A stretch of 40,579 bases of DNA, from positions 1 through 40,579 of the IMG/VR virus record IMGVR_UViG_3300024518_000011. The stretch is one strand, 5' to 3'. The stretch comes from a virus. Position numbers and translations under genes: made by a program. Positions 1-40,579 of this stretch are shown here, in pieces. Numbering within the stretch: position 1 is the first letter of the stretch; each line of letters opens with the position of its first letter. The notes beneath the pieces were generated by a model, which searched no databases, was not told the DNA's origin, and saw nothing but the letters and a program-made list of their open reading frames with translations.

Positions 1-127
1 ATCAAAACGTCCTGCAAGATGATTGCCCTGGCATGTCACATTTGCAAATTACTGCGCAGTCTTGCGATTTGCCGATGCCTGATTGGGACGCTGTTGACAT
101 CGATTTGCCGTCCGTGGATCCGCCTGG
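1..127. repeat. Contig-end direct repeat, left copy
   Basis: These 127 bases are identical to 40453-40579. The length equals a common maximum assembly k-mer, so this most simply marks a circular or circularly permuted genome rather than a biological terminal repeat. The repeat lies inside a gene whose reading frame continues correctly across the join. Confidence 0.95.
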
Positions 128-671
128 CGGGGATTGGGTATCAGTTAATCTCGGCTCGGCGGGCGGAATGGTTCAGACGAAAAGTTGGGGCGTTGGCAGT
201 TGGCAGACGGTTGTTGATGCACTTGACTGTGAGGCTATTCAGCTGGGCACCAATAGAGAGCCAAGACTGAAACGGGTTCGCCATGTCTTTGACTCGCCCC
301 TGATGACGTTCTTGGGTTGGCTGCGTGCATCACCGTTGCATGTCGCTATCGAAAATGGATCGGTTAGGTTGAGGCGCTTGGTTACGAATCAGCCAAGCGT
401 CGTTTTGTTTGGACCTACTGCTCCATCGATGTTTGGCATCAAAGGGAATGTGGTTGTCCATGCGGATGTGTGTCGTCCATGCTTCTGGTTGACCAAAGAA
501 TGGATGACCGAGTGCCCACGGGCGATAAAGAATGATGTCACGGAGAATATCAAGGCGTTGTGGGGTGACAGACTTCCACAGTCAGGGCATTATGACAGAA
601 TCTGTATGCGTTCAATCACACCCGAAACGGTAATTGATGAGGTGGATCGGTGCTTAGAAAACTTGACATAG
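1..671 (+). CDS. GT9 heptosyltransferase-like protein, C-terminal part (gene crosses contig ends)
   Basis: This is the 3' part of a gene that starts at 40047. Joined through the 127-bp overlap it encodes about 358 residues. Near the C-terminus it shows the pattern of glycosyltransferase family 9 (ADP-heptose:LPS heptosyltransferase-like): VVLFGPTAPSMFG, then CRPCFW, then ECP, then CMRSITPETV. Such enzymes transfer a sugar from a nucleotide donor to a surface glycan. The N-terminal half is divergent. It ends 22 bases inside the next gene, which itself contains a second GT9 domain, so the two probably act in one pathway. The ATG at 33 is only an internal methionine. The family assignment is by motif; donor and acceptor cannot be deduced. 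Confidence 0.8.
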   Translation, partial: QNVLQDDCPGMSHLQITAQSCDLPMPDWDAVDIDLPSVDPPGGDWVSVNLGSAGGMVQTKSWGVGSWQTVVDALDCEAIQLGTNREPRLKRVRHVFDSPLMTFLGWLRASPLHVAIENGSVRLRRLVTNQPSVVLFGPTAPSMFGIKGNVVVHADVCRPCFWLTKEWMTECPRAIKNDVTENIKALWGDRLPQSGHYDRICMRSITPETVIDEVDRCLENLT

Positions 672-2668
672 GCGCGGGGCATAATCCGTACCAACCGAAT
701 AATCCCGAATGGGAACATTTTGACAAGCGGGCGATGCCTCATATTGAGCATGTGGGGGATCAGCGGTCTTTACCGTTTGATGATTCCACGTTTGACGTGA
801 TTCGTTCTGCGCACACAATCGAGCATGAATGGTGGACAGAAACGGATGCGATGCTTCAGGAGTGGCGAAGGGTCTTAAAGCCTGGCGGCTATGCTGAAAT
901 CCGATGTCCAAATATCCTTTATGTGGCTCAAGACATCGCAAGCAGACCTGAGCGATTAAAGGATTGGGTGCCACTAATTCATGGCTCCCCGTACTTCCCC
1001 GGCTGGGGCGAAACAGATCTTAATAGTCACCGCATGTCTTTCTCTCCCCAGACGCTTATCGATACGTGTCTGTCTGCGGGCTTTTCGTCAGTGGAAAGTC
1101 TAGCCGATGGCGCTGTAGAATGCTGTGCACGAGCGTGGAACGGCCAAGCCGAACGCTACCCGATATTGATACCCCCAACGCAGAAAGATTTAACACGGAG
1201 AGACTACAAAGGTAAAAAGGTTTTTATCGTAGACCACTGTGGAATGGGTGATATTATCGATACCTGTGGCATTATCCATCGACTCCGGGGAGTGGGTGCG
1301 GGTCCGATTGTCCTGTGTTCTCGCGTGGATATTGACAATTCCATCTGGCGTGACAGTTTGGAAATTGACTTTTTGTGTACTGGCAAGCTAATCCAGCCGG
1401 GCTGCGTGCTGCTTGACGACTATGCGGCGCTCATCGAATACGAATCAGCGGACGTTGTCCTAAACCTCTGTCATCCCGGAACAAAGGCGAATCGGGATGC
1501 GGATTATGTACGGCAAAAAGCTGATTGGATTGGACTCGATTGGGATGTGCCTCGTCCGCACGTCGAGGTCGGCGTCCATGTTCCGGCACACACCGAAGGG
1601 CTATTGAAGGATGCCGGGCTGAAGAAGGGCGAATATATTGCCGTACATTTTCAAGCAGGAGATTCGATTCGGACATTGCCAGATGAGGACATCAAGGAAT
1701 TTCTCGAACGGTATGAGGGGAAAGTCGTGGTGCTTGGACTGGCTGCGCCGGTGTTTGGCGGTGATAACGTCTACGACTTCTCACAAGGTGTACCTGCTGA
1801 TGCCGCTGCACAGTTGATCGAGTGGTCTAAAGGTGTCGTCTGCGTGGATTCGTCGATGGCGCATGTGGCATGGGCGTTTGACAAGCCAATGATCGGGCTT
1901 TTTCACTCAAATTGGGATTACGCCTTGCCCAAAGCAAACCATCGCCGCATTCATACCGCACACGCCCTAGAGGATTTTGATGCCAGTCGTCTCGCTGAGA
2001 TAGCGATGGAGATGTTCGATGATTACTATTGGACTGATTCTCTCCAATATGCGCCCGATGCAAGTCCCCAGTCGGGGAATAGTGAGACGATAGACTTTAT
2101 CCTCGGTGAAATCGGTGAAACTAACTGCTATTTCGTCGATCTGGGTGCGTCCGATGGTGATAATTACTCCAACACAAGACACCTGAAGGAGCGTGGATGG
2201 GACGGCTTGATGGTAGACAAAAACCCGCAGGGCAATGGCGCGGTATTACGGCATCATATCACGAAGGATAACATCTGCGGATTCTTGTCTTTGGAGGGAG
2301 CGCCCGGTGCATTTGATGTGCTGTCCATCGACATTGACGGTAATGATTACTGGGTACTCCGTGAAGTCCTGCTATCCTTTCGTCCACGGCTTATTATTGC
2401 GGAATTTAACGCACATCAGGCGCATGGATTGTCCAAAGCTATCGCCTACAACGCCGATCATGAGTACACAAGAGACGACTATTTCGGGTTTACGTTCGAT
2501 GCTGGTGTCAAACTCGCTGCCGAATTTGGGTATGCGGTTGTTGGGATTTCAGCGATCGATATGTTTTTGGTTGATGCCTCGTTGGTTGACAAGTCCAAAA
2601 TAAAGCCGATTCGTCCGTACATCCAACAGCCTTGCACGCATAAGGATGGCGAATGGATTGAGATATGA
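650..2668 (+). CDS. Three-domain methyltransferase-GT9 glycosyltransferase-FkbM-like methyltransferase fusion
   Basis: This 672-residue protein has three recognisable enzymatic modules. Residues 5-160 form a class I SAM methyltransferase (LDIGAGHNP at 5-13, DVIRSAHTIEHE, then RRVLKPGGYAEI). Residues 188-455 form a GT9-like glycosyltransferase (VFIVDHCGMGDII, IAVHFQAGDS and the signature VDSSMAHVAWAF at 399-410). Residues 495-645 form a second, FkbM-like methyltransferase (FVDLGASDGDN at 495-505, SIDIDGNDYWV at 559-569). The start overlaps the preceding GT9 gene by 22 bases and the stop overlaps the next start, so all are coupled. The likely role is to add and methylate a sugar on a virion or host-surface glycan; this is inferred from domains only, and the acceptor is unknown. 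Confidence 0.85.
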   Translation: MLRKLDIGAGHNPYQPNNPEWEHFDKRAMPHIEHVGDQRSLPFDDSTFDVIRSAHTIEHEWWTETDAMLQEWRRVLKPGGYAEIRCPNILYVAQDIASRPERLKDWVPLIHGSPYFPGWGETDLNSHRMSFSPQTLIDTCLSAGFSSVESLADGAVECCARAWNGQAERYPILIPPTQKDLTRRDYKGKKVFIVDHCGMGDIIDTCGIIHRLRGVGAGPIVLCSRVDIDNSIWRDSLEIDFLCTGKLIQPGCVLLDDYAALIEYESADVVLNLCHPGTKANRDADYVRQKADWIGLDWDVPRPHVEVGVHVPAHTEGLLKDAGLKKGEYIAVHFQAGDSIRTLPDEDIKEFLERYEGKVVVLGLAAPVFGGDNVYDFSQGVPADAAAQLIEWSKGVVCVDSSMAHVAWAFDKPMIGLFHSNWDYALPKANHRRIHTAHALEDFDASRLAEIAMEMFDDYYWTDSLQYAPDASPQSGNSETIDFILGEIGETNCYFVDLGASDGDNYSNTRHLKERGWDGLMVDKNPQGNGAVLRHHITKDNICGFLSLEGAPGAFDVLSIDIDGNDYWVLREVLLSFRPRLIIAEFNAHQAHGLSKAIAYNADHEYTRDDYFGFTFDAGVKLAAEFGYAVVGISAIDMFLVDASLVDKSKIKPIRPYIQQPCTHKDGEWIEI

Positions 2669-2787
2669 GAAACTTGATCTATAAGGTCATGATGGCATTT
2701 TTCATGGTGCGCTGGCAAAAACAACCGCCACCGACTCAACCATCGCTAGGAGATTGGCGGCGCAAAAAAACGCACAAACCGGGGTGA
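2665..2787 (+). CDS. Small basic protein of unknown function (40 aa)
   Basis: A short reading frame begins at an ATGA overlap with the stop of the glycan-modification gene and ends three bases before the tail-adaptor gene. It encodes 40 residues: a hydrophobic N-terminal stretch (LIYKVMMAFFMV) followed by a proline- and lysine/arginine-rich tail ending in RRKKTHKPG. It fills the only gap between two well-supported genes, which favours translation, but there is no strong ribosome binding site and no family is recognised. It could be a small membrane-associated protein. Confidence 0.45.
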   Translation: MRNLIYKVMMAFFMVRWQKQPPPTQPSLGDWRRKKTHKPG

Positions 2788-2790
2788 ATT

Positions 2791-3780
2791 ATGAGTACAG
2801 CGACGGCATTAATAGACGAAATTGGGTTATTACTCGGTGATGATAGCCACTCGTTAATCACTGAGCATAACAAACTCACATTCCTGATGCGTGCCATTAG
2901 CGACATCATGAATCGGTCGCGCTCGATTGTTCGCGGCGTCTACGCTGCTAAGATTGCCGGCACGTTTCAGTATGCGCTTCCTGACGAGTTTCTATCGGCT
3001 CGTATGGTGCTGTTTTCTCAAGATGGTGGCTCGACCTGGTATCCACTCAAGCGTGGGCACCTACGGGATATGTATAATGAGCGGTATTACCTAAAAACAT
3101 CGTCATCTCCATCGCACTATACGATAACGGGGCGGGGCAGGACTAAGCGTGCAGAGGGGACGGCTACGGGTGGCAGTTCAACGCAGTTGGCGGATACCGG
3201 GGTCAACTTTACCGCGCTAGGCGTCAAAGTCGGTGATATTGTATTCAACAATACCGATGATTCTGAAGCGGTTGTGACAACGGTTGGGACTACAACTGTT
3301 GATTTCTCTGGCGGTCTAGCGGGCGGCGCTGACGATGCTTTTGCTGCGGCTGATACCTATCTGATTGTCTCGCAAGTCTCGCCGCTGCATGTCGTAATGA
3401 TTCACCCTGCGCCGGCTGCGAATGAGGACGCCACCGGAGAAGAAAGCATCCAGGTTCTCGCGTCGATGAAGCATAACACGATCACGACGGCCGAATATGA
3501 TGCTGGCATCGATGAACTAGAAATTGATGCAGAATTTGAACCGGCGGTGATACATCGCACCCTGTTCTGGTTGCGGAAACGGATGCAAGACCAGGATGGT
3601 GCAAATAACGAGTTCATCTTGTATAATACCGAATATGCTAGAGCATGGCCGAAAGTCAAGTCTCGGATGGACGAGTACATCTCCGGGTGGTCGTCACAAG
3701 TTGCCAGAGTTTTACCAGAGATTACGACTGACGTTACATACAGCTACCCGCTCGGTGCGGCGGGCACGGTGATTCGCTGA
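2791..3780 (+). CDS. Head-tail adaptor (tail connector)-like virion protein
   Basis: This 329-residue protein has the architecture of short-tailed phage adaptor proteins that bind below the portal. A helical N-terminus (LTFLMRAISDIMNRSRSIVRG) leads to a beta segment (TFQYALPDEFLSARMVLF), and a helical C-terminus contains AVIHRTLFWLRKRMQDQDG. Residues 117-195 look like an inserted beta domain (TATGGSSTQLADTGVNF to DTYLIVS) of a type often found in phage structural proteins. Its stop overlaps the start of the nozzle-like gene by one base (TGATGG), as expected for co-translated tail components. The call rests on architecture and position. Confidence 0.6.
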   Translation: MSTATALIDEIGLLLGDDSHSLITEHNKLTFLMRAISDIMNRSRSIVRGVYAAKIAGTFQYALPDEFLSARMVLFSQDGGSTWYPLKRGHLRDMYNERYYLKTSSSPSHYTITGRGRTKRAEGTATGGSSTQLADTGVNFTALGVKVGDIVFNNTDDSEAVVTTVGTTTVDFSGGLAGGADDAFAAADTYLIVSQVSPLHVVMIHPAPAANEDATGEESIQVLASMKHNTITTAEYDAGIDELEIDAEFEPAVIHRTLFWLRKRMQDQDGANNEFILYNTEYARAWPKVKSRMDEYISGWSSQVARVLPEITTDVTYSYPLGAAGTVIR

Positions 3781-5594
3781 TGGCGAAATCAATATCCTAC
3801 TCCCTCACGAATTTCAGGGCGTCGCTACACACGCAACCGGCAAAGATAGACGCTGGCGGTATAACGCTGGCAGACATGAAAAATCTGCGGGTGGATGCCA
3901 ATGGGATGCTAATTCCTCGATATGCCGTGACACAAGCGAAAAATCTCGGTGATAGCCCTACGGGATTCGCGGTGGCGCGTCATGGAGATCACGTTGTGCC
4001 AATCTATCTGGCAGACAACGGTGATTTGGGCGTGATTATCAACAACACGCCTGTTGATATTTTGCTTGCGTCAGATATGACAGGGCGCATATCTGCGGAT
4101 TTCATCGTCAAGGATGTGATTGTCGTCACGTCTGAGGGTAGCGATCAGGGATATTGGATTGGATTGCAGAATTGGCCCGCTTTGGAAGTACATCCGCTTG
4201 GCATTGTTCCGCCGGTGTTGTCGGGTGCTACGCCTACGCCTGGCGTGGGTGGCAGTATGGCACCGTCGCTATACTACTATTATCGGCAAACATATCAGCG
4301 AAGCGTGAACACCGTTGATCCGTTCAATCTGGCAGAATCTAATGGTAGCGATGTTGTAGAGGTCTTACTGGGAGCGGGGGATAGCTCGGTAGCATGGACA
4401 GATCTTCCCAATTCGACTGACGGGCAAACCACCCGGAAAATCCTTTGGAGGTCTGAGGGGCAAGCGTCGCAATTACCGGCGGGGGCGCAATTGACGGAGA
4501 AATACTATCTGGTTGCGTATCTTCTCGCTGATGCCACGACTTTCCTTGATCAGAACGCAGATGGTGTGATTACAGCAAACACGCAACTGAGGATTGATAA
4601 TACCCGTGTGTCGTCGGATGTCCAGAATTTCGCATATTATCGCGACCGGGTTTTTGCTCCTGCCAAAGAGGATATGTTTTTTAGCGACCGGCGGGCGGGG
4701 GATCCGGTATGGTGGGCTTTTCCTGAAGATAACGCCCTGCGTGTCAATGCTGAAAAGGTGTTTGCTGTGGAATGGCGGGGCGTCCTGCTGTTCGGCGGGC
4801 CTGATGGGATATGGCGTCTTGTTGGTGATAACGTGTATAATTTTGAGATAGATAGAATTTCTCGAATCGGGCCGCTTGACGGGTTCTCATGGGCAAAGAC
4901 TAAGGACTTTATCGCGTTCGTCGGTATCAACGGCTTGTATGCGTGCGACGGCATTCGTGTTGAGTCGTTGCATGATGTCGCGCTCCGTGGATTCTTTGAT
5001 AACATGCAGACCAAAAAGGGCGCGGTCGTGGCGTTTCCGTCTGAGGAAATCCTGTTCAATGTTTACGTCGATCTCGCGGCTGGCGGGTCGGCGTCCTACC
5101 AGTTCTTACGTCAGCCCGATGGGGCATGGGAGAAATGGGAAGATATAAATATCAGCCAGGGCGACTGGCTGGTTACAACATCGCTGGTAGACGCTGAAAA
5201 GACTTTAGATGTATACATCATTGAAGACGGCGAAAACGAGGTACGGGAAATCCTCTGGGACCGTCCGACGATAAAACAGGATACGGACTTGGAAGGCGCG
5301 GATGACATAGTTTGGTCATTCAAGACGCAACGGCTTTTCTGGAAAACACAGGGGCTCGGTGGACAGCGCAAGATTTTTCGGTGGGTTGAGATAATCCCGA
5401 CCTCGACCAAAACGATGACGGTCGAGGTCTGGGTGGATGGGTCAAGTGTGTTGAGCAGTTCTTACTCGGTCGCACGTTCGGTGATTGCGCCGTTTCGGGT
5501 GCCGATATTTTCCAGTGGGTTCGATGTCCAGGTGGAGGTTTCAGGGACGGGTGACGTAGGCATCGAAAGCCTTTGGATCGTGGGAGCGGTATAA
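3780..5594 (+). CDS. Tail nozzle-like structural protein
   Basis: The 604-residue product is rich in short beta strands typical of a propeller-like tail protein: repeated aromatic-glycine turns, a VYNFEIDRISRIGPLDGFSW segment and GINGLYACDGIRVESL. In short-tailed phages a protein of this size directly follows the adaptor and forms the tail nozzle (T7 gp12 is the classical example). The ATG overlaps the adaptor stop by one base. No enzymatic motif or signal peptide is seen. A beta-propeller minor tail protein is the alternative. Confidence 0.55.
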   Translation: MAKSISYSLTNFRASLHTQPAKIDAGGITLADMKNLRVDANGMLIPRYAVTQAKNLGDSPTGFAVARHGDHVVPIYLADNGDLGVIINNTPVDILLASDMTGRISADFIVKDVIVVTSEGSDQGYWIGLQNWPALEVHPLGIVPPVLSGATPTPGVGGSMAPSLYYYYRQTYQRSVNTVDPFNLAESNGSDVVEVLLGAGDSSVAWTDLPNSTDGQTTRKILWRSEGQASQLPAGAQLTEKYYLVAYLLADATTFLDQNADGVITANTQLRIDNTRVSSDVQNFAYYRDRVFAPAKEDMFFSDRRAGDPVWWAFPEDNALRVNAEKVFAVEWRGVLLFGGPDGIWRLVGDNVYNFEIDRISRIGPLDGFSWAKTKDFIAFVGINGLYACDGIRVESLHDVALRGFFDNMQTKKGAVVAFPSEEILFNVYVDLAAGGSASYQFLRQPDGAWEKWEDINISQGDWLVTTSLVDAEKTLDVYIIEDGENEVREILWDRPTIKQDTDLEGADDIVWSFKTQRLFWKTQGLGGQRKIFRWVEIIPTSTKTMTVEVWVDGSSVLSSSYSVARSVIAPFRVPIFSSGFDVQVEVSGTGDVGIESLWIVGAV

Positions 5595-5595
5595 A

Positions 5596-5892
5596 ATGGC
5601 TAAAGAGATCTATCATTATCATTCAACAATGACAGCGGGCGATACGGAGTATGCAACGGCTATCCCGCAAGGTGCGAAAAGCATCAAGATTCAAGCTCAA
5701 ACGGCGGTTGTGTTGAGGCTTGCATTCGTCACTGGCAAGGTAGCGACACCAACAGCGCCGTATTGGACCATCAAGGCGAATGCAGTCTATGAGAGCGACG
5801 ATCTGAATCTTTGGAGAACGGATGACGTGTCGAATATTTATCTGGCTTCTCCGACGCTGGGAACGGTGGTTGAAATCGAGGTCACGGTATGA
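5596..5892 (+). CDS. Small beta-rich virion-cluster protein
   Basis: The gene encodes 98 residues and starts two bases after the nozzle-like gene. The sequence alternates short beta strands with turns (YATAIPQGAKSIKIQAQ, WTIKANAVYESDDL, NIYLASPTLGTVVEIEVTV), which suggests a small beta-sandwich. I recognise no family. Its place inside the tail cluster suggests a minor virion or decoration protein. The stop overlaps the next start as ATGA. Confidence 0.7.
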   Translation: MAKEIYHYHSTMTAGDTEYATAIPQGAKSIKIQAQTAVVLRLAFVTGKVATPTAPYWTIKANAVYESDDLNLWRTDDVSNIYLASPTLGTVVEIEVTV

Positions 5893-6086
5893 AACAAGAT
5901 AGAAACGTAGAGGAAAGCGTCTCGCGCGTGGATAGGGAGAAGCAACCGAAGGTGATGCGCTTTGACGTGACGCCTGGGGCGGATGACGTTGCAGAGGGTG
6001 ATTTTGCGTTTGACGGGTCATACCTTTATCATAAATCGCTCGGCGCCCTTTATCGGTCTGCGAACACATGGGTGGAGGTGGCATGA
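5889..6086 (+). CDS. Small tail-cluster protein of unknown function (65 aa)
   Basis: A 65-residue protein with a charged N-terminal half (VSRVDREKQPKVMRFDV) and an aromatic C-terminal half (YLYHKSLGALYRSANTWVEV) resembling a short phage tail or fiber beta-repeat. It overlaps its upstream neighbour by ATGA and its stop overlaps the start of the next gene, so it is translationally coupled on both sides. No family is identified. Confidence 0.6.
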   Translation: MKQDRNVEESVSRVDREKQPKVMRFDVTPGADDVAEGDFAFDGSYLYHKSLGALYRSANTWVEVA

Positions 6087-6700
6087 TGATTACAAGTGCG
6101 GCGATTCAGATGGCAAATAGCGTTCAGGGGATTGCGCCGATTGTTGTGGCCGCTGGCATCGCTGCCGGTGCCGGTCTTGCTGAGAGTGCATTCGATTTCT
6201 TTGGTGCGCGTGAATCCAGGGATTTACAACGTGAGGTCTTAGACGAGCGTAGGGGACGGCTAAAGAAGCTCCAACGGTTTCAGGCGGGGCAATTCACGCC
6301 ACAGGAGCGAAAAGGCATCGAAGCGGGTTCCGCGTCCCAATTTGAATCGGTAGCCTCGTCGTTATCGGCGCGTGGGATTGGTCAAAGTCCTGTCGCGGGG
6401 CAACTGATAAGCGAAACGAAACAACGTCCATTTCTGGAATTACAACGTGCTGCGGTAGGCGCGGAGGGTGCCGAACTGTCTGCGTTCGAATCAACTGCAT
6501 CGCAGAATCTAGGCCTCGCATTGGGTCGTAGGGCGGGATTTTTCAATAACATACAAGGCATCAGCCGTGCGTTGGTGATGCTAAATGGTCAGGACAGAAC
6601 GGGTGATGCAGAGATTGACGATGCGATGGACTTCTTTAATAAGATTGGCGTCGATGCCGTGCCACAGGGTCAAGGTTTTGGTGGGGAGGTGACGGTCTGA
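6083..6700 (+). CDS. Internal virion (gp14-like) protein candidate
   Basis: I chose the ATG at 6083 because it overlaps the previous stop (ATGA) and has GGAGGTGG just upstream; an ATG at 6068 lies inside that site. The 205-residue product has a hydrophobic Ala/Gly-rich segment (IAPIVVAAGIAAGAGLAES) near the N-terminus and then helical sequence with QSPVAGQLISETKQRPFLE. Small proteins with this layout, followed by two large helical proteins, are typical of the ejected internal core of podoviruses (position equivalent to T7 gp14). The functional call is by analogy. Confidence 0.5.
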   Translation: MMITSAAIQMANSVQGIAPIVVAAGIAAGAGLAESAFDFFGARESRDLQREVLDERRGRLKKLQRFQAGQFTPQERKGIEAGSASQFESVASSLSARGIGQSPVAGQLISETKQRPFLELQRAAVGAEGAELSAFESTASQNLGLALGRRAGFFNNIQGISRALVMLNGQDRTGDAEIDDAMDFFNKIGVDAVPQGQGFGGEVTV

Positions 6701-6701
6701 C

Positions 6702-8201
6702 ATGGGGATTGAAGATGCGTTTGCAGGTGCTATCGAGGGTTTTTCGGCGTCGTTACTCGGCGCTCTGGAGGCTAAGGTCGCGCTGGCACAAGCGGCAACG
6801 GAACAAGAACGGATTAAGCGTGCGGATGAACTGGCTATCAGAAAGCAGGATTTAGCAGAGAAGCGGCTGCAAGTCGAATCGATGTCAAACTCTGAGGAGT
6901 TAGGGTTTGAGCGTGAGAAGTTAGAGCGCTCTGATTCGCGGTTGCGCGAACTTGCCACAAGCCAACAACAGACACAGAAAGATATAGCCGAACTGCGTGC
7001 GCAAACTGATAAGGACGTTGCAGGGACACGAGCCGAAAGCCGGAGGGACGTTGCAGGGACACAAGCCGAAAGCCGGAGGGACGTTGCAGGGACACGAGCC
7101 GAAAGCCGGAGGGATGTTGCAAAACTTCGTCCCACAAGCCGGGGTGAGTTAGTCGATTTCTCTGGTTTTACGTTGCAGGAAAAAATGAACGCACGAAATT
7201 TCGTGGAGGAACGATTTGGAGGTGTCCTTGCTAGGCGCGACAGTATGGTATTAGATGTTTTGAAATTGACGAAAGAGGGCAAAAGCCTAGATGGTATTGA
7301 GGATGAAATTAGGAGGTCGGAGGTCTCGGAAGAATTTCGCGGGCCTATCCGTCAAGCGTTCCGATCTTTAAGCGTTTCGCTGTCCCAGTCGGAAAAGGAT
7401 AATCTGGAAAATGCTATCGATCAGGCTTTAGAGGCGGGGGATACAAAAGGCGCATACCGTGAATTGATTAGCGGGTTTGTAAAGACGTTGGGGGCGGGAG
7501 AGCGTAAGAGCTTCACAGGCCGTCAGCAGATGTTGTCCTCCTTGACAGATATAAAACAAACGTTGAAAGCGCTTGAGGCGGAGGGCGTCCGCCCGGGGCC
7601 TGGGACTGCCATAAAGGAATGGGCGGCGGCGCAAGGTAGGACTACTGCGAATCCGGAAGTGCGCAGTTTGGTTGCCAAAATGAACCTGCTTTTGACAACG
7701 TTTCGAAGAACGTTTACAGGTCTGGTATTTTCTGATGCAGAATCCAAACTTTACGAAGGAATGCTACCAGGCATAGACAAAGATGCAGAATTGAATGAAT
7801 CGATTATGGAAGCCATGATTTCGACGAATTTGAGATTTGCACAGTCAGACATTGAGAACTCCATCCCCAATATCCGCGAGACAATAGACTCTGAGTTATT
7901 GAATGATTTCCTAATCGGAAGCGTTCCCCCATCGCAAGGGCGGGGCGCTGAAGAAACGCGAACTAAAATCAATGAATCGGTGGGCGTCACGCTTACGGAA
8001 GGTTCCACAGTGAAAGAGGGGGGACGTGCATCCGAAACTCAAGGCCCCGAAGCTCAACAAATTTCCGACGCACAAGTTGATGGGATTGTTGATGATGCGT
8101 TGAGACTGAAGATTGACCCTGGCGAAATCTTCGAATCTCTTGCCCCCCGCCTGACGGAAGTACAAAAAGAAAGGCTGCACGCGAGACTGGAGGTGCGATA
8201 A
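6702..8201 (+). CDS. Coiled-coil internal virion protein with 33-bp repeat
   Basis: The 499-residue protein starts with a short amphipathic region and continues as a long charged coiled coil (roughly residues 22-145). At about residues 105-137 it carries three consecutive 11-residue units of the form DVAGTxAESRR, encoded by a perfectly phased 33-bp tandem repeat at 7014-7112. The rest is helical and acidic. It lies between the gp14-like gene and the largest virion gene, whose start overlaps its stop. I infer an ejected or tail-lumen structural protein. No enzymatic motif was found. Confidence 0.55.
   Translation: MGIEDAFAGAIEGFSASLLGALEAKVALAQAATEQERIKRADELAIRKQDLAEKRLQVESMSNSEELGFEREKLERSDSRLRELATSQQQTQKDIAELRAQTDKDVAGTRAESRRDVAGTQAESRRDVAGTRAESRRDVAKLRPTSRGELVDFSGFTLQEKMNARNFVEERFGGVLARRDSMVLDVLKLTKEGKSLDGIEDEIRRSEVSEEFRGPIRQAFRSLSVSLSQSEKDNLENAIDQALEAGDTKGAYRELISGFVKTLGAGERKSFTGRQQMLSSLTDIKQTLKALEAEGVRPGPGTAIKEWAAAQGRTTANPEVRSLVAKMNLLLTTFRRTFTGLVFSDAESKLYEGMLPGIDKDAELNESIMEAMISTNLRFAQSDIENSIPNIRETIDSELLNDFLIGSVPPSQGRGAEETRTKINESVGVTLTEGSTVKEGGRASETQGPEAQQISDAQVDGIVDDALRLKIDPGEIFESLAPRLTEVQKERLHARLEVR
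7014..7112 (+). repeat. Three tandem 33-bp units within coiled-coil gene
   Basis: Units start at 7014, 7047 and 7080 and differ by only one or two bases; a fourth begins at 7113 and decays. Each encodes 11 residues (DVAGTxAESRR), three heptad-like turns of coiled coil, so unit number changes rod length without changing frame. Confidence 0.9.
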
Positions 8202-10522
8202 TGGCAGAAACAATGCAAGAGATTCTCGACCGGCATCTGGGGGATGGGGCAAAGCCGCCTCCCACAAGCCCCGATATTGTTGAGGATACGGCAGAATCTC
8301 CCGACGAAACACTGACGCCGATGCAAAAAATCATCTCTAATTTTGTAGGGGACCAATCGGGAGTGACGGTAGAACTGCCAGAACCAACCGGGACAAGGGG
8401 CGTCCCCGATGTAAGCGAGAGAAGTAGTCCTGACCGTCTGACCATTTCGTATAAGCAATATCGGCGGATTCTCCTGAACAAAGGAACCGACCCCAAAATC
8501 GCAGAGGAAATGGTCCAGGACGCAATCGCACGCAACCAACAACCGGAAATCAACATCCTGCCAATCATGGAAGTACTGGAAGGTGCAAAAAAGAATTTTG
8601 GGGGCAGCCTATCAAAAAACTTTTTCAATAGTATTGACCCCCGCCAACTTCCGGCGCTGTTGCAATTTGTCGGTGAGTTTTATTCCCCAGAGAATATTGC
8701 GGCTACGGCGGGATTTCCCGTCCAGGATTTTCGGGAGCGGCGGCCTTCACTATCTGCAATGATTGACTTCTATCATGAGACGTTCGATCTTACGACACCA
8801 GTCGGTAGAGAAGTCTTCAAGCGCTACGTGGAAGAAGATCCGTCGGCTTTTTTGTCCGATGTGGCGGTCGTCTTAGGCCCTGTTGGCTCTATGGCAACCA
8901 AAAGCGGACGGGTCGGGGCGCTAGTCGAGCAATTGGCAGCGAATAAATATCTGAATGCGGCAAAGGTACTCGGCCAGACCGTGATTGATCCCAGTAAAGC
9001 CCTGGACATTGGGGTAAAAGCCGTTGGGAAAGGGCTTGAGGGGGCGTTTAGGACTTCCCCGGAAGTTAGTCCAGAAATCCTAGCCCTACAGGAAAAGTTT
9101 AAGGGTGAGATACCGGACGGATTTCCTGAGTCGGTATTAAGCGAGTCACCCGTCGTTGCCTTTGATGAGGCGGCGAGAATCCAGACATCTCTTGTTGGAA
9201 GGGCAAGACGGAGGTATAGGGCTTTTGACAAAGGGATGGTAGCACTTGTAGATAAGAAAATTTCAGGACTGGGTGGGGTTCGAGATGTTGGCGAATTAGG
9301 AAGTCAAGTCTTTTCGGGCTTCAAGGCATCGCTGACAGCGTTCCATAATGATTCACGGAGGATTTTTCAAGAGCTATTAGGGGAATTGGGCGAAGTGCCG
9401 GGTGATTTTGGGAATACAATCGCGGAGATCGATAAAATCCTTGCTGAAAATCAAGGTGCGGTTTCTGGGCTGAACACAGACATCCCTAAACTGCAAAGGC
9501 TAAGGGAGCGCCTCGTCGCGCAACAGGAGGGGCGTTTGGTCGGTGGTGAGATTGTAGATGAAATTCCAGAGAGTGCCACTGGGGTAACAATGGCTGACAT
9601 AGATGAGGAGCGTACAAAATTCCGTCAGTTGTTTCTCGAACAGAAACGCCAAAAAGCGGAGGCGATTGTCCCCGAAACAAAGCGATTCCAACAGCGAATC
9701 TATGATGCGCAGACTGACGATTTATTTACGGCAGCCGAACGGAAAAGCCCAGAACTGGCAGACCAATTCCGGAAAGCGAAGGCAGACTATCGAACCCAGG
9801 CGAAAAAATTCAATTCTCGGTTTGGGGACAAGATTATCGAATTGGGGGGCGAGGGACGCTTTACTGAACTGTCAAAGGCACTTTTAGACAACGAATTAAT
9901 AGCCCGAGAGACGATCCCAGACATCCTAGAAACGATAGGCCCGGAGGCTACGCGGTCTGTACGCGCTGCATACTTAAATCAACTTTCCGAAAAGGCAAAA
10001 ACTGCGGGCGGCACGTTCACGGCAACGGGGCTTGCCAGACAATTAAAAGGGCGGGATCGTGAGGCTATGCGCCTGGTTCTGGGCGATGAAGGTCTTCACC
10101 TAGTGGAGAATGTCGCTGCGACACAATTAGCAGCTTCCGAGCTAAAAACAATTCTGGGAGGCTCCAGGACAGCGTGGAACTTGAGCGCAATAGACAAAAT
10201 GATTTTAATCGGTACCGCTGGCGCTGAAGCTGGCGATTGGATTTTTGATACGCTTGCATCTGGGCTATCCCTTCCAGACGGTCAAGCGGTAGCCGCTGGC
10301 GTGGCAGTAATGTTTGGGCGAGAGGCATACGCATCCTTTATTGATAGTCAGTTTGCCCGCAAGTGGAAATTAGAGGGCCACGACTTTCCGAAAAACATGC
10401 CGGAGATTGTAGGTAAGGCGCTACAGAGAACACCTCGCACTGCGACACGGATAGCGGCGAAGGTGCCAACAACAATTACAAAGCAAGAAGAACGTGACAT
10501 CGAACGGAACTTGCAACGATGA
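8201..10522 (+). CDS. Large internal virion / ejection protein candidate (773 aa)
   Basis: This is the largest protein of the tail-end cluster. A low-complexity acidic-proline N-terminus (residues 1-70) precedes mostly helical sequence. One region (about 145-250) reads as a tape-measure or internal-core type segment: FVGEFYSPENIAATAGFP, PVGREVFKRYVEEDPSAFLSDVAVVLGPVG. A hydrophobic stretch near residues 655-700 (IDKMILIGTAGAEAGDWIF, AVAAGVAVMFG) could insert in membrane. No lysozyme or transglycosylase motif is visible. The start overlaps the preceding stop (TAATG). A role in genome ejection is inferred from position and size. Confidence 0.5.
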   Translation: MAETMQEILDRHLGDGAKPPPTSPDIVEDTAESPDETLTPMQKIISNFVGDQSGVTVELPEPTGTRGVPDVSERSSPDRLTISYKQYRRILLNKGTDPKIAEEMVQDAIARNQQPEINILPIMEVLEGAKKNFGGSLSKNFFNSIDPRQLPALLQFVGEFYSPENIAATAGFPVQDFRERRPSLSAMIDFYHETFDLTTPVGREVFKRYVEEDPSAFLSDVAVVLGPVGSMATKSGRVGALVEQLAANKYLNAAKVLGQTVIDPSKALDIGVKAVGKGLEGAFRTSPEVSPEILALQEKFKGEIPDGFPESVLSESPVVAFDEAARIQTSLVGRARRRYRAFDKGMVALVDKKISGLGGVRDVGELGSQVFSGFKASLTAFHNDSRRIFQELLGELGEVPGDFGNTIAEIDKILAENQGAVSGLNTDIPKLQRLRERLVAQQEGRLVGGEIVDEIPESATGVTMADIDEERTKFRQLFLEQKRQKAEAIVPETKRFQQRIYDAQTDDLFTAAERKSPELADQFRKAKADYRTQAKKFNSRFGDKIIELGGEGRFTELSKALLDNELIARETIPDILETIGPEATRSVRAAYLNQLSEKAKTAGGTFTATGLARQLKGRDREAMRLVLGDEGLHLVENVAATQLAASELKTILGGSRTAWNLSAIDKMILIGTAGAEAGDWIFDTLASGLSLPDGQAVAAGVAVMFGREAYASFIDSQFARKWKLEGHDFPKNMPEIVGKALQRTPRTATRIAAKVPTTITKQEERDIERNLQR

Positions 10523-10540
10523 GTATAGAAAGGCGTTCTC

Positions 10541-10843
10541 ATGGGGCCTGATTGGGTGAAGATTTTAGCAGATAGCGGGCCTTTGGGCATCTTCGTAGTC
10601 TTTGCAACTATCGGACTGCGGGCGCTAAATGCTCGTGCGGCAGAGTTTAATAACAGGATTGTGGACGAGCTAAAGCATGACAGAGATCAGCGAAAAGAAA
10701 TTATGGGGAGATCTAGCGATGCCCTCAAGGCACTCGATGATAATATCAAAGAACAAACGTCGATCATTCGACTCCTACGAGAAGACATCCAGAGACATTT
10801 TCTCTCGTGGGCTACGCGAAATGGCACATCTGAAGATGACTAG
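10541..10843 (+). CDS. Small membrane protein with coiled coil, holin-like candidate
   Basis: The 100-residue product has one N-terminal membrane segment (PLGIFVVFATIGLRAL, about residues 14-29) followed by a charged helical coiled coil (RIVDELKHDRDQRKEIM). This layout is seen in BhlA/UviB-type phage holins and in other small membrane anchors. An AGAAAGG ribosome binding site precedes the ATG. Because it follows the last virion gene and precedes the operon terminator, a lysis role is plausible, but no sequence signature proves it. Confidence 0.5.
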   Translation: MGPDWVKILADSGPLGIFVVFATIGLRALNARAAEFNNRIVDELKHDRDQRKEIMGRSSDALKALDDNIKEQTSIIRLLREDIQRHFLSWATRNGTSEDD

Positions 10844-11069
10844 GGATGCCATTGCGCGGAATCTGACAGTCCTTGAGGCGTGCCAAACGTCGAACCGTCT
10901 GTGTCGTGAACTCATCGCGCACATCCACCACCTCTACGACCTCTGGGCTGACGGTGACGACTTCCGTCTGAAAATTCAGCGCCGCTTCTACTGTCAACTA
11001 CGGTGGCTAGGATTCGTCGGGGGCGGGTGGTTACTCTTCCTCTGGTGGATGTATCGGGCGTTCAAATAA
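10821..11069 (+). CDS. Small C-terminally anchored membrane protein, lysis candidate
   Basis: The frame overlaps the upstream gene and encodes 82 residues from the ATG at 10821 (77 from 10836, which is equally possible; neither has a strong ribosome binding site). The body is helical (RDAIARNLTVLEACQTSNRL, then LCRELIAHIHHLYDLW), and the C-terminus is one membrane segment (WLGFVGGGWLLFLWWMYRAF). Two overlapping single-span genes at the end of a late operon are typical of holin/antiholin or spanin pairs. The function is inferred only from topology and place. Confidence 0.5.
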   Translation: MAHLKMTRDAIARNLTVLEACQTSNRLCRELIAHIHHLYDLWADGDDFRLKIQRRFYCQLRWLGFVGGGWLLFLWWMYRAFK

Positions 11070-11080
11070 AAACGAATAAA

Positions 11081-11122
11081 AAAGGGGGCATCGATGACCG
11101 TTAAGCCACCGATGCCCCCTTT
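11081..11122. terminator. Bidirectional intrinsic terminator between convergent operons
   Basis: A 13-bp perfect stem (AAAGGGGGCATCG at 11081-11093 with CGATGCCCCCTTT at 11110-11122) encloses a 16-base loop. Read leftward it is followed by TTTTTTATTCG, a strong U-tract; read rightward the tail is TTTGCCGTTTT. It separates the rightward late operon from the leftward operon and can end both. Confidence 0.9.
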
Positions 11123-11138
11123 GCCGTTTTACCGTACC

Positions 11139-11276
11139 TTACGCTGCCGAATCGTCATCGACTACTCTGAGTGGCCCCATTGAGTAGCTGCGACCATATT
11201 GATAGCTACAGCACCATTCGGGCGATTGTTCTTCCTCCATGTCTGCGTCTTCGATGACCTCTAAAAAGATATGCAT
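11139..11276 (-). CDS. Small acidic protein (45 aa), last gene of leftward operon
   Basis: The frame encodes 45 acidic residues beginning MHIFLEVIEDADMEEEQSPE and ending VVDDDSAA, with a CC pair in the middle. The start overlaps the preceding stop by one base (TGATG), and GGAAAGGAGTG lies just upstream. It ends 17 bases before the shared terminator stem. No family is recognised. Tight coupling and a good ribosome binding site support real expression. Confidence 0.55.
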   Translation of the reverse strand: MHIFLEVIEDADMEEEQSPEWCCSYQYGRSYSMGPLRVVDDDSAA

Positions 11277-11419
11277 CAGTTTTCACTCCTTTCCACATTT
11301 TTATCCCTAATGAATCCGCAGCTTTCGCATTTTTCTGTACGTGCCGATGTTCCGACCTTTATGCCAATGATGGCCATTATAGAGTGTGTGAAAACGAGCA
11401 ACATGAAATCCCAGAACAT
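11276..11419 (-). CDS. Mini membrane protein with CxxC motif (47 aa)
   Basis: The ATG at 11419 is preceded by AGGGGGGAAGTA and overlaps the previous stop (TAATG). The 47-residue product has one N-terminal membrane segment (FWDFMLLVFTHSIMAIIGIK) followed by a short basic tail with EKCESCGFIRD. The upstream neighbour has the same plan, so the two are probably related. A membrane-anchored metal- or disulfide-bearing tail is likely; the function is unknown. Confidence 0.6.
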   Translation of the reverse strand: MFWDFMLLVFTHSIMAIIGIKVGTSARTEKCESCGFIRDKNVERSEN

Positions 11420-11580
11420 TACTTCCCCCCTGGTATGCGTCCTGTGTTGGGTCGCGGCATGAATCGACGCGCCACCCGAAGGTATGCACACTCCTCACAT
11501 CGAGAGCTTGCCGTGCGTGCTACCGATGTGATAATTATGCCAATGATGCCTCCTGCGATAAAGCAAAACGCGGGCCACAT
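11419..11580 (-). CDS. Mini membrane protein with CxxC motif (53 aa), paralogue-like
   Basis: The ATG at 11580 follows GGAGGTG at ideal spacing. The 53-residue product begins with a membrane segment (AFCFIAGGIIGIIITSV) followed by a cytosol- or periplasm-facing tail containing SRCEECAYLR, then a basic proline-rich end. The arrangement of one span, a short linker with ART/TAR, and CExC matches the next gene. It is coupled by a one-base overlap. Candidate roles are a small holin-like or membrane-stress protein; none is demonstrated. Confidence 0.6.
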   Translation of the reverse strand: MWPAFCFIAGGIIGIIITSVARTASSRCEECAYLRVARRFMPRPNTGRIPGGK

Positions 11581-11581
11581 A

Positions 11582-11779
11582 TCACACCTCCATTGCTAAA
11601 TCCTCAAGCCAATCTATAATCTCGTCCGAGATGTCAATCTTCAATCGTGAAAAGTCAATCGTGACATGATCGGCGGGTTTGCCAGAAACACCAAAAACAT
11701 TTTGAACGGCTGCCCATATCTCAGCCGGATAATGCGTCAGGGTTGCCGTGTATGCAGTCGATATAACCTCGATAGTCAT
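11582..11779 (-). CDS. Hypothetical protein (65 aa)
   Basis: The ATG at 11779 is chosen because AGGGAAGGG lies seven bases upstream; an in-frame TTG at 11818 extends it without a good site. The 65-residue sequence (MTIEVISTAYTATLTHYPAE onward) has a beta start, an amphipathic helix (AEIWAAVQNVFGV) and an acidic helical end (DEIIDWLEDLAMEV). No family is recognised. It lies between the secreted esterase and the mini membrane genes. Confidence 0.6.
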   Translation of the reverse strand: MTIEVISTAYTATLTHYPAEIWAAVQNVFGVSGKPADHVTIDFSRLKIDISDEIIDWLEDLAMEV

Positions 11780-11824
11780 CTGATACCCTTCCCTGCTCAT
11801 AAATGCCGTGAGCGGCAATATGGC

Positions 11825-12916
11825 TCATTGGCGCTTCATCTCGCCCCAAGTTGTCGGGAGCTTCCCTCGCGCCCCGACGTTTGTGAGTAAGTCCATTTCA
11901 AATGCCAAATTCGTTGAGAAAAAAGGCATCATCTCGTCCTCGAACTGAGGGACGAAACTGGGGTCAACATGCCCGCCCTCAAACACCTTAAACGTGTGCG
12001 GCACGCCCAAAGCACTCAGCGCGTCCGAAACAACCCCACCATGATCTGGGTGGTCGAAGCTCCCCCGACGAAAACTGACCACCACTTCCGACAGATTGTG
12101 GCGGAAGTCATAGGCAATTGTGGGGATGTCCTCGGCATCAAGCCACGCTTGCCAGATTGTATCGTTCCGTACCAGTTCACCGTTGACCAGCCCAAACGGA
12201 AGGTCCACGAAGAACGGAGGATTGCCTGGGTTTGGCGAAAATGCCGCACCTGCTGAAATTTGTGCGCGGGCTGGCACCGATGCCGCGTGGAACTCAGCCA
12301 TGCTTGTCAGGGATAGTGCCTCCCGCCACCCACCTTGACTCATTACCCAGGGTGCCATTTCAAGCGGGCCGCCTCCGCTCAATGCAAAGGTGGCGGCGTA
12401 AATCTCTGGGTGCTTGAAAGCCAGTTTTAATGCACCGCTGGCTCCCGCCGAATATCCAAAGATGCCACGGCTTGATCGTTGGGGGAGGGTGCGATAATTG
12501 GCATCCATGTGGAGAACCAAGTCGTAGACGATAAAATCTTCCCAGTTCCCCGTTACGGGTGAATTGGCATACCACCCGCCCCCGTATTTGTTGAGCGAAT
12601 CAGGAGCGACAACGATCATCTCACCGATTCTGCTCTGGTGAATCAAGTCGTTGATCACCCCCCTTATGTGGAAGTCTTTCCCCGCCCAAAAAGTATGGTC
12701 GTCGCCCCAGCCGTGGAGCAGGTAAACAACGGGGTAGTGTTTTAGGCTGTCATCGTACCCTCGCGGGAGATATACGACGATGTTTCTGTATGCCGAGTCG
12801 CCGAGCATGTTGCCCTCAATAGCAGGGCTGTAAACGGTGTCATAGACGAGTGTGCCCTTTTGCGGTGCCGTAAATTGGGCACACAGCCACAGTGCGAAAA
12901 CTAAGCCTTTCATCAT
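11825..12916 (-). CDS. Secreted esterase D-like alpha/beta hydrolase
   Basis: The 363-residue protein opens with a probable signal peptide (residues 1-17, MMKGLVFALWLCAQFTA). It shows the esterase D/feruloyl-esterase fold: VVYLLHGWGDD (about 63-73) at the oxyanion side, the nucleophile motif GYSAG (154-158, Ser156), an Asp at 288 or 291, and EGGHVD with His316. The family hydrolyses ester bonds of acyl- or feruloyl-sugars, S-formylglutathione or mycolates; the substrate is not predictable here. It should act outside the cytoplasm. AAGGAGTC precedes the start, which overlaps the previous stop. Such an enzyme is unusual in a 40-kb phage. It may attack the host envelope at lysis, alter surface acylation, or be a metabolic gene. 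Confidence 0.85.
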   Translation of the reverse strand: MMKGLVFALWLCAQFTAPQKGTLVYDTVYSPAIEGNMLGDSAYRNIVVYLPRGYDDSLKHYPVVYLLHGWGDDHTFWAGKDFHIRGVINDLIHQSRIGEMIVVAPDSLNKYGGGWYANSPVTGNWEDFIVYDLVLHMDANYRTLPQRSSRGIFGYSAGASGALKLAFKHPEIYAATFALSGGGPLEMAPWVMSQGGWREALSLTSMAEFHAASVPARAQISAGAAFSPNPGNPPFFVDLPFGLVNGELVRNDTIWQAWLDAEDIPTIAYDFRHNLSEVVVSFRRGSFDHPDHGGVVSDALSALGVPHTFKVFEGGHVDPSFVPQFEDEMMPFFSTNLAFEMDLLTNVGARGKLPTTWGEMKRQ

Positions 12917-13212
12917 GACTCCTTTTCCCCGTGATAGCTAAAGAGGATTGACGCCCGAAAGGAGTCGAGGACGAACCGAATTTGATCGTTTGAGTGGGTG
13001 AATGTTGCAAAAACCCTTACCCCGTCTTTCGAGATTTCGCCATACTCGGCAATAAAACCGGGGGGCGTATCGACAAAGCAGTTGTCAAGAACCTTAACGA
13101 GTTTCAGGCTGCATTGATTGCAAAGGTACGAGTTTACATCCATAAATCTCGTACCGAGTTTCGCGTCGAGATCGTCTACAATCTTCTTATTATCGGTGTA
13201 CTGAAAACTCAT
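12913..13212 (-). CDS. Hypothetical protein (99 aa)
   Basis: I chose the ATG at 13212, which follows GAAAGGAGAATCATC; a longer frame to 13242 lacks support. The 99-residue protein (MSFQYTDNKKIVDDLDAKLG onward) is a mixed alpha/beta sequence with NSYLCNQCSLKL, whose CxxC could bind metal, and a C-terminal FATFTHSNDQIRFVLDSFR region. The stop overlaps the esterase start, so the two are co-translated. No family is recognised. Confidence 0.65.
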   Translation of the reverse strand: MSFQYTDNKKIVDDLDAKLGTRFMDVNSYLCNQCSLKLVKVLDNCFVDTPPGFIAEYGEISKDGVRVFATFTHSNDQIRFVLDSFRASILFSYHGEKES

Positions 13213-13225
13213 GATGATTCTCCTT

Positions 13226-13531
13226 TCAAAATAGTACATCAAATGTGGTTGGCTTCAGTTCCGGCACGCCAAACGCTTTGGCATTGGGAAACTCACACCA
13301 ACGTTGTCCAGCTTTCGCCAAAATGCGCCCCTCTTTCGTAATCTTCCACGTCCGCCATGTCCTGCCCGGCTCAGTGTGTTCGATGAAACACGAAAGCCCG
13401 TTCCACTCGACGGCAACGGGGCGAAACTCACGCGCAATTGCAGCGATGACGGGGGGTGGCCCCGCCTCACATTTGAATCGGTCTATATCTGCCTGGGTAG
13501 CGTGGCAGGTGCGGATCAGGTACTTACTCAT
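13226..13531 (-). CDS. Hypothetical protein (101 aa)
   Basis: The ATG at 13531 follows GGGGGAGGAATCGAATC. The 101-residue sequence starts MSKYLIRTCHATQADIDRFK and contains an aromatic beta-rich middle (VAVEWNGLSCFIEH, RTWRTWKITKEGRILAKAG). This resembles small single-domain host-interaction proteins common in leftward early operons. It overlaps the upstream gene by eight bases. The function is unknown. Confidence 0.65.
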   Translation of the reverse strand: MSKYLIRTCHATQADIDRFKCEAGPPPVIAAIAREFRPVAVEWNGLSCFIEHTEPGRTWRTWKITKEGRILAKAGQRWCEFPNAKAFGVPELKPTTFDVLF

Positions 13532-13706
13532 GATTCGATTCCTCCCCCATAACCAGCTGTCTTAATGGGCAGTCTGACTTGTGTTCACCTTCATAATTCT
13601 TTTCGCCGTAAGGGCGTTCTCGTGTTGCCCCGCAAAATAAGCACTCCTGGAATGTACCGAGCGATTCGGCTGGCAACTCCTCATACCAGCCATCTTTTGT
13701 TATCAT
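13524..13706 (-). CDS. Small zinc-binding-like protein (60 aa)
   Basis: The ATG at 13706 follows AAGGAGGACAACG. The 60-residue protein contains CLFCGA, then H and C in GEHKSDCPL, a four-ligand pattern (C-C-H-C) compatible with one zinc site. It ends in an acidic tail and overlaps the next gene. No specific family is assigned; a small protein-binding or nucleic-acid-binding role is possible. Confidence 0.65.
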   Translation of the reverse strand: MITKDGWYEELPAESLGTFQECLFCGATRERPYGEKNYEGEHKSDCPLRQLVMGEESNHE

Positions 13707-13732
13707 CGTTGTCCTCCTTACAAAAATCTGAA

Positions 13733-14179
13733 TCATGGTCGCATTGCTTCTTTTTCATGACCATCAGGCTTCTCGTCGGCAATGTCATCTTTGAACTTGC
13801 CGAAATAGAGAAAGTGTTGCCCCTCCTGTGGGCACAGTTTTCGTATCGCATTCCGCAGCGCTAGTTGTACTGCTACCTGCCTGCGAACGCTACACGCTGC
13901 GCCAATCTCCCTGCGGTTGCCTCGTCTACACGGAACGGTTACGAGATAGAGCGGCATCCCGTTTTGTTGGGCAGTGCGTTGTATGCGCGGTTTGCCATCC
14001 TGGACAATACCATAAGCGGGTGCAAGGTTAATCACGGCATTATACCAGGTTGGGACGCCTGGCGAGTGCCATAACGGACCGCCGGACACATCTTTGCCGT
14101 CGAGAAATGCCAAAACGCGCAAAGATTCTGCGCGTTCGGCGTTGATAAACTCGTTTGTGGTTGGGGGACGTTTAGACAT
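13733..14179 (-). CDS. Hypothetical protein (148 aa)
   Basis: The gene starts after GGGGAGGTGCAAA and overlaps the previous gene by eight bases. The 148-residue product has an N-terminal charged helix (TTNEFINAERAESLRVLAFL), a middle with PTWYNAVINLAPAYGIVQDG, and a basic cysteine-containing stretch (TVPCRRGNRREIGAACSVRR). It is arginine-rich in its second half. No catalytic motif or fold is recognised. Confidence 0.65.
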   Translation of the reverse strand: MSKRPPTTNEFINAERAESLRVLAFLDGKDVSGGPLWHSPGVPTWYNAVINLAPAYGIVQDGKPRIQRTAQQNGMPLYLVTVPCRRGNRREIGAACSVRRQVAVQLALRNAIRKLCPQEGQHFLYFGKFKDDIADEKPDGHEKEAMRP

Positions 14180-14504
14180 TTTGCACCTCCCCGATGCAAC
14201 CAGCCCGCAAATTAGTTATTGCACGCGCCCAGTCCTTTTGCTTCATGTACGGAATTTGATGATATGGATAGATAAAAGTTATCTTATACTCCCGGCTCCA
14301 CGCCACCATCGCCGTCTCCCTGCTTTGTCGCGGGGACGCGAAATAGAGGCGTTCGCCCTGGTCATCGGAAATAACCCACCGCCGTTTGCCAACACCACAA
14401 TCCGTCCGCCAAACGACAAGCATTGGCGGGCTATATTCGTCACGGCTATCGAGGACGCGACGTAGGCAAGCCGCTATCCGTTGTTCTGCAAATTTATCAG
14501 GCAT
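14172..14504 (-). CDS. Hypothetical protein (110 aa)
   Basis: The gene begins after AAGAGGTGCAAA and encodes 110 residues with strong beta character (MLVVWRTDCGVGKRRWVISD, ETAMVAWSREYKITFIYPYH). GVGKRRW is not a P-loop because the downstream Walker context is absent. It overlaps both neighbours, the upstream one by 31 bases. The function is unknown. Confidence 0.65.
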   Translation of the reverse strand: MPDKFAEQRIAACLRRVLDSRDEYSPPMLVVWRTDCGVGKRRWVISDDQGERLYFASPRQSRETAMVAWSREYKITFIYPYHQIPYMKQKDWARAITNLRAGCIGEVQNV

Positions 14505-14767
14505 TTTGCACCTCTTGGCCTGTTATAGTAGTTCGCACAGTACAATACGCACTGAAGAATATCAGGACGTATTGACCCATCCTCTTCTGCGAGTGACTTC
14601 GTTACCTCATACCCGTTGTGATGAGCTTCCAACTTTCCCCCTGTAGACCCTATGACGATGAAAGTGGCAAGGTCGGAATCCGACCATTTCTCGATGATTA
14701 AGCCCACAGTCTCTACAAGGACATCTGGAATGCCCTTGATTATGTTGTCGGTTAGTTCGTTAGACAT
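14474..14767 (-). CDS. Hypothetical protein (97 aa)
   Basis: The ATG at 14767 (sequence MSNELTDNIIKGIPDVLVET) is favoured over a start at 14791 because CAGGAGACG lies just upstream. The 97-residue protein looks like a compact alpha/beta domain (DLATFIVIGSTGGKLEAHHN, RPDILQCVLYCANYYNR). It overlaps both neighbouring genes. No family is recognised. Confidence 0.65.
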   Translation of the reverse strand: MSNELTDNIIKGIPDVLVETVGLIIEKWSDSDLATFIVIGSTGGKLEAHHNGYEVTKSLAEEDGSIRPDILQCVLYCANYYNRPRGAKCLINLQNNG

Positions 14768-14966
14768 TTTGCGTCTCCTGAACCATACCATCTATGCGTG
14801 TTTCGAGGTCGCTTAGATGGTAGAGTTTGCCATGTGTGGACTCCCATGTGTGGGAGTCGTCATCGGTTAGCAGGTCTTCAAATACTTCATCAGCTTCAGT
14901 GCCGATCAGTTTCCGCGCACGTTTCAGATGATAGTGTATCGCTTGCTTGCGTTCTGTCGCTGTCAT
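14760..14966 (-). CDS. Small helical protein (68 aa)
   Basis: The start follows GGAGGCGTC and overlaps the SWIM-protein stop. The 68 residues form a basic helix (TERKQAIHYHLKRARKLIG) followed by acidic helical sequence (ADEVFEDLLTDDDSH). The protein ends ETQNV, created by the same junction sequence that carries the next start. The function is unknown. Confidence 0.65.
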   Translation of the reverse strand: MTATERKQAIHYHLKRARKLIGTEADEVFEDLLTDDDSHTWESTHGKLYHLSDLETRIDGMVQETQNV

Positions 14967-15511
14967 TTTGACGCCTCCATCAAATCTGGGTACCGTGCCA
15001 GAGACTTTGACCGTGGGACGATTAGTTGCCCCCAGTTTTCATCGTATGTATCCGCATTGTCAAACCATCGCGCCTTCCCGTTTCTAAGAAAATATGATGT
15101 CTGCTTCCCATCTTTGGAACGGGTATAGATGCCTCCGTGTGGGATGGTCAGTATATCGTGCCGCTTCTGATATTCATAGATTTTGGCGGCTACGATGTGA
15201 ACGCAATTCGTAAGCGGGTGGAATTGCTGCGCCTTGCAGGTGCATCGATGTCGTAATGCCAATCCCTCGTAATTGGCTTTGACGCTGTATGGGGGTTTTT
15301 TGAGATTCTGACTGGGCACCGACCAGGAAAAGGTGTTGATAAAGTTGTCATCGGTTTCAATTATTCCGTGTACCAACCCCAACGCACGCTCAACGGCCTG
15401 CAATATCTTTGACGTGTACGGGATTTTCAGGGTGGCGGCTAAATCACGCGGATTCTGTTGCATTAGGTCTGCGTGTGTGGTACTCTTTTCTATCGAGAAT
15501 TTTAAGGACAT
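14963..15511 (-). CDS. SWIM zinc-finger protein
   Basis: The 182-residue protein contains RHRCTCKAQQFHPLTNCVHI near its middle: the CxC-x(10)-CxH spacing of a SWIM zinc finger, a DNA- or protein-binding motif found in transposases, SNF2 helicase partners and recombination-associated proteins. Around it are mixed alpha/beta segments without a nuclease or helicase motif. The gene starts after CAAGGAGTTAAGCTC, just downstream of one of two near-identical hairpin leaders. The zinc-finger call is motif-based; its partner is unknown. Confidence 0.7.
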   Translation of the reverse strand: MSLKFSIEKSTTHADLMQQNPRDLAATLKIPYTSKILQAVERALGLVHGIIETDDNFINTFSWSVPSQNLKKPPYSVKANYEGLALRHRCTCKAQQFHPLTNCVHIVAAKIYEYQKRHDILTIPHGGIYTRSKDGKQTSYFLRNGKARWFDNADTYDENWGQLIVPRSKSLARYPDLMEASK

Positions 15512-15513
15512 GA

Positions 15514-15574
15514 GCTTAACTCCTTGTCTGTGGAAACGCCCGGTGAGAATTGGCGCTCACCGGGCGTTTTTTCT
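15514..15574 (-). promoter_or_regulatory. Hairpin leader cassette, copy 1
   Basis: A perfect 14-bp stem (AAACGCCCGGTGAG at 15534-15547 and CTCACCGGGCGTTT at 15556-15569) lies directly upstream of the SWIM-gene ribosome binding site. Six T follow the stem on the + strand (15567-15572), so as an intrinsic terminator it faces rightward, against the operon. A second copy precedes the 112-residue gene. Confidence 0.75.
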
Positions 15575-15849
15575 TATCGGTTCTGGAAATTGCCTTGCGC
15601 AATCGACGCTAATAGCTCGTTAGCTCTCAGGGCGAAATAACTGTCGCCCTGATATGGCGTGTATGCCCATCCCCGCACGCGGCGAAGATTCACAATGGGG
15701 ATATACTCATGATCGGGGACTTCCCGCTTCTCAGTGCCGGGAAGTTCTAGGATTGATGCTGGTGGTTCCGGTCCAAAAAACACCCTTGCTCGCTCGGCGG
15801 GTAGCCCAGTTGCCTCATCGAAATCGTTTTGGTGTACCCATTTCATCAT
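15574..15849 (-). CDS. Hypothetical protein (91 aa)
   Basis: The gene starts after AGAGGAGATAAG (ATG at 15849 or 15846) and overlaps the upstream stop. The 91-residue product starts MMKWVHQNDFDEATGLPAER and has an RVRGWAYTPYQGDSYFALRA segment. It is proline-rich in the middle. No family is recognised. It ends at the edge of the hairpin leader. Confidence 0.65.
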   Translation of the reverse strand: MMKWVHQNDFDEATGLPAERARVFFGPEPPASILELPGTEKREVPDHEYIPIVNLRRVRGWAYTPYQGDSYFALRANELLASIAQGNFQNR

Positions 15850-16184
15850 CTTATCTCCTCTTGATATTCTGCCCCATATCCAAAAAACTCGCCATTTGGG
15901 AAGGCTATCAATACCGTCGATTCGATCAGTTCTCCATCATTCCAGTACAAACAGCAAACTTTCGCTGCTTCCTCCCGCAGGTTTTTGAGATCTTCCCACG
16001 CGGTTTCTAGGTCGGTCACTGTCAAGTCTTCGTAGCGATACATCAAACCCCCGTCAATGCCGGGGGTATCCAAAAAATTGTTGACGTGTCCATCGATGTC
16101 AGTTTGGAGTGCGTCCAAACTGGCAGGCACGAAGTCGTCTTGAAAACCGCTCTCGCTGTCGTATGTCCCGAATTTCACTGGCAT
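15846..16184 (-). CDS. Acidic hypothetical protein (112 aa)
   Basis: The 112-residue product is strongly acidic (LDALQTDIDGHVNNFLDTPG, YEDLTVTDLETAWEDLKNL) and ends in a beta-rich part (ESTVLIAFPNGEFFGYGAEY). Small, very acidic phage early proteins often mimic DNA or bind host enzymes, but nothing specific is recognised here. AAAGGAGAGAATCTG precedes the ATG, immediately downstream of the second hairpin leader. Confidence 0.65.
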   Translation of the reverse strand: MPVKFGTYDSESGFQDDFVPASLDALQTDIDGHVNNFLDTPGIDGGLMYRYEDLTVTDLETAWEDLKNLREEAAKVCCLYWNDGELIESTVLIAFPNGEFFGYGAEYQEEIR

Positions 16185-16186
16185 CA

Positions 16187-16246
16187 GATTCTCTCCTTTT
16201 GTCTGTCAAAGCCCGGCGAGAATTAATACCTCACCGGGCGTTTTTT
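16187..16246 (-). promoter_or_regulatory. Hairpin leader cassette, copy 2
   Basis: GCCCGGCGAG (16211-16220) pairs with CTCACCGGGC (16230-16239), with one mismatch, and is followed on the + strand by GTTTTTTCTAT. The element, its orientation, the flanking GTCTGT sequence and its position just before a ribosome binding site match copy 1. Confidence 0.7.
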
Positions 16247-16426
16247 CTATCTCATGTTTCCGATGATTGTTTTGGACATTTTTATCGCTTGCGGCTTTGA
16301 AACGTAGCCCATCCCCTTTATCCAAAACCCGTTTCCTTTTCCTTCTGCCCATAGGGCATCAAACCCTCTTTGTTTCAAATCCCTGCGAATCGTATCGGCT
16401 GAACGTTTCCGTTCTTTCCGTGTCAT
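16247..16426 (-). CDS. Small basic protein, toxin-like fold candidate (59 aa)
   Basis: The ATG at 16426 follows AAAGGAGGCGATTTG. The 59-residue protein is basic: TRKERKRSADTIRRDLKQRG forms a helix, followed by FDALWAEGKGNGFWIKG and SKPQAIKMSKTIIGNMR. It may bind nucleic acid. No convincing family match can be claimed from sequence alone. Confidence 0.6.
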   Translation of the reverse strand: MTRKERKRSADTIRRDLKQRGFDALWAEGKGNGFWIKGMGYVSKPQAIKMSKTIIGNMR

Positions 16427-16479
16427 CAAATCGCCTCCTTTTGGAATTGTGTTGTTAGCTTGCCTATGCCCTGCACAAT

Positions 16480-16824
16480 CTACATATTCTTATATTCTGA
16501 GGGGTAGTAAGTTTTGAATCCTGTGATGCCTTTAATTTTTGCATATTCATGTCGATAACACGGCATGCAGTAGTCTTTTATCCATTCAAAAGCGGAAATC
16601 CTATCGGTAAAAACTTTATATGGAGATTTGTCGCCACAGCTGCTGTTTGGAGCAAAATCATCCACACGGTATAAATAAGCATCATTTTTTGTATATCGTG
16701 TGAAAACTGCCATCATCTGCCGTATGTCGTTGAAGATTATAGCCAGCTCAAATTTCTCGTTGCATGCAAGAACCCTAATCTCTATTCCCAAATCTTTTTG
16801 TAGTACTTTTTCATTGTATCCCAT
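16480..16824 (-). CDS. Hypothetical first gene of the leftward operon (114 aa)
   Basis: This is the first gene behind the strong leftward promoter and should be expressed early. The 114-residue product has an N-terminal beta-rich part (GIEIRVLACNEKFELAIIFN), an aromatic middle (YTKNDAYLYRVDDFAPN) and a cysteine pair in IKDYCMPCYRHEY. No family is recognised. AAAGGAATGAAAG precedes the ATG. Its A+T content is higher than that of its downstream neighbours. Confidence 0.65.
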   Translation of the reverse strand: MGYNEKVLQKDLGIEIRVLACNEKFELAIIFNDIRQMMAVFTRYTKNDAYLYRVDDFAPNSSCGDKSPYKVFTDRISAFEWIKDYCMPCYRHEYAKIKGITGFKTYYPSEYKNM

Positions 16825-16870
16825 TTACTTTCATTCCTTTCATTCCTTTCGTTTTCTTGCTACGTGGCAT

Positions 16871-16899
16871 ATTATACACTATGTGTCAACAGTTGTCAA
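16871..16899 (-). promoter_or_regulatory. Consensus sigma70 promoter, leftward (P-left)
   Basis: Read leftward, TTGACA (16894-16899) is followed after exactly 17 bases by TATAAT (16871-16876): a perfect consensus for both hexamers. It drives the leftward operon. The -35 box is part of a 15-bp near-palindrome, TGACAACTGTTGACA on the minus strand, a likely operator. Confidence 0.9.
16884..16898. promoter_or_regulatory. Candidate operator dyad at the divergent promoters
   Basis: The minus strand reads TGACAAC-T-GTTGACA, a 7+1+7 imperfect palindrome with six of seven pairs matching. It overlaps the leftward -35 box. A further half-site, GTTGAC, lies at 16930-16935 inside the rightward promoter spacer. 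A repressor bound to both could switch the operons. The binding protein is not known. Confidence 0.5.
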
Positions 16900-16917
16900 T
16901 AGTACTTTTCTTTTTTA

Positions 16918-16946
16918 TTGAAAAAAAATGTTGACTTTGGTATAAT
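16918..16946 (+). promoter_or_regulatory. Sigma70 promoter, rightward (P-right)
   Basis: TTGAAA (16918-16923) and TATAAT (16941-16946) are separated by 17 bases and lie 34 bases upstream of the HTH gene start. The spacer contains GTTGAC, a half-site of the operator candidate next to the divergent promoter. Confidence 0.85.
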
Positions 16947-16980
16947 ACTATTGAAAGTTGTAAAGAAGGGGGGATTTACC

Positions 16981-17190
16981 ATGAAGCGACTGGTTTCAGA
17001 AGCCGCAGAGGAATATGGAATTACAAGGCAGCGGGTCTATGCCATGATACGAGACAAGCAGATTATCGCATATAAAGAAGGCGGCGTGATGTTCGTCGAT
17101 ATGGATGAGTTTGCGCGTGTGATGCATGAGAATCGCTGGCGGCGTAAGATTTGGCGAGACTCACAACTCGCGGAAGGGGCGAAGCAATGA
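16981..17190 (+). CDS. Small HTH DNA-binding regulator (MerR/excisionase-like)
   Basis: The ATG at 16981 follows GAAGGGGGGATTTACC; an upstream in-frame TTG lies within the promoter and is rejected. The 69-residue product is a winged-helix HTH of the excisionase/MerR N-terminal type (SEAAEEYGITRQRVYAMIRD as the HTH, GGVMFVDMDEFARVMHEN as the wing and last helix). It is the first gene of the rightward operon and the best candidate to bind the adjacent dyad. Without an integrase, an excisionase role is unlikely. Confidence 0.75.
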   Translation: MKRLVSEAAEEYGITRQRVYAMIRDKQIIAYKEGGVMFVDMDEFARVMHENRWRRKIWRDSQLAEGAKQ

Positions 17191-17756
17191 ACGTACATGA
17201 AATGTCGCATTACAGTGGAATCTATGCTATCCAAAACAAGATGACGGGTGATGAATATATCGGGCATAGCAAAGACATACATGATCGTGTCATGATACAT
17301 CGTAGCCGTCTAAGAGCGGGCAATCACCCAAATCCGAGACTACAGAAAGACTTTCTAGAATATGGGGAATCCGCTTTCCATCTCATCATTATTGAATCTC
17401 TCGATGATGTTCACATTCTGAGGGACCGTGAACGGCACTGGCAAGGCATACGAAAGTCTAGTTATAGTCAAATTGCGGCTTCTGCCGACTTTGAGGCACA
17501 AACCCCCAAACTTGAGAAAATAATTACCCAAGAAGGGCTTGAGCTTCTTGACAGTCGGGAAGTTGCGCAATTGTGCGGTGTGACAAAGCGTACGGTTGGG
17601 ATTTGGCGTCGAAGTGGCGCATTGCCAGCCATCATCGAAAAAAGTGGCAGGCCGCTTTACAATCGCTTTGATGCCGTGAGGGTTGCACACAGTCTGCGCC
17701 CACGCAGATCCAGGATAGGCGATTCGCAAACCGCCACCCGTGAGGTGGTGGCATGA
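17187..17756 (+). CDS. GIY-YIG endonuclease fused to C-terminal HTH
   Basis: The start at 17187 overlaps the previous stop (ATGA) and gives 189 residues. The N-terminal domain has the GIY-YIG hallmarks: SGIYAI (10-15), EYIG (23-26), the conserved Arg34, and RDRERHW with the metal-binding Glu82. The C-terminal part (about 120-160) is an HTH (SREVAQLCGVTKRTVGIWRR) that would give target specificity. This resembles homing or segregation-type nucleases encoded freestanding in phages. It could nick competing phage or host DNA, or move itself. Confidence 0.85.
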   Translation: MNVHEMSHYSGIYAIQNKMTGDEYIGHSKDIHDRVMIHRSRLRAGNHPNPRLQKDFLEYGESAFHLIIIESLDDVHILRDRERHWQGIRKSSYSQIAASADFEAQTPKLEKIITQEGLELLDSREVAQLCGVTKRTVGIWRRSGALPAIIEKSGRPLYNRFDAVRVAHSLRPRRSRIGDSQTATREVVA

Positions 17757-17902
17757 AAGCAATCATCACCTATTCCACCATCTGGGACGTGATCATCTGT
17801 TTGCATCCGTCGATGCGCTGTTTTCAGCGAGTGCCGTTGTCTCGCGCTCGTGACTGGTGCATCGAACACGGGATTGAGATATGGAAGGAGATAGAGGTAT
17901 GA
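17753..17902 (+). CDS. Small early protein (49 aa)
   Basis: The frame fills the gap between two genes with ATGA-type overlaps at both ends. Its 49 residues begin MKAIITYSTIWDVIICLHPS and end CIEHGIEIWKEIEV, alternating hydrophobic and basic segments. There is no strong ribosome binding site, so expression would depend on coupling. No family is recognised. Confidence 0.55.
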   Translation: MKAIITYSTIWDVIICLHPSMRCFQRVPLSRARDWCIEHGIEIWKEIEV

Positions 17903-18411
17903 GATACACGGCAACAGTCTATTTCCACAACGGAGAGCGTATGAGCCGTTTTCTCGATGGATATGACAAGGTAGGCGCGGCTAATCTTGCAGAGCAGATA
18001 GCGCGGTGGGTGTTCCCGGAACGGGAAATCAAATGCATTCATATTGATGAACGTCCAACCATTTCGGAAAGAAGCTCATCGCAATGCGAAGGCTATCAGC
18101 CCGCGACACCCCAAGAGATTAAGTTGGGCAAACAGATTGAGGCGGAGATTGGCGTAGAGGCGAACTGGGCGCAGGCTGTCAAAGTCGCCAATGCGGTGCT
18201 GATGCGCACGGATAACGATGGGCACTATGACCCGTATCACCCCGTGCCATACAAATTTGAGGATTTAGATATATTTGAGGTCGTATGCCCCGATCTGTCA
18301 GCGAGACAAGTGAATACCATTGCGTTCGCTGAAACTGTCCTTGAGCGGGCCATACAGAGGAAAAATGATGCCGAAACGATTCAAGATAACGCGCCCGCTC
18401 CCAGTCCATGA
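17899..18411 (+). CDS. Hypothetical early protein (170 aa)
   Basis: The ATG at 17899 is preferred (AAGGAGATAGAGGT upstream) over an in-frame ATG at 17881. The 170-residue protein has an N-terminal alpha/beta domain (RYTATVYFHNGERMSRFLDG, GAANLAEQIARWVF) and a helical C-terminal region (ANWAQAVKVANAVLMRTDND, TIAFAETVLERAIQRKND). No catalytic motif was found. Confidence 0.7.
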   Translation: MRYTATVYFHNGERMSRFLDGYDKVGAANLAEQIARWVFPEREIKCIHIDERPTISERSSSQCEGYQPATPQEIKLGKQIEAEIGVEANWAQAVKVANAVLMRTDNDGHYDPYHPVPYKFEDLDIFEVVCPDLSARQVNTIAFAETVLERAIQRKNDAETIQDNAPAPSP

Positions 18412-18571
18412 GCGACTGAGGGATAGAGTGTGCATCGAAACGCCTCGCCAGTTTGCAGCGTGGTTTAGACTGCTACGGGTAGAAGGTACTGGTGAGGTCG
18501 TGATATGCAAGGAAACTGAGTTGACGGAGGTATCAGATGAGGTGTCCAATCTGCAAGAAGGATTTTCCTAA
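18365..18571 (+). CDS. Hypothetical early protein (68 aa)
   Basis: The ATG at 18365 follows AGAGGAAAA and overlaps the preceding gene by 47 bases. The 68-residue product (MMPKRFKITRPLPVHERLRD onward) is basic at its N-terminus and has an aromatic middle (FAAWFRLLRVEGTGEVVICK). The overlap with both neighbours lowers confidence. No family is recognised. Confidence 0.5.
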   Translation: MMPKRFKITRPLPVHERLRDRVCIETPRQFAAWFRLLRVEGTGEVVICKETELTEVSDEVSNLQEGFS

Positions 18572-18719
18572 AAAGTACGTGTGCGAGTCCTGGTCTCGTC
18601 CCGGCATAAAGTTTTTCGGTGCTGGTGGATTCGCTCTCTGTAATTTCAAATCGCATATTGCGGCATGTAAGAAACGCGCAAGGATGCTGGCTATGTCAGA
18701 GCCTGAAGGTGGAAGATGA
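18537..18719 (+). CDS. C2H2-like zinc-finger mini-protein (60 aa)
   Basis: The gene starts after GGAGGTATCAG. The 60-residue product has CPIC at residues 3-6 and later C and H residues in ALCNFKSHIAACKKR, giving a C-C-H-C pattern for one zinc, with a basic tail. It is coupled to the DNA methyltransferase by ATGA. It could help target the methyltransferase or regulate transcription; this is inference. Confidence 0.65.
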   Translation: MRCPICKKDFPKKYVCESWSRPGIKFFGAGGFALCNFKSHIAACKKRARMLAMSEPEGGR

Positions 18720-19951
18720 GAATATTGCAAGGGCATGTCCTGGACATGCTGAAAACGCTTGACGCTGAATCGGTGCATTGCTGCGTGACGAGTCCTCCAT
18801 ACTGGGGGCTTAGAGCATACGGCACCGAGCCGCAGAACTGGGGAAATTGGCGGGGCGAACTCGGAAGCGAACCAACGCCCGAAATGTACGTCTCGCATAT
18901 GGTTGAAATCTTTGATGAGGTTCGGCGGGTATTACGGAAGGATGGGACATGCTGGCTAAATATCTCTGATAGTTATGCGGCGAATAGAAGCTATCAGGTG
19001 AAGGACAGCAAGCATGTAAACGTTGGGAATAATGGCAGATCTTCGGTGCCGGACGGACTGAAGCCTAAAGATATGTGTCTGATCCCTCAACGTCTCGTCA
19101 TTGCCCTACAAGATGCGGGCTGGTGGGTACGATCTGACATTGTATGGTCTAAGCCGAACCCGCTGCCTGAAAGCGTCAGGGATAGACCATCTCGTAGCCA
19201 TGAGTACATTTTTCTGCTCACCAAGACGAGAAGGTACTGGTATGATGCCGATGCGATACGGCGAAAAGCGCGTATTGGCGACCTCACAAATCCTAGCTAC
19301 CGCAAGCGTGGGAAAAGTGACTCACGAAAAAAGCATGTGAATATTAGCGGGATTAAATGCGCTCCCAAGAATAATGGTTTTTTTCAGGCGGAAACCGCAA
19401 ATGCCCGCTCAGTCTGGACGTTTGCAACCGGATCATTCAAGGATGCCCACTTCGCCACGTTCCCGCAAGAACTGGTAAGGCGTTCCGTGCTGGCTGGCTG
19501 TCCTGAAAAGGTGTGTAGGTACTGTGGGAAGGGGTGGGTACGAGAAGTCGAGTCGAAAGCTGGCGTAAGTAAAGACTGTCCAAAAACTCAAATGAGCCGT
19601 GAAGCGAGAGGACAGAAAGGCGCGACAGGTACTGTGGGACAGTCTGGGTCTGGCCGTGTCGATGGGTATCGCAAGACTCTTGGCTTCAGCCCTACTTGTT
19701 CCTGTAACGCTCCTCATGATGGCAATCCATGCCACCATTGCGGAACGGAAGGCTTCCGGGCGAGTGTTGAACCATGCTATTCGCCTGGCATTGTGCTTGA
19801 CCCGTTTTTGGGGTCTGGTACGACAGGCTTAGTAGCACTCCAGTTGAATCGAGAGTGCATCGGTATTGAACTAAATCCCGAATATGCAGAGATGGCAGAA
19901 AAGCGCATTTACAATGATGCACCACTGCTGAATGGCGTGGAGGTAATATGA
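18716..19951 (+). CDS. DNA N4-cytosine/N6-adenine methyltransferase with zinc insert
   Basis: The 411-residue protein is a permuted (beta-type) amino-methyltransferase. The catalytic motif TSPPYWG (25-31) comes first, and the SAM-binding FLGSGTTG (364-371), followed by IGIELNPEYAEMA, lies at the C-terminus. An insert contains CRYC (267-270), CSC (328-330) and CHHC (339-342), a probable zinc-binding target-recognition module. It transfers methyl groups to DNA and, with no restriction enzyme nearby, is an orphan enzyme likely used to evade host restriction or to mark phage DNA. Its recognition sequence is unknown. Confidence 0.9.
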   Translation: MRILQGHVLDMLKTLDAESVHCCVTSPPYWGLRAYGTEPQNWGNWRGELGSEPTPEMYVSHMVEIFDEVRRVLRKDGTCWLNISDSYAANRSYQVKDSKHVNVGNNGRSSVPDGLKPKDMCLIPQRLVIALQDAGWWVRSDIVWSKPNPLPESVRDRPSRSHEYIFLLTKTRRYWYDADAIRRKARIGDLTNPSYRKRGKSDSRKKHVNISGIKCAPKNNGFFQAETANARSVWTFATGSFKDAHFATFPQELVRRSVLAGCPEKVCRYCGKGWVREVESKAGVSKDCPKTQMSREARGQKGATGTVGQSGSGRVDGYRKTLGFSPTCSCNAPHDGNPCHHCGTEGFRASVEPCYSPGIVLDPFLGSGTTGLVALQLNRECIGIELNPEYAEMAEKRIYNDAPLLNGVEVI

Positions 19952-20121
19952 ACTGTAAAAGCTGTAACGATAAAGGTTCCATCCTCTTTCGTGGCGCTCC
20001 TGTCAGTTGTCCGACCTGCGTCGAAAGACGAAAAATGAAGGCAAAACGCGACCTGAAACGCCGTCAGAACCGGCGAGACGGCATCACACGAAACAAAAAT
20101 CAACGGAGGTGGCGACAATGA
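19948..20121 (+). CDS. Zinc-ribbon mini-protein with basic tail (57 aa)
   Basis: GGAGGTAAT precedes the ATG, which overlaps the methyltransferase stop. The 57-residue product has CKSC and CPTC pairs 18 residues apart, an ideal four-cysteine ribbon, then a strongly basic tail (ERRKMKAKRDLKRRQNRR). A DNA- or RNA-binding role fits. Its stop overlaps the start of the next gene (ATGA). Confidence 0.75.
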   Translation: MNCKSCNDKGSILFRGAPVSCPTCVERRKMKAKRDLKRRQNRRDGITRNKNQRRWRQ

Positions 20122-20552
20122 GTGGGGTACGTGAACAACTGGCACAATACGCTCACGAAGCATGGTCGGGATGGATGAGGTATCTGTTTGGCAAGTGTAG
20201 TTGGCGAGATTTGGGTGATGATCCTAATGACACCTATCTTATAATGCCGACAGTCCTCTATGAGCGATGGCAAAGACAGATGAATACAGCGTATGCTGAC
20301 TTGGCAGAAACGGAAAAGGATAGCGATAGGATAGAAGCCGATAGGATGTTGGAGATCGCCAACTCGGAACAAACTGCCACGATTGGCAGACTCGAAAAGG
20401 AGCTTGAGGAATTGCGTCAAAAGCATAACGCCCTGATGGTGGCGAATCGGCTGAGAGCCGAAAAGGAACAAACTAACCGAGGACTTCCACCGCTGCCAAA
20501 AGCGGGAGAGGTTCGGTATGGATACGAGGTGACAGACGGTGAGGGTGAGTAG
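20118..20552 (+). CDS. Conserved phage protein of HEAWSGWMRY type (144 aa)
   Basis: The ATG at 20118 follows CGGAGGTGGCGACA. The N-terminus MSGVREQLAQYAHEAWSGWM and the later VLYERWQRQMNTAYADLAET with KDSDRIEADRM match a widespread, uncharacterised phage family whose members share these motifs. It continues as a coiled coil (RLEKELEELRQKHNALMVA). The conserved Trp/His-rich part hints at an enzyme- or nucleotide-linked role, but none is established. Confidence 0.85.
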   Translation: MSGVREQLAQYAHEAWSGWMRYLFGKCSWRDLGDDPNDTYLIMPTVLYERWQRQMNTAYADLAETEKDSDRIEADRMLEIANSEQTATIGRLEKELEELRQKHNALMVANRLRAEKEQTNRGLPPLPKAGEVRYGYEVTDGEGE

Positions 20553-20760
20553 GCGACTGCTTGAAAATATGGCTCGGCGTATCATGCTGTCCTATCCGAT
20601 TGGAGACATCGAGATACAACAGCACGGACAAAACGGGCAGAACAAATTTACACTCTTTCTTGATGAGAGCGTCGCTCTGGCGCGGCGTCCATCACGCGAG
20701 GTTTATGTGTATCTTGAAGGTCTGTCCAATGGATTGGCAAGAGGAGGAAATGATGAATAG
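20539..20760 (+). CDS. Small hypothetical protein, GTG start (73 aa)
   Basis: The frame starts with GTG at 20539 (or 20545), overlapping the preceding gene, and ends inside the next one. The 73-residue product has a basic N-terminal helix (SRRLLENMARRIMLSYPIGD) and a beta-rich end (NKFTLFLDESVALARRPSRE). The weak start and the overlaps make it less certain. No family is recognised. Confidence 0.5.
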   Translation: MRVSRRLLENMARRIMLSYPIGDIEIQQHGQNGQNKFTLFLDESVALARRPSREVYVYLEGLSNGLARGGNDE

Positions 20761-21220
20761 GAATGAGCAGAACAGATACCTGACAACACGGATTATCATC
20801 GTGGTGGCGGTGTTGGTGGTACTGTTTGCGGTGTGGTTTGCCGTGGCAGATACTTACGACACCGAGTCGAGAGTGATGTTCGCCTGGACGCCGAGCGAAG
20901 TTGTTTCGGGGAAGGTGTTACTCGTCTCTCGGTACGCCCTAGAAATCCAGGTGCGAGGGTCTGATGAATGGCTACTGATCGATGACCAAATCTCACCAGT
21001 CATTGAATCTGAAGGGGAAGCGAAGGGCATGGTGACATACACCCTGAGCCTGAAAGAAGGGTCGCCGCAAAGTCTCAGTGTCAGGGTATGGTCTATCATC
21101 GATCTGTCCAACGGGAGAACGCTTGTCAGCCCCAAAAGCGAGGTCTCTGACTTCCACCATTACATTCAGATTGAATCGCCTGGGAAAGCAAGAGCTATCT
21201 GGTTTTTTGGCACGAGGTGA
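20753..21220 (+). CDS. Membrane-anchored extracytoplasmic beta protein (155 aa)
   Basis: The start at 20753 has GAGGAGG at ideal spacing. Residues 12-32 (RIIIVVAVLVVLFAVWFAVA) form one membrane anchor, and the rest (about 120 residues) is beta-rich, fibronectin-like, with YALEIQVRGSDEWLLIDDQI and LSVRVWSIIDLSNG. It should face the periplasm or cell exterior. Candidate roles are superinfection exclusion or spanin-like; no motif decides. Confidence 0.7.
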   Translation: MNRNEQNRYLTTRIIIVVAVLVVLFAVWFAVADTYDTESRVMFAWTPSEVVSGKVLLVSRYALEIQVRGSDEWLLIDDQISPVIESEGEAKGMVTYTLSLKEGSPQSLSVRVWSIIDLSNGRTLVSPKSEVSDFHHYIQIESPGKARAIWFFGTR

Positions 21221-21270
21221 AACTGAGATGTTATGACTCTCTGGAACTGGCGAATGTGGGCGTGATGACA

Positions 21271-21299
21271 TTGATATTTGGGCGTAAAAAGTGTATAAT
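21271..21299 (+). promoter_or_regulatory. Sigma70 promoter for the RHH gene
   Basis: TTGATA (21271-21276) and TATAAT (21294-21299) are spaced by 17 bases. The ATG at 21309 lies only nine bases beyond the -10 box, so the transcript should have almost no leader. Confidence 0.85.
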
Positions 21300-21308
21300 A
21301 GATGTATT

Positions 21309-21521
21309 ATGAAAAGACTAAATATTGCTATTTCAGACGTGTTACACGCCAGGCTGAAAACCCATGCGAAGGAACTGGAAATCTCACGAACGGAGATTAT
21401 CAGGCGTGCGCTGATGATATACGTTCCACCATTGAAAGATGAATATGTGGACCCGTTCACACAACTAGCAATGCATGAAAAATCTGCTACATCTAGCGAG
21501 ACAACGAAAGCCGGGGCGTAG
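21309..21521 (+). CDS. Ribbon-helix-helix (CopG/Arc-like) regulator
   Basis: The ATG at 21309 gives 70 residues. MKRLNIAISDVLHARLKTHA starts with the beta strand, and ELEISRTEIIRRALMIYV supplies the second helix of an RHH DNA-binding fold; the C-terminal tail is disordered. Such proteins dimerise and bind operators in the major groove. It has a private promoter upstream and an intrinsic terminator at its stop codon, so it is a self-contained unit inside the early operon. Confidence 0.85.
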   Translation: MKRLNIAISDVLHARLKTHAKELEISRTEIIRRALMIYVPPLKDEYVDPFTQLAMHEKSATSSETTKAGA

Positions 21522-21544
21522 GTCGTCCTGGCTTTTTCTTTTTG
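21507..21544 (+). terminator. Intrinsic terminator after RHH gene
   Basis: AAAGCCGGGGCG (21507-21518) pairs with CGTCCTGGCTTT (21524-21535; two G-U pairs) around a five-base loop, followed by TTCTTTTT. The TAG stop of the RHH gene lies in the loop region. Confidence 0.8.
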
Positions 21545-21553
21545 GAGGGAATT

Positions 21554-21832
21554 ATGAGACTTGAGACAGTTGACAACAAAGAGCATGTCTGGTGGTGTTC
21601 TGAACACGGTATCATCCACAAGGTCGTAACCTGCAACGATGAGCTTGACGAGATTCAGCATAATCGGCATCACCGGACATGCTTCGCCTGTCGTGGTATG
21701 GAGGTTGAGCAACTTGCCAGAGCAGATGACCCAGAAGCTGCGATTTCCAATAGGCGCATTGAAAAAAAGATAGCTTGGTTGAACATGATCAAGAGCAAAC
21801 AGGGACAGCCGGGGCAAGAGGAGATCTTGTAG
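21554..21832 (+). CDS. Zinc-binding small protein upstream of the initiator (92 aa)
   Basis: The ATG at 21554 follows TTTTGGAGGGAATT. The 92 residues contain WWCSEHGIIHKVVTC and RTCFACRG, i.e. several Cys and His residues in zinc-ribbon-like spacing, followed by a helical charged tail. It directly precedes the initiator gene with no gap and may be a helper in replication, but no family is recognised. Confidence 0.65.
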   Translation: MRLETVDNKEHVWWCSEHGIIHKVVTCNDELDEIQHNRHHRTCFACRGMEVEQLARADDPEAAISNRRIEKKIAWLNMIKSKQGQPGQEEIL

Positions 21833-22975
21833 ATGGATAAACCTGGAATTATCAAGAAAGAAAAGCGGGCGCAACTGGCGTTTGAATTTCGCCCGTTACC
21901 GCTCGAAAGCGACTTGCTGTTTTGGGATAAGGACATCTCCCGGACCGGGATTCTGGTCTACCTATGGCTTCTACGCCAACGAGACACATACAACGGAAGC
22001 ATTGTCACCCGTAAATGTCAACTATCCCAAATTGTGAATGATTTTCAGCGTGAAGGAAAATCTCTTGCGCTGAATACCGTCCGAAATGCACTCAGAGAAT
22101 TGCGAAATGCCGGAATGATTGAGACGGTAGAATCCAAGCAAGAAAAGAATCAAGGTGAACATTGGTTGATTTTTCGGCTTCTCATTCACACTTCACAACA
22201 GGACGAATACGGCGAACGAACTTGGGCATTAGGCACCTGTCCGGAAACCGGACAGGGTGTCCGGAAACCGGACAGCGGGTGTCCGGAAACCGGACAGGGT
22301 GTCCGGAAACCGGACAGCGGGTGTCCGGAAACCGGACAGCGGGTGTCCGGAAACCGGACAGTAGGTGTCCGGAAACCGGACAGGCAACCCGCCTCTAAGC
22401 CAGAATCTACGCCTGTTCCAGCGACCCCCTTAGACTCTTCTTTAGACTCTTCTTTAGACTCTCTCTTAGAAGCCGGTGCGCAAGCCATAAAAAGTGGGTG
22501 GGCAAAACGGTATTCGGTAAAGAAAGAGAGAGAGATTTTTCTCAAGCAAAAGAAAGATGAATGGTTCATGTCTGCGCTGAAGAAATCTCTTGACCTTCTG
22601 GAATGCACCGATGTCAATCTCGTAAGAGATGCGTGGTTGAAAGCGATTCGCACACATCAAACGTTACAGACGTATACCGGGCAAGACATCCGGGGGCCTG
22701 ACTATTTCCTTACTGAGGAAGGTTTTTCGTTCTTGGATCATGCTTTTAACTTTGTAAAGGCATCGCCAGGGAAAAGCAAAGAGGCTGACGACTTAGAGCC
22801 GTGGGAACGGACCCGCGCGAATTTCACGCCCGAACAGCGGGAGTGGGCAAAGACGTATGGGCGCACGCCTGGCCAGTATCCGCCAGATGCGCCTCGATTG
22901 CCACGAGAAGAAACTAAAAAGTTGCTACGGTCGGTAGGTGTTCCTCTGAAGGATCGGGAAGCTACAGAGGTGTGA
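21833..22975 (+). CDS. Replication initiator (lambda O-like), origin inside gene
   Basis: The 380-residue protein has an N-terminal winged-helix region (residues 35-120: ISRTGILVYLWLLRQRDTYN, LNTVRNALRELRNAGMIETV) of the replication-initiator type. It has a low-complexity centre encoded by seven iterons (about residues 135-183), an LDSSLDSSLDSLLE repeat, then a helical C-terminal domain probably used for partner contacts. This mirrors lambda O, whose gene contains its own origin iterons followed by AT-rich DNA. The protein probably binds the iterons and loads host helicase. No polymerase or helicase is encoded nearby. Confidence 0.8.
   Translation: MDKPGIIKKEKRAQLAFEFRPLPLESDLLFWDKDISRTGILVYLWLLRQRDTYNGSIVTRKCQLSQIVNDFQREGKSLALNTVRNALRELRNAGMIETVESKQEKNQGEHWLIFRLLIHTSQQDEYGERTWALGTCPETGQGVRKPDSGCPETGQGVRKPDSGCPETGQRVSGNRTVGVRKPDRQPASKPESTPVPATPLDSSLDSSLDSLLEAGAQAIKSGWAKRYSVKKEREIFLKQKKDEWFMSALKKSLDLLECTDVNLVRDAWLKAIRTHQTLQTYTGQDIRGPDYFLTEEGFSFLDHAFNFVKASPGKSKEADDLEPWERTRANFTPEQREWAKTYGRTPGQYPPDAPRLPREETKKLLRSVGVPLKDREATEV
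22238..22382. repeat. Seven palindromic iterons, probable replication origin
   Basis: The 17-bp palindrome TGTCCGGAAACCGGACA (arms of seven bases around AAA) occurs exactly seven times, starting at 22238, 22258, 22280, 22300, 22322, 22344 and 22366. Spacings of 20 or 22 bases place the sites on one DNA face roughly every two turns. They lie inside the initiator gene, as in lambda-type origins. Confidence 0.95.
22430..22468. repeat. 12-bp direct repeats beside the iterons
   Basis: TTAGACTCTTCT-type units recur with a 12-base period (TAGACTC at 22431, 22443 and 22455, then a partial TAGA at 22467). They sit 50 bases downstream of the iterons, where lambdoid origins carry the AT-rich unwinding region. 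They are in frame and encode LDSS repeats. Confidence 0.75.
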
Positions 22976-22976
22976 G

Positions 22977-23156
22977 ATGGCTCCGATGGGTAGAAAGCCG
23001 TTACAGTTTCCAGGCAAACGGGATGTCCATCCACGCAAGCCACTTGTGAATTGGTGGGAAGTGGCACTAAACCAGGCAGACAGGCGGAAAGCCGAAAGAC
23101 AACGAGCAAAACGCCTGATTGCACGATTCGATCAGCGAGGCATGAGTGATGACTGA
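22977..23156 (+). CDS. Small basic protein next to initiator (59 aa)
   Basis: The frame starts two bases after the initiator stop and encodes 59 residues: a basic N-terminus (MAPMGRKPLQFPGKRDVHPR) and a charged helix (WWEVALNQADRRKAERQRAK). Its end overlaps the next start. It could contact the initiator or host helicase loader; this is positional inference only. Confidence 0.6.
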   Translation: MAPMGRKPLQFPGKRDVHPRKPLVNWWEVALNQADRRKAERQRAKRLIARFDQRGMSDD

Positions 23157-23448
23157 TAATTTCCACGCTCGGTTGATAGCGAAAATCAAGGACGCTATGG
23201 CACACCCAGAAAAAGCGTCTACCCAGGCATGTCGTGGGAGGCTGTTTGCGCAGGTGTCATATGTGGCAAATGTGGATACGTTGTTCATCTTGCTGCATAA
23301 CAAACGGCATAAACTAACAGTGGGCGATAAAAGCCTGGTTATCCATGCTGCAAGCGTTCTGGGCTGGCAGAACCCACAGATGACGGATACGCGGGATACA
23401 GATTATCAATGGATAAGGACGTGGACGAGGGGAAATGATGACAGATAA
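23149..23448 (+). CDS. Hypothetical early protein (99 aa)
   Basis: The ATG at 23149 overlaps the preceding gene by eight bases, and GAGG lies upstream. The 99-residue product is helical (MTDNFHARLIAKIKDAMAHP, DTLFILLHNKRHKLTVGDKS) with a C-terminal acidic-aromatic tail. No family is recognised. It lies in the replication cluster and may support replication. Confidence 0.65.
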   Translation: MTDNFHARLIAKIKDAMAHPEKASTQACRGRLFAQVSYVANVDTLFILLHNKRHKLTVGDKSLVIHAASVLGWQNPQMTDTRDTDYQWIRTWTRGNDDR

Positions 23449-23950
23449 ATTAAAGCCTTGCCCCTTTTGTGGGTCGGACGATGTAAAATTGAATGCAAAT
23501 TTAGAGTGGGATCTTGGCCCGTCTGATTTGAAACGTTTTGGGCCGAGAGTAATAGCCGAGAAGAATGCCGAACTGATCGCAAAGGGGTCGGAACGTTTTT
23601 GTGAGGAGAACCCTGATATTTTTGAGGTGTTGGAATGGTATCCCCGCATTGGGGTTAAGTGTCTATCATGTTGCGCTTCGTCGAAGGGTTATGGCACCGC
23701 GTGTGAATCTCAAAAGGCGTGGAACCAGAGGATTAAGCGATATGAGGTGCCGAGTTTACCATGCCCCTTTTGTGCGTCGGTTCCTGACATCGGATATGAT
23801 ACAACTAGCAATGCGTGCGCCTCATGTGGTGCGTTCCCGCCATATATTGAAGGTGTCCACTGGGATGTGCGGGTGGAGATTGAGATTGTCACACAGAGCG
23901 AAGATTGGGCTGACGATAATTCGGGGGTTTTGGTCAGGACGGAAAAATGA
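23435..23950 (+). CDS. Lar-like restriction-alleviation protein, double zinc ribbon
   Basis: The 171-residue protein begins MMTDKLKPCPFCGSDDVKLN, the hallmark of the Lar (restriction alleviation) zinc-ribbon family, and continues with VKCLSCCASSKG and EAxxxWN-like AWNQRIK. A second ribbon follows (LPCPFCASVPD with CASCGAF). The family is named for reducing type I restriction in Rac-prophage Lar; members also occur widely in phages without proof of that role. ATG at 23435 or 23438 is possible. Confidence 0.75.
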   Translation: MMTDKLKPCPFCGSDDVKLNANLEWDLGPSDLKRFGPRVIAEKNAELIAKGSERFCEENPDIFEVLEWYPRIGVKCLSCCASSKGYGTACESQKAWNQRIKRYEVPSLPCPFCASVPDIGYDTTSNACASCGAFPPYIEGVHWDVRVEIEIVTQSEDWADDNSGVLVRTEK

Positions 23951-24040
23951 AAGCATCTTTTACTATCACTCCTGAGATTGTTATTGAATAGCTGCTAATT
24001 GCTTCATCTCGCCCGAGTTATATGAAGTATAAGGAACGGT

Positions 24041-24352
24041 ATGTGTAAGATGAACTTTTGGGCAGAGATGGAGAAATTGAGGTCTGAAGGGTGGTTGGTT
24101 CTCATCAAGGCACTGCCAGACAACTTGCCCTGGGTTATCCCTGGCAATTGTAGCGAATTTGATGCGCCGTGCCCAGACAAGCTCATCGAACGCGGGAAAT
24201 GGGCGGTTGAGATCTCATGGATGCGTCGAAAAGGGTATCGCTCTCCGCATGATGCGTTTGGTGATTCGCCACAAGAAGCGCTTGCCAGGCTATTACGACA
24301 GAAAGAGGTGCATGATGCCAATCTCAGCAGAGAACCGAAGGCGGTATCCTGA
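24041..24352 (+). CDS. Hypothetical early protein (103 aa)
   Basis: The gene starts after AAGGAACGGT. Its 103 residues begin MCKMNFWAEMEKLRSEGWLV and end in DSPQEALARLLRQKEVHDAN, a pattern of one alpha/beta domain with helical tail. It resembles small DUF-type phage proteins in which an 'EAL.RLL' helix is common, but no function is known. It overlaps the HNH gene. Confidence 0.65.
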   Translation: MCKMNFWAEMEKLRSEGWLVLIKALPDNLPWVIPGNCSEFDAPCPDKLIERGKWAVEISWMRRKGYRSPHDAFGDSPQEALARLLRQKEVHDANLSREPKAVS

Positions 24353-24665
24353 CGACTGGGCGCTCCGAAGTCGGTTCATTCGGTTCTATCGTGCCAAAAA
24401 TCGTTGTGAGGGGTGCGGAGCCGAAAACTATAAGCCGCACCCGGTGACAGGTTCGTGGGTAATCCTGACGTGCGCCCACGTCCATGATCACGCACCGGAG
24501 AATGCGAGCCTGCTGAATCTTGCAGCGTGGTGCCAATTATGCCATAACCGGCATGATAGCAAGCATCGGGCTATCAACAGACGGCGAAAACGGGAACAGT
24601 CGTCGGGTCAGTTGACGCTATTTGACCCTGAGTTCTTTGGTAAAAAGGTTGAGGTGACAGAATGA
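24315..24665 (+). CDS. HNH-type endonuclease-like protein
   Basis: The ATG at 24315 follows AGAGGTGCATG. The 116-residue protein starts MPISAENRRRYPDDWALRSR and carries CEGC, LTCAHVHDHAPEN, then NLAAWCQLCHNRHDSKHR: two CxxC zinc pairs framing a His-Asn-His type site. Phage proteins with this layout are HNH nucleases, often near packaging or replication genes, that nick DNA. The fold is well supported, but activity is not proven. Confidence 0.75.
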   Translation: MPISAENRRRYPDDWALRSRFIRFYRAKNRCEGCGAENYKPHPVTGSWVILTCAHVHDHAPENASLLNLAAWCQLCHNRHDSKHRAINRRRKREQSSGQLTLFDPEFFGKKVEVTE

Positions 24666-24922
24666 TAATAAAAGATGCAAAACTTCCGTATCCATACAGA
24701 ATGGAACCACAAGGCATCCTCGGCACGTTTGAGGTCAGGCGGGTAGAGGTGAAGGTTTTTCGAGAAAGGGCAATCTGCCCCAAGTGCGACATAGAGATGA
24801 AAATGGAATCTTCGCATTTAACACATCCGCCGCAATACGAATATAAGTGCCCTCGTTGCAGGATGCACTCCGTTTCAGATCTAGTCTATCCACGAATAAT
24901 CCATAGAGAGGTGACAGAATGA
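24662..24922 (+). CDS. Zinc-ribbon protein (86 aa)
   Basis: The stop of the HNH gene overlaps the ATG. The 86-residue product contains CPKC and CPRC separated by 23 residues around a beta-rich loop, a classical zinc ribbon, with an N-terminal basic region. The function is unknown; DNA or protein binding is likely. Confidence 0.65.
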   Translation: MIIKDAKLPYPYRMEPQGILGTFEVRRVEVKVFRERAICPKCDIEMKMESSHLTHPPQYEYKCPRCRMHSVSDLVYPRIIHREVTE

Positions 24923-25161
24923 CAGTTCTTACGGCAATGGAAATATCAACCCATTATCCCGCAGACATTAGGGCAATGTCTGCGGGCCCAAATGAGCTTG
25001 GCAAATACTCGGCATGTGTGACGCGCGGCCCACGCTACAAGCTCCTGATAAGTACGGAGGCTGAGTACGATAGTTCTGATGGGGCGATTGAGGCGGCGCA
25101 GGGAATTGTCGAAGAGGCGTTGGGCTGGTATGAATCTAACGTTGAACATGGAAAGGGTTGA
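24919..25161 (+). CDS. Hypothetical early protein (80 aa)
   Basis: The ATG overlaps the previous stop (ATGA). The 80-residue protein has a central beta segment (YSACVTRGPRYKLLISTEAE) followed by an acidic helix (DGAIEAAQGIVEEALGWYES), a two-part alpha/beta mini-domain. No family is recognised. Confidence 0.65.
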   Translation: MTVLTAMEISTHYPADIRAMSAGPNELGKYSACVTRGPRYKLLISTEAEYDSSDGAIEAAQGIVEEALGWYESNVEHGKG

Positions 25162-25165
25162 TAGA

Positions 25166-25645
25166 ATGAAACACGCTGAGAAATGCGCTTCGCGGCTAAA
25201 TTGTGCTGGATGTAGTTGGCGTGGCTTATTGGTAGGCGCCCTCGTGGAAGAAAATTTTCACTTCTGTCCAGAATGCCAAAAACTGCTGACCGTCGCAGAA
25301 GGCATCAGCGGGGCATGTAATTGTGACGGTTGTCACACGTTTCCGGAGTTGTACGAGCATCGAATCGAGTTGTTTCTTGCGCTGTGCCGAGCGCTACGGA
25401 GCAGAGAGCGTGATGCTTCGCCGTTTCGGAGGACTGCGGTATGGAGGGCACAATCCCATTCGGATGGGTCGGAGTTTGATGGGTGGTTCATCATGGGAAT
25501 CCAGATGTCGGACGATAGACAAATCACCTATCACCTTCCCATGTCTCGGTGGGACGATGCCGATTTCGCTTGGACGCTTGACAAAGCGCCCGAATACGAT
25601 GGGCATACCAGTGGCGACGTGTTGCAACGGTTAAGGAGGTTGTGA
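25166..25645 (+). CDS. Conserved phage protein with zinc ribbon and FDGWFIMGI domain (159 aa)
   Basis: The ATG at 25166 is chosen (GGAAAGGGTTGATAG upstream). An N-terminal Cys cluster (CASRLNCAGCSW, CPEC) suggests zinc. The C-terminal part (about residues 95-159) with EFDGWFIMGIQMSDDRQITY, HLPMSRWDDADF and APEYDGHTSGDVLQRL matches a domain widespread in phages but uncharacterised. Its recurrence suggests a general phage function; none is established. Confidence 0.8.
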   Translation: MKHAEKCASRLNCAGCSWRGLLVGALVEENFHFCPECQKLLTVAEGISGACNCDGCHTFPELYEHRIELFLALCRALRSRERDASPFRRTAVWRAQSHSDGSEFDGWFIMGIQMSDDRQITYHLPMSRWDDADFAWTLDKAPEYDGHTSGDVLQRLRRL

Positions 25646-25908
25646 TGACCCTACTTGAGGTAATGGCACATTCTGGGGAACTCGATTGTGTTCCAAAGCG
25701 ATGGGCGCTGAAACGGGCAGGTGAAGATGTGTCCGTTTCGATGATTGAGGGCACGATTCCTGCCGACCTGCGACAAACTATCCTCTCGCATAAGGCGTTG
25801 ATTGTCGATGCACTGCGAGAGATTGAGGATAGAAAGGCTGCGGTGCTGAAAGAATCTGATGCTGTGGCGGCGATAAAAGTGATGAAAGGGGCATCTGATG
25901 CAGTTTGA
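25645..25908 (+). CDS. TubC-N-like docking-domain protein (87 aa)
   Basis: The ATG at 25645 follows AAGGAGGTTGTG and overlaps the previous stop. The 87 residues (LLEVMAHSGELDCVPKRWAL then IPADLRQTILSHKALIVDAL) follow the pattern of TubC N-terminal docking domains, in which a hairpin and two helices mediate protein contact; similar small domains occur in phage replication clusters. The partner is unknown. A helical tail follows. Confidence 0.6.
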   Translation: MTLLEVMAHSGELDCVPKRWALKRAGEDVSVSMIEGTIPADLRQTILSHKALIVDALREIEDRKAAVLKESDAVAAIKVMKGASDAV

Positions 25909-26230
25909 GATAGCATTTCCATCAATAGGCAAAATCGAACTGCCAGAGCCAAAACGGACAGCCCGGCACATGAAAGCATCGTCGAAACACGCACTCTTTT
26001 GTCACTCTCTCCACATGAGTGATAACCAGGCGCTTATCATCGATTGGGACTCGGTGACACGTATTCTGAGGTTTGAGCAGTGGGATGGTGCCCAGTGGGA
26101 ACAAGCTGCGATGAATGACTACCTGCGGGCGTTCTTTCGTGGATGCATTTACGAACTTAAAGAAAATGGTGGGGGCAAGCCCAGGGGGTTTACAGACCTG
26201 CCAGACCTGGCAGGATTCCAGTATCTATAG
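25898..26230 (+). CDS. Hypothetical protein, last early gene (110 aa)
   Basis: The gene starts at 25898 after GAAAGGGGCATCTG and is the last early gene before the 139-bp control gap. The 110-residue sequence (MQFEIAFPSIGKIELPEPKR, NQALIIDWDSVTRILRFEQW) has an N-terminal beta part and an aromatic middle. No family is recognised. Its position fits either an early regulator or a middle gene. Confidence 0.65.
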   Translation: MQFEIAFPSIGKIELPEPKRTARHMKASSKHALFCHSLHMSDNQALIIDWDSVTRILRFEQWDGAQWEQAAMNDYLRAFFRGCIYELKENGGGKPRGFTDLPDLAGFQYL

Positions 26231-26239
26231 CGAAAATGC

Positions 26240-26268
26240 TTGACAAAATCGCCCATTCGTGGTAACGT
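26240..26268 (+). promoter_or_regulatory. Candidate promoter before late genes
   Basis: TTGACA (26240-26245) is followed after 17 bases by TAACGT (26263-26268), matching the -10 consensus at three of six positions. It is the only promoter-like pair seen before the late operon. A weak -10 would fit dependence on an activator. Confidence 0.45.
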
Positions 26269-26300
26269 TTTGGCATCCAGACAACGCCGATTCCAATCAC

Positions 26301-26349
26301 ACAAACGCCCGTCTCACACCCAGGCCTGGGAACGGAGATGGGCGTTTGT
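26301..26349. promoter_or_regulatory. Long hairpin between early and late operons
   Basis: ACAAACGCCCGTCTC (26301-26315) pairs with GAGATGGGCGTTTGT (26335-26349) with one G-T wobble, and the loop holds a second palindrome, CCAGGCCTGG (26320-26329). The T tail (CGTTTCT) is poor, so it may be an attenuator, antitermination site or regulator target rather than a simple terminator. Confidence 0.7.
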
Positions 26350-26369
26350 CGTTTCTAGGGAGACATACA

Positions 26370-26675
26370 ATGGCGAACACGGTTATAGTCACACGAACAG
26401 GCGTAGAAAAACGCGGGAACCTCTTTGATATTACGAACAATGTCGTGATTAATGATGGCGTAAGCGACATCATGGACTTTGAGGTATCCACCCGATACAA
26501 TCCGAATGCGGGTGATTTTTCTGCATTCCAAAACAGCTTGGACGCACAAATCAAGGCGGCGTGGGACGAGTTTGAGGCTAATCAGGGCGTATTCGACGAT
26601 GCAGGGCTTGATACGGCAGTGCAAACCGTACAAACATCTGCAACGACCTACACCAATAAGCCGAAACTAGGATGA
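26370..26675 (+). CDS. First late gene, hypothetical virion-cluster protein (101 aa)
   Basis: The ATG at 26370 follows TCTAGGGAGACATAC. The 101-residue product has a beta-rich N-terminal half (MANTVIVTRTGVEKRGNLFD, VVINDGVSDIMDFEVSTRYN) and a helical C-terminus. It is the first gene after the control site and lies next to other lectin-like virion genes. No family is recognised; a decoration or fiber-assembly role is possible. Confidence 0.65.
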   Translation: MANTVIVTRTGVEKRGNLFDITNNVVINDGVSDIMDFEVSTRYNPNAGDFSAFQNSLDAQIKAAWDEFEANQGVFDDAGLDTAVQTVQTSATTYTNKPKLG

Positions 26676-26679
26676 AGAT

Positions 26680-27087
26680 ATGGCATCAGATCTGGCAAAA
26701 GTTACCGGAACGATAGAAACTGCGGAATCCGTTGCCACAGCGTCTATTGAGTGGGCGTCTGATACGGGAGGCACTGTTTTGAATGCGGCAGCCGGGGAGC
26801 AGTTTGTCGCGGTCAACATTCAGGTGTCACTCACTTTCCACGGCTCGGCAACGGGTGACGGGAAGATTCACCTCCGAAAAAGCACAGATGGTGGCACGAC
26901 GGAAGACACTGAGGGTGATGATACTGTCGCGCTTGTCGTACCAGTCAGCGCCGGTGCTACTATCATCGTAGGATTGTCGGCATATGATTTCGACTACCTG
27001 GATCTCGCCGTCGAAAATGAGGACGCTTCGCAGGTACTTATCTACACCGCCACGTGGGAAGGGTATAAGCTGACAGGGATGAGTTAG
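26680..27087 (+). CDS. Beta-sandwich virion-cluster protein (135 aa)
   Basis: The 135-residue protein is beta-rich (ASIEWASDTGGTVLNAAAGE, FVAVNIQVSLTFHGSATG, ATIIVGLSAYDFDYLDLAVE), typical of small phage head-decoration or tail-fiber domains. It starts 4 bases after its neighbour, preceded by AGGATGAAGAT. The function is inferred only from composition and place. Confidence 0.65.
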   Translation: MASDLAKVTGTIETAESVATASIEWASDTGGTVLNAAAGEQFVAVNIQVSLTFHGSATGDGKIHLRKSTDGGTTEDTEGDDTVALVVPVSAGATIIVGLSAYDFDYLDLAVENEDASQVLIYTATWEGYKLTGMS

Positions 27088-27936
27088 ATGCTGATAGCCA
27101 AGTCGCAGATTACACGTCACAAACCCTCAAACGTCTACGAAGCAAGACGCAAGCGCCGACCTATGAAGGGATGTATCGCGCATTATCTCGCTGTTGAGCG
27201 CGGAGGCTCGACTGTCTATGATGTCAGTGGCAGACATGAAAATCTGGCATTCCCTGGCGGCGGAGCGGATCCGACACGAGTTGGCGAAAAGTATGGACCG
27301 TCGCTCTCGTTTGATGATGCAAGCAGCAACCGTGCTGGCAGGATGTCACCGATTATCAGCGGGTTCCCATTTTCCATCTGCGTGTGGGCAAAACTTGACG
27401 ATAACAGCATAAATCACGTCCTGTTTTCCATAGGGGATTCGAGCGCCGCAAATGGGTGGTTTGCTATCAATGCCGCTGGCGGATCGAATGATGAAATCAT
27501 CGCCTTCACCAATTCGCCGTCATCGGGTTCTTTCGGGAATAGCCCACAGACTTCAACCGCCTTTGTCGTAGGGGAATGGTTTTGCGCCGTTGGGGTCTGG
27601 GCTGCAAGCAATGATGTGCGGGTTTATCTGAACGGGTTGGGCAAAGATACAAGCACCTACGCCCACAACGTGAACATGGGCAATCTGGACAACGTGGTGA
27701 TGGGTCGGACGGCTGACAGTACGCCGAGCGCACCGACGAGCGGGATTATAGACGAGGTGCAGGTTTTTAGCCGAGTCCTTGATGATGGGGAGGTCAAGTT
27801 TCTCTCAGCACCCGCAAATAGATTTCATGAGTTTGGCAGAACATCGCTACTGATAAGCCCTGCGGCTGCCGGTGCTGTTACGTCGTTGCTTGCTGCTAGG
27901 TCAGATTATCGGCATCAAGGGGTGTATAGGCTATGA
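27088..27936 (+). CDS. LamG/concanavalin-like lectin domain virion protein
   Basis: The 282-residue protein contains a laminin-G-like lectin fold: CIAHYLAVERGGSTVYDVSG at about 29-48, then SICVWAKLDDNS, WFCAVGVWAASNDVRVYLNG and GIIDEVQVFSRVLDDGEVKF near residues 225-245. The last is the signature of LamG_3-type domains. Such domains bind carbohydrate and decorate phage fibers or capsids. A basic N-terminus (YEARRKRRPMKG) and an Ala-rich C-terminus flank it. It probably helps bind the host-surface glycan. Confidence 0.8.
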   Translation: MLIAKSQITRHKPSNVYEARRKRRPMKGCIAHYLAVERGGSTVYDVSGRHENLAFPGGGADPTRVGEKYGPSLSFDDASSNRAGRMSPIISGFPFSICVWAKLDDNSINHVLFSIGDSSAANGWFAINAAGGSNDEIIAFTNSPSSGSFGNSPQTSTAFVVGEWFCAVGVWAASNDVRVYLNGLGKDTSTYAHNVNMGNLDNVVMGRTADSTPSAPTSGIIDEVQVFSRVLDDGEVKFLSAPANRFHEFGRTSLLISPAAAGAVTSLLAARSDYRHQGVYRL

Positions 27937-28064
27937 GAATCTTTCGGGTACGCAGGACTATCCGTACACATCGCCCGGCATGGGTTGGAACTTTGACGGG
28001 AGCGGGTCTAAATTCGCTTCTGTTTCAGCATCGGGTCAATATGAATGCGAATCTGAGGCGCTGA
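27933..28064 (+). CDS. Arg-rich mini-protein, family copy 1 (43 aa)
   Basis: The frame overlaps the lectin stop (ATGA) and encodes 43 residues: RRTIRTHRPAWVGTLTGAG followed by NSLLFQH. The pattern R-T-x-R-x(3,4)-WVG-[ST]-L-x-GAG-x-x-SL-x-F-x-H recurs in the next protein, which argues that both frames are coding. The function is unknown; a DNA- or glycan-binding virion peptide is possible. Confidence 0.5.
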   Translation: MRIFRVRRTIRTHRPAWVGTLTGAGLNSLLFQHRVNMNANLRR

Positions 28065-28065
28065 T

Positions 28066-28290
28066 ATGTTTTTTCGCAGTCCAGCCCGTACATCTCGTCG
28101 GGTTCGGTGGGTCGGGTCTTTGGCTGGCGCGGGGGCATCCTCGTTGGTGTTCCGGCATCTGCCGATGGCGGGTGACGTCCGTGAAGTCTCGGCTGTTAGG
28201 CGGCGGCGATTGTGGGTCGGGTCGTTGGCGCCTGGTGCAACTTCTTTAGCGCCGGGGCAATACCGGCGAACATTCATCACGAGGTGGTAA
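28066..28290 (+). CDS. Arg-rich mini-protein, family copy 2 with internal duplication (74 aa)
   Basis: The gene starts one base after the stop of copy 1. Its 74 residues contain the pattern twice: ARTSRRVRWVGSLAGAG with SSLVFRH (about 7-32) and VRRRRLWVGSLAPGATSLAP (about 44-63). It is very basic, with no Cys, and no known family is recognised. The shared motif with copy 1 is the main support. Confidence 0.55.
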   Translation: MFFRSPARTSRRVRWVGSLAGAGASSLVFRHLPMAGDVREVSAVRRRRLWVGSLAPGATSLAPGQYRRTFITRW

Positions 28291-28294
28291 AAAA

Positions 28295-28765
28295 ATGGGT
28301 AGGATGTATTCTGTAGAATTTGAAAATGTGGCTGTGATTGCTGCGCAAGATTTCTTTGAGTTGACACCGGCAGCAAACAAGCCGTGTGCGATTCACGCGA
28401 TCTTCCTGTCTCAGTCAACCGAAACAGGGGATGCGGCTGAAGAAATGCTGCGAGTCAAGATTATCCGTGGGTTTGCTACAACGGGATCGGGGGGCGGCAC
28501 CTCAACTCCGGCGCCATTGAATCCGATTGATACGGCGGCGGGTGCAACGTGCAAGATTAATAATGGTACGATTGCAAGCGCAGGAACGCCGATCGACCTT
28601 CATGCTGAAGCGTTTAACGTCCGAACGGGTTGGATTTATATTCCAACGCCAGAAATGCGCCCGATTGTTACGTCTGCACAAGTCCTGCTGGTCGTCCAGT
28701 TAATGGCGGCTCCTGGGGATTCTGTCACGATGGGTGGAACACTGTATTTTGAGGAATTGACATAA
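28295..28765 (+). CDS. Conserved phage beta-sandwich protein (MYSVEFENVAV type)
   Basis: The gene starts at 28295 after GAGGTGGTAAAAAA (ATG at 28304 is an alternative). The 156-residue protein begins MGRMYSVEFENVAVIAAQDF and contains LHAEAFNVRTGWIYIPTPEM, a sequence type I recognise as recurring in phage genomes without known function. It is beta-rich and lies among late genes, consistent with a capsid-associated or minor structural protein. Confidence 0.7.
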   Translation: MGRMYSVEFENVAVIAAQDFFELTPAANKPCAIHAIFLSQSTETGDAAEEMLRVKIIRGFATTGSGGGTSTPAPLNPIDTAAGATCKINNGTIASAGTPIDLHAEAFNVRTGWIYIPTPEMRPIVTSAQVLLVVQLMAAPGDSVTMGGTLYFEELT

Positions 28766-28766
28766 A

Positions 28767-29024
28767 GTGTCTTATGTTTATCGGCGTCCTCATTCGATAA
28801 AAAGGAGCCGGCATATCTCGCCGTGGTTGGGAACAGTTCGCGCTGGCGGTTCTTTGGTTATCGGCGCTCGTCGTTTTATGGTGGGGCGACCTTCCCCCTT
28901 GTTTTTGCGTGCGTATTTCAAGAGACGAGGGTTTCGGAGTAAGGCGTCGATGCCTTCGATGCCTGTGGTAACTCGTGTGCCGGTTTGGTTCCATCGGTGT
29001 TCGGCAACGGTTGAGGTTGGTTGA
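28767..29024 (+). CDS. Arg-rich protein, GTG start (85 aa)
   Basis: A GTG start at 28767 gives 85 basic residues, with GAGGAATT upstream. It shares the flavour of the two upstream mini-proteins (SIKRSRHISPWLGTVRAGGS, RRF, KRRGFRSK), though more loosely. It ends directly before TerS. It may be a third, degenerate member of that group. No function is known. Confidence 0.45.
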   Translation: MSYVYRRPHSIKRSRHISPWLGTVRAGGSLVIGARRFMVGRPSPLFLRAYFKRRGFRSKASMPSMPVVTRVPVWFHRCSATVEVG

Positions 29025-29025
29025 T

Positions 29026-29448
29026 GTGCCCAAGATTAACAAAAACACACTTTCAGCGAAACAGATCAAAGCTATATCGCTCATGGCAGATCCTGACGAG
29101 GACGTGACACACGCGGAGGTCGGGGAGGCTGTTGGGGTGCGCAGAGAAACCATTACCGCATGGAAAAAGAATCCTGTATTTTTGGATAGGCTTGTTACAG
29201 AAAGCGAAAAAGGGTTTAGATCGCTCTATTCGAGAGCGATGCAAAAACTTAACACGAAGCTGCAAGCCGGGGATTGGAAAGCGATAGAATTGGTACTAAC
29301 GAGGGATCTAAAATATGCACAGCCAAGTCAGCCACGAACACTTGAGGACAATACAGACGGCATCCTTGATGGACTTGCAGAGCGCCTTGAAGCAAACGGA
29401 ACAGCAGGAGAAGTTGAAAATGTTCCGGGAAGCGATGAGGGTCCGTAA
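29026..29448 (+). CDS. terS: Terminase small subunit
   Basis: The GTG start at 29026 gives 140 residues, just after the previous stop. LSAKQIKAISLMADPD then DVTHAEVGEAVGVRRETITA-W is a classical TerS helix-turn-helix, followed by helical DNA-tail and acidic C-terminal sequence. TerS recognises the packaging site and activates TerL. The gene lies directly upstream of and overlaps the large subunit gene, the expected pair. Confidence 0.8.
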   Translation: MPKINKNTLSAKQIKAISLMADPDEDVTHAEVGEAVGVRRETITAWKKNPVFLDRLVTESEKGFRSLYSRAMQKLNTKLQAGDWKAIELVLTRDLKYAQPSQPRTLEDNTDGILDGLAERLEANGTAGEVENVPGSDEGP

Positions 29449-31012
29449 GGATCTATTCGCGTCTGCTGTGCTTGGTGAACATTTGACAGTCGCGTTCGGC
29501 ATCCATCATCGCGACTGGTTTTCGATGGATGTCCCGCGCCATGTGCCGGAGGCTATCGCCTCGCCGCGTGGGTCGGCTAAAACGACCTACTTTTCCTTTG
29601 TCGATGTGCTGCACGCTATCTGCTTCCACACTGAGGAATTTATTATCATCATTTCAGAAAGCAAGAGCCTTGCTGTTGAGCGGGTGATGGACATCAAAAG
29701 CGAGATCGAAGGGAATGATGGGATTCGTGAGTTCTTCGGCAATCTTGTCGGTGATGTCTGGAAACAGGACGATCTTGTGTGTGCGAACGGCGTCCGCGTT
29801 GTGGCAAAGGGGCGGGGCGGCCAGATACGCGGGTCTAAACACAAGGCGAATCGACCATCATTGATTATCCTTGATGACGTTGAATCCTCGGAATCGGTGC
29901 TATCACCTATCCAGCGCGAGAAGATTCGTCAGTGGTACGAGACAGACGTTCGTAGGGCTGGCAGGATGGACAATGACACCAAGTTTCGCATTGTTGGCAC
30001 GTACCTCCATCCCGACGCGCTCTTGCCGTCACTCGTGGAGCATAACCCCGGTTACGTGGGCAAAAAATACAAGGCTGTGCTATCGTGGTCAAACCGAGAA
30101 GATTTATGGACTGAGTGGCGGGAAATCTATACGAATCTAACGAATCCGAAACGGTTTGAAGACGCTGAAACGTTCTACCAGGTGAACCATGACGCTATGA
30201 TGTCGGGCGTTGAGATGCTGTGGAAGGGGATTTCATACGAGACCATCCAAAAGGCATTAATCACCGAAGGCAAGTCGGCTGTACTGAAAGAATACCAAAA
30301 CGAACTGGATGCCGGCCAGTTCATATTTGATATGGATAACGCAGTCAGGTTCTCCGCGTCGGCTGACGGGTTGCTACGCTCGGATGGCCGCCTCTGTAAA
30401 CAGGAAGACATCTTAGGCGCTTCGCTGTTTCTTGATTGGGCGGGTGGCAAGGATACGCTTGATAATTGCTATGCGTGTGCTGTCCTGTGTGTCTGGGAGC
30501 GGGTGCCACTGTCGAATCACTGCTATGTCTATCTGGCAGACGTGTGGCTAGACCGCGTGCCACTGAGCAAGCAGATCGCGGCGTGTTTTGACCTTTATCA
30601 AAAATGGTCATTGCTGCATGTGCGATTTTCTATCGAGGATTTCCCGAAAGATATTACAGGCGCTATCCATGACAACGTGAAGCGTCAATTTGCAGAGGAA
30701 AAACAACGACGTGCCAATGTCGGTGATGCCTCGGACTTGGTGTTATCGTTTTTGCCACGCAATACGGAAAAGATTGAGCGGATTACGACCAAGCTCGAAC
30801 CAATGATTGCTAATGGCTGGCTGGCGTTCAACGAAACGCTCCCGCGTACCTTCCTCGAACAATTTGAACAATTCCCGACCCATCAGTTTCTCGATGCGCC
30901 CGATGCAACCGAGGGGGCCTGTCAAATTAAACCCGTTCCAAAGGAGCCAAAACGAATTATCGATCGGTGGGAGCGTGCGGAAATGGAACACGAGAATAAG
31001 GTGCGACTATGA
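29420..31012 (+). CDS. terL: Terminase large subunit
   Basis: The frame is open from 29315; I favour ATG 29420 (AGGAGAAG upstream), giving 530 residues, while 29369 is an alternative. The ATPase has SPRGSAKTT (Walker A, residues 48-56) and LIILDDVESSES (Walker B). The C-terminal nuclease includes LFLDWAGGKDT with its acidic metal ligand, and later RFSIEDFPKDI. It cuts concatemeric DNA and pumps it into the capsid through the portal. The gene follows and overlaps TerS. Confidence 0.9.
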   Translation: MFREAMRVRKDLFASAVLGEHLTVAFGIHHRDWFSMDVPRHVPEAIASPRGSAKTTYFSFVDVLHAICFHTEEFIIIISESKSLAVERVMDIKSEIEGNDGIREFFGNLVGDVWKQDDLVCANGVRVVAKGRGGQIRGSKHKANRPSLIILDDVESSESVLSPIQREKIRQWYETDVRRAGRMDNDTKFRIVGTYLHPDALLPSLVEHNPGYVGKKYKAVLSWSNREDLWTEWREIYTNLTNPKRFEDAETFYQVNHDAMMSGVEMLWKGISYETIQKALITEGKSAVLKEYQNELDAGQFIFDMDNAVRFSASADGLLRSDGRLCKQEDILGASLFLDWAGGKDTLDNCYACAVLCVWERVPLSNHCYVYLADVWLDRVPLSKQIAACFDLYQKWSLLHVRFSIEDFPKDITGAIHDNVKRQFAEEKQRRANVGDASDLVLSFLPRNTEKIERITTKLEPMIANGWLAFNETLPRTFLEQFEQFPTHQFLDAPDATEGACQIKPVPKEPKRIIDRWERAEMEHENKVRL

Positions 31013-34000
31013 GTATCTCGTATCACGGTGACACAGACGATATATCAAGTTTGCTAGAAGCGCGTTGGGAACAAACCCGATCGGCGCTAGGGATGCCAAT
31101 CTCGCTGGCGTCGCTGATAGGGGTTGACCCGCTCGGCGGTGATGACTGCGTTCCGGTGCTACAGGAGTTAGCGCAAAGGTTGGGGACTGCGCAAGTGTCG
31201 ATTGAATGTGGGTTTGGGACGTTCCGATTCTCACAGTCGTATACCTTTCCAACCACGGTTACCCTGCGGTTTAGCCGTGGCTGCATCTTTACCGCTGACA
31301 GTGGTGTGACCGTGACATTGCCGCGTGTCCAGGGGGTTGGTCGGCATCAAAACTTATCGGGTGATGGCACCTTCGTTTTTGGAGAAGTGCCCGATGTGAT
31401 TCTTCCTGAGACGTTCGGTGCGGTTGGGGATTATGATAAGGCAACCGGGACCGATAATACCGCCACGTTAGCCGCTGCGATTAACGCTTCCGGCGGGAAG
31501 GTGCCGGTATTGCTTGATGGTGGTGCTGACTACTTGGTGACAGGCACCCTTCCGACCACTGCGACTCAGTTTATGATACACGGATCTCGTAAACAGCGCG
31601 GGATGAACGCGCACAATGATGAAATCGGGAGCTATAACAGCAGCACCCTCTCCTTCCGTCCTGCGACGAACACGCCCTACATGATTGACATCTTCGATAC
31701 TGCCAATAAAGAGTTTGCGCTCGGCCCTTTTGAACTGCTCAATATCAAATTCGATTTCGGGGGCGATACCGTCGCTCCTGTGCCGCATGGGAATGGGCTT
31801 CGCTTTGGTGCTGACGCCCTCGCCTACCCATCAGGGCAAGCAAGGATTAACGGGCTGCACATCGAGGGGTGTGATTTCAATGGTCGCCCTTCGGTGCGGA
31901 CTTCCGATACGGGCGTCATCACGCGGACAGGTCAGACGCTTCTCAAGTTGAACGCATGTTTTGAGGCGAAAGTTGATGACAACAGCTTCAGGGGTGGAGA
32001 TGTTCAGATTGAGGGGTTTGCGAACGATCGGTCAATGTTAGACCGTGGGAGATCTAGTGCAAGCCAGGTACCTATCAGGATGACGCCTCACACATCAACG
32101 GGTGTACAGAACGTCATCGATCGGTGGCAGATAGAATCCTGGGGGTTTGCTGGAATTGTCAATGTCGGGGGGGGCTGTCTTGTGCGTGCCCCCCGGATGG
32201 AACAGCCCGCAGCGGGTGACGGTGAGGGTGTCTATGACATGGCAGCCGATCTCACCATGACCTGTGCCGTAACGCAAGGCAGTACAACCGTAGTATTCGA
32301 CAGGGATATGACTGGGATTCTGTGGCCCGATCTCTCGATACTCAGGCTGACAAATGCATCGGGCGAATCATTCGATGCGATGGTCGGCGCGGTTGCGACA
32401 ACGAACGTCACGTTGTTGGGTAACATCTACCCGCCGTGGACAGATGCCGTGGCATCACCGACTCGTATCCACGGTGGCGGCGTCTACCACGTCGCTAAAG
32501 CGGGGGTCAATGCGGATAGCACAACGGTGGAAGGTGCATCGATGAATCCCCACAAAGGCGCTCCCGCCGTTGCGATGGTGCCACGCATAGGACAGATGCG
32601 AGTAAGCGACATGACCGCTATCAACCCTGCGGATGGCAGTGTCTACACCTCGTTGGTGCTAGGCAATTACCGACAAGGGACGTATTACCAGGCAGAGAAC
32701 TTGGTGATGTCCAATTGCGATCCGCTCGTACAGGCAGACGCTTCTAACCCGTTTGTCAAAATCTTGGACACGCCCGGCAACTATGGCATGGCGCTTGATC
32801 CAGAGGTGGCGGCACCAACGGGGGACTTCGCAGCGGGTTTGCACTCCACACGGAACGCTTGGATCTTCACACCAGGAAATTATAGCTCGACATATCAGCA
32901 GACCGAGAGCATCCCAGTCGTGCAGTTGGCGAAAGATGTAGAGTCATCAGAACGCCTCTGGGCATGGTTCCGTTATGGCAACACCAACAACTTGGCGCTT
33001 CACAACGCAGCATTGCCAACGAATCCGGACACATACATCCGCACACGTATCAAGGCAAGGGCTGCGGGACGGGCACCGTTATTTACCGGCACAGATACTA
33101 GCGACCTAGTGGAAGCAGATCTTGATGGTGGGAGTGTTGGTGCGAGTACCATCACCTTCTTCAACGACAACGGTACTATCACGCTTGATGGTACGGAAAC
33201 CGTTGCAATAATCGTGACAGACTCCAGTTGGACAATCACAACGGTGGCAGGTGTTGTCTACGTCGCCACAAAATCTGGGACAACGATAACAGTGGCTATT
33301 GGGAATAGTGCGATTGCAGTCTCGTTCACAGGTGATGGTGCAAACCAGGCAATTGTAGCCACGACGGGTATCCCGCTGACTACCGCATGGTCGGTATACG
33401 AGGATATACGGCTAGTGCCAAGTCAATGGCAGACGGCAGCCACGCCTCGCGGATTCCTAGTTGGCACGCCTGGGACTCCTGCCGCAGACGACGAATGGTA
33501 TCTTGCCTCAATCACCGTCGAAGAATTGATACTATCCCCGAATCTGGTTAGCGTTGAAACGCTGTCAGGTAACGGCACTTTTTCGTATGGTGCTTATGAT
33601 ACGTGGTCGCTGTTGCCCTCTGGGGTTGACCCAAATTTCAATCCATCGGGCGCATTCCCTGATGGGTTCATCGGACAGTTCATTAATCGGAGCGCTACCC
33701 GCTACGTGATTCTCGATAGCACAGGGGCGGCTGCATTGTTAGCGCCGAGCCAATCTCGTAGGCTGTACCACCATTCGGGCGCATGGCAGAACCTGGACGA
33801 GTTTGACCACCCAACAACTGAGACTGTGAACAACCTCGATACTATCGTGTCTGCGGTTCATAACGTGACACTGCTTGACGGGTCGGCGGGCGGGATTGCT
33901 GCAACATTGGGAAGCCCTGTGGGTAATGTACCTGTAGGCTTCAAAAAACGTATCATCATGATCAACACGGTGAACAATGCGCTCATCACCATCACCAATT

Positions 34001-34392
34001 GCAATGTTGGGGATGGCATTGTCTATCGGTTCAACACGCAAGACCAGTTTCTAGCGGTGGAGTGGACTGGTTCAGAGTGGTTTGTGGAGACAGATCAGGC
34101 TTACGGCGAATATGTAACCACAGCATCACCGACGTTGACACTAAGCCGCGAGAGTCATTTCGATACAACTAGCACGGCGATAGCTGCGACGCTGCCAGAT
34201 GGGGCGTACCCAGGCCAACAAAAGTATTGCAGGCTTGATGTGAGGCCCGGTGCAAATGATGTGACGCTGACAATTACCAATCATGAGACAAGTTCGCCGG
34301 AGGTTCTCACTTATAGTGCAGTTGGGCATGAGAGCCTATTCATCTGGAGCGGGACCGTGTGGACGACACAGTACAACACTGCCGCCACATAA
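31009..34392 (+). CDS. Tailspike with pectate-lyase-like beta-helix
   Basis: The 1127-residue protein starts with a short helical anchor, then contains ETFGAVGDYDKATGTDNTAT (about residues 133-152), the signature of pectate-lyase-superfamily tailspikes, with a long right-handed beta-helix through residue about 560. Residues about 700-790 form a beta insert, and the C-terminus has two tandem copies of one beta domain (about 930-1034 and 1035-1127; ITNCNVGDGIVYRFNTQD and ITNHETSSPEVLTYSAVG). It should bind or cleave a surface polysaccharide. It is placed between TerL and portal. Confidence 0.8.
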   Translation: MSISYHGDTDDISSLLEARWEQTRSALGMPISLASLIGVDPLGGDDCVPVLQELAQRLGTAQVSIECGFGTFRFSQSYTFPTTVTLRFSRGCIFTADSGVTVTLPRVQGVGRHQNLSGDGTFVFGEVPDVILPETFGAVGDYDKATGTDNTATLAAAINASGGKVPVLLDGGADYLVTGTLPTTATQFMIHGSRKQRGMNAHNDEIGSYNSSTLSFRPATNTPYMIDIFDTANKEFALGPFELLNIKFDFGGDTVAPVPHGNGLRFGADALAYPSGQARINGLHIEGCDFNGRPSVRTSDTGVITRTGQTLLKLNACFEAKVDDNSFRGGDVQIEGFANDRSMLDRGRSSASQVPIRMTPHTSTGVQNVIDRWQIESWGFAGIVNVGGGCLVRAPRMEQPAAGDGEGVYDMAADLTMTCAVTQGSTTVVFDRDMTGILWPDLSILRLTNASGESFDAMVGAVATTNVTLLGNIYPPWTDAVASPTRIHGGGVYHVAKAGVNADSTTVEGASMNPHKGAPAVAMVPRIGQMRVSDMTAINPADGSVYTSLVLGNYRQGTYYQAENLVMSNCDPLVQADASNPFVKILDTPGNYGMALDPEVAAPTGDFAAGLHSTRNAWIFTPGNYSSTYQQTESIPVVQLAKDVESSERLWAWFRYGNTNNLALHNAALPTNPDTYIRTRIKARAAGRAPLFTGTDTSDLVEADLDGGSVGASTITFFNDNGTITLDGTETVAIIVTDSSWTITTVAGVVYVATKSGTTITVAIGNSAIAVSFTGDGANQAIVATTGIPLTTAWSVYEDIRLVPSQWQTAATPRGFLVGTPGTPAADDEWYLASITVEELILSPNLVSVETLSGNGTFSYGAYDTWSLLPSGVDPNFNPSGAFPDGFIGQFINRSATRYVILDSTGAAALLAPSQSRRLYHHSGAWQNLDEFDHPTTETVNNLDTIVSAVHNVTLLDGSAGGIAATLGSPVGNVPVGFKKRIIMINTVNNALITITNCNVGDGIVYRFNTQDQFLAVEWTGSEWFVETDQAYGEYVTTASPTLTLSRESHFDTTSTAIAATLPDGAYPGQQKYCRLDVRPGANDVTLTITNHETSSPEVLTYSAVGHESLFIWSGTVWTTQYNTAAT

Positions 34393-34404
34393 AGGAGCGG
34401 GCAC

Positions 34405-34668
34405 ATGAAACAGATTCAACTAAGGACGCCCAAAGACATTGTAGAAAGGGCGGCGGTAACAGCCACCACCATCACACCGCTCGAAGTGCGTATCAATTTT
34501 CAGCGGTTGCGGGTTTGGGTGCGTTACAGTTACGGGGCTGGCGAAGCCGTGACAGAGATAGATATGGCAATGTTGAGCGATAACCAGAAGGGTGTTTTGG
34601 AACGTGTTGCGTTAGCGGCTCTGCGGACATCAAACGTGGTGGATGTGTCCGACGATTATCAGGGGTGA
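34405..34668 (+). CDS. Small packaging-cluster protein (87 aa)
   Basis: The gene starts after AAAGGAGCGGGCAC. The 87-residue product (MKQIQLRTPKDIVERAAVTA, VRINFQRLRVWVRYSYGAGE) is an alpha/beta domain placed between tailspike and portal. No family is recognised; a fiber chaperone or head-completion factor is possible. Confidence 0.65.
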   Translation: MKQIQLRTPKDIVERAAVTATTITPLEVRINFQRLRVWVRYSYGAGEAVTEIDMAMLSDNQKGVLERVALAALRTSNVVDVSDDYQG

Positions 34669-34671
34669 TGT

Positions 34672-36258
34672 ATGCCAAACGTTAAAGCCGAAATGATTGC
34701 CATGCGAGACTCCGCTGTTCAAGCTGCCAGTCCAGCACACAGTTCGATAAAATTTGAACAGAGCGTCTATAAAAACGATGGCGCTTATGATCGTGGCGCG
34801 ACTGTTGGATATGTCGCCTCTCGTGCAGGTGAACAACTTTACCCAAAAGCGACGGAAGTCGTCAACGAGTTTTCAGGACATCTTGAGACGTTGGTGCCTC
34901 GCGTCCAGTTGGAAGCTGATAAAAGTTCACTGCTGCCGGACTCGGCGTTGTGGGTGGACGTTCTTCAGCGGTGGTATGATATGATTGAGGATGTGGACGG
35001 CGAAGGCGAACTGATGCGCGTTGCTATCCACCACAATTCGGTGGGCGGGATGGCCGTGCGGAAAGTTGTTTGTAACGAGGGGGTTGTGACTGCGCCGGCG
35101 ATCTCGCCGTTGGCGTTCTCGGTAGATCCTGACTGTGATAGAATCAATTTGTCGAATGCCGAATACGTCGTGCATACGACTCATAGATCGACACGCTACG
35201 TCAAACGCCACTATCCGATGTTCATCCCCAAAAAGGAGCAAAAACAGAATCGCATTGATGAAATCTGGGTTAGGCGTAGGCGTGCCAAAGAGATTGGAAT
35301 TGATGTAGACGCCTCACATCGGGAGATGTTTCGGGGCGTGCTCATCAACGACGGACAGGTTGCATTAGTGCAGTCTAGCCCGTGGATATGGCCAGATTTC
35401 CCGTTTGCGTGCTGGCGGAATTTCCTAGACTATGGAGACGATGGGAAATCTGCGGGGTTCTGGGGGTTTGGTTTCCCCAAACTGCTATGGCCACAACAGA
35501 AGATGCTTGATCATCTGCTGGCTAACCTGGTAGTCATTGTCAATAATCAGGCGGTTGGGCGGTTTATGGCACCTGAAGGGGCGCTAAAGACTGACCAGGT
35601 GCTACCGATTCACAACTTGATTATCGAGTACGACAAAGAGATTACCAATATCGCAGAGATTCTACACTTGCCGCCGGACCAGATCCCACCGGCGCTGTTT
35701 CAGTTCGTCCAGTATGTCGTAGACGTGATGGAGGTCTTATCAGGTGCGACAAAGGTTTTTACAGGAGATCAGCCGAACGGGAATCTGTCAGGGCGTGCGA
35801 TTGCAGCGTTACAGACTGCGGCGGCCCGGCAAGCGATTTCGATTGTGCGTGGGATGAATGAATTTCGGGGTCAGATTGGCAGAATAAAAGCAACAATCAT
35901 TCAACAGACTGCCGAGCGTCCCATTTCACCAACAAGATGGCGGGGTGGGATTGACCTGCCAGACAAATTCCCAAAGGAGGCTAGGCATGTAGGGTTTGCT
36001 GTGAAGGTTGCGGATAGTTCCGCGTTACCACAGACGCCTGCGGGGCGTGCAGAAATAGCCCGGCTGTTGGCAGAGTTGGGGCATCCGCTCACCTTACAGG
36101 CATTGCTAGAACATATCGGCTTAGATCGGGGCTATGGGATGACGGAGGACAAATTTCAAACAATGCCAACTGGATCGGGCGGGCAGTCCAATGAGGCTGC
36201 TTTGATGGGGGCCGAAACGGAGCCCGGCATATCTCAAGGTGGACAGGAGGCGCAATGA
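34672..36258 (+). CDS. Portal protein
   Basis: The 528-residue protein is the portal of the head-tail connector: VGYVASRAGEQLYPKATEVV near the N-terminus, then AEYVVHTTHRSTRYVKRHYP in the clip region and a long helical stem region near SGRAIAALQTAAARQAISIV at about 370-395. Twelve copies form the ring through which TerL pumps DNA. It follows a small gene after the tailspike and precedes the scaffold-like and capsid genes, the expected order. The family call is by size, order and architecture. Confidence 0.75.
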   Translation: MPNVKAEMIAMRDSAVQAASPAHSSIKFEQSVYKNDGAYDRGATVGYVASRAGEQLYPKATEVVNEFSGHLETLVPRVQLEADKSSLLPDSALWVDVLQRWYDMIEDVDGEGELMRVAIHHNSVGGMAVRKVVCNEGVVTAPAISPLAFSVDPDCDRINLSNAEYVVHTTHRSTRYVKRHYPMFIPKKEQKQNRIDEIWVRRRRAKEIGIDVDASHREMFRGVLINDGQVALVQSSPWIWPDFPFACWRNFLDYGDDGKSAGFWGFGFPKLLWPQQKMLDHLLANLVVIVNNQAVGRFMAPEGALKTDQVLPIHNLIIEYDKEITNIAEILHLPPDQIPPALFQFVQYVVDVMEVLSGATKVFTGDQPNGNLSGRAIAALQTAAARQAISIVRGMNEFRGQIGRIKATIIQQTAERPISPTRWRGGIDLPDKFPKEARHVGFAVKVADSSALPQTPAGRAEIARLLAELGHPLTLQALLEHIGLDRGYGMTEDKFQTMPTGSGGQSNEAALMGAETEPGISQGGQEAQ

Positions 36259-36458
36259 GCAGTGAACTACTTGACAATCTTCATGATGCATGTATCAAGG
36301 ATTATAAAATCCCGCTTGACTTCATCCTTTCGGGTAATTCCGAGTTGATGCTGCGAATGTGTCGCATCAACGAAATGCCGCAAGAGAAGGCTTTCCCTAG
36401 CTCTTCTCGGCTTATTAATGCATTGCAGGAGTCTCGTGGAAAACTGGAGGTGCGATAA
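36255..36458 (+). CDS. Small head-cluster protein (67 aa)
   Basis: The ATG overlaps the portal stop. The 67-residue helical protein (MSSELLDNLHDACIKDYKIP, LILS-type hydrophobics) contains two Cys residues. It lies between portal and scaffold-like genes and may be a head-assembly accessory. No family is recognised. Confidence 0.65.
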   Translation: MSSELLDNLHDACIKDYKIPLDFILSGNSELMLRMCRINEMPQEKAFPSSSRLINALQESRGKLEVR

Positions 36459-36928
36459 TGGCAGTACCAGAGGGTCGAAACAATGCTATTTTGCAGCGGT
36501 TGGGCGGGCTGCAGGGCCAACCGCAACCGGCACAAGAGGTGCCGCAAGAGCAAGAGATGGATGTCGATGCTGAGATGAAAAACTTTCTCATCGGTCAGCG
36601 TAAGCTGAATGCCAAGCAGGAACTAGAAAAACAGCTTGACGATCAGTTGCGCGGCTATCAGGCGTCGGTTTCAGAGCTGACAGAAGCGCAGCATCAAGAG
36701 TTGATCGAGGCTGAGATTGCCGGCGATTTTGAAAAGGTCGGCAAAATTTGGGCTGACGCTGTTCGCCAGTCCATTGAGGTCGGGAAGCAAGACGAGGAAA
36801 AGAAAAACGAAACGCTACACACCGAAGGCGGTGGTGGTGGCGCTGCCGTTCAGGGAGATGCCCTTCCGCAATCACTCGAAGATGGAAAATCGAAAGCCTT
36901 TAACCGTTTTCGCGGCAAAGGCGTATAA
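36458..36928 (+). CDS. Scaffold-like head protein (156 aa)
   Basis: The protein is proline/glutamine-rich at the N-terminus, then long charged helix (RKLNAKQELEKQLDDQLRGY, AQHQELIEAEIAGDFEKVGK) and a glycine-rich linker to a basic C-terminus (KSKAFNRFRGKGV). This is the usual composition of phage scaffolding proteins, which lie directly before the major capsid gene. The start overlaps the preceding stop. Confidence 0.65.
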   Translation: MAVPEGRNNAILQRLGGLQGQPQPAQEVPQEQEMDVDAEMKNFLIGQRKLNAKQELEKQLDDQLRGYQASVSELTEAQHQELIEAEIAGDFEKVGKIWADAVRQSIEVGKQDEEKKNETLHTEGGGGGAAVQGDALPQSLEDGKSKAFNRFRGKGV

Positions 36929-36948
36929 TCTAATAAGGGGTGTATGAG

Positions 36949-38118
36949 ATGCCTATTCAAGACGAACTTACCGTAACCACTCGTGAGGATCTCGTTCCGG
37001 GGGTTCAGAATCATTTCTCAAGTGATTCAGCGACGGTTATGATGCTGATGCGATTTGCCCAAGAGAAGCGGGGCAGATCCGGGAACGGCGTAAGGATTGC
37101 CGATTTAACGGAAAAGGCCGCTGGTCAGTTTTACAGCGGAATGGATGCGTCGGTTACGGAATACAAAGAGGGGATGCTTGCCCGGTTTGCGGACTGGTCT
37201 AATCAGAAAGCGGACCTGGGAATCCCAGGCACATACCTGCAAAGGAATACTGGGCTAACCACGGAAGAGGTGGTTTCTAATCAGGCTTCTCTTTCAACTA
37301 TGGCAGAGGGTGACGCAGAAGCCATGATTGACAAGGCGGGCCTTGAGTCAGAAAAAGCATGGTTTACATTGACAGAGGACTTGACGCGGGGCGTCCACGG
37401 TTTGACCGTGCCGGCAGATGCAATCGACCGGATGCCTCAGTCAATCAATAAGTTATTTGATGAGGCGGGAAATTGGGATGGGATTGGTCCAACGGCTTTG
37501 GGCACATTTCCCGCGACCGATCCATTCGCAATAAGCGCGGCGGGTCAGTCTTCATTGAACATCCACGAGCCGAGATATTGGACGGCAGGCACGAATCGAA
37601 CAATCTCAAAAAACGTCTTGCAACCGGCAATAAATCGGATGCAAGCTAGGTTCGCGGGTTTTTGGATCTGCGGGCTCCACTCGTCATTGTTCACTACGTT
37701 GTCGGCTGAATGGGATGCACAGATTCAGATTCCGATGAGCGTCGGCGAAATTCAGTTTATGATTGAGGCTGTTCGGTTGGGTCGGGTCTTTTACTTTCCC
37801 GATGACTATGCGCCCACAGACAGTGCCCGTCATTTGCATGTCGGGATGCCGAATGGGATGCGAAGTACCTTCTATCTATATTTTTGGCGGTCGCGAAACG
37901 CGATTGGCCGCCCGCCGTCGTCGTTTACCGGACCAACTCAAAATATGCCCAGGCTGTCTATGAGCCTCGGTCGTAATTATTCGATGCCGGTATGGAGCGA
38001 TGCCTGGAGCAGAGATTCCAGGCGTGCGGATGCCATTGCTTCGGCGTTGCGGACAAGCTACACGGTTGTTTGTACTCACCGTGCGGCGCAATTTGAGGTC
38101 CGAGCACTCAAGGCCTGA
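36949..38118 (+). CDS. Major capsid protein
   Basis: I use the ATG at 36949 (AAGGGGTGTATGAG upstream), giving 389 residues; an in-frame GTG at 36940 is the alternative. The sequence has the mixed alpha/beta composition of a HK97-fold capsid protein: an N-terminal region with NHFSSDSATVMMLMRFAQEK, a central ADWSNQKADLGIPGTYLQ and a P-domain-like C-terminal part. It is the largest protein directly after the scaffold-like gene. The fold is inferred from place and size. Confidence 0.75.
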   Translation: MPIQDELTVTTREDLVPGVQNHFSSDSATVMMLMRFAQEKRGRSGNGVRIADLTEKAAGQFYSGMDASVTEYKEGMLARFADWSNQKADLGIPGTYLQRNTGLTTEEVVSNQASLSTMAEGDAEAMIDKAGLESEKAWFTLTEDLTRGVHGLTVPADAIDRMPQSINKLFDEAGNWDGIGPTALGTFPATDPFAISAAGQSSLNIHEPRYWTAGTNRTISKNVLQPAINRMQARFAGFWICGLHSSLFTTLSAEWDAQIQIPMSVGEIQFMIEAVRLGRVFYFPDDYAPTDSARHLHVGMPNGMRSTFYLYFWRSRNAIGRPPSSFTGPTQNMPRLSMSLGRNYSMPVWSDAWSRDSRRADAIASALRTSYTVVCTHRAAQFEVRALKA

Positions 38119-38158
38119 TACACTGTAGTATCAGGATAACTGCCTACACTGTAGTAGG
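38114..38158 (+). promoter_or_regulatory. Two tandem hairpins sharing one loop after capsid gene
   Basis: CCTGATAC-ACTGTA-GTATCAGG (38114-38135) and CCTAC-ACTGTA-GTAGG (38143-38158) are consecutive perfect hairpins with an identical six-base loop; the first contains the capsid stop codon. No U-tract follows. They may tune transcript stability or readthrough between capsid and the next gene. Confidence 0.7.
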
Positions 38159-38174
38159 ATAGGAGATTAGAACC

Positions 38175-39008
38175 ATGTTTTCAATGATGCAAGGAGATCC
38201 GAACAAGGCATACGCTTCGCCTCAAGACCAGCTTGGACAGCCTGTCCATGACAAAAAAGGCGATTTGTGGAGAGCTTGTAAAGGGGCAGAGGATGTGCTA
38301 TACGGTGAAGTGTTGAGGCAAGCAGCTGCGGTTGTCACCGGAACGGTTACGACTGTTGCGGTCGTGGGCAATAAAACGCTAATTGATTCCGCTGCGTTCG
38401 CCTCGATTACTAATGCGCAAGTGCAAGGCGGTGTAGGCGTTACGCTTGGCACACTTGCCAATGGCGGAGGCCAACGGTTCACAGTCACGAGGCGCGTTGA
38501 TGCCAATACGCTTGGGATTAACTGCCGTGCGTATAACTCTGCGGCTGATGTTATCACAAAGAATAGCCGTCTTGATGGCGGGTGGCCGATTGCGCTTACC
38601 ACGTCAACGACTTTTGCGGTGTCCATGCTTGGCCTCGTTCAAGACGCTGAAGAATCCTTCCCTGTCTATGGACTGTGCCAAGTCTATGGAGGCGTAGATG
38701 TCAGCGAAACTCCGTACTTCTACGCAAAACTGACTGGGATAGGCGATTGCCTGGGTGATGATTCCGACAATACCATCCTCATCGGTGAGTGGGTATCGGT
38801 GTCAGCGTCTACAAACGGCTATGTGCAAGGGCCTGATGGCACAGGCGCTGGCGTGGTGGCTGAAGCGTTGTCGCTTGTCGGTGTTGCACTCCACGGCGAA
38901 ATTGGTCTTGATGGTTTGGTTGTTGTTGACCTCAAAATTGGGCTCGGTGGGGTGGGCGACTTCTATCCACGGGCAAATCTGCCGCTTAACGAAGTCACGG
39001 TGGCATAA
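38175..39008 (+). CDS. Capsid decoration-like protein (277 aa)
   Basis: The gene starts after AGGAGATTAGAACC. The 277-residue protein has a beta-rich, Gly/Val/Thr-rich sequence (TVTTVAVVGNKTLIDSAAFA, GVGVTLGTLANGGGQRFTV) and an ending ALHGEIGLDGLVVVDLKIGL. It directly follows the major capsid gene, where decoration or cement proteins usually lie. The role is inferred. Confidence 0.6.
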   Translation: MFSMMQGDPNKAYASPQDQLGQPVHDKKGDLWRACKGAEDVLYGEVLRQAAAVVTGTVTTVAVVGNKTLIDSAAFASITNAQVQGGVGVTLGTLANGGGQRFTVTRRVDANTLGINCRAYNSAADVITKNSRLDGGWPIALTTSTTFAVSMLGLVQDAEESFPVYGLCQVYGGVDVSETPYFYAKLTGIGDCLGDDSDNTILIGEWVSVSASTNGYVQGPDGTGAGVVAEALSLVGVALHGEIGLDGLVVVDLKIGLGGVGDFYPRANLPLNEVTVA

Positions 39009-39036
39009 TCTAGCCCGCTGAAAAGGAGGTAAGATT

Positions 39037-40047
39037 GTGCCACTACGAGCAATAAAATACGGATCGCATTATGACGACCGGGTACGTGAGGCGTTCGGCA
39101 TTGATCGGGCTACCGAAATGTTGCGGTTTGAGGCGGAGAGCCTTCATCTCGATGATAGCATCAGCTTGTATCTTGGTGATGGTGACGATATTCAGCTGGT
39201 TTTTGACGGGACGGATTTTTCTCTGGTTTCGTCTGCGGGTGCAGTTAGTTTGACGACTGCGGGTGCATTATCCCTCCTACCCGCTGCCAATCTCATCTTA
39301 AAACCAACCGGATACGGTTATCAGTTGGAAGGTCTACCCACTCGCTATCGCTTAGAATGGATTGCAGGTCAACGCGGGAAGCCTGGGATCAATGCAGACA
39401 TCCTAGACAGTACAACGGGTGGGGCGGGTACAGGTGAAACTGTTCGCATGGTGACTGATCCAGACTTCGAAATCCTGGGAGCCAACGCAGTAAGCAGCGA
39501 TGTTTCATTCTATGCTGAAGGTGGGATTACAGTAGTAACCGCTGGCGCTGATGGTGATGGCGTGTTTCTCCTGCCACACTTGGACGCGAATCAGTCGGGA
39601 TGGGCACAGGTAACTTGGGGTTCTGATCAGTCTACCCGGTGGGAATGCCGTATCCGCACAGGTGCTGCGATTACCAATAGCATCATCTGGGCTGGTCTGA
39701 AATTGACGAATACCGACGTTATCGCCACCGATGCCGATCAAGCATTCTTTCGGTATGAAGACGGAGTAAACACAGGCAAGTGGCAAGCTGTGAGTTCAAT
39801 CGCTAATAGTGACGATGCCGCTGATTCTGGCGTGACGGTTGCGATTAACACTGAGTATCATCTGGTTATCGATATTCAGTCTGATCGCACGGCGCTTTTT
39901 TATATAAACGGAGTGCTGGTAGAAACGTCTGCCGCTCTGACGACTGCGAAGGACTTTATTCCGTACATCGCGATTGAAGCTGATGGGGCTGCGGAGGCTA
40001 AAACGCTGCATGTCCGGTCACAGGCTATTTCAAGGGCATTTGCATAA
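39037..40047 (+). CDS. Late structural protein with lectin-like C-terminus, GTG start (336 aa)
   Basis: The GTG at 39037 follows AAAGGAGG at ideal spacing. The 336-residue product has an N-terminal beta-rich fiber-like part (LYLGDGDDIQLVFDGTDFSL, LSLLPAANLILKPTGYGY) and a C-terminal jelly-roll lectin-like domain (about residues 165-330: WECRIRTGAAITNSIIWAGL, TEYHLVIDIQSDRTALFYIN). Such domains bind glycans on virions. It is the last gene before the glycan-modification pair; its stop overlaps the next start. Confidence 0.65.
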   Translation: MPLRAIKYGSHYDDRVREAFGIDRATEMLRFEAESLHLDDSISLYLGDGDDIQLVFDGTDFSLVSSAGAVSLTTAGALSLLPAANLILKPTGYGYQLEGLPTRYRLEWIAGQRGKPGINADILDSTTGGAGTGETVRMVTDPDFEILGANAVSSDVSFYAEGGITVVTAGADGDGVFLLPHLDANQSGWAQVTWGSDQSTRWECRIRTGAAITNSIIWAGLKLTNTDVIATDADQAFFRYEDGVNTGKWQAVSSIANSDDAADSGVTVAINTEYHLVIDIQSDRTALFYINGVLVETSAALTTAKDFIPYIAIEADGAAEAKTLHVRSQAISRAFA

Positions 40048-40579
40048 TGAGAATTGGCGCGTATAAATCAGGCGGCTATGGGGATATGGCGGATTATCTG
40101 GTATTGCTTGCCAGTGTCCGTCAAAAACACCCGGATGCGCACATTTCGGCGTATTGCCGAATGTCCAGTCCGGAGGTGTTTGATCCGTATATCCGCTTGC
40201 TAAATGCGCCTAAAGGCATCTGTGACGAGGCTTTCTGCTATCCTGATGAGTCGCACCCCTTCGGGGATAGCGGCTTTTTGCGTCATCAAGCACGTCAATT
40301 CGATTACTTTTATGATTTTCGTCCGTATGTTGGCCGCTGTTATCGAGGTGATGAAGCGGCGATAAGTCTCGATTACCCTGATGCCTTCCGGTCTGTTGGG
40401 TCGCATTGGCATCCGTTATGGGGAAAATACTACAATCACCCATTGAGTCAATATCAAAACGTCCTGCAAGATGATTGCCCTGGCATGTCACATTTGCAAA
40501 TTACTGCGCAGTCTTGCGATTTGCCGATGCCTGATTGGGACGCTGTTGACATCGATTTGCCGTCCGTGGATCCGCCTGG
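40047..40579 (+). CDS. GT9 heptosyltransferase-like protein, N-terminal part
   Basis: The gene starts at 40047, overlapping the preceding stop (TAATG), and runs off the contig end; it continues at position 1 in the same frame after the 127-bp overlap. The N-terminal sequence (MRIGAYKSGGYGDMADYLVL) has the glycine-rich GDMADYL element that in GT9 proteins corresponds to the G-D-x-x-x donor-binding entry. The whole is about 358 residues. See the C-terminal part at 1-671. Confidence 0.8.
   Translation, partial: MRIGAYKSGGYGDMADYLVLLASVRQKHPDAHISAYCRMSSPEVFDPYIRLLNAPKGICDEAFCYPDESHPFGDSGFLRHQARQFDYFYDFRPYVGRCYRGDEAAISLDYPDAFRSVGSHWHPLWGKYYNHPLSQYQNVLQDDCPGMSHLQITAQSCDLPMPDWDAVDIDLPSVDPP
40453..40579. 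repeat. Contig-end direct repeat, right copy
   Basis: These 127 bases equal 1-127 exactly. Removing one copy closes the genome at 40,452 bp and restores an uninterrupted GT9 gene. Confidence 0.95.

Follow-up and report, generated by a model that had tools for sequence, protein, structure and literature searches.

A seven-copy palindrome array inside a putative phage initiator gene as a probable lambda-type replication origin

How can a DNA sequence be kept letter for letter within a protein-coding gene when its successive copies are translated into different peptides? This question is raised by a 40,579-nucleotide stretch of viral DNA, hereafter the window, which is the entire IMG/VR record IMGVR_UViG_3300024518_000011. 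A 17-bp palindrome, TGTCCGGAAACCGGACA, is present there in seven exact copies without any mismatch, between positions 22238 and 22382 and inside the open reading frame 21833–22975; dinucleotide shuffles give a chance expectation of 0.09 matches, with up to three mismatches allowed.

The probable initiator gene and its palindromes

The features of the locus are as follows, with iteron phases counted from the ATG at 21833.

21833–22975, + strand: probable initiator gene, O-like by weak PHROG profile matches, encoding P0001 (380 aa)
21950–22186, + strand: probable winged-helix DNA-binding domain (residues ~40–118), from profile matches and a low-confidence model
22187–22441, + strand: linker (residues 119–203) with no predicted secondary structure, encoding the array
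22238–22254, + strand: iteron 1, phase 0, CPETGQ
22258–22274, + strand: iteron 2, phase 2, GVRKPD / VRKPD
22280–22296, + strand: iteron 3, phase 0, CPETGQ
22300–22316, + strand: iteron 4, phase 2, GVRKPD / VRKPD
22322–22338, + strand: iteron 5, phase 0, CPETGQ
22344–22360, + strand: iteron 6, phase 1, VSGNRT
22366–22382, + strand: iteron 7, phase 2, GVRKPD / VRKPD
22430–22470, + strand: candidate DNA-unwinding element of low stability, pyrimidine-rich on this strand (TTAGACTCTTCT x3.1; 12-bp unit, repeated at 22430–22467)
22442–22972, + strand: C-terminal region, helical by predicted secondary structure, with a putative role in helicase or loader recruitment
22517–22562, + strand: second easily melted tract, purine-rich, with the lowest stability of any 45-bp stretch in the gene

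The initial annotation had reported seven perfectly conserved palindromes translated in all three frames, and both statements are borne out: an exact copy begins at each of the seven starts listed, and the phases run 0, 2, 0, 2, 0, 1, 2, giving CPETGQ three times, VRKPD three times and VSGNRT once. All seven point the same way, with the AAA centre on the + strand, and follow one another at steps of 20, 22, 20, 22, 22 and 22 bp. The two-turn alternating spacing described earlier holds for copies 1–4, where a 42-bp dimer recurs in frame, but not for the last three steps, which are all 22 bp and sum to 66, a multiple of three. At 10.5 bp per turn, the seven copies deviate from a single face of the DNA by no more than about 0.2 helical turn. 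Their identity could be partly due to recent amplification.

P0001 matches three PHROG profiles, all weakly: phrog_345 (replication initiation O-like; E=1.4e-4), phrog_186 (DnaD-like loader; E=1.7e-4) and phrog_270 (replication initiation protein; E=5.5e-4). The matches span residues 33–204, with an N-terminal part on 33–115. A Pfam scan gave nothing above cut-off, and relatives were found neither by tblastn in phage or plasmid records nor by peptide-pattern scans of viral and genome contigs; a search via the terminase found no syntenic relatives. A single-sequence model of poor quality (pLDDT 39) predicts helices at residues 56–74 and 80–92, a beta hairpin at 96–118, then no structure until residue 204, after which helices follow. 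This prediction fits an order of winged helix, tolerant array-holding linker and helical C-terminal region. The AlphaFold model was set aside as a query for fold searches, being too poor. The C-terminal region has no profile match of its own in the whole-protein scans, and no helicase or helicase loader gene was recognised among nine neighbouring ORFs tested. Possibly this phage has an unrecognised loader, or its initiator contacts the helicase directly; neighbouring helicase or loader genes such as those for lambda P and P22 gp12 are accessory to the O-like group and do not define it as a whole.

On the 3' side of the array, the 30-bp segment at 22438 is among the least stable 0.6% of all such segments in the genome. 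No DnaA boxes above chance level occur near the array, and GC skew, one of the checks proposed in the initial annotation, has no inflection at this locus.

Other features of the window are recorded here for completeness. A DNA methyltransferase (18716–19951; N6_N4_Mtase, E 5.7e-45) is encoded about 2 kb upstream of the initiator, and the region is flanked by ORFs resembling a GIY-YIG-type homing endonuclease (17151–17756) and an HNH endonuclease (24159–24665). Farther away lie an ORF (650–2668) in which a methyltransferase domain is joined to a stretch of glycosyltransferase family 9 type, a putative esterase on the - strand (11825–12916; PF00756, E 6e-20), and a 33-bp tandem repeat (7013–7121; 3.3 copies, 96% matches) within the ORF 6702–8201.

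In-gene arrays of lambda, P22 and other O-like genes

Such an arrangement is familiar from phage lambda. The annotated iterons of lambda start at 39034, 39054, 39078 and 39101, thus in steps of 20, 24 and 23 bp, and their phases (0, 2, 2, 1) cover all three frames. Gene 18 of P22 carries TCGGTAAAAC repeats with the same steps (20, 24, 23), again in three phases and within the annotated rep_origin, and gene 18 of phage L is reported to carry the repeat TGTCCAACGGA; the in-gene iterons of lambda, P22 and L differ from phage to phage (PMC8022706). O proteins are dimers whose minimal binding sequence is an imperfect inverted repeat, those of lambda and Stx phages bind their own in-gene iterons directly, and an AT-rich tract is crucial for unwinding (PMC7466680).

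The window shares with the lambda origin its in-gene iterons with dyad symmetry, their steps of about 20–24 bp, the location of the copies near one helical face, the reading in three frames and the easily melted tract on the 3' side. It differs in having seven perfect 17-bp iterons of another sequence instead of four imperfect ones of 18 bp, and lambda O and P0001 are alike only at the profile level. The earlier statement that these iterons look unlike those of lambda is thus correct for their sequence, but not for size class, dyad symmetry, spacing or three-frame reading, which match lambda and P22. Lambda and P22 show both the reading in three frames and the spacing of nearly two turns, so these features are usual in lambda-type in-gene origins, and an in-gene origin read in three frames is not new. 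With P22 and L the window likewise shares repeats inside an O-like gene, a weak assignment for P0001, and the repeats differ in sequence; P22 pairs its gene with the DnaB-like gene 12, whereas no such gene was recognised among the neighbouring ORFs tested in the window. Iteron plasmid replicons have their iterons upstream of rep, in contrast to the window, where all seven lie inside the gene.

The search of initiator homologues for in-gene repeats, also proposed initially, covered 249 Pseudomonadota genomes, 22 of which gave phrog_345 matches, with 24 distinct genes of sufficient length. An array was defined as at least four copies of a 12-mer, 15–30 bp apart, a level not reached in codon shuffles. 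Such tandem arrays are present in 14 of the 24 genes and in none of 25 non-overlapping neighbouring ORFs, with a detector that errs on the conservative side, since the imperfect TGTCCGGATTTCGGACA copies of L045 escape it. Ten of the 14 arrays are read in more than one frame; since the other four are read in a single frame, multi-frame reading is common but not universal.

Lambda, P22 and most of the related genes examined likewise have an easily melted tract 3' of the array. The 3' flank is less stable than the 5' flank in 19 of 23 genes with arrays, and its median within-gene stability percentile is 0.25%, versus 8.9% for random places (0 of 2000 resamplings reach it). The 14 genes of the survey, together with those of lambda, P22 and the window, make up 17 of these 23, and apart from the window gene these were picked regardless of the TGTCCGGAAACCGGACA palindrome.

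One palindrome in dissimilar initiators

The recurrence of the palindrome, or of its TGTCCG-N5-CGGACA form, across seven or more dissimilar initiator families of winged-helix type is the more unusual feature. The exact 17-mer TGTCCGGAAACCGGACA occurs in 33 stretches of IMG/VR, 22 of which have it within the linker of an initiator-like gene of winged-helix type: 18 complete genes of a family whose proteins start with MSHxATNWAI, two partial ones (L038, L043), and L023 and L036, which encode the same protein. Representatives match O-like PHROGs, with E down to 1e-32, as well as Pfam HTH_36, the latter in all 8 members of A1. As in the window, with its probable winged helix, the palindrome of the phrog_345 initiators of the MSHxATNWAI family (L013–L042) follows the winged helix, in the linker, and is read in three frames, whereas their copies are imperfect and irregularly spaced (93, ~37, 23 and 23 bp), and their likeness to P0001 at the protein level comes mainly from iteron-encoded residues. 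No paper that names the palindrome was found.

When only the arms are held constant, tandem TGTCCG-N5-CGGACA is found in 20 viral contigs, compared with 0 and 1 contigs for scrambled-arm patterns of equal composition, a large contrast even with only two such controls. Sixteen of the 20 carry the array directly after a winged-helix-like domain and represent five further protein types (L079-, L084-, L078-, L081- and L086-type); as the contigs are redundant, the count of protein types weighs more than that of contigs. Replication-initiation PHROGs are matched by five of six representatives (L023 included); L078 matches HTH_IclR only. The contigs with arrays in initiators span GC contents of 0.56–0.70. 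A similar array in L010, from a Kiritimatiellae MAG, was not counted, its upstream frame being unreadable as a winged helix. The L084-type (phrog_270) resembles the window in its perfect copies (five, of the TGTCCG-N5-CGGACA form), its 22- or 25-bp steps and its reading in three frames, and differs in its protein and in its centre, GGAGG or GGAGA instead of GAAAC.

Two observations bear on whether selection acts on DNA, as had been claimed at first, and support this claim indirectly. In the MSHxATNWAI family, codons of same-residue pairs differ at 7% of the columns of iterons 2–5 versus 38% elsewhere (iteron 1 was excluded, the loci having been chosen by it). Synonymous change in these iterons is thus about five times lower than elsewhere. 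Some caution is needed, as comparably low values occur in individual six-codon blocks in other parts of the gene: the blocks of iterons 4 and 5 are only 15th of 270 and 14th of 257 in rank, although several of the blocks with still lower values overlap the array. Within the L084-type, L084 itself has GGAGG in each of its five centres, L090 and L093 have GGAGA in each, and L087 is mixed; because the centres change jointly, the array shifts as a unit over three frames, with the protein following.

The site may also be separable from the protein body. Natural domain swaps are seen in L026 and L029, which share winged helix and iterons with L016 and have unrelated C-terminal regions. The alignment of P0001 with L016 is limited to the translated iterons (E 6e-6) and leaves out the N-terminal domain; that of P0001, taken alone, is not alignable with the MSHxATNWAI family (probability 1.3%). 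Because the P0001–L016 alignment is confined to iterons, the detectable common ground between these genes and the window is the site, at the DNA level, which may stem from cassette descent, from convergence or from a host factor. The case seems to us evenly balanced for a broader proposal, that TGTCCG-N5-CGGACA is a recurrent iteron type common to seven or more winged-helix phage initiators that are dissimilar to one another, a binding site uncoupled from the initiator body. Either winged helix and site would form a cassette that becomes joined to different C-terminal domains, or the arms would be fixed by a shared recognition code or by a host factor, with the 5-bp centre varying by lineage.

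Copies outside initiators were also recorded. L002 (3239, 6473–6543), L003 (6543–6612, 10046) and L030 (1305) have the exact 17-mer outside any initiator; they form one phage group, near-identical over overlaps, with a triplet at a virion-type gene junction (25–28 bp steps) and single copies elsewhere. The idea, taken from L002 and L003, that the 17-mer is a phage-wide regulatory element was dropped, as most exact matches lie in initiator linkers. L018 (3735, 5517, 9331, 11957) and L021 (237, 2874, 8679), two related contigs that share about 75% identity, carry scattered single palindromes. Intergenic DNA of L031 (1211–1275) has a single exact palindrome followed by three DnaA-box-like TATCCACA repeats, possibly another origin, and L082, a 169-kb contig, has four TGTCCG-(G/A)TGAA-CGGACA-type palindromes (3986–4080) in AT-rich DNA (40% GC locally) with no ORF across.

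Competing explanations and the origin reading

Palindromic dimer sites would also suit a repressor, and the array might thus be a set of operators and not an origin, serving a distinct repressor or the initiator's control of its own gene. The dispersed identical copies outside initiator genes in L002, L003, L018 and L021 fit such a role; the array in the window, however, lies mid-gene with no promoter-like site in 21500–23000, the same palindrome is concentrated in the linkers of dissimilar initiator genes, and easily melted DNA follows the arrays, which together make operators improbable. We consider it still less probable that a host DNA-binding protein, and not the initiator, recognises TGTCCG-N5-CGGACA and aids the start of replication. 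Such a factor would account for one site among dissimilar initiators, and for arms that stay identical while the recognition-helix regions of the initiators differ, but the GC range of the array-bearing contigs suggests diverse hosts, and the direct binding of lambda and Stx O proteins to their own in-gene iterons (PMC7466680) speaks for the initiator.

Action of the array in mRNA, where seven stable hairpins would attenuate transcription or translation, is very improbable: RNA folding is far stronger than in shuffles (z=-6.8), yet hairpins come automatically with perfect DNA palindromes, and there is no Rfam match. Intrinsic terminators were also considered and rejected, as there is no terminator-like site at the array. 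The identity of all copies and the in-frame 42-bp dimer could be cited for recent, neutral tandem duplication within a disordered linker, which is given just as little credence; the three frames and variable spacers, the strong synonymous constraint and the recurrence of the same site in other phages argue against it.

On the sequence evidence, the array is very probably the iteron cluster of a lambda-type origin located within the gene for the protein that starts replication there. Several points speak against this reading: the weak initiator assignment of P0001 (E about 1e-4), its N-terminal domain that does not align with the MSHxATNWAI family, the lack of a recognised helicase or loader among the neighbours tested, the GC skew that does not turn at the locus, and the copies of the 17-mer outside initiator genes. 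What is observed is the anatomy of the sequence, the pattern across phages and, in the arrays of other phages, DNA-level constraint; the anatomy, with its winged-helix-like N-terminus, iteron linker and easily melted tract on the 3' side, agrees with the initial annotation of a lambda O-like origin in a tolerant linker. At such an origin, each 17-bp palindrome would be occupied by a P0001 dimer through its N-terminal winged helix, and seven dimers on about one helical face would wrap the DNA. The adjoining tract of 12-bp repeats would then melt, and the host's replicative helicase would be recruited by the C-terminal region. Since the array-encoded linker would tolerate any frame, it is the DNA sequence and not the protein sequence that would be kept.

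For a virus that is otherwise unplaced, sequence alone has in this way located the likely origin, and the locus suggests a practical rule for finding origins: search winged-helix genes for a linker that carries palindromes in tandem and is followed by DNA that melts easily. Because one palindrome recurs across dissimilar initiators, the evolution of initiator specificity becomes directly testable, with many natural initiator-site pairs now listed.
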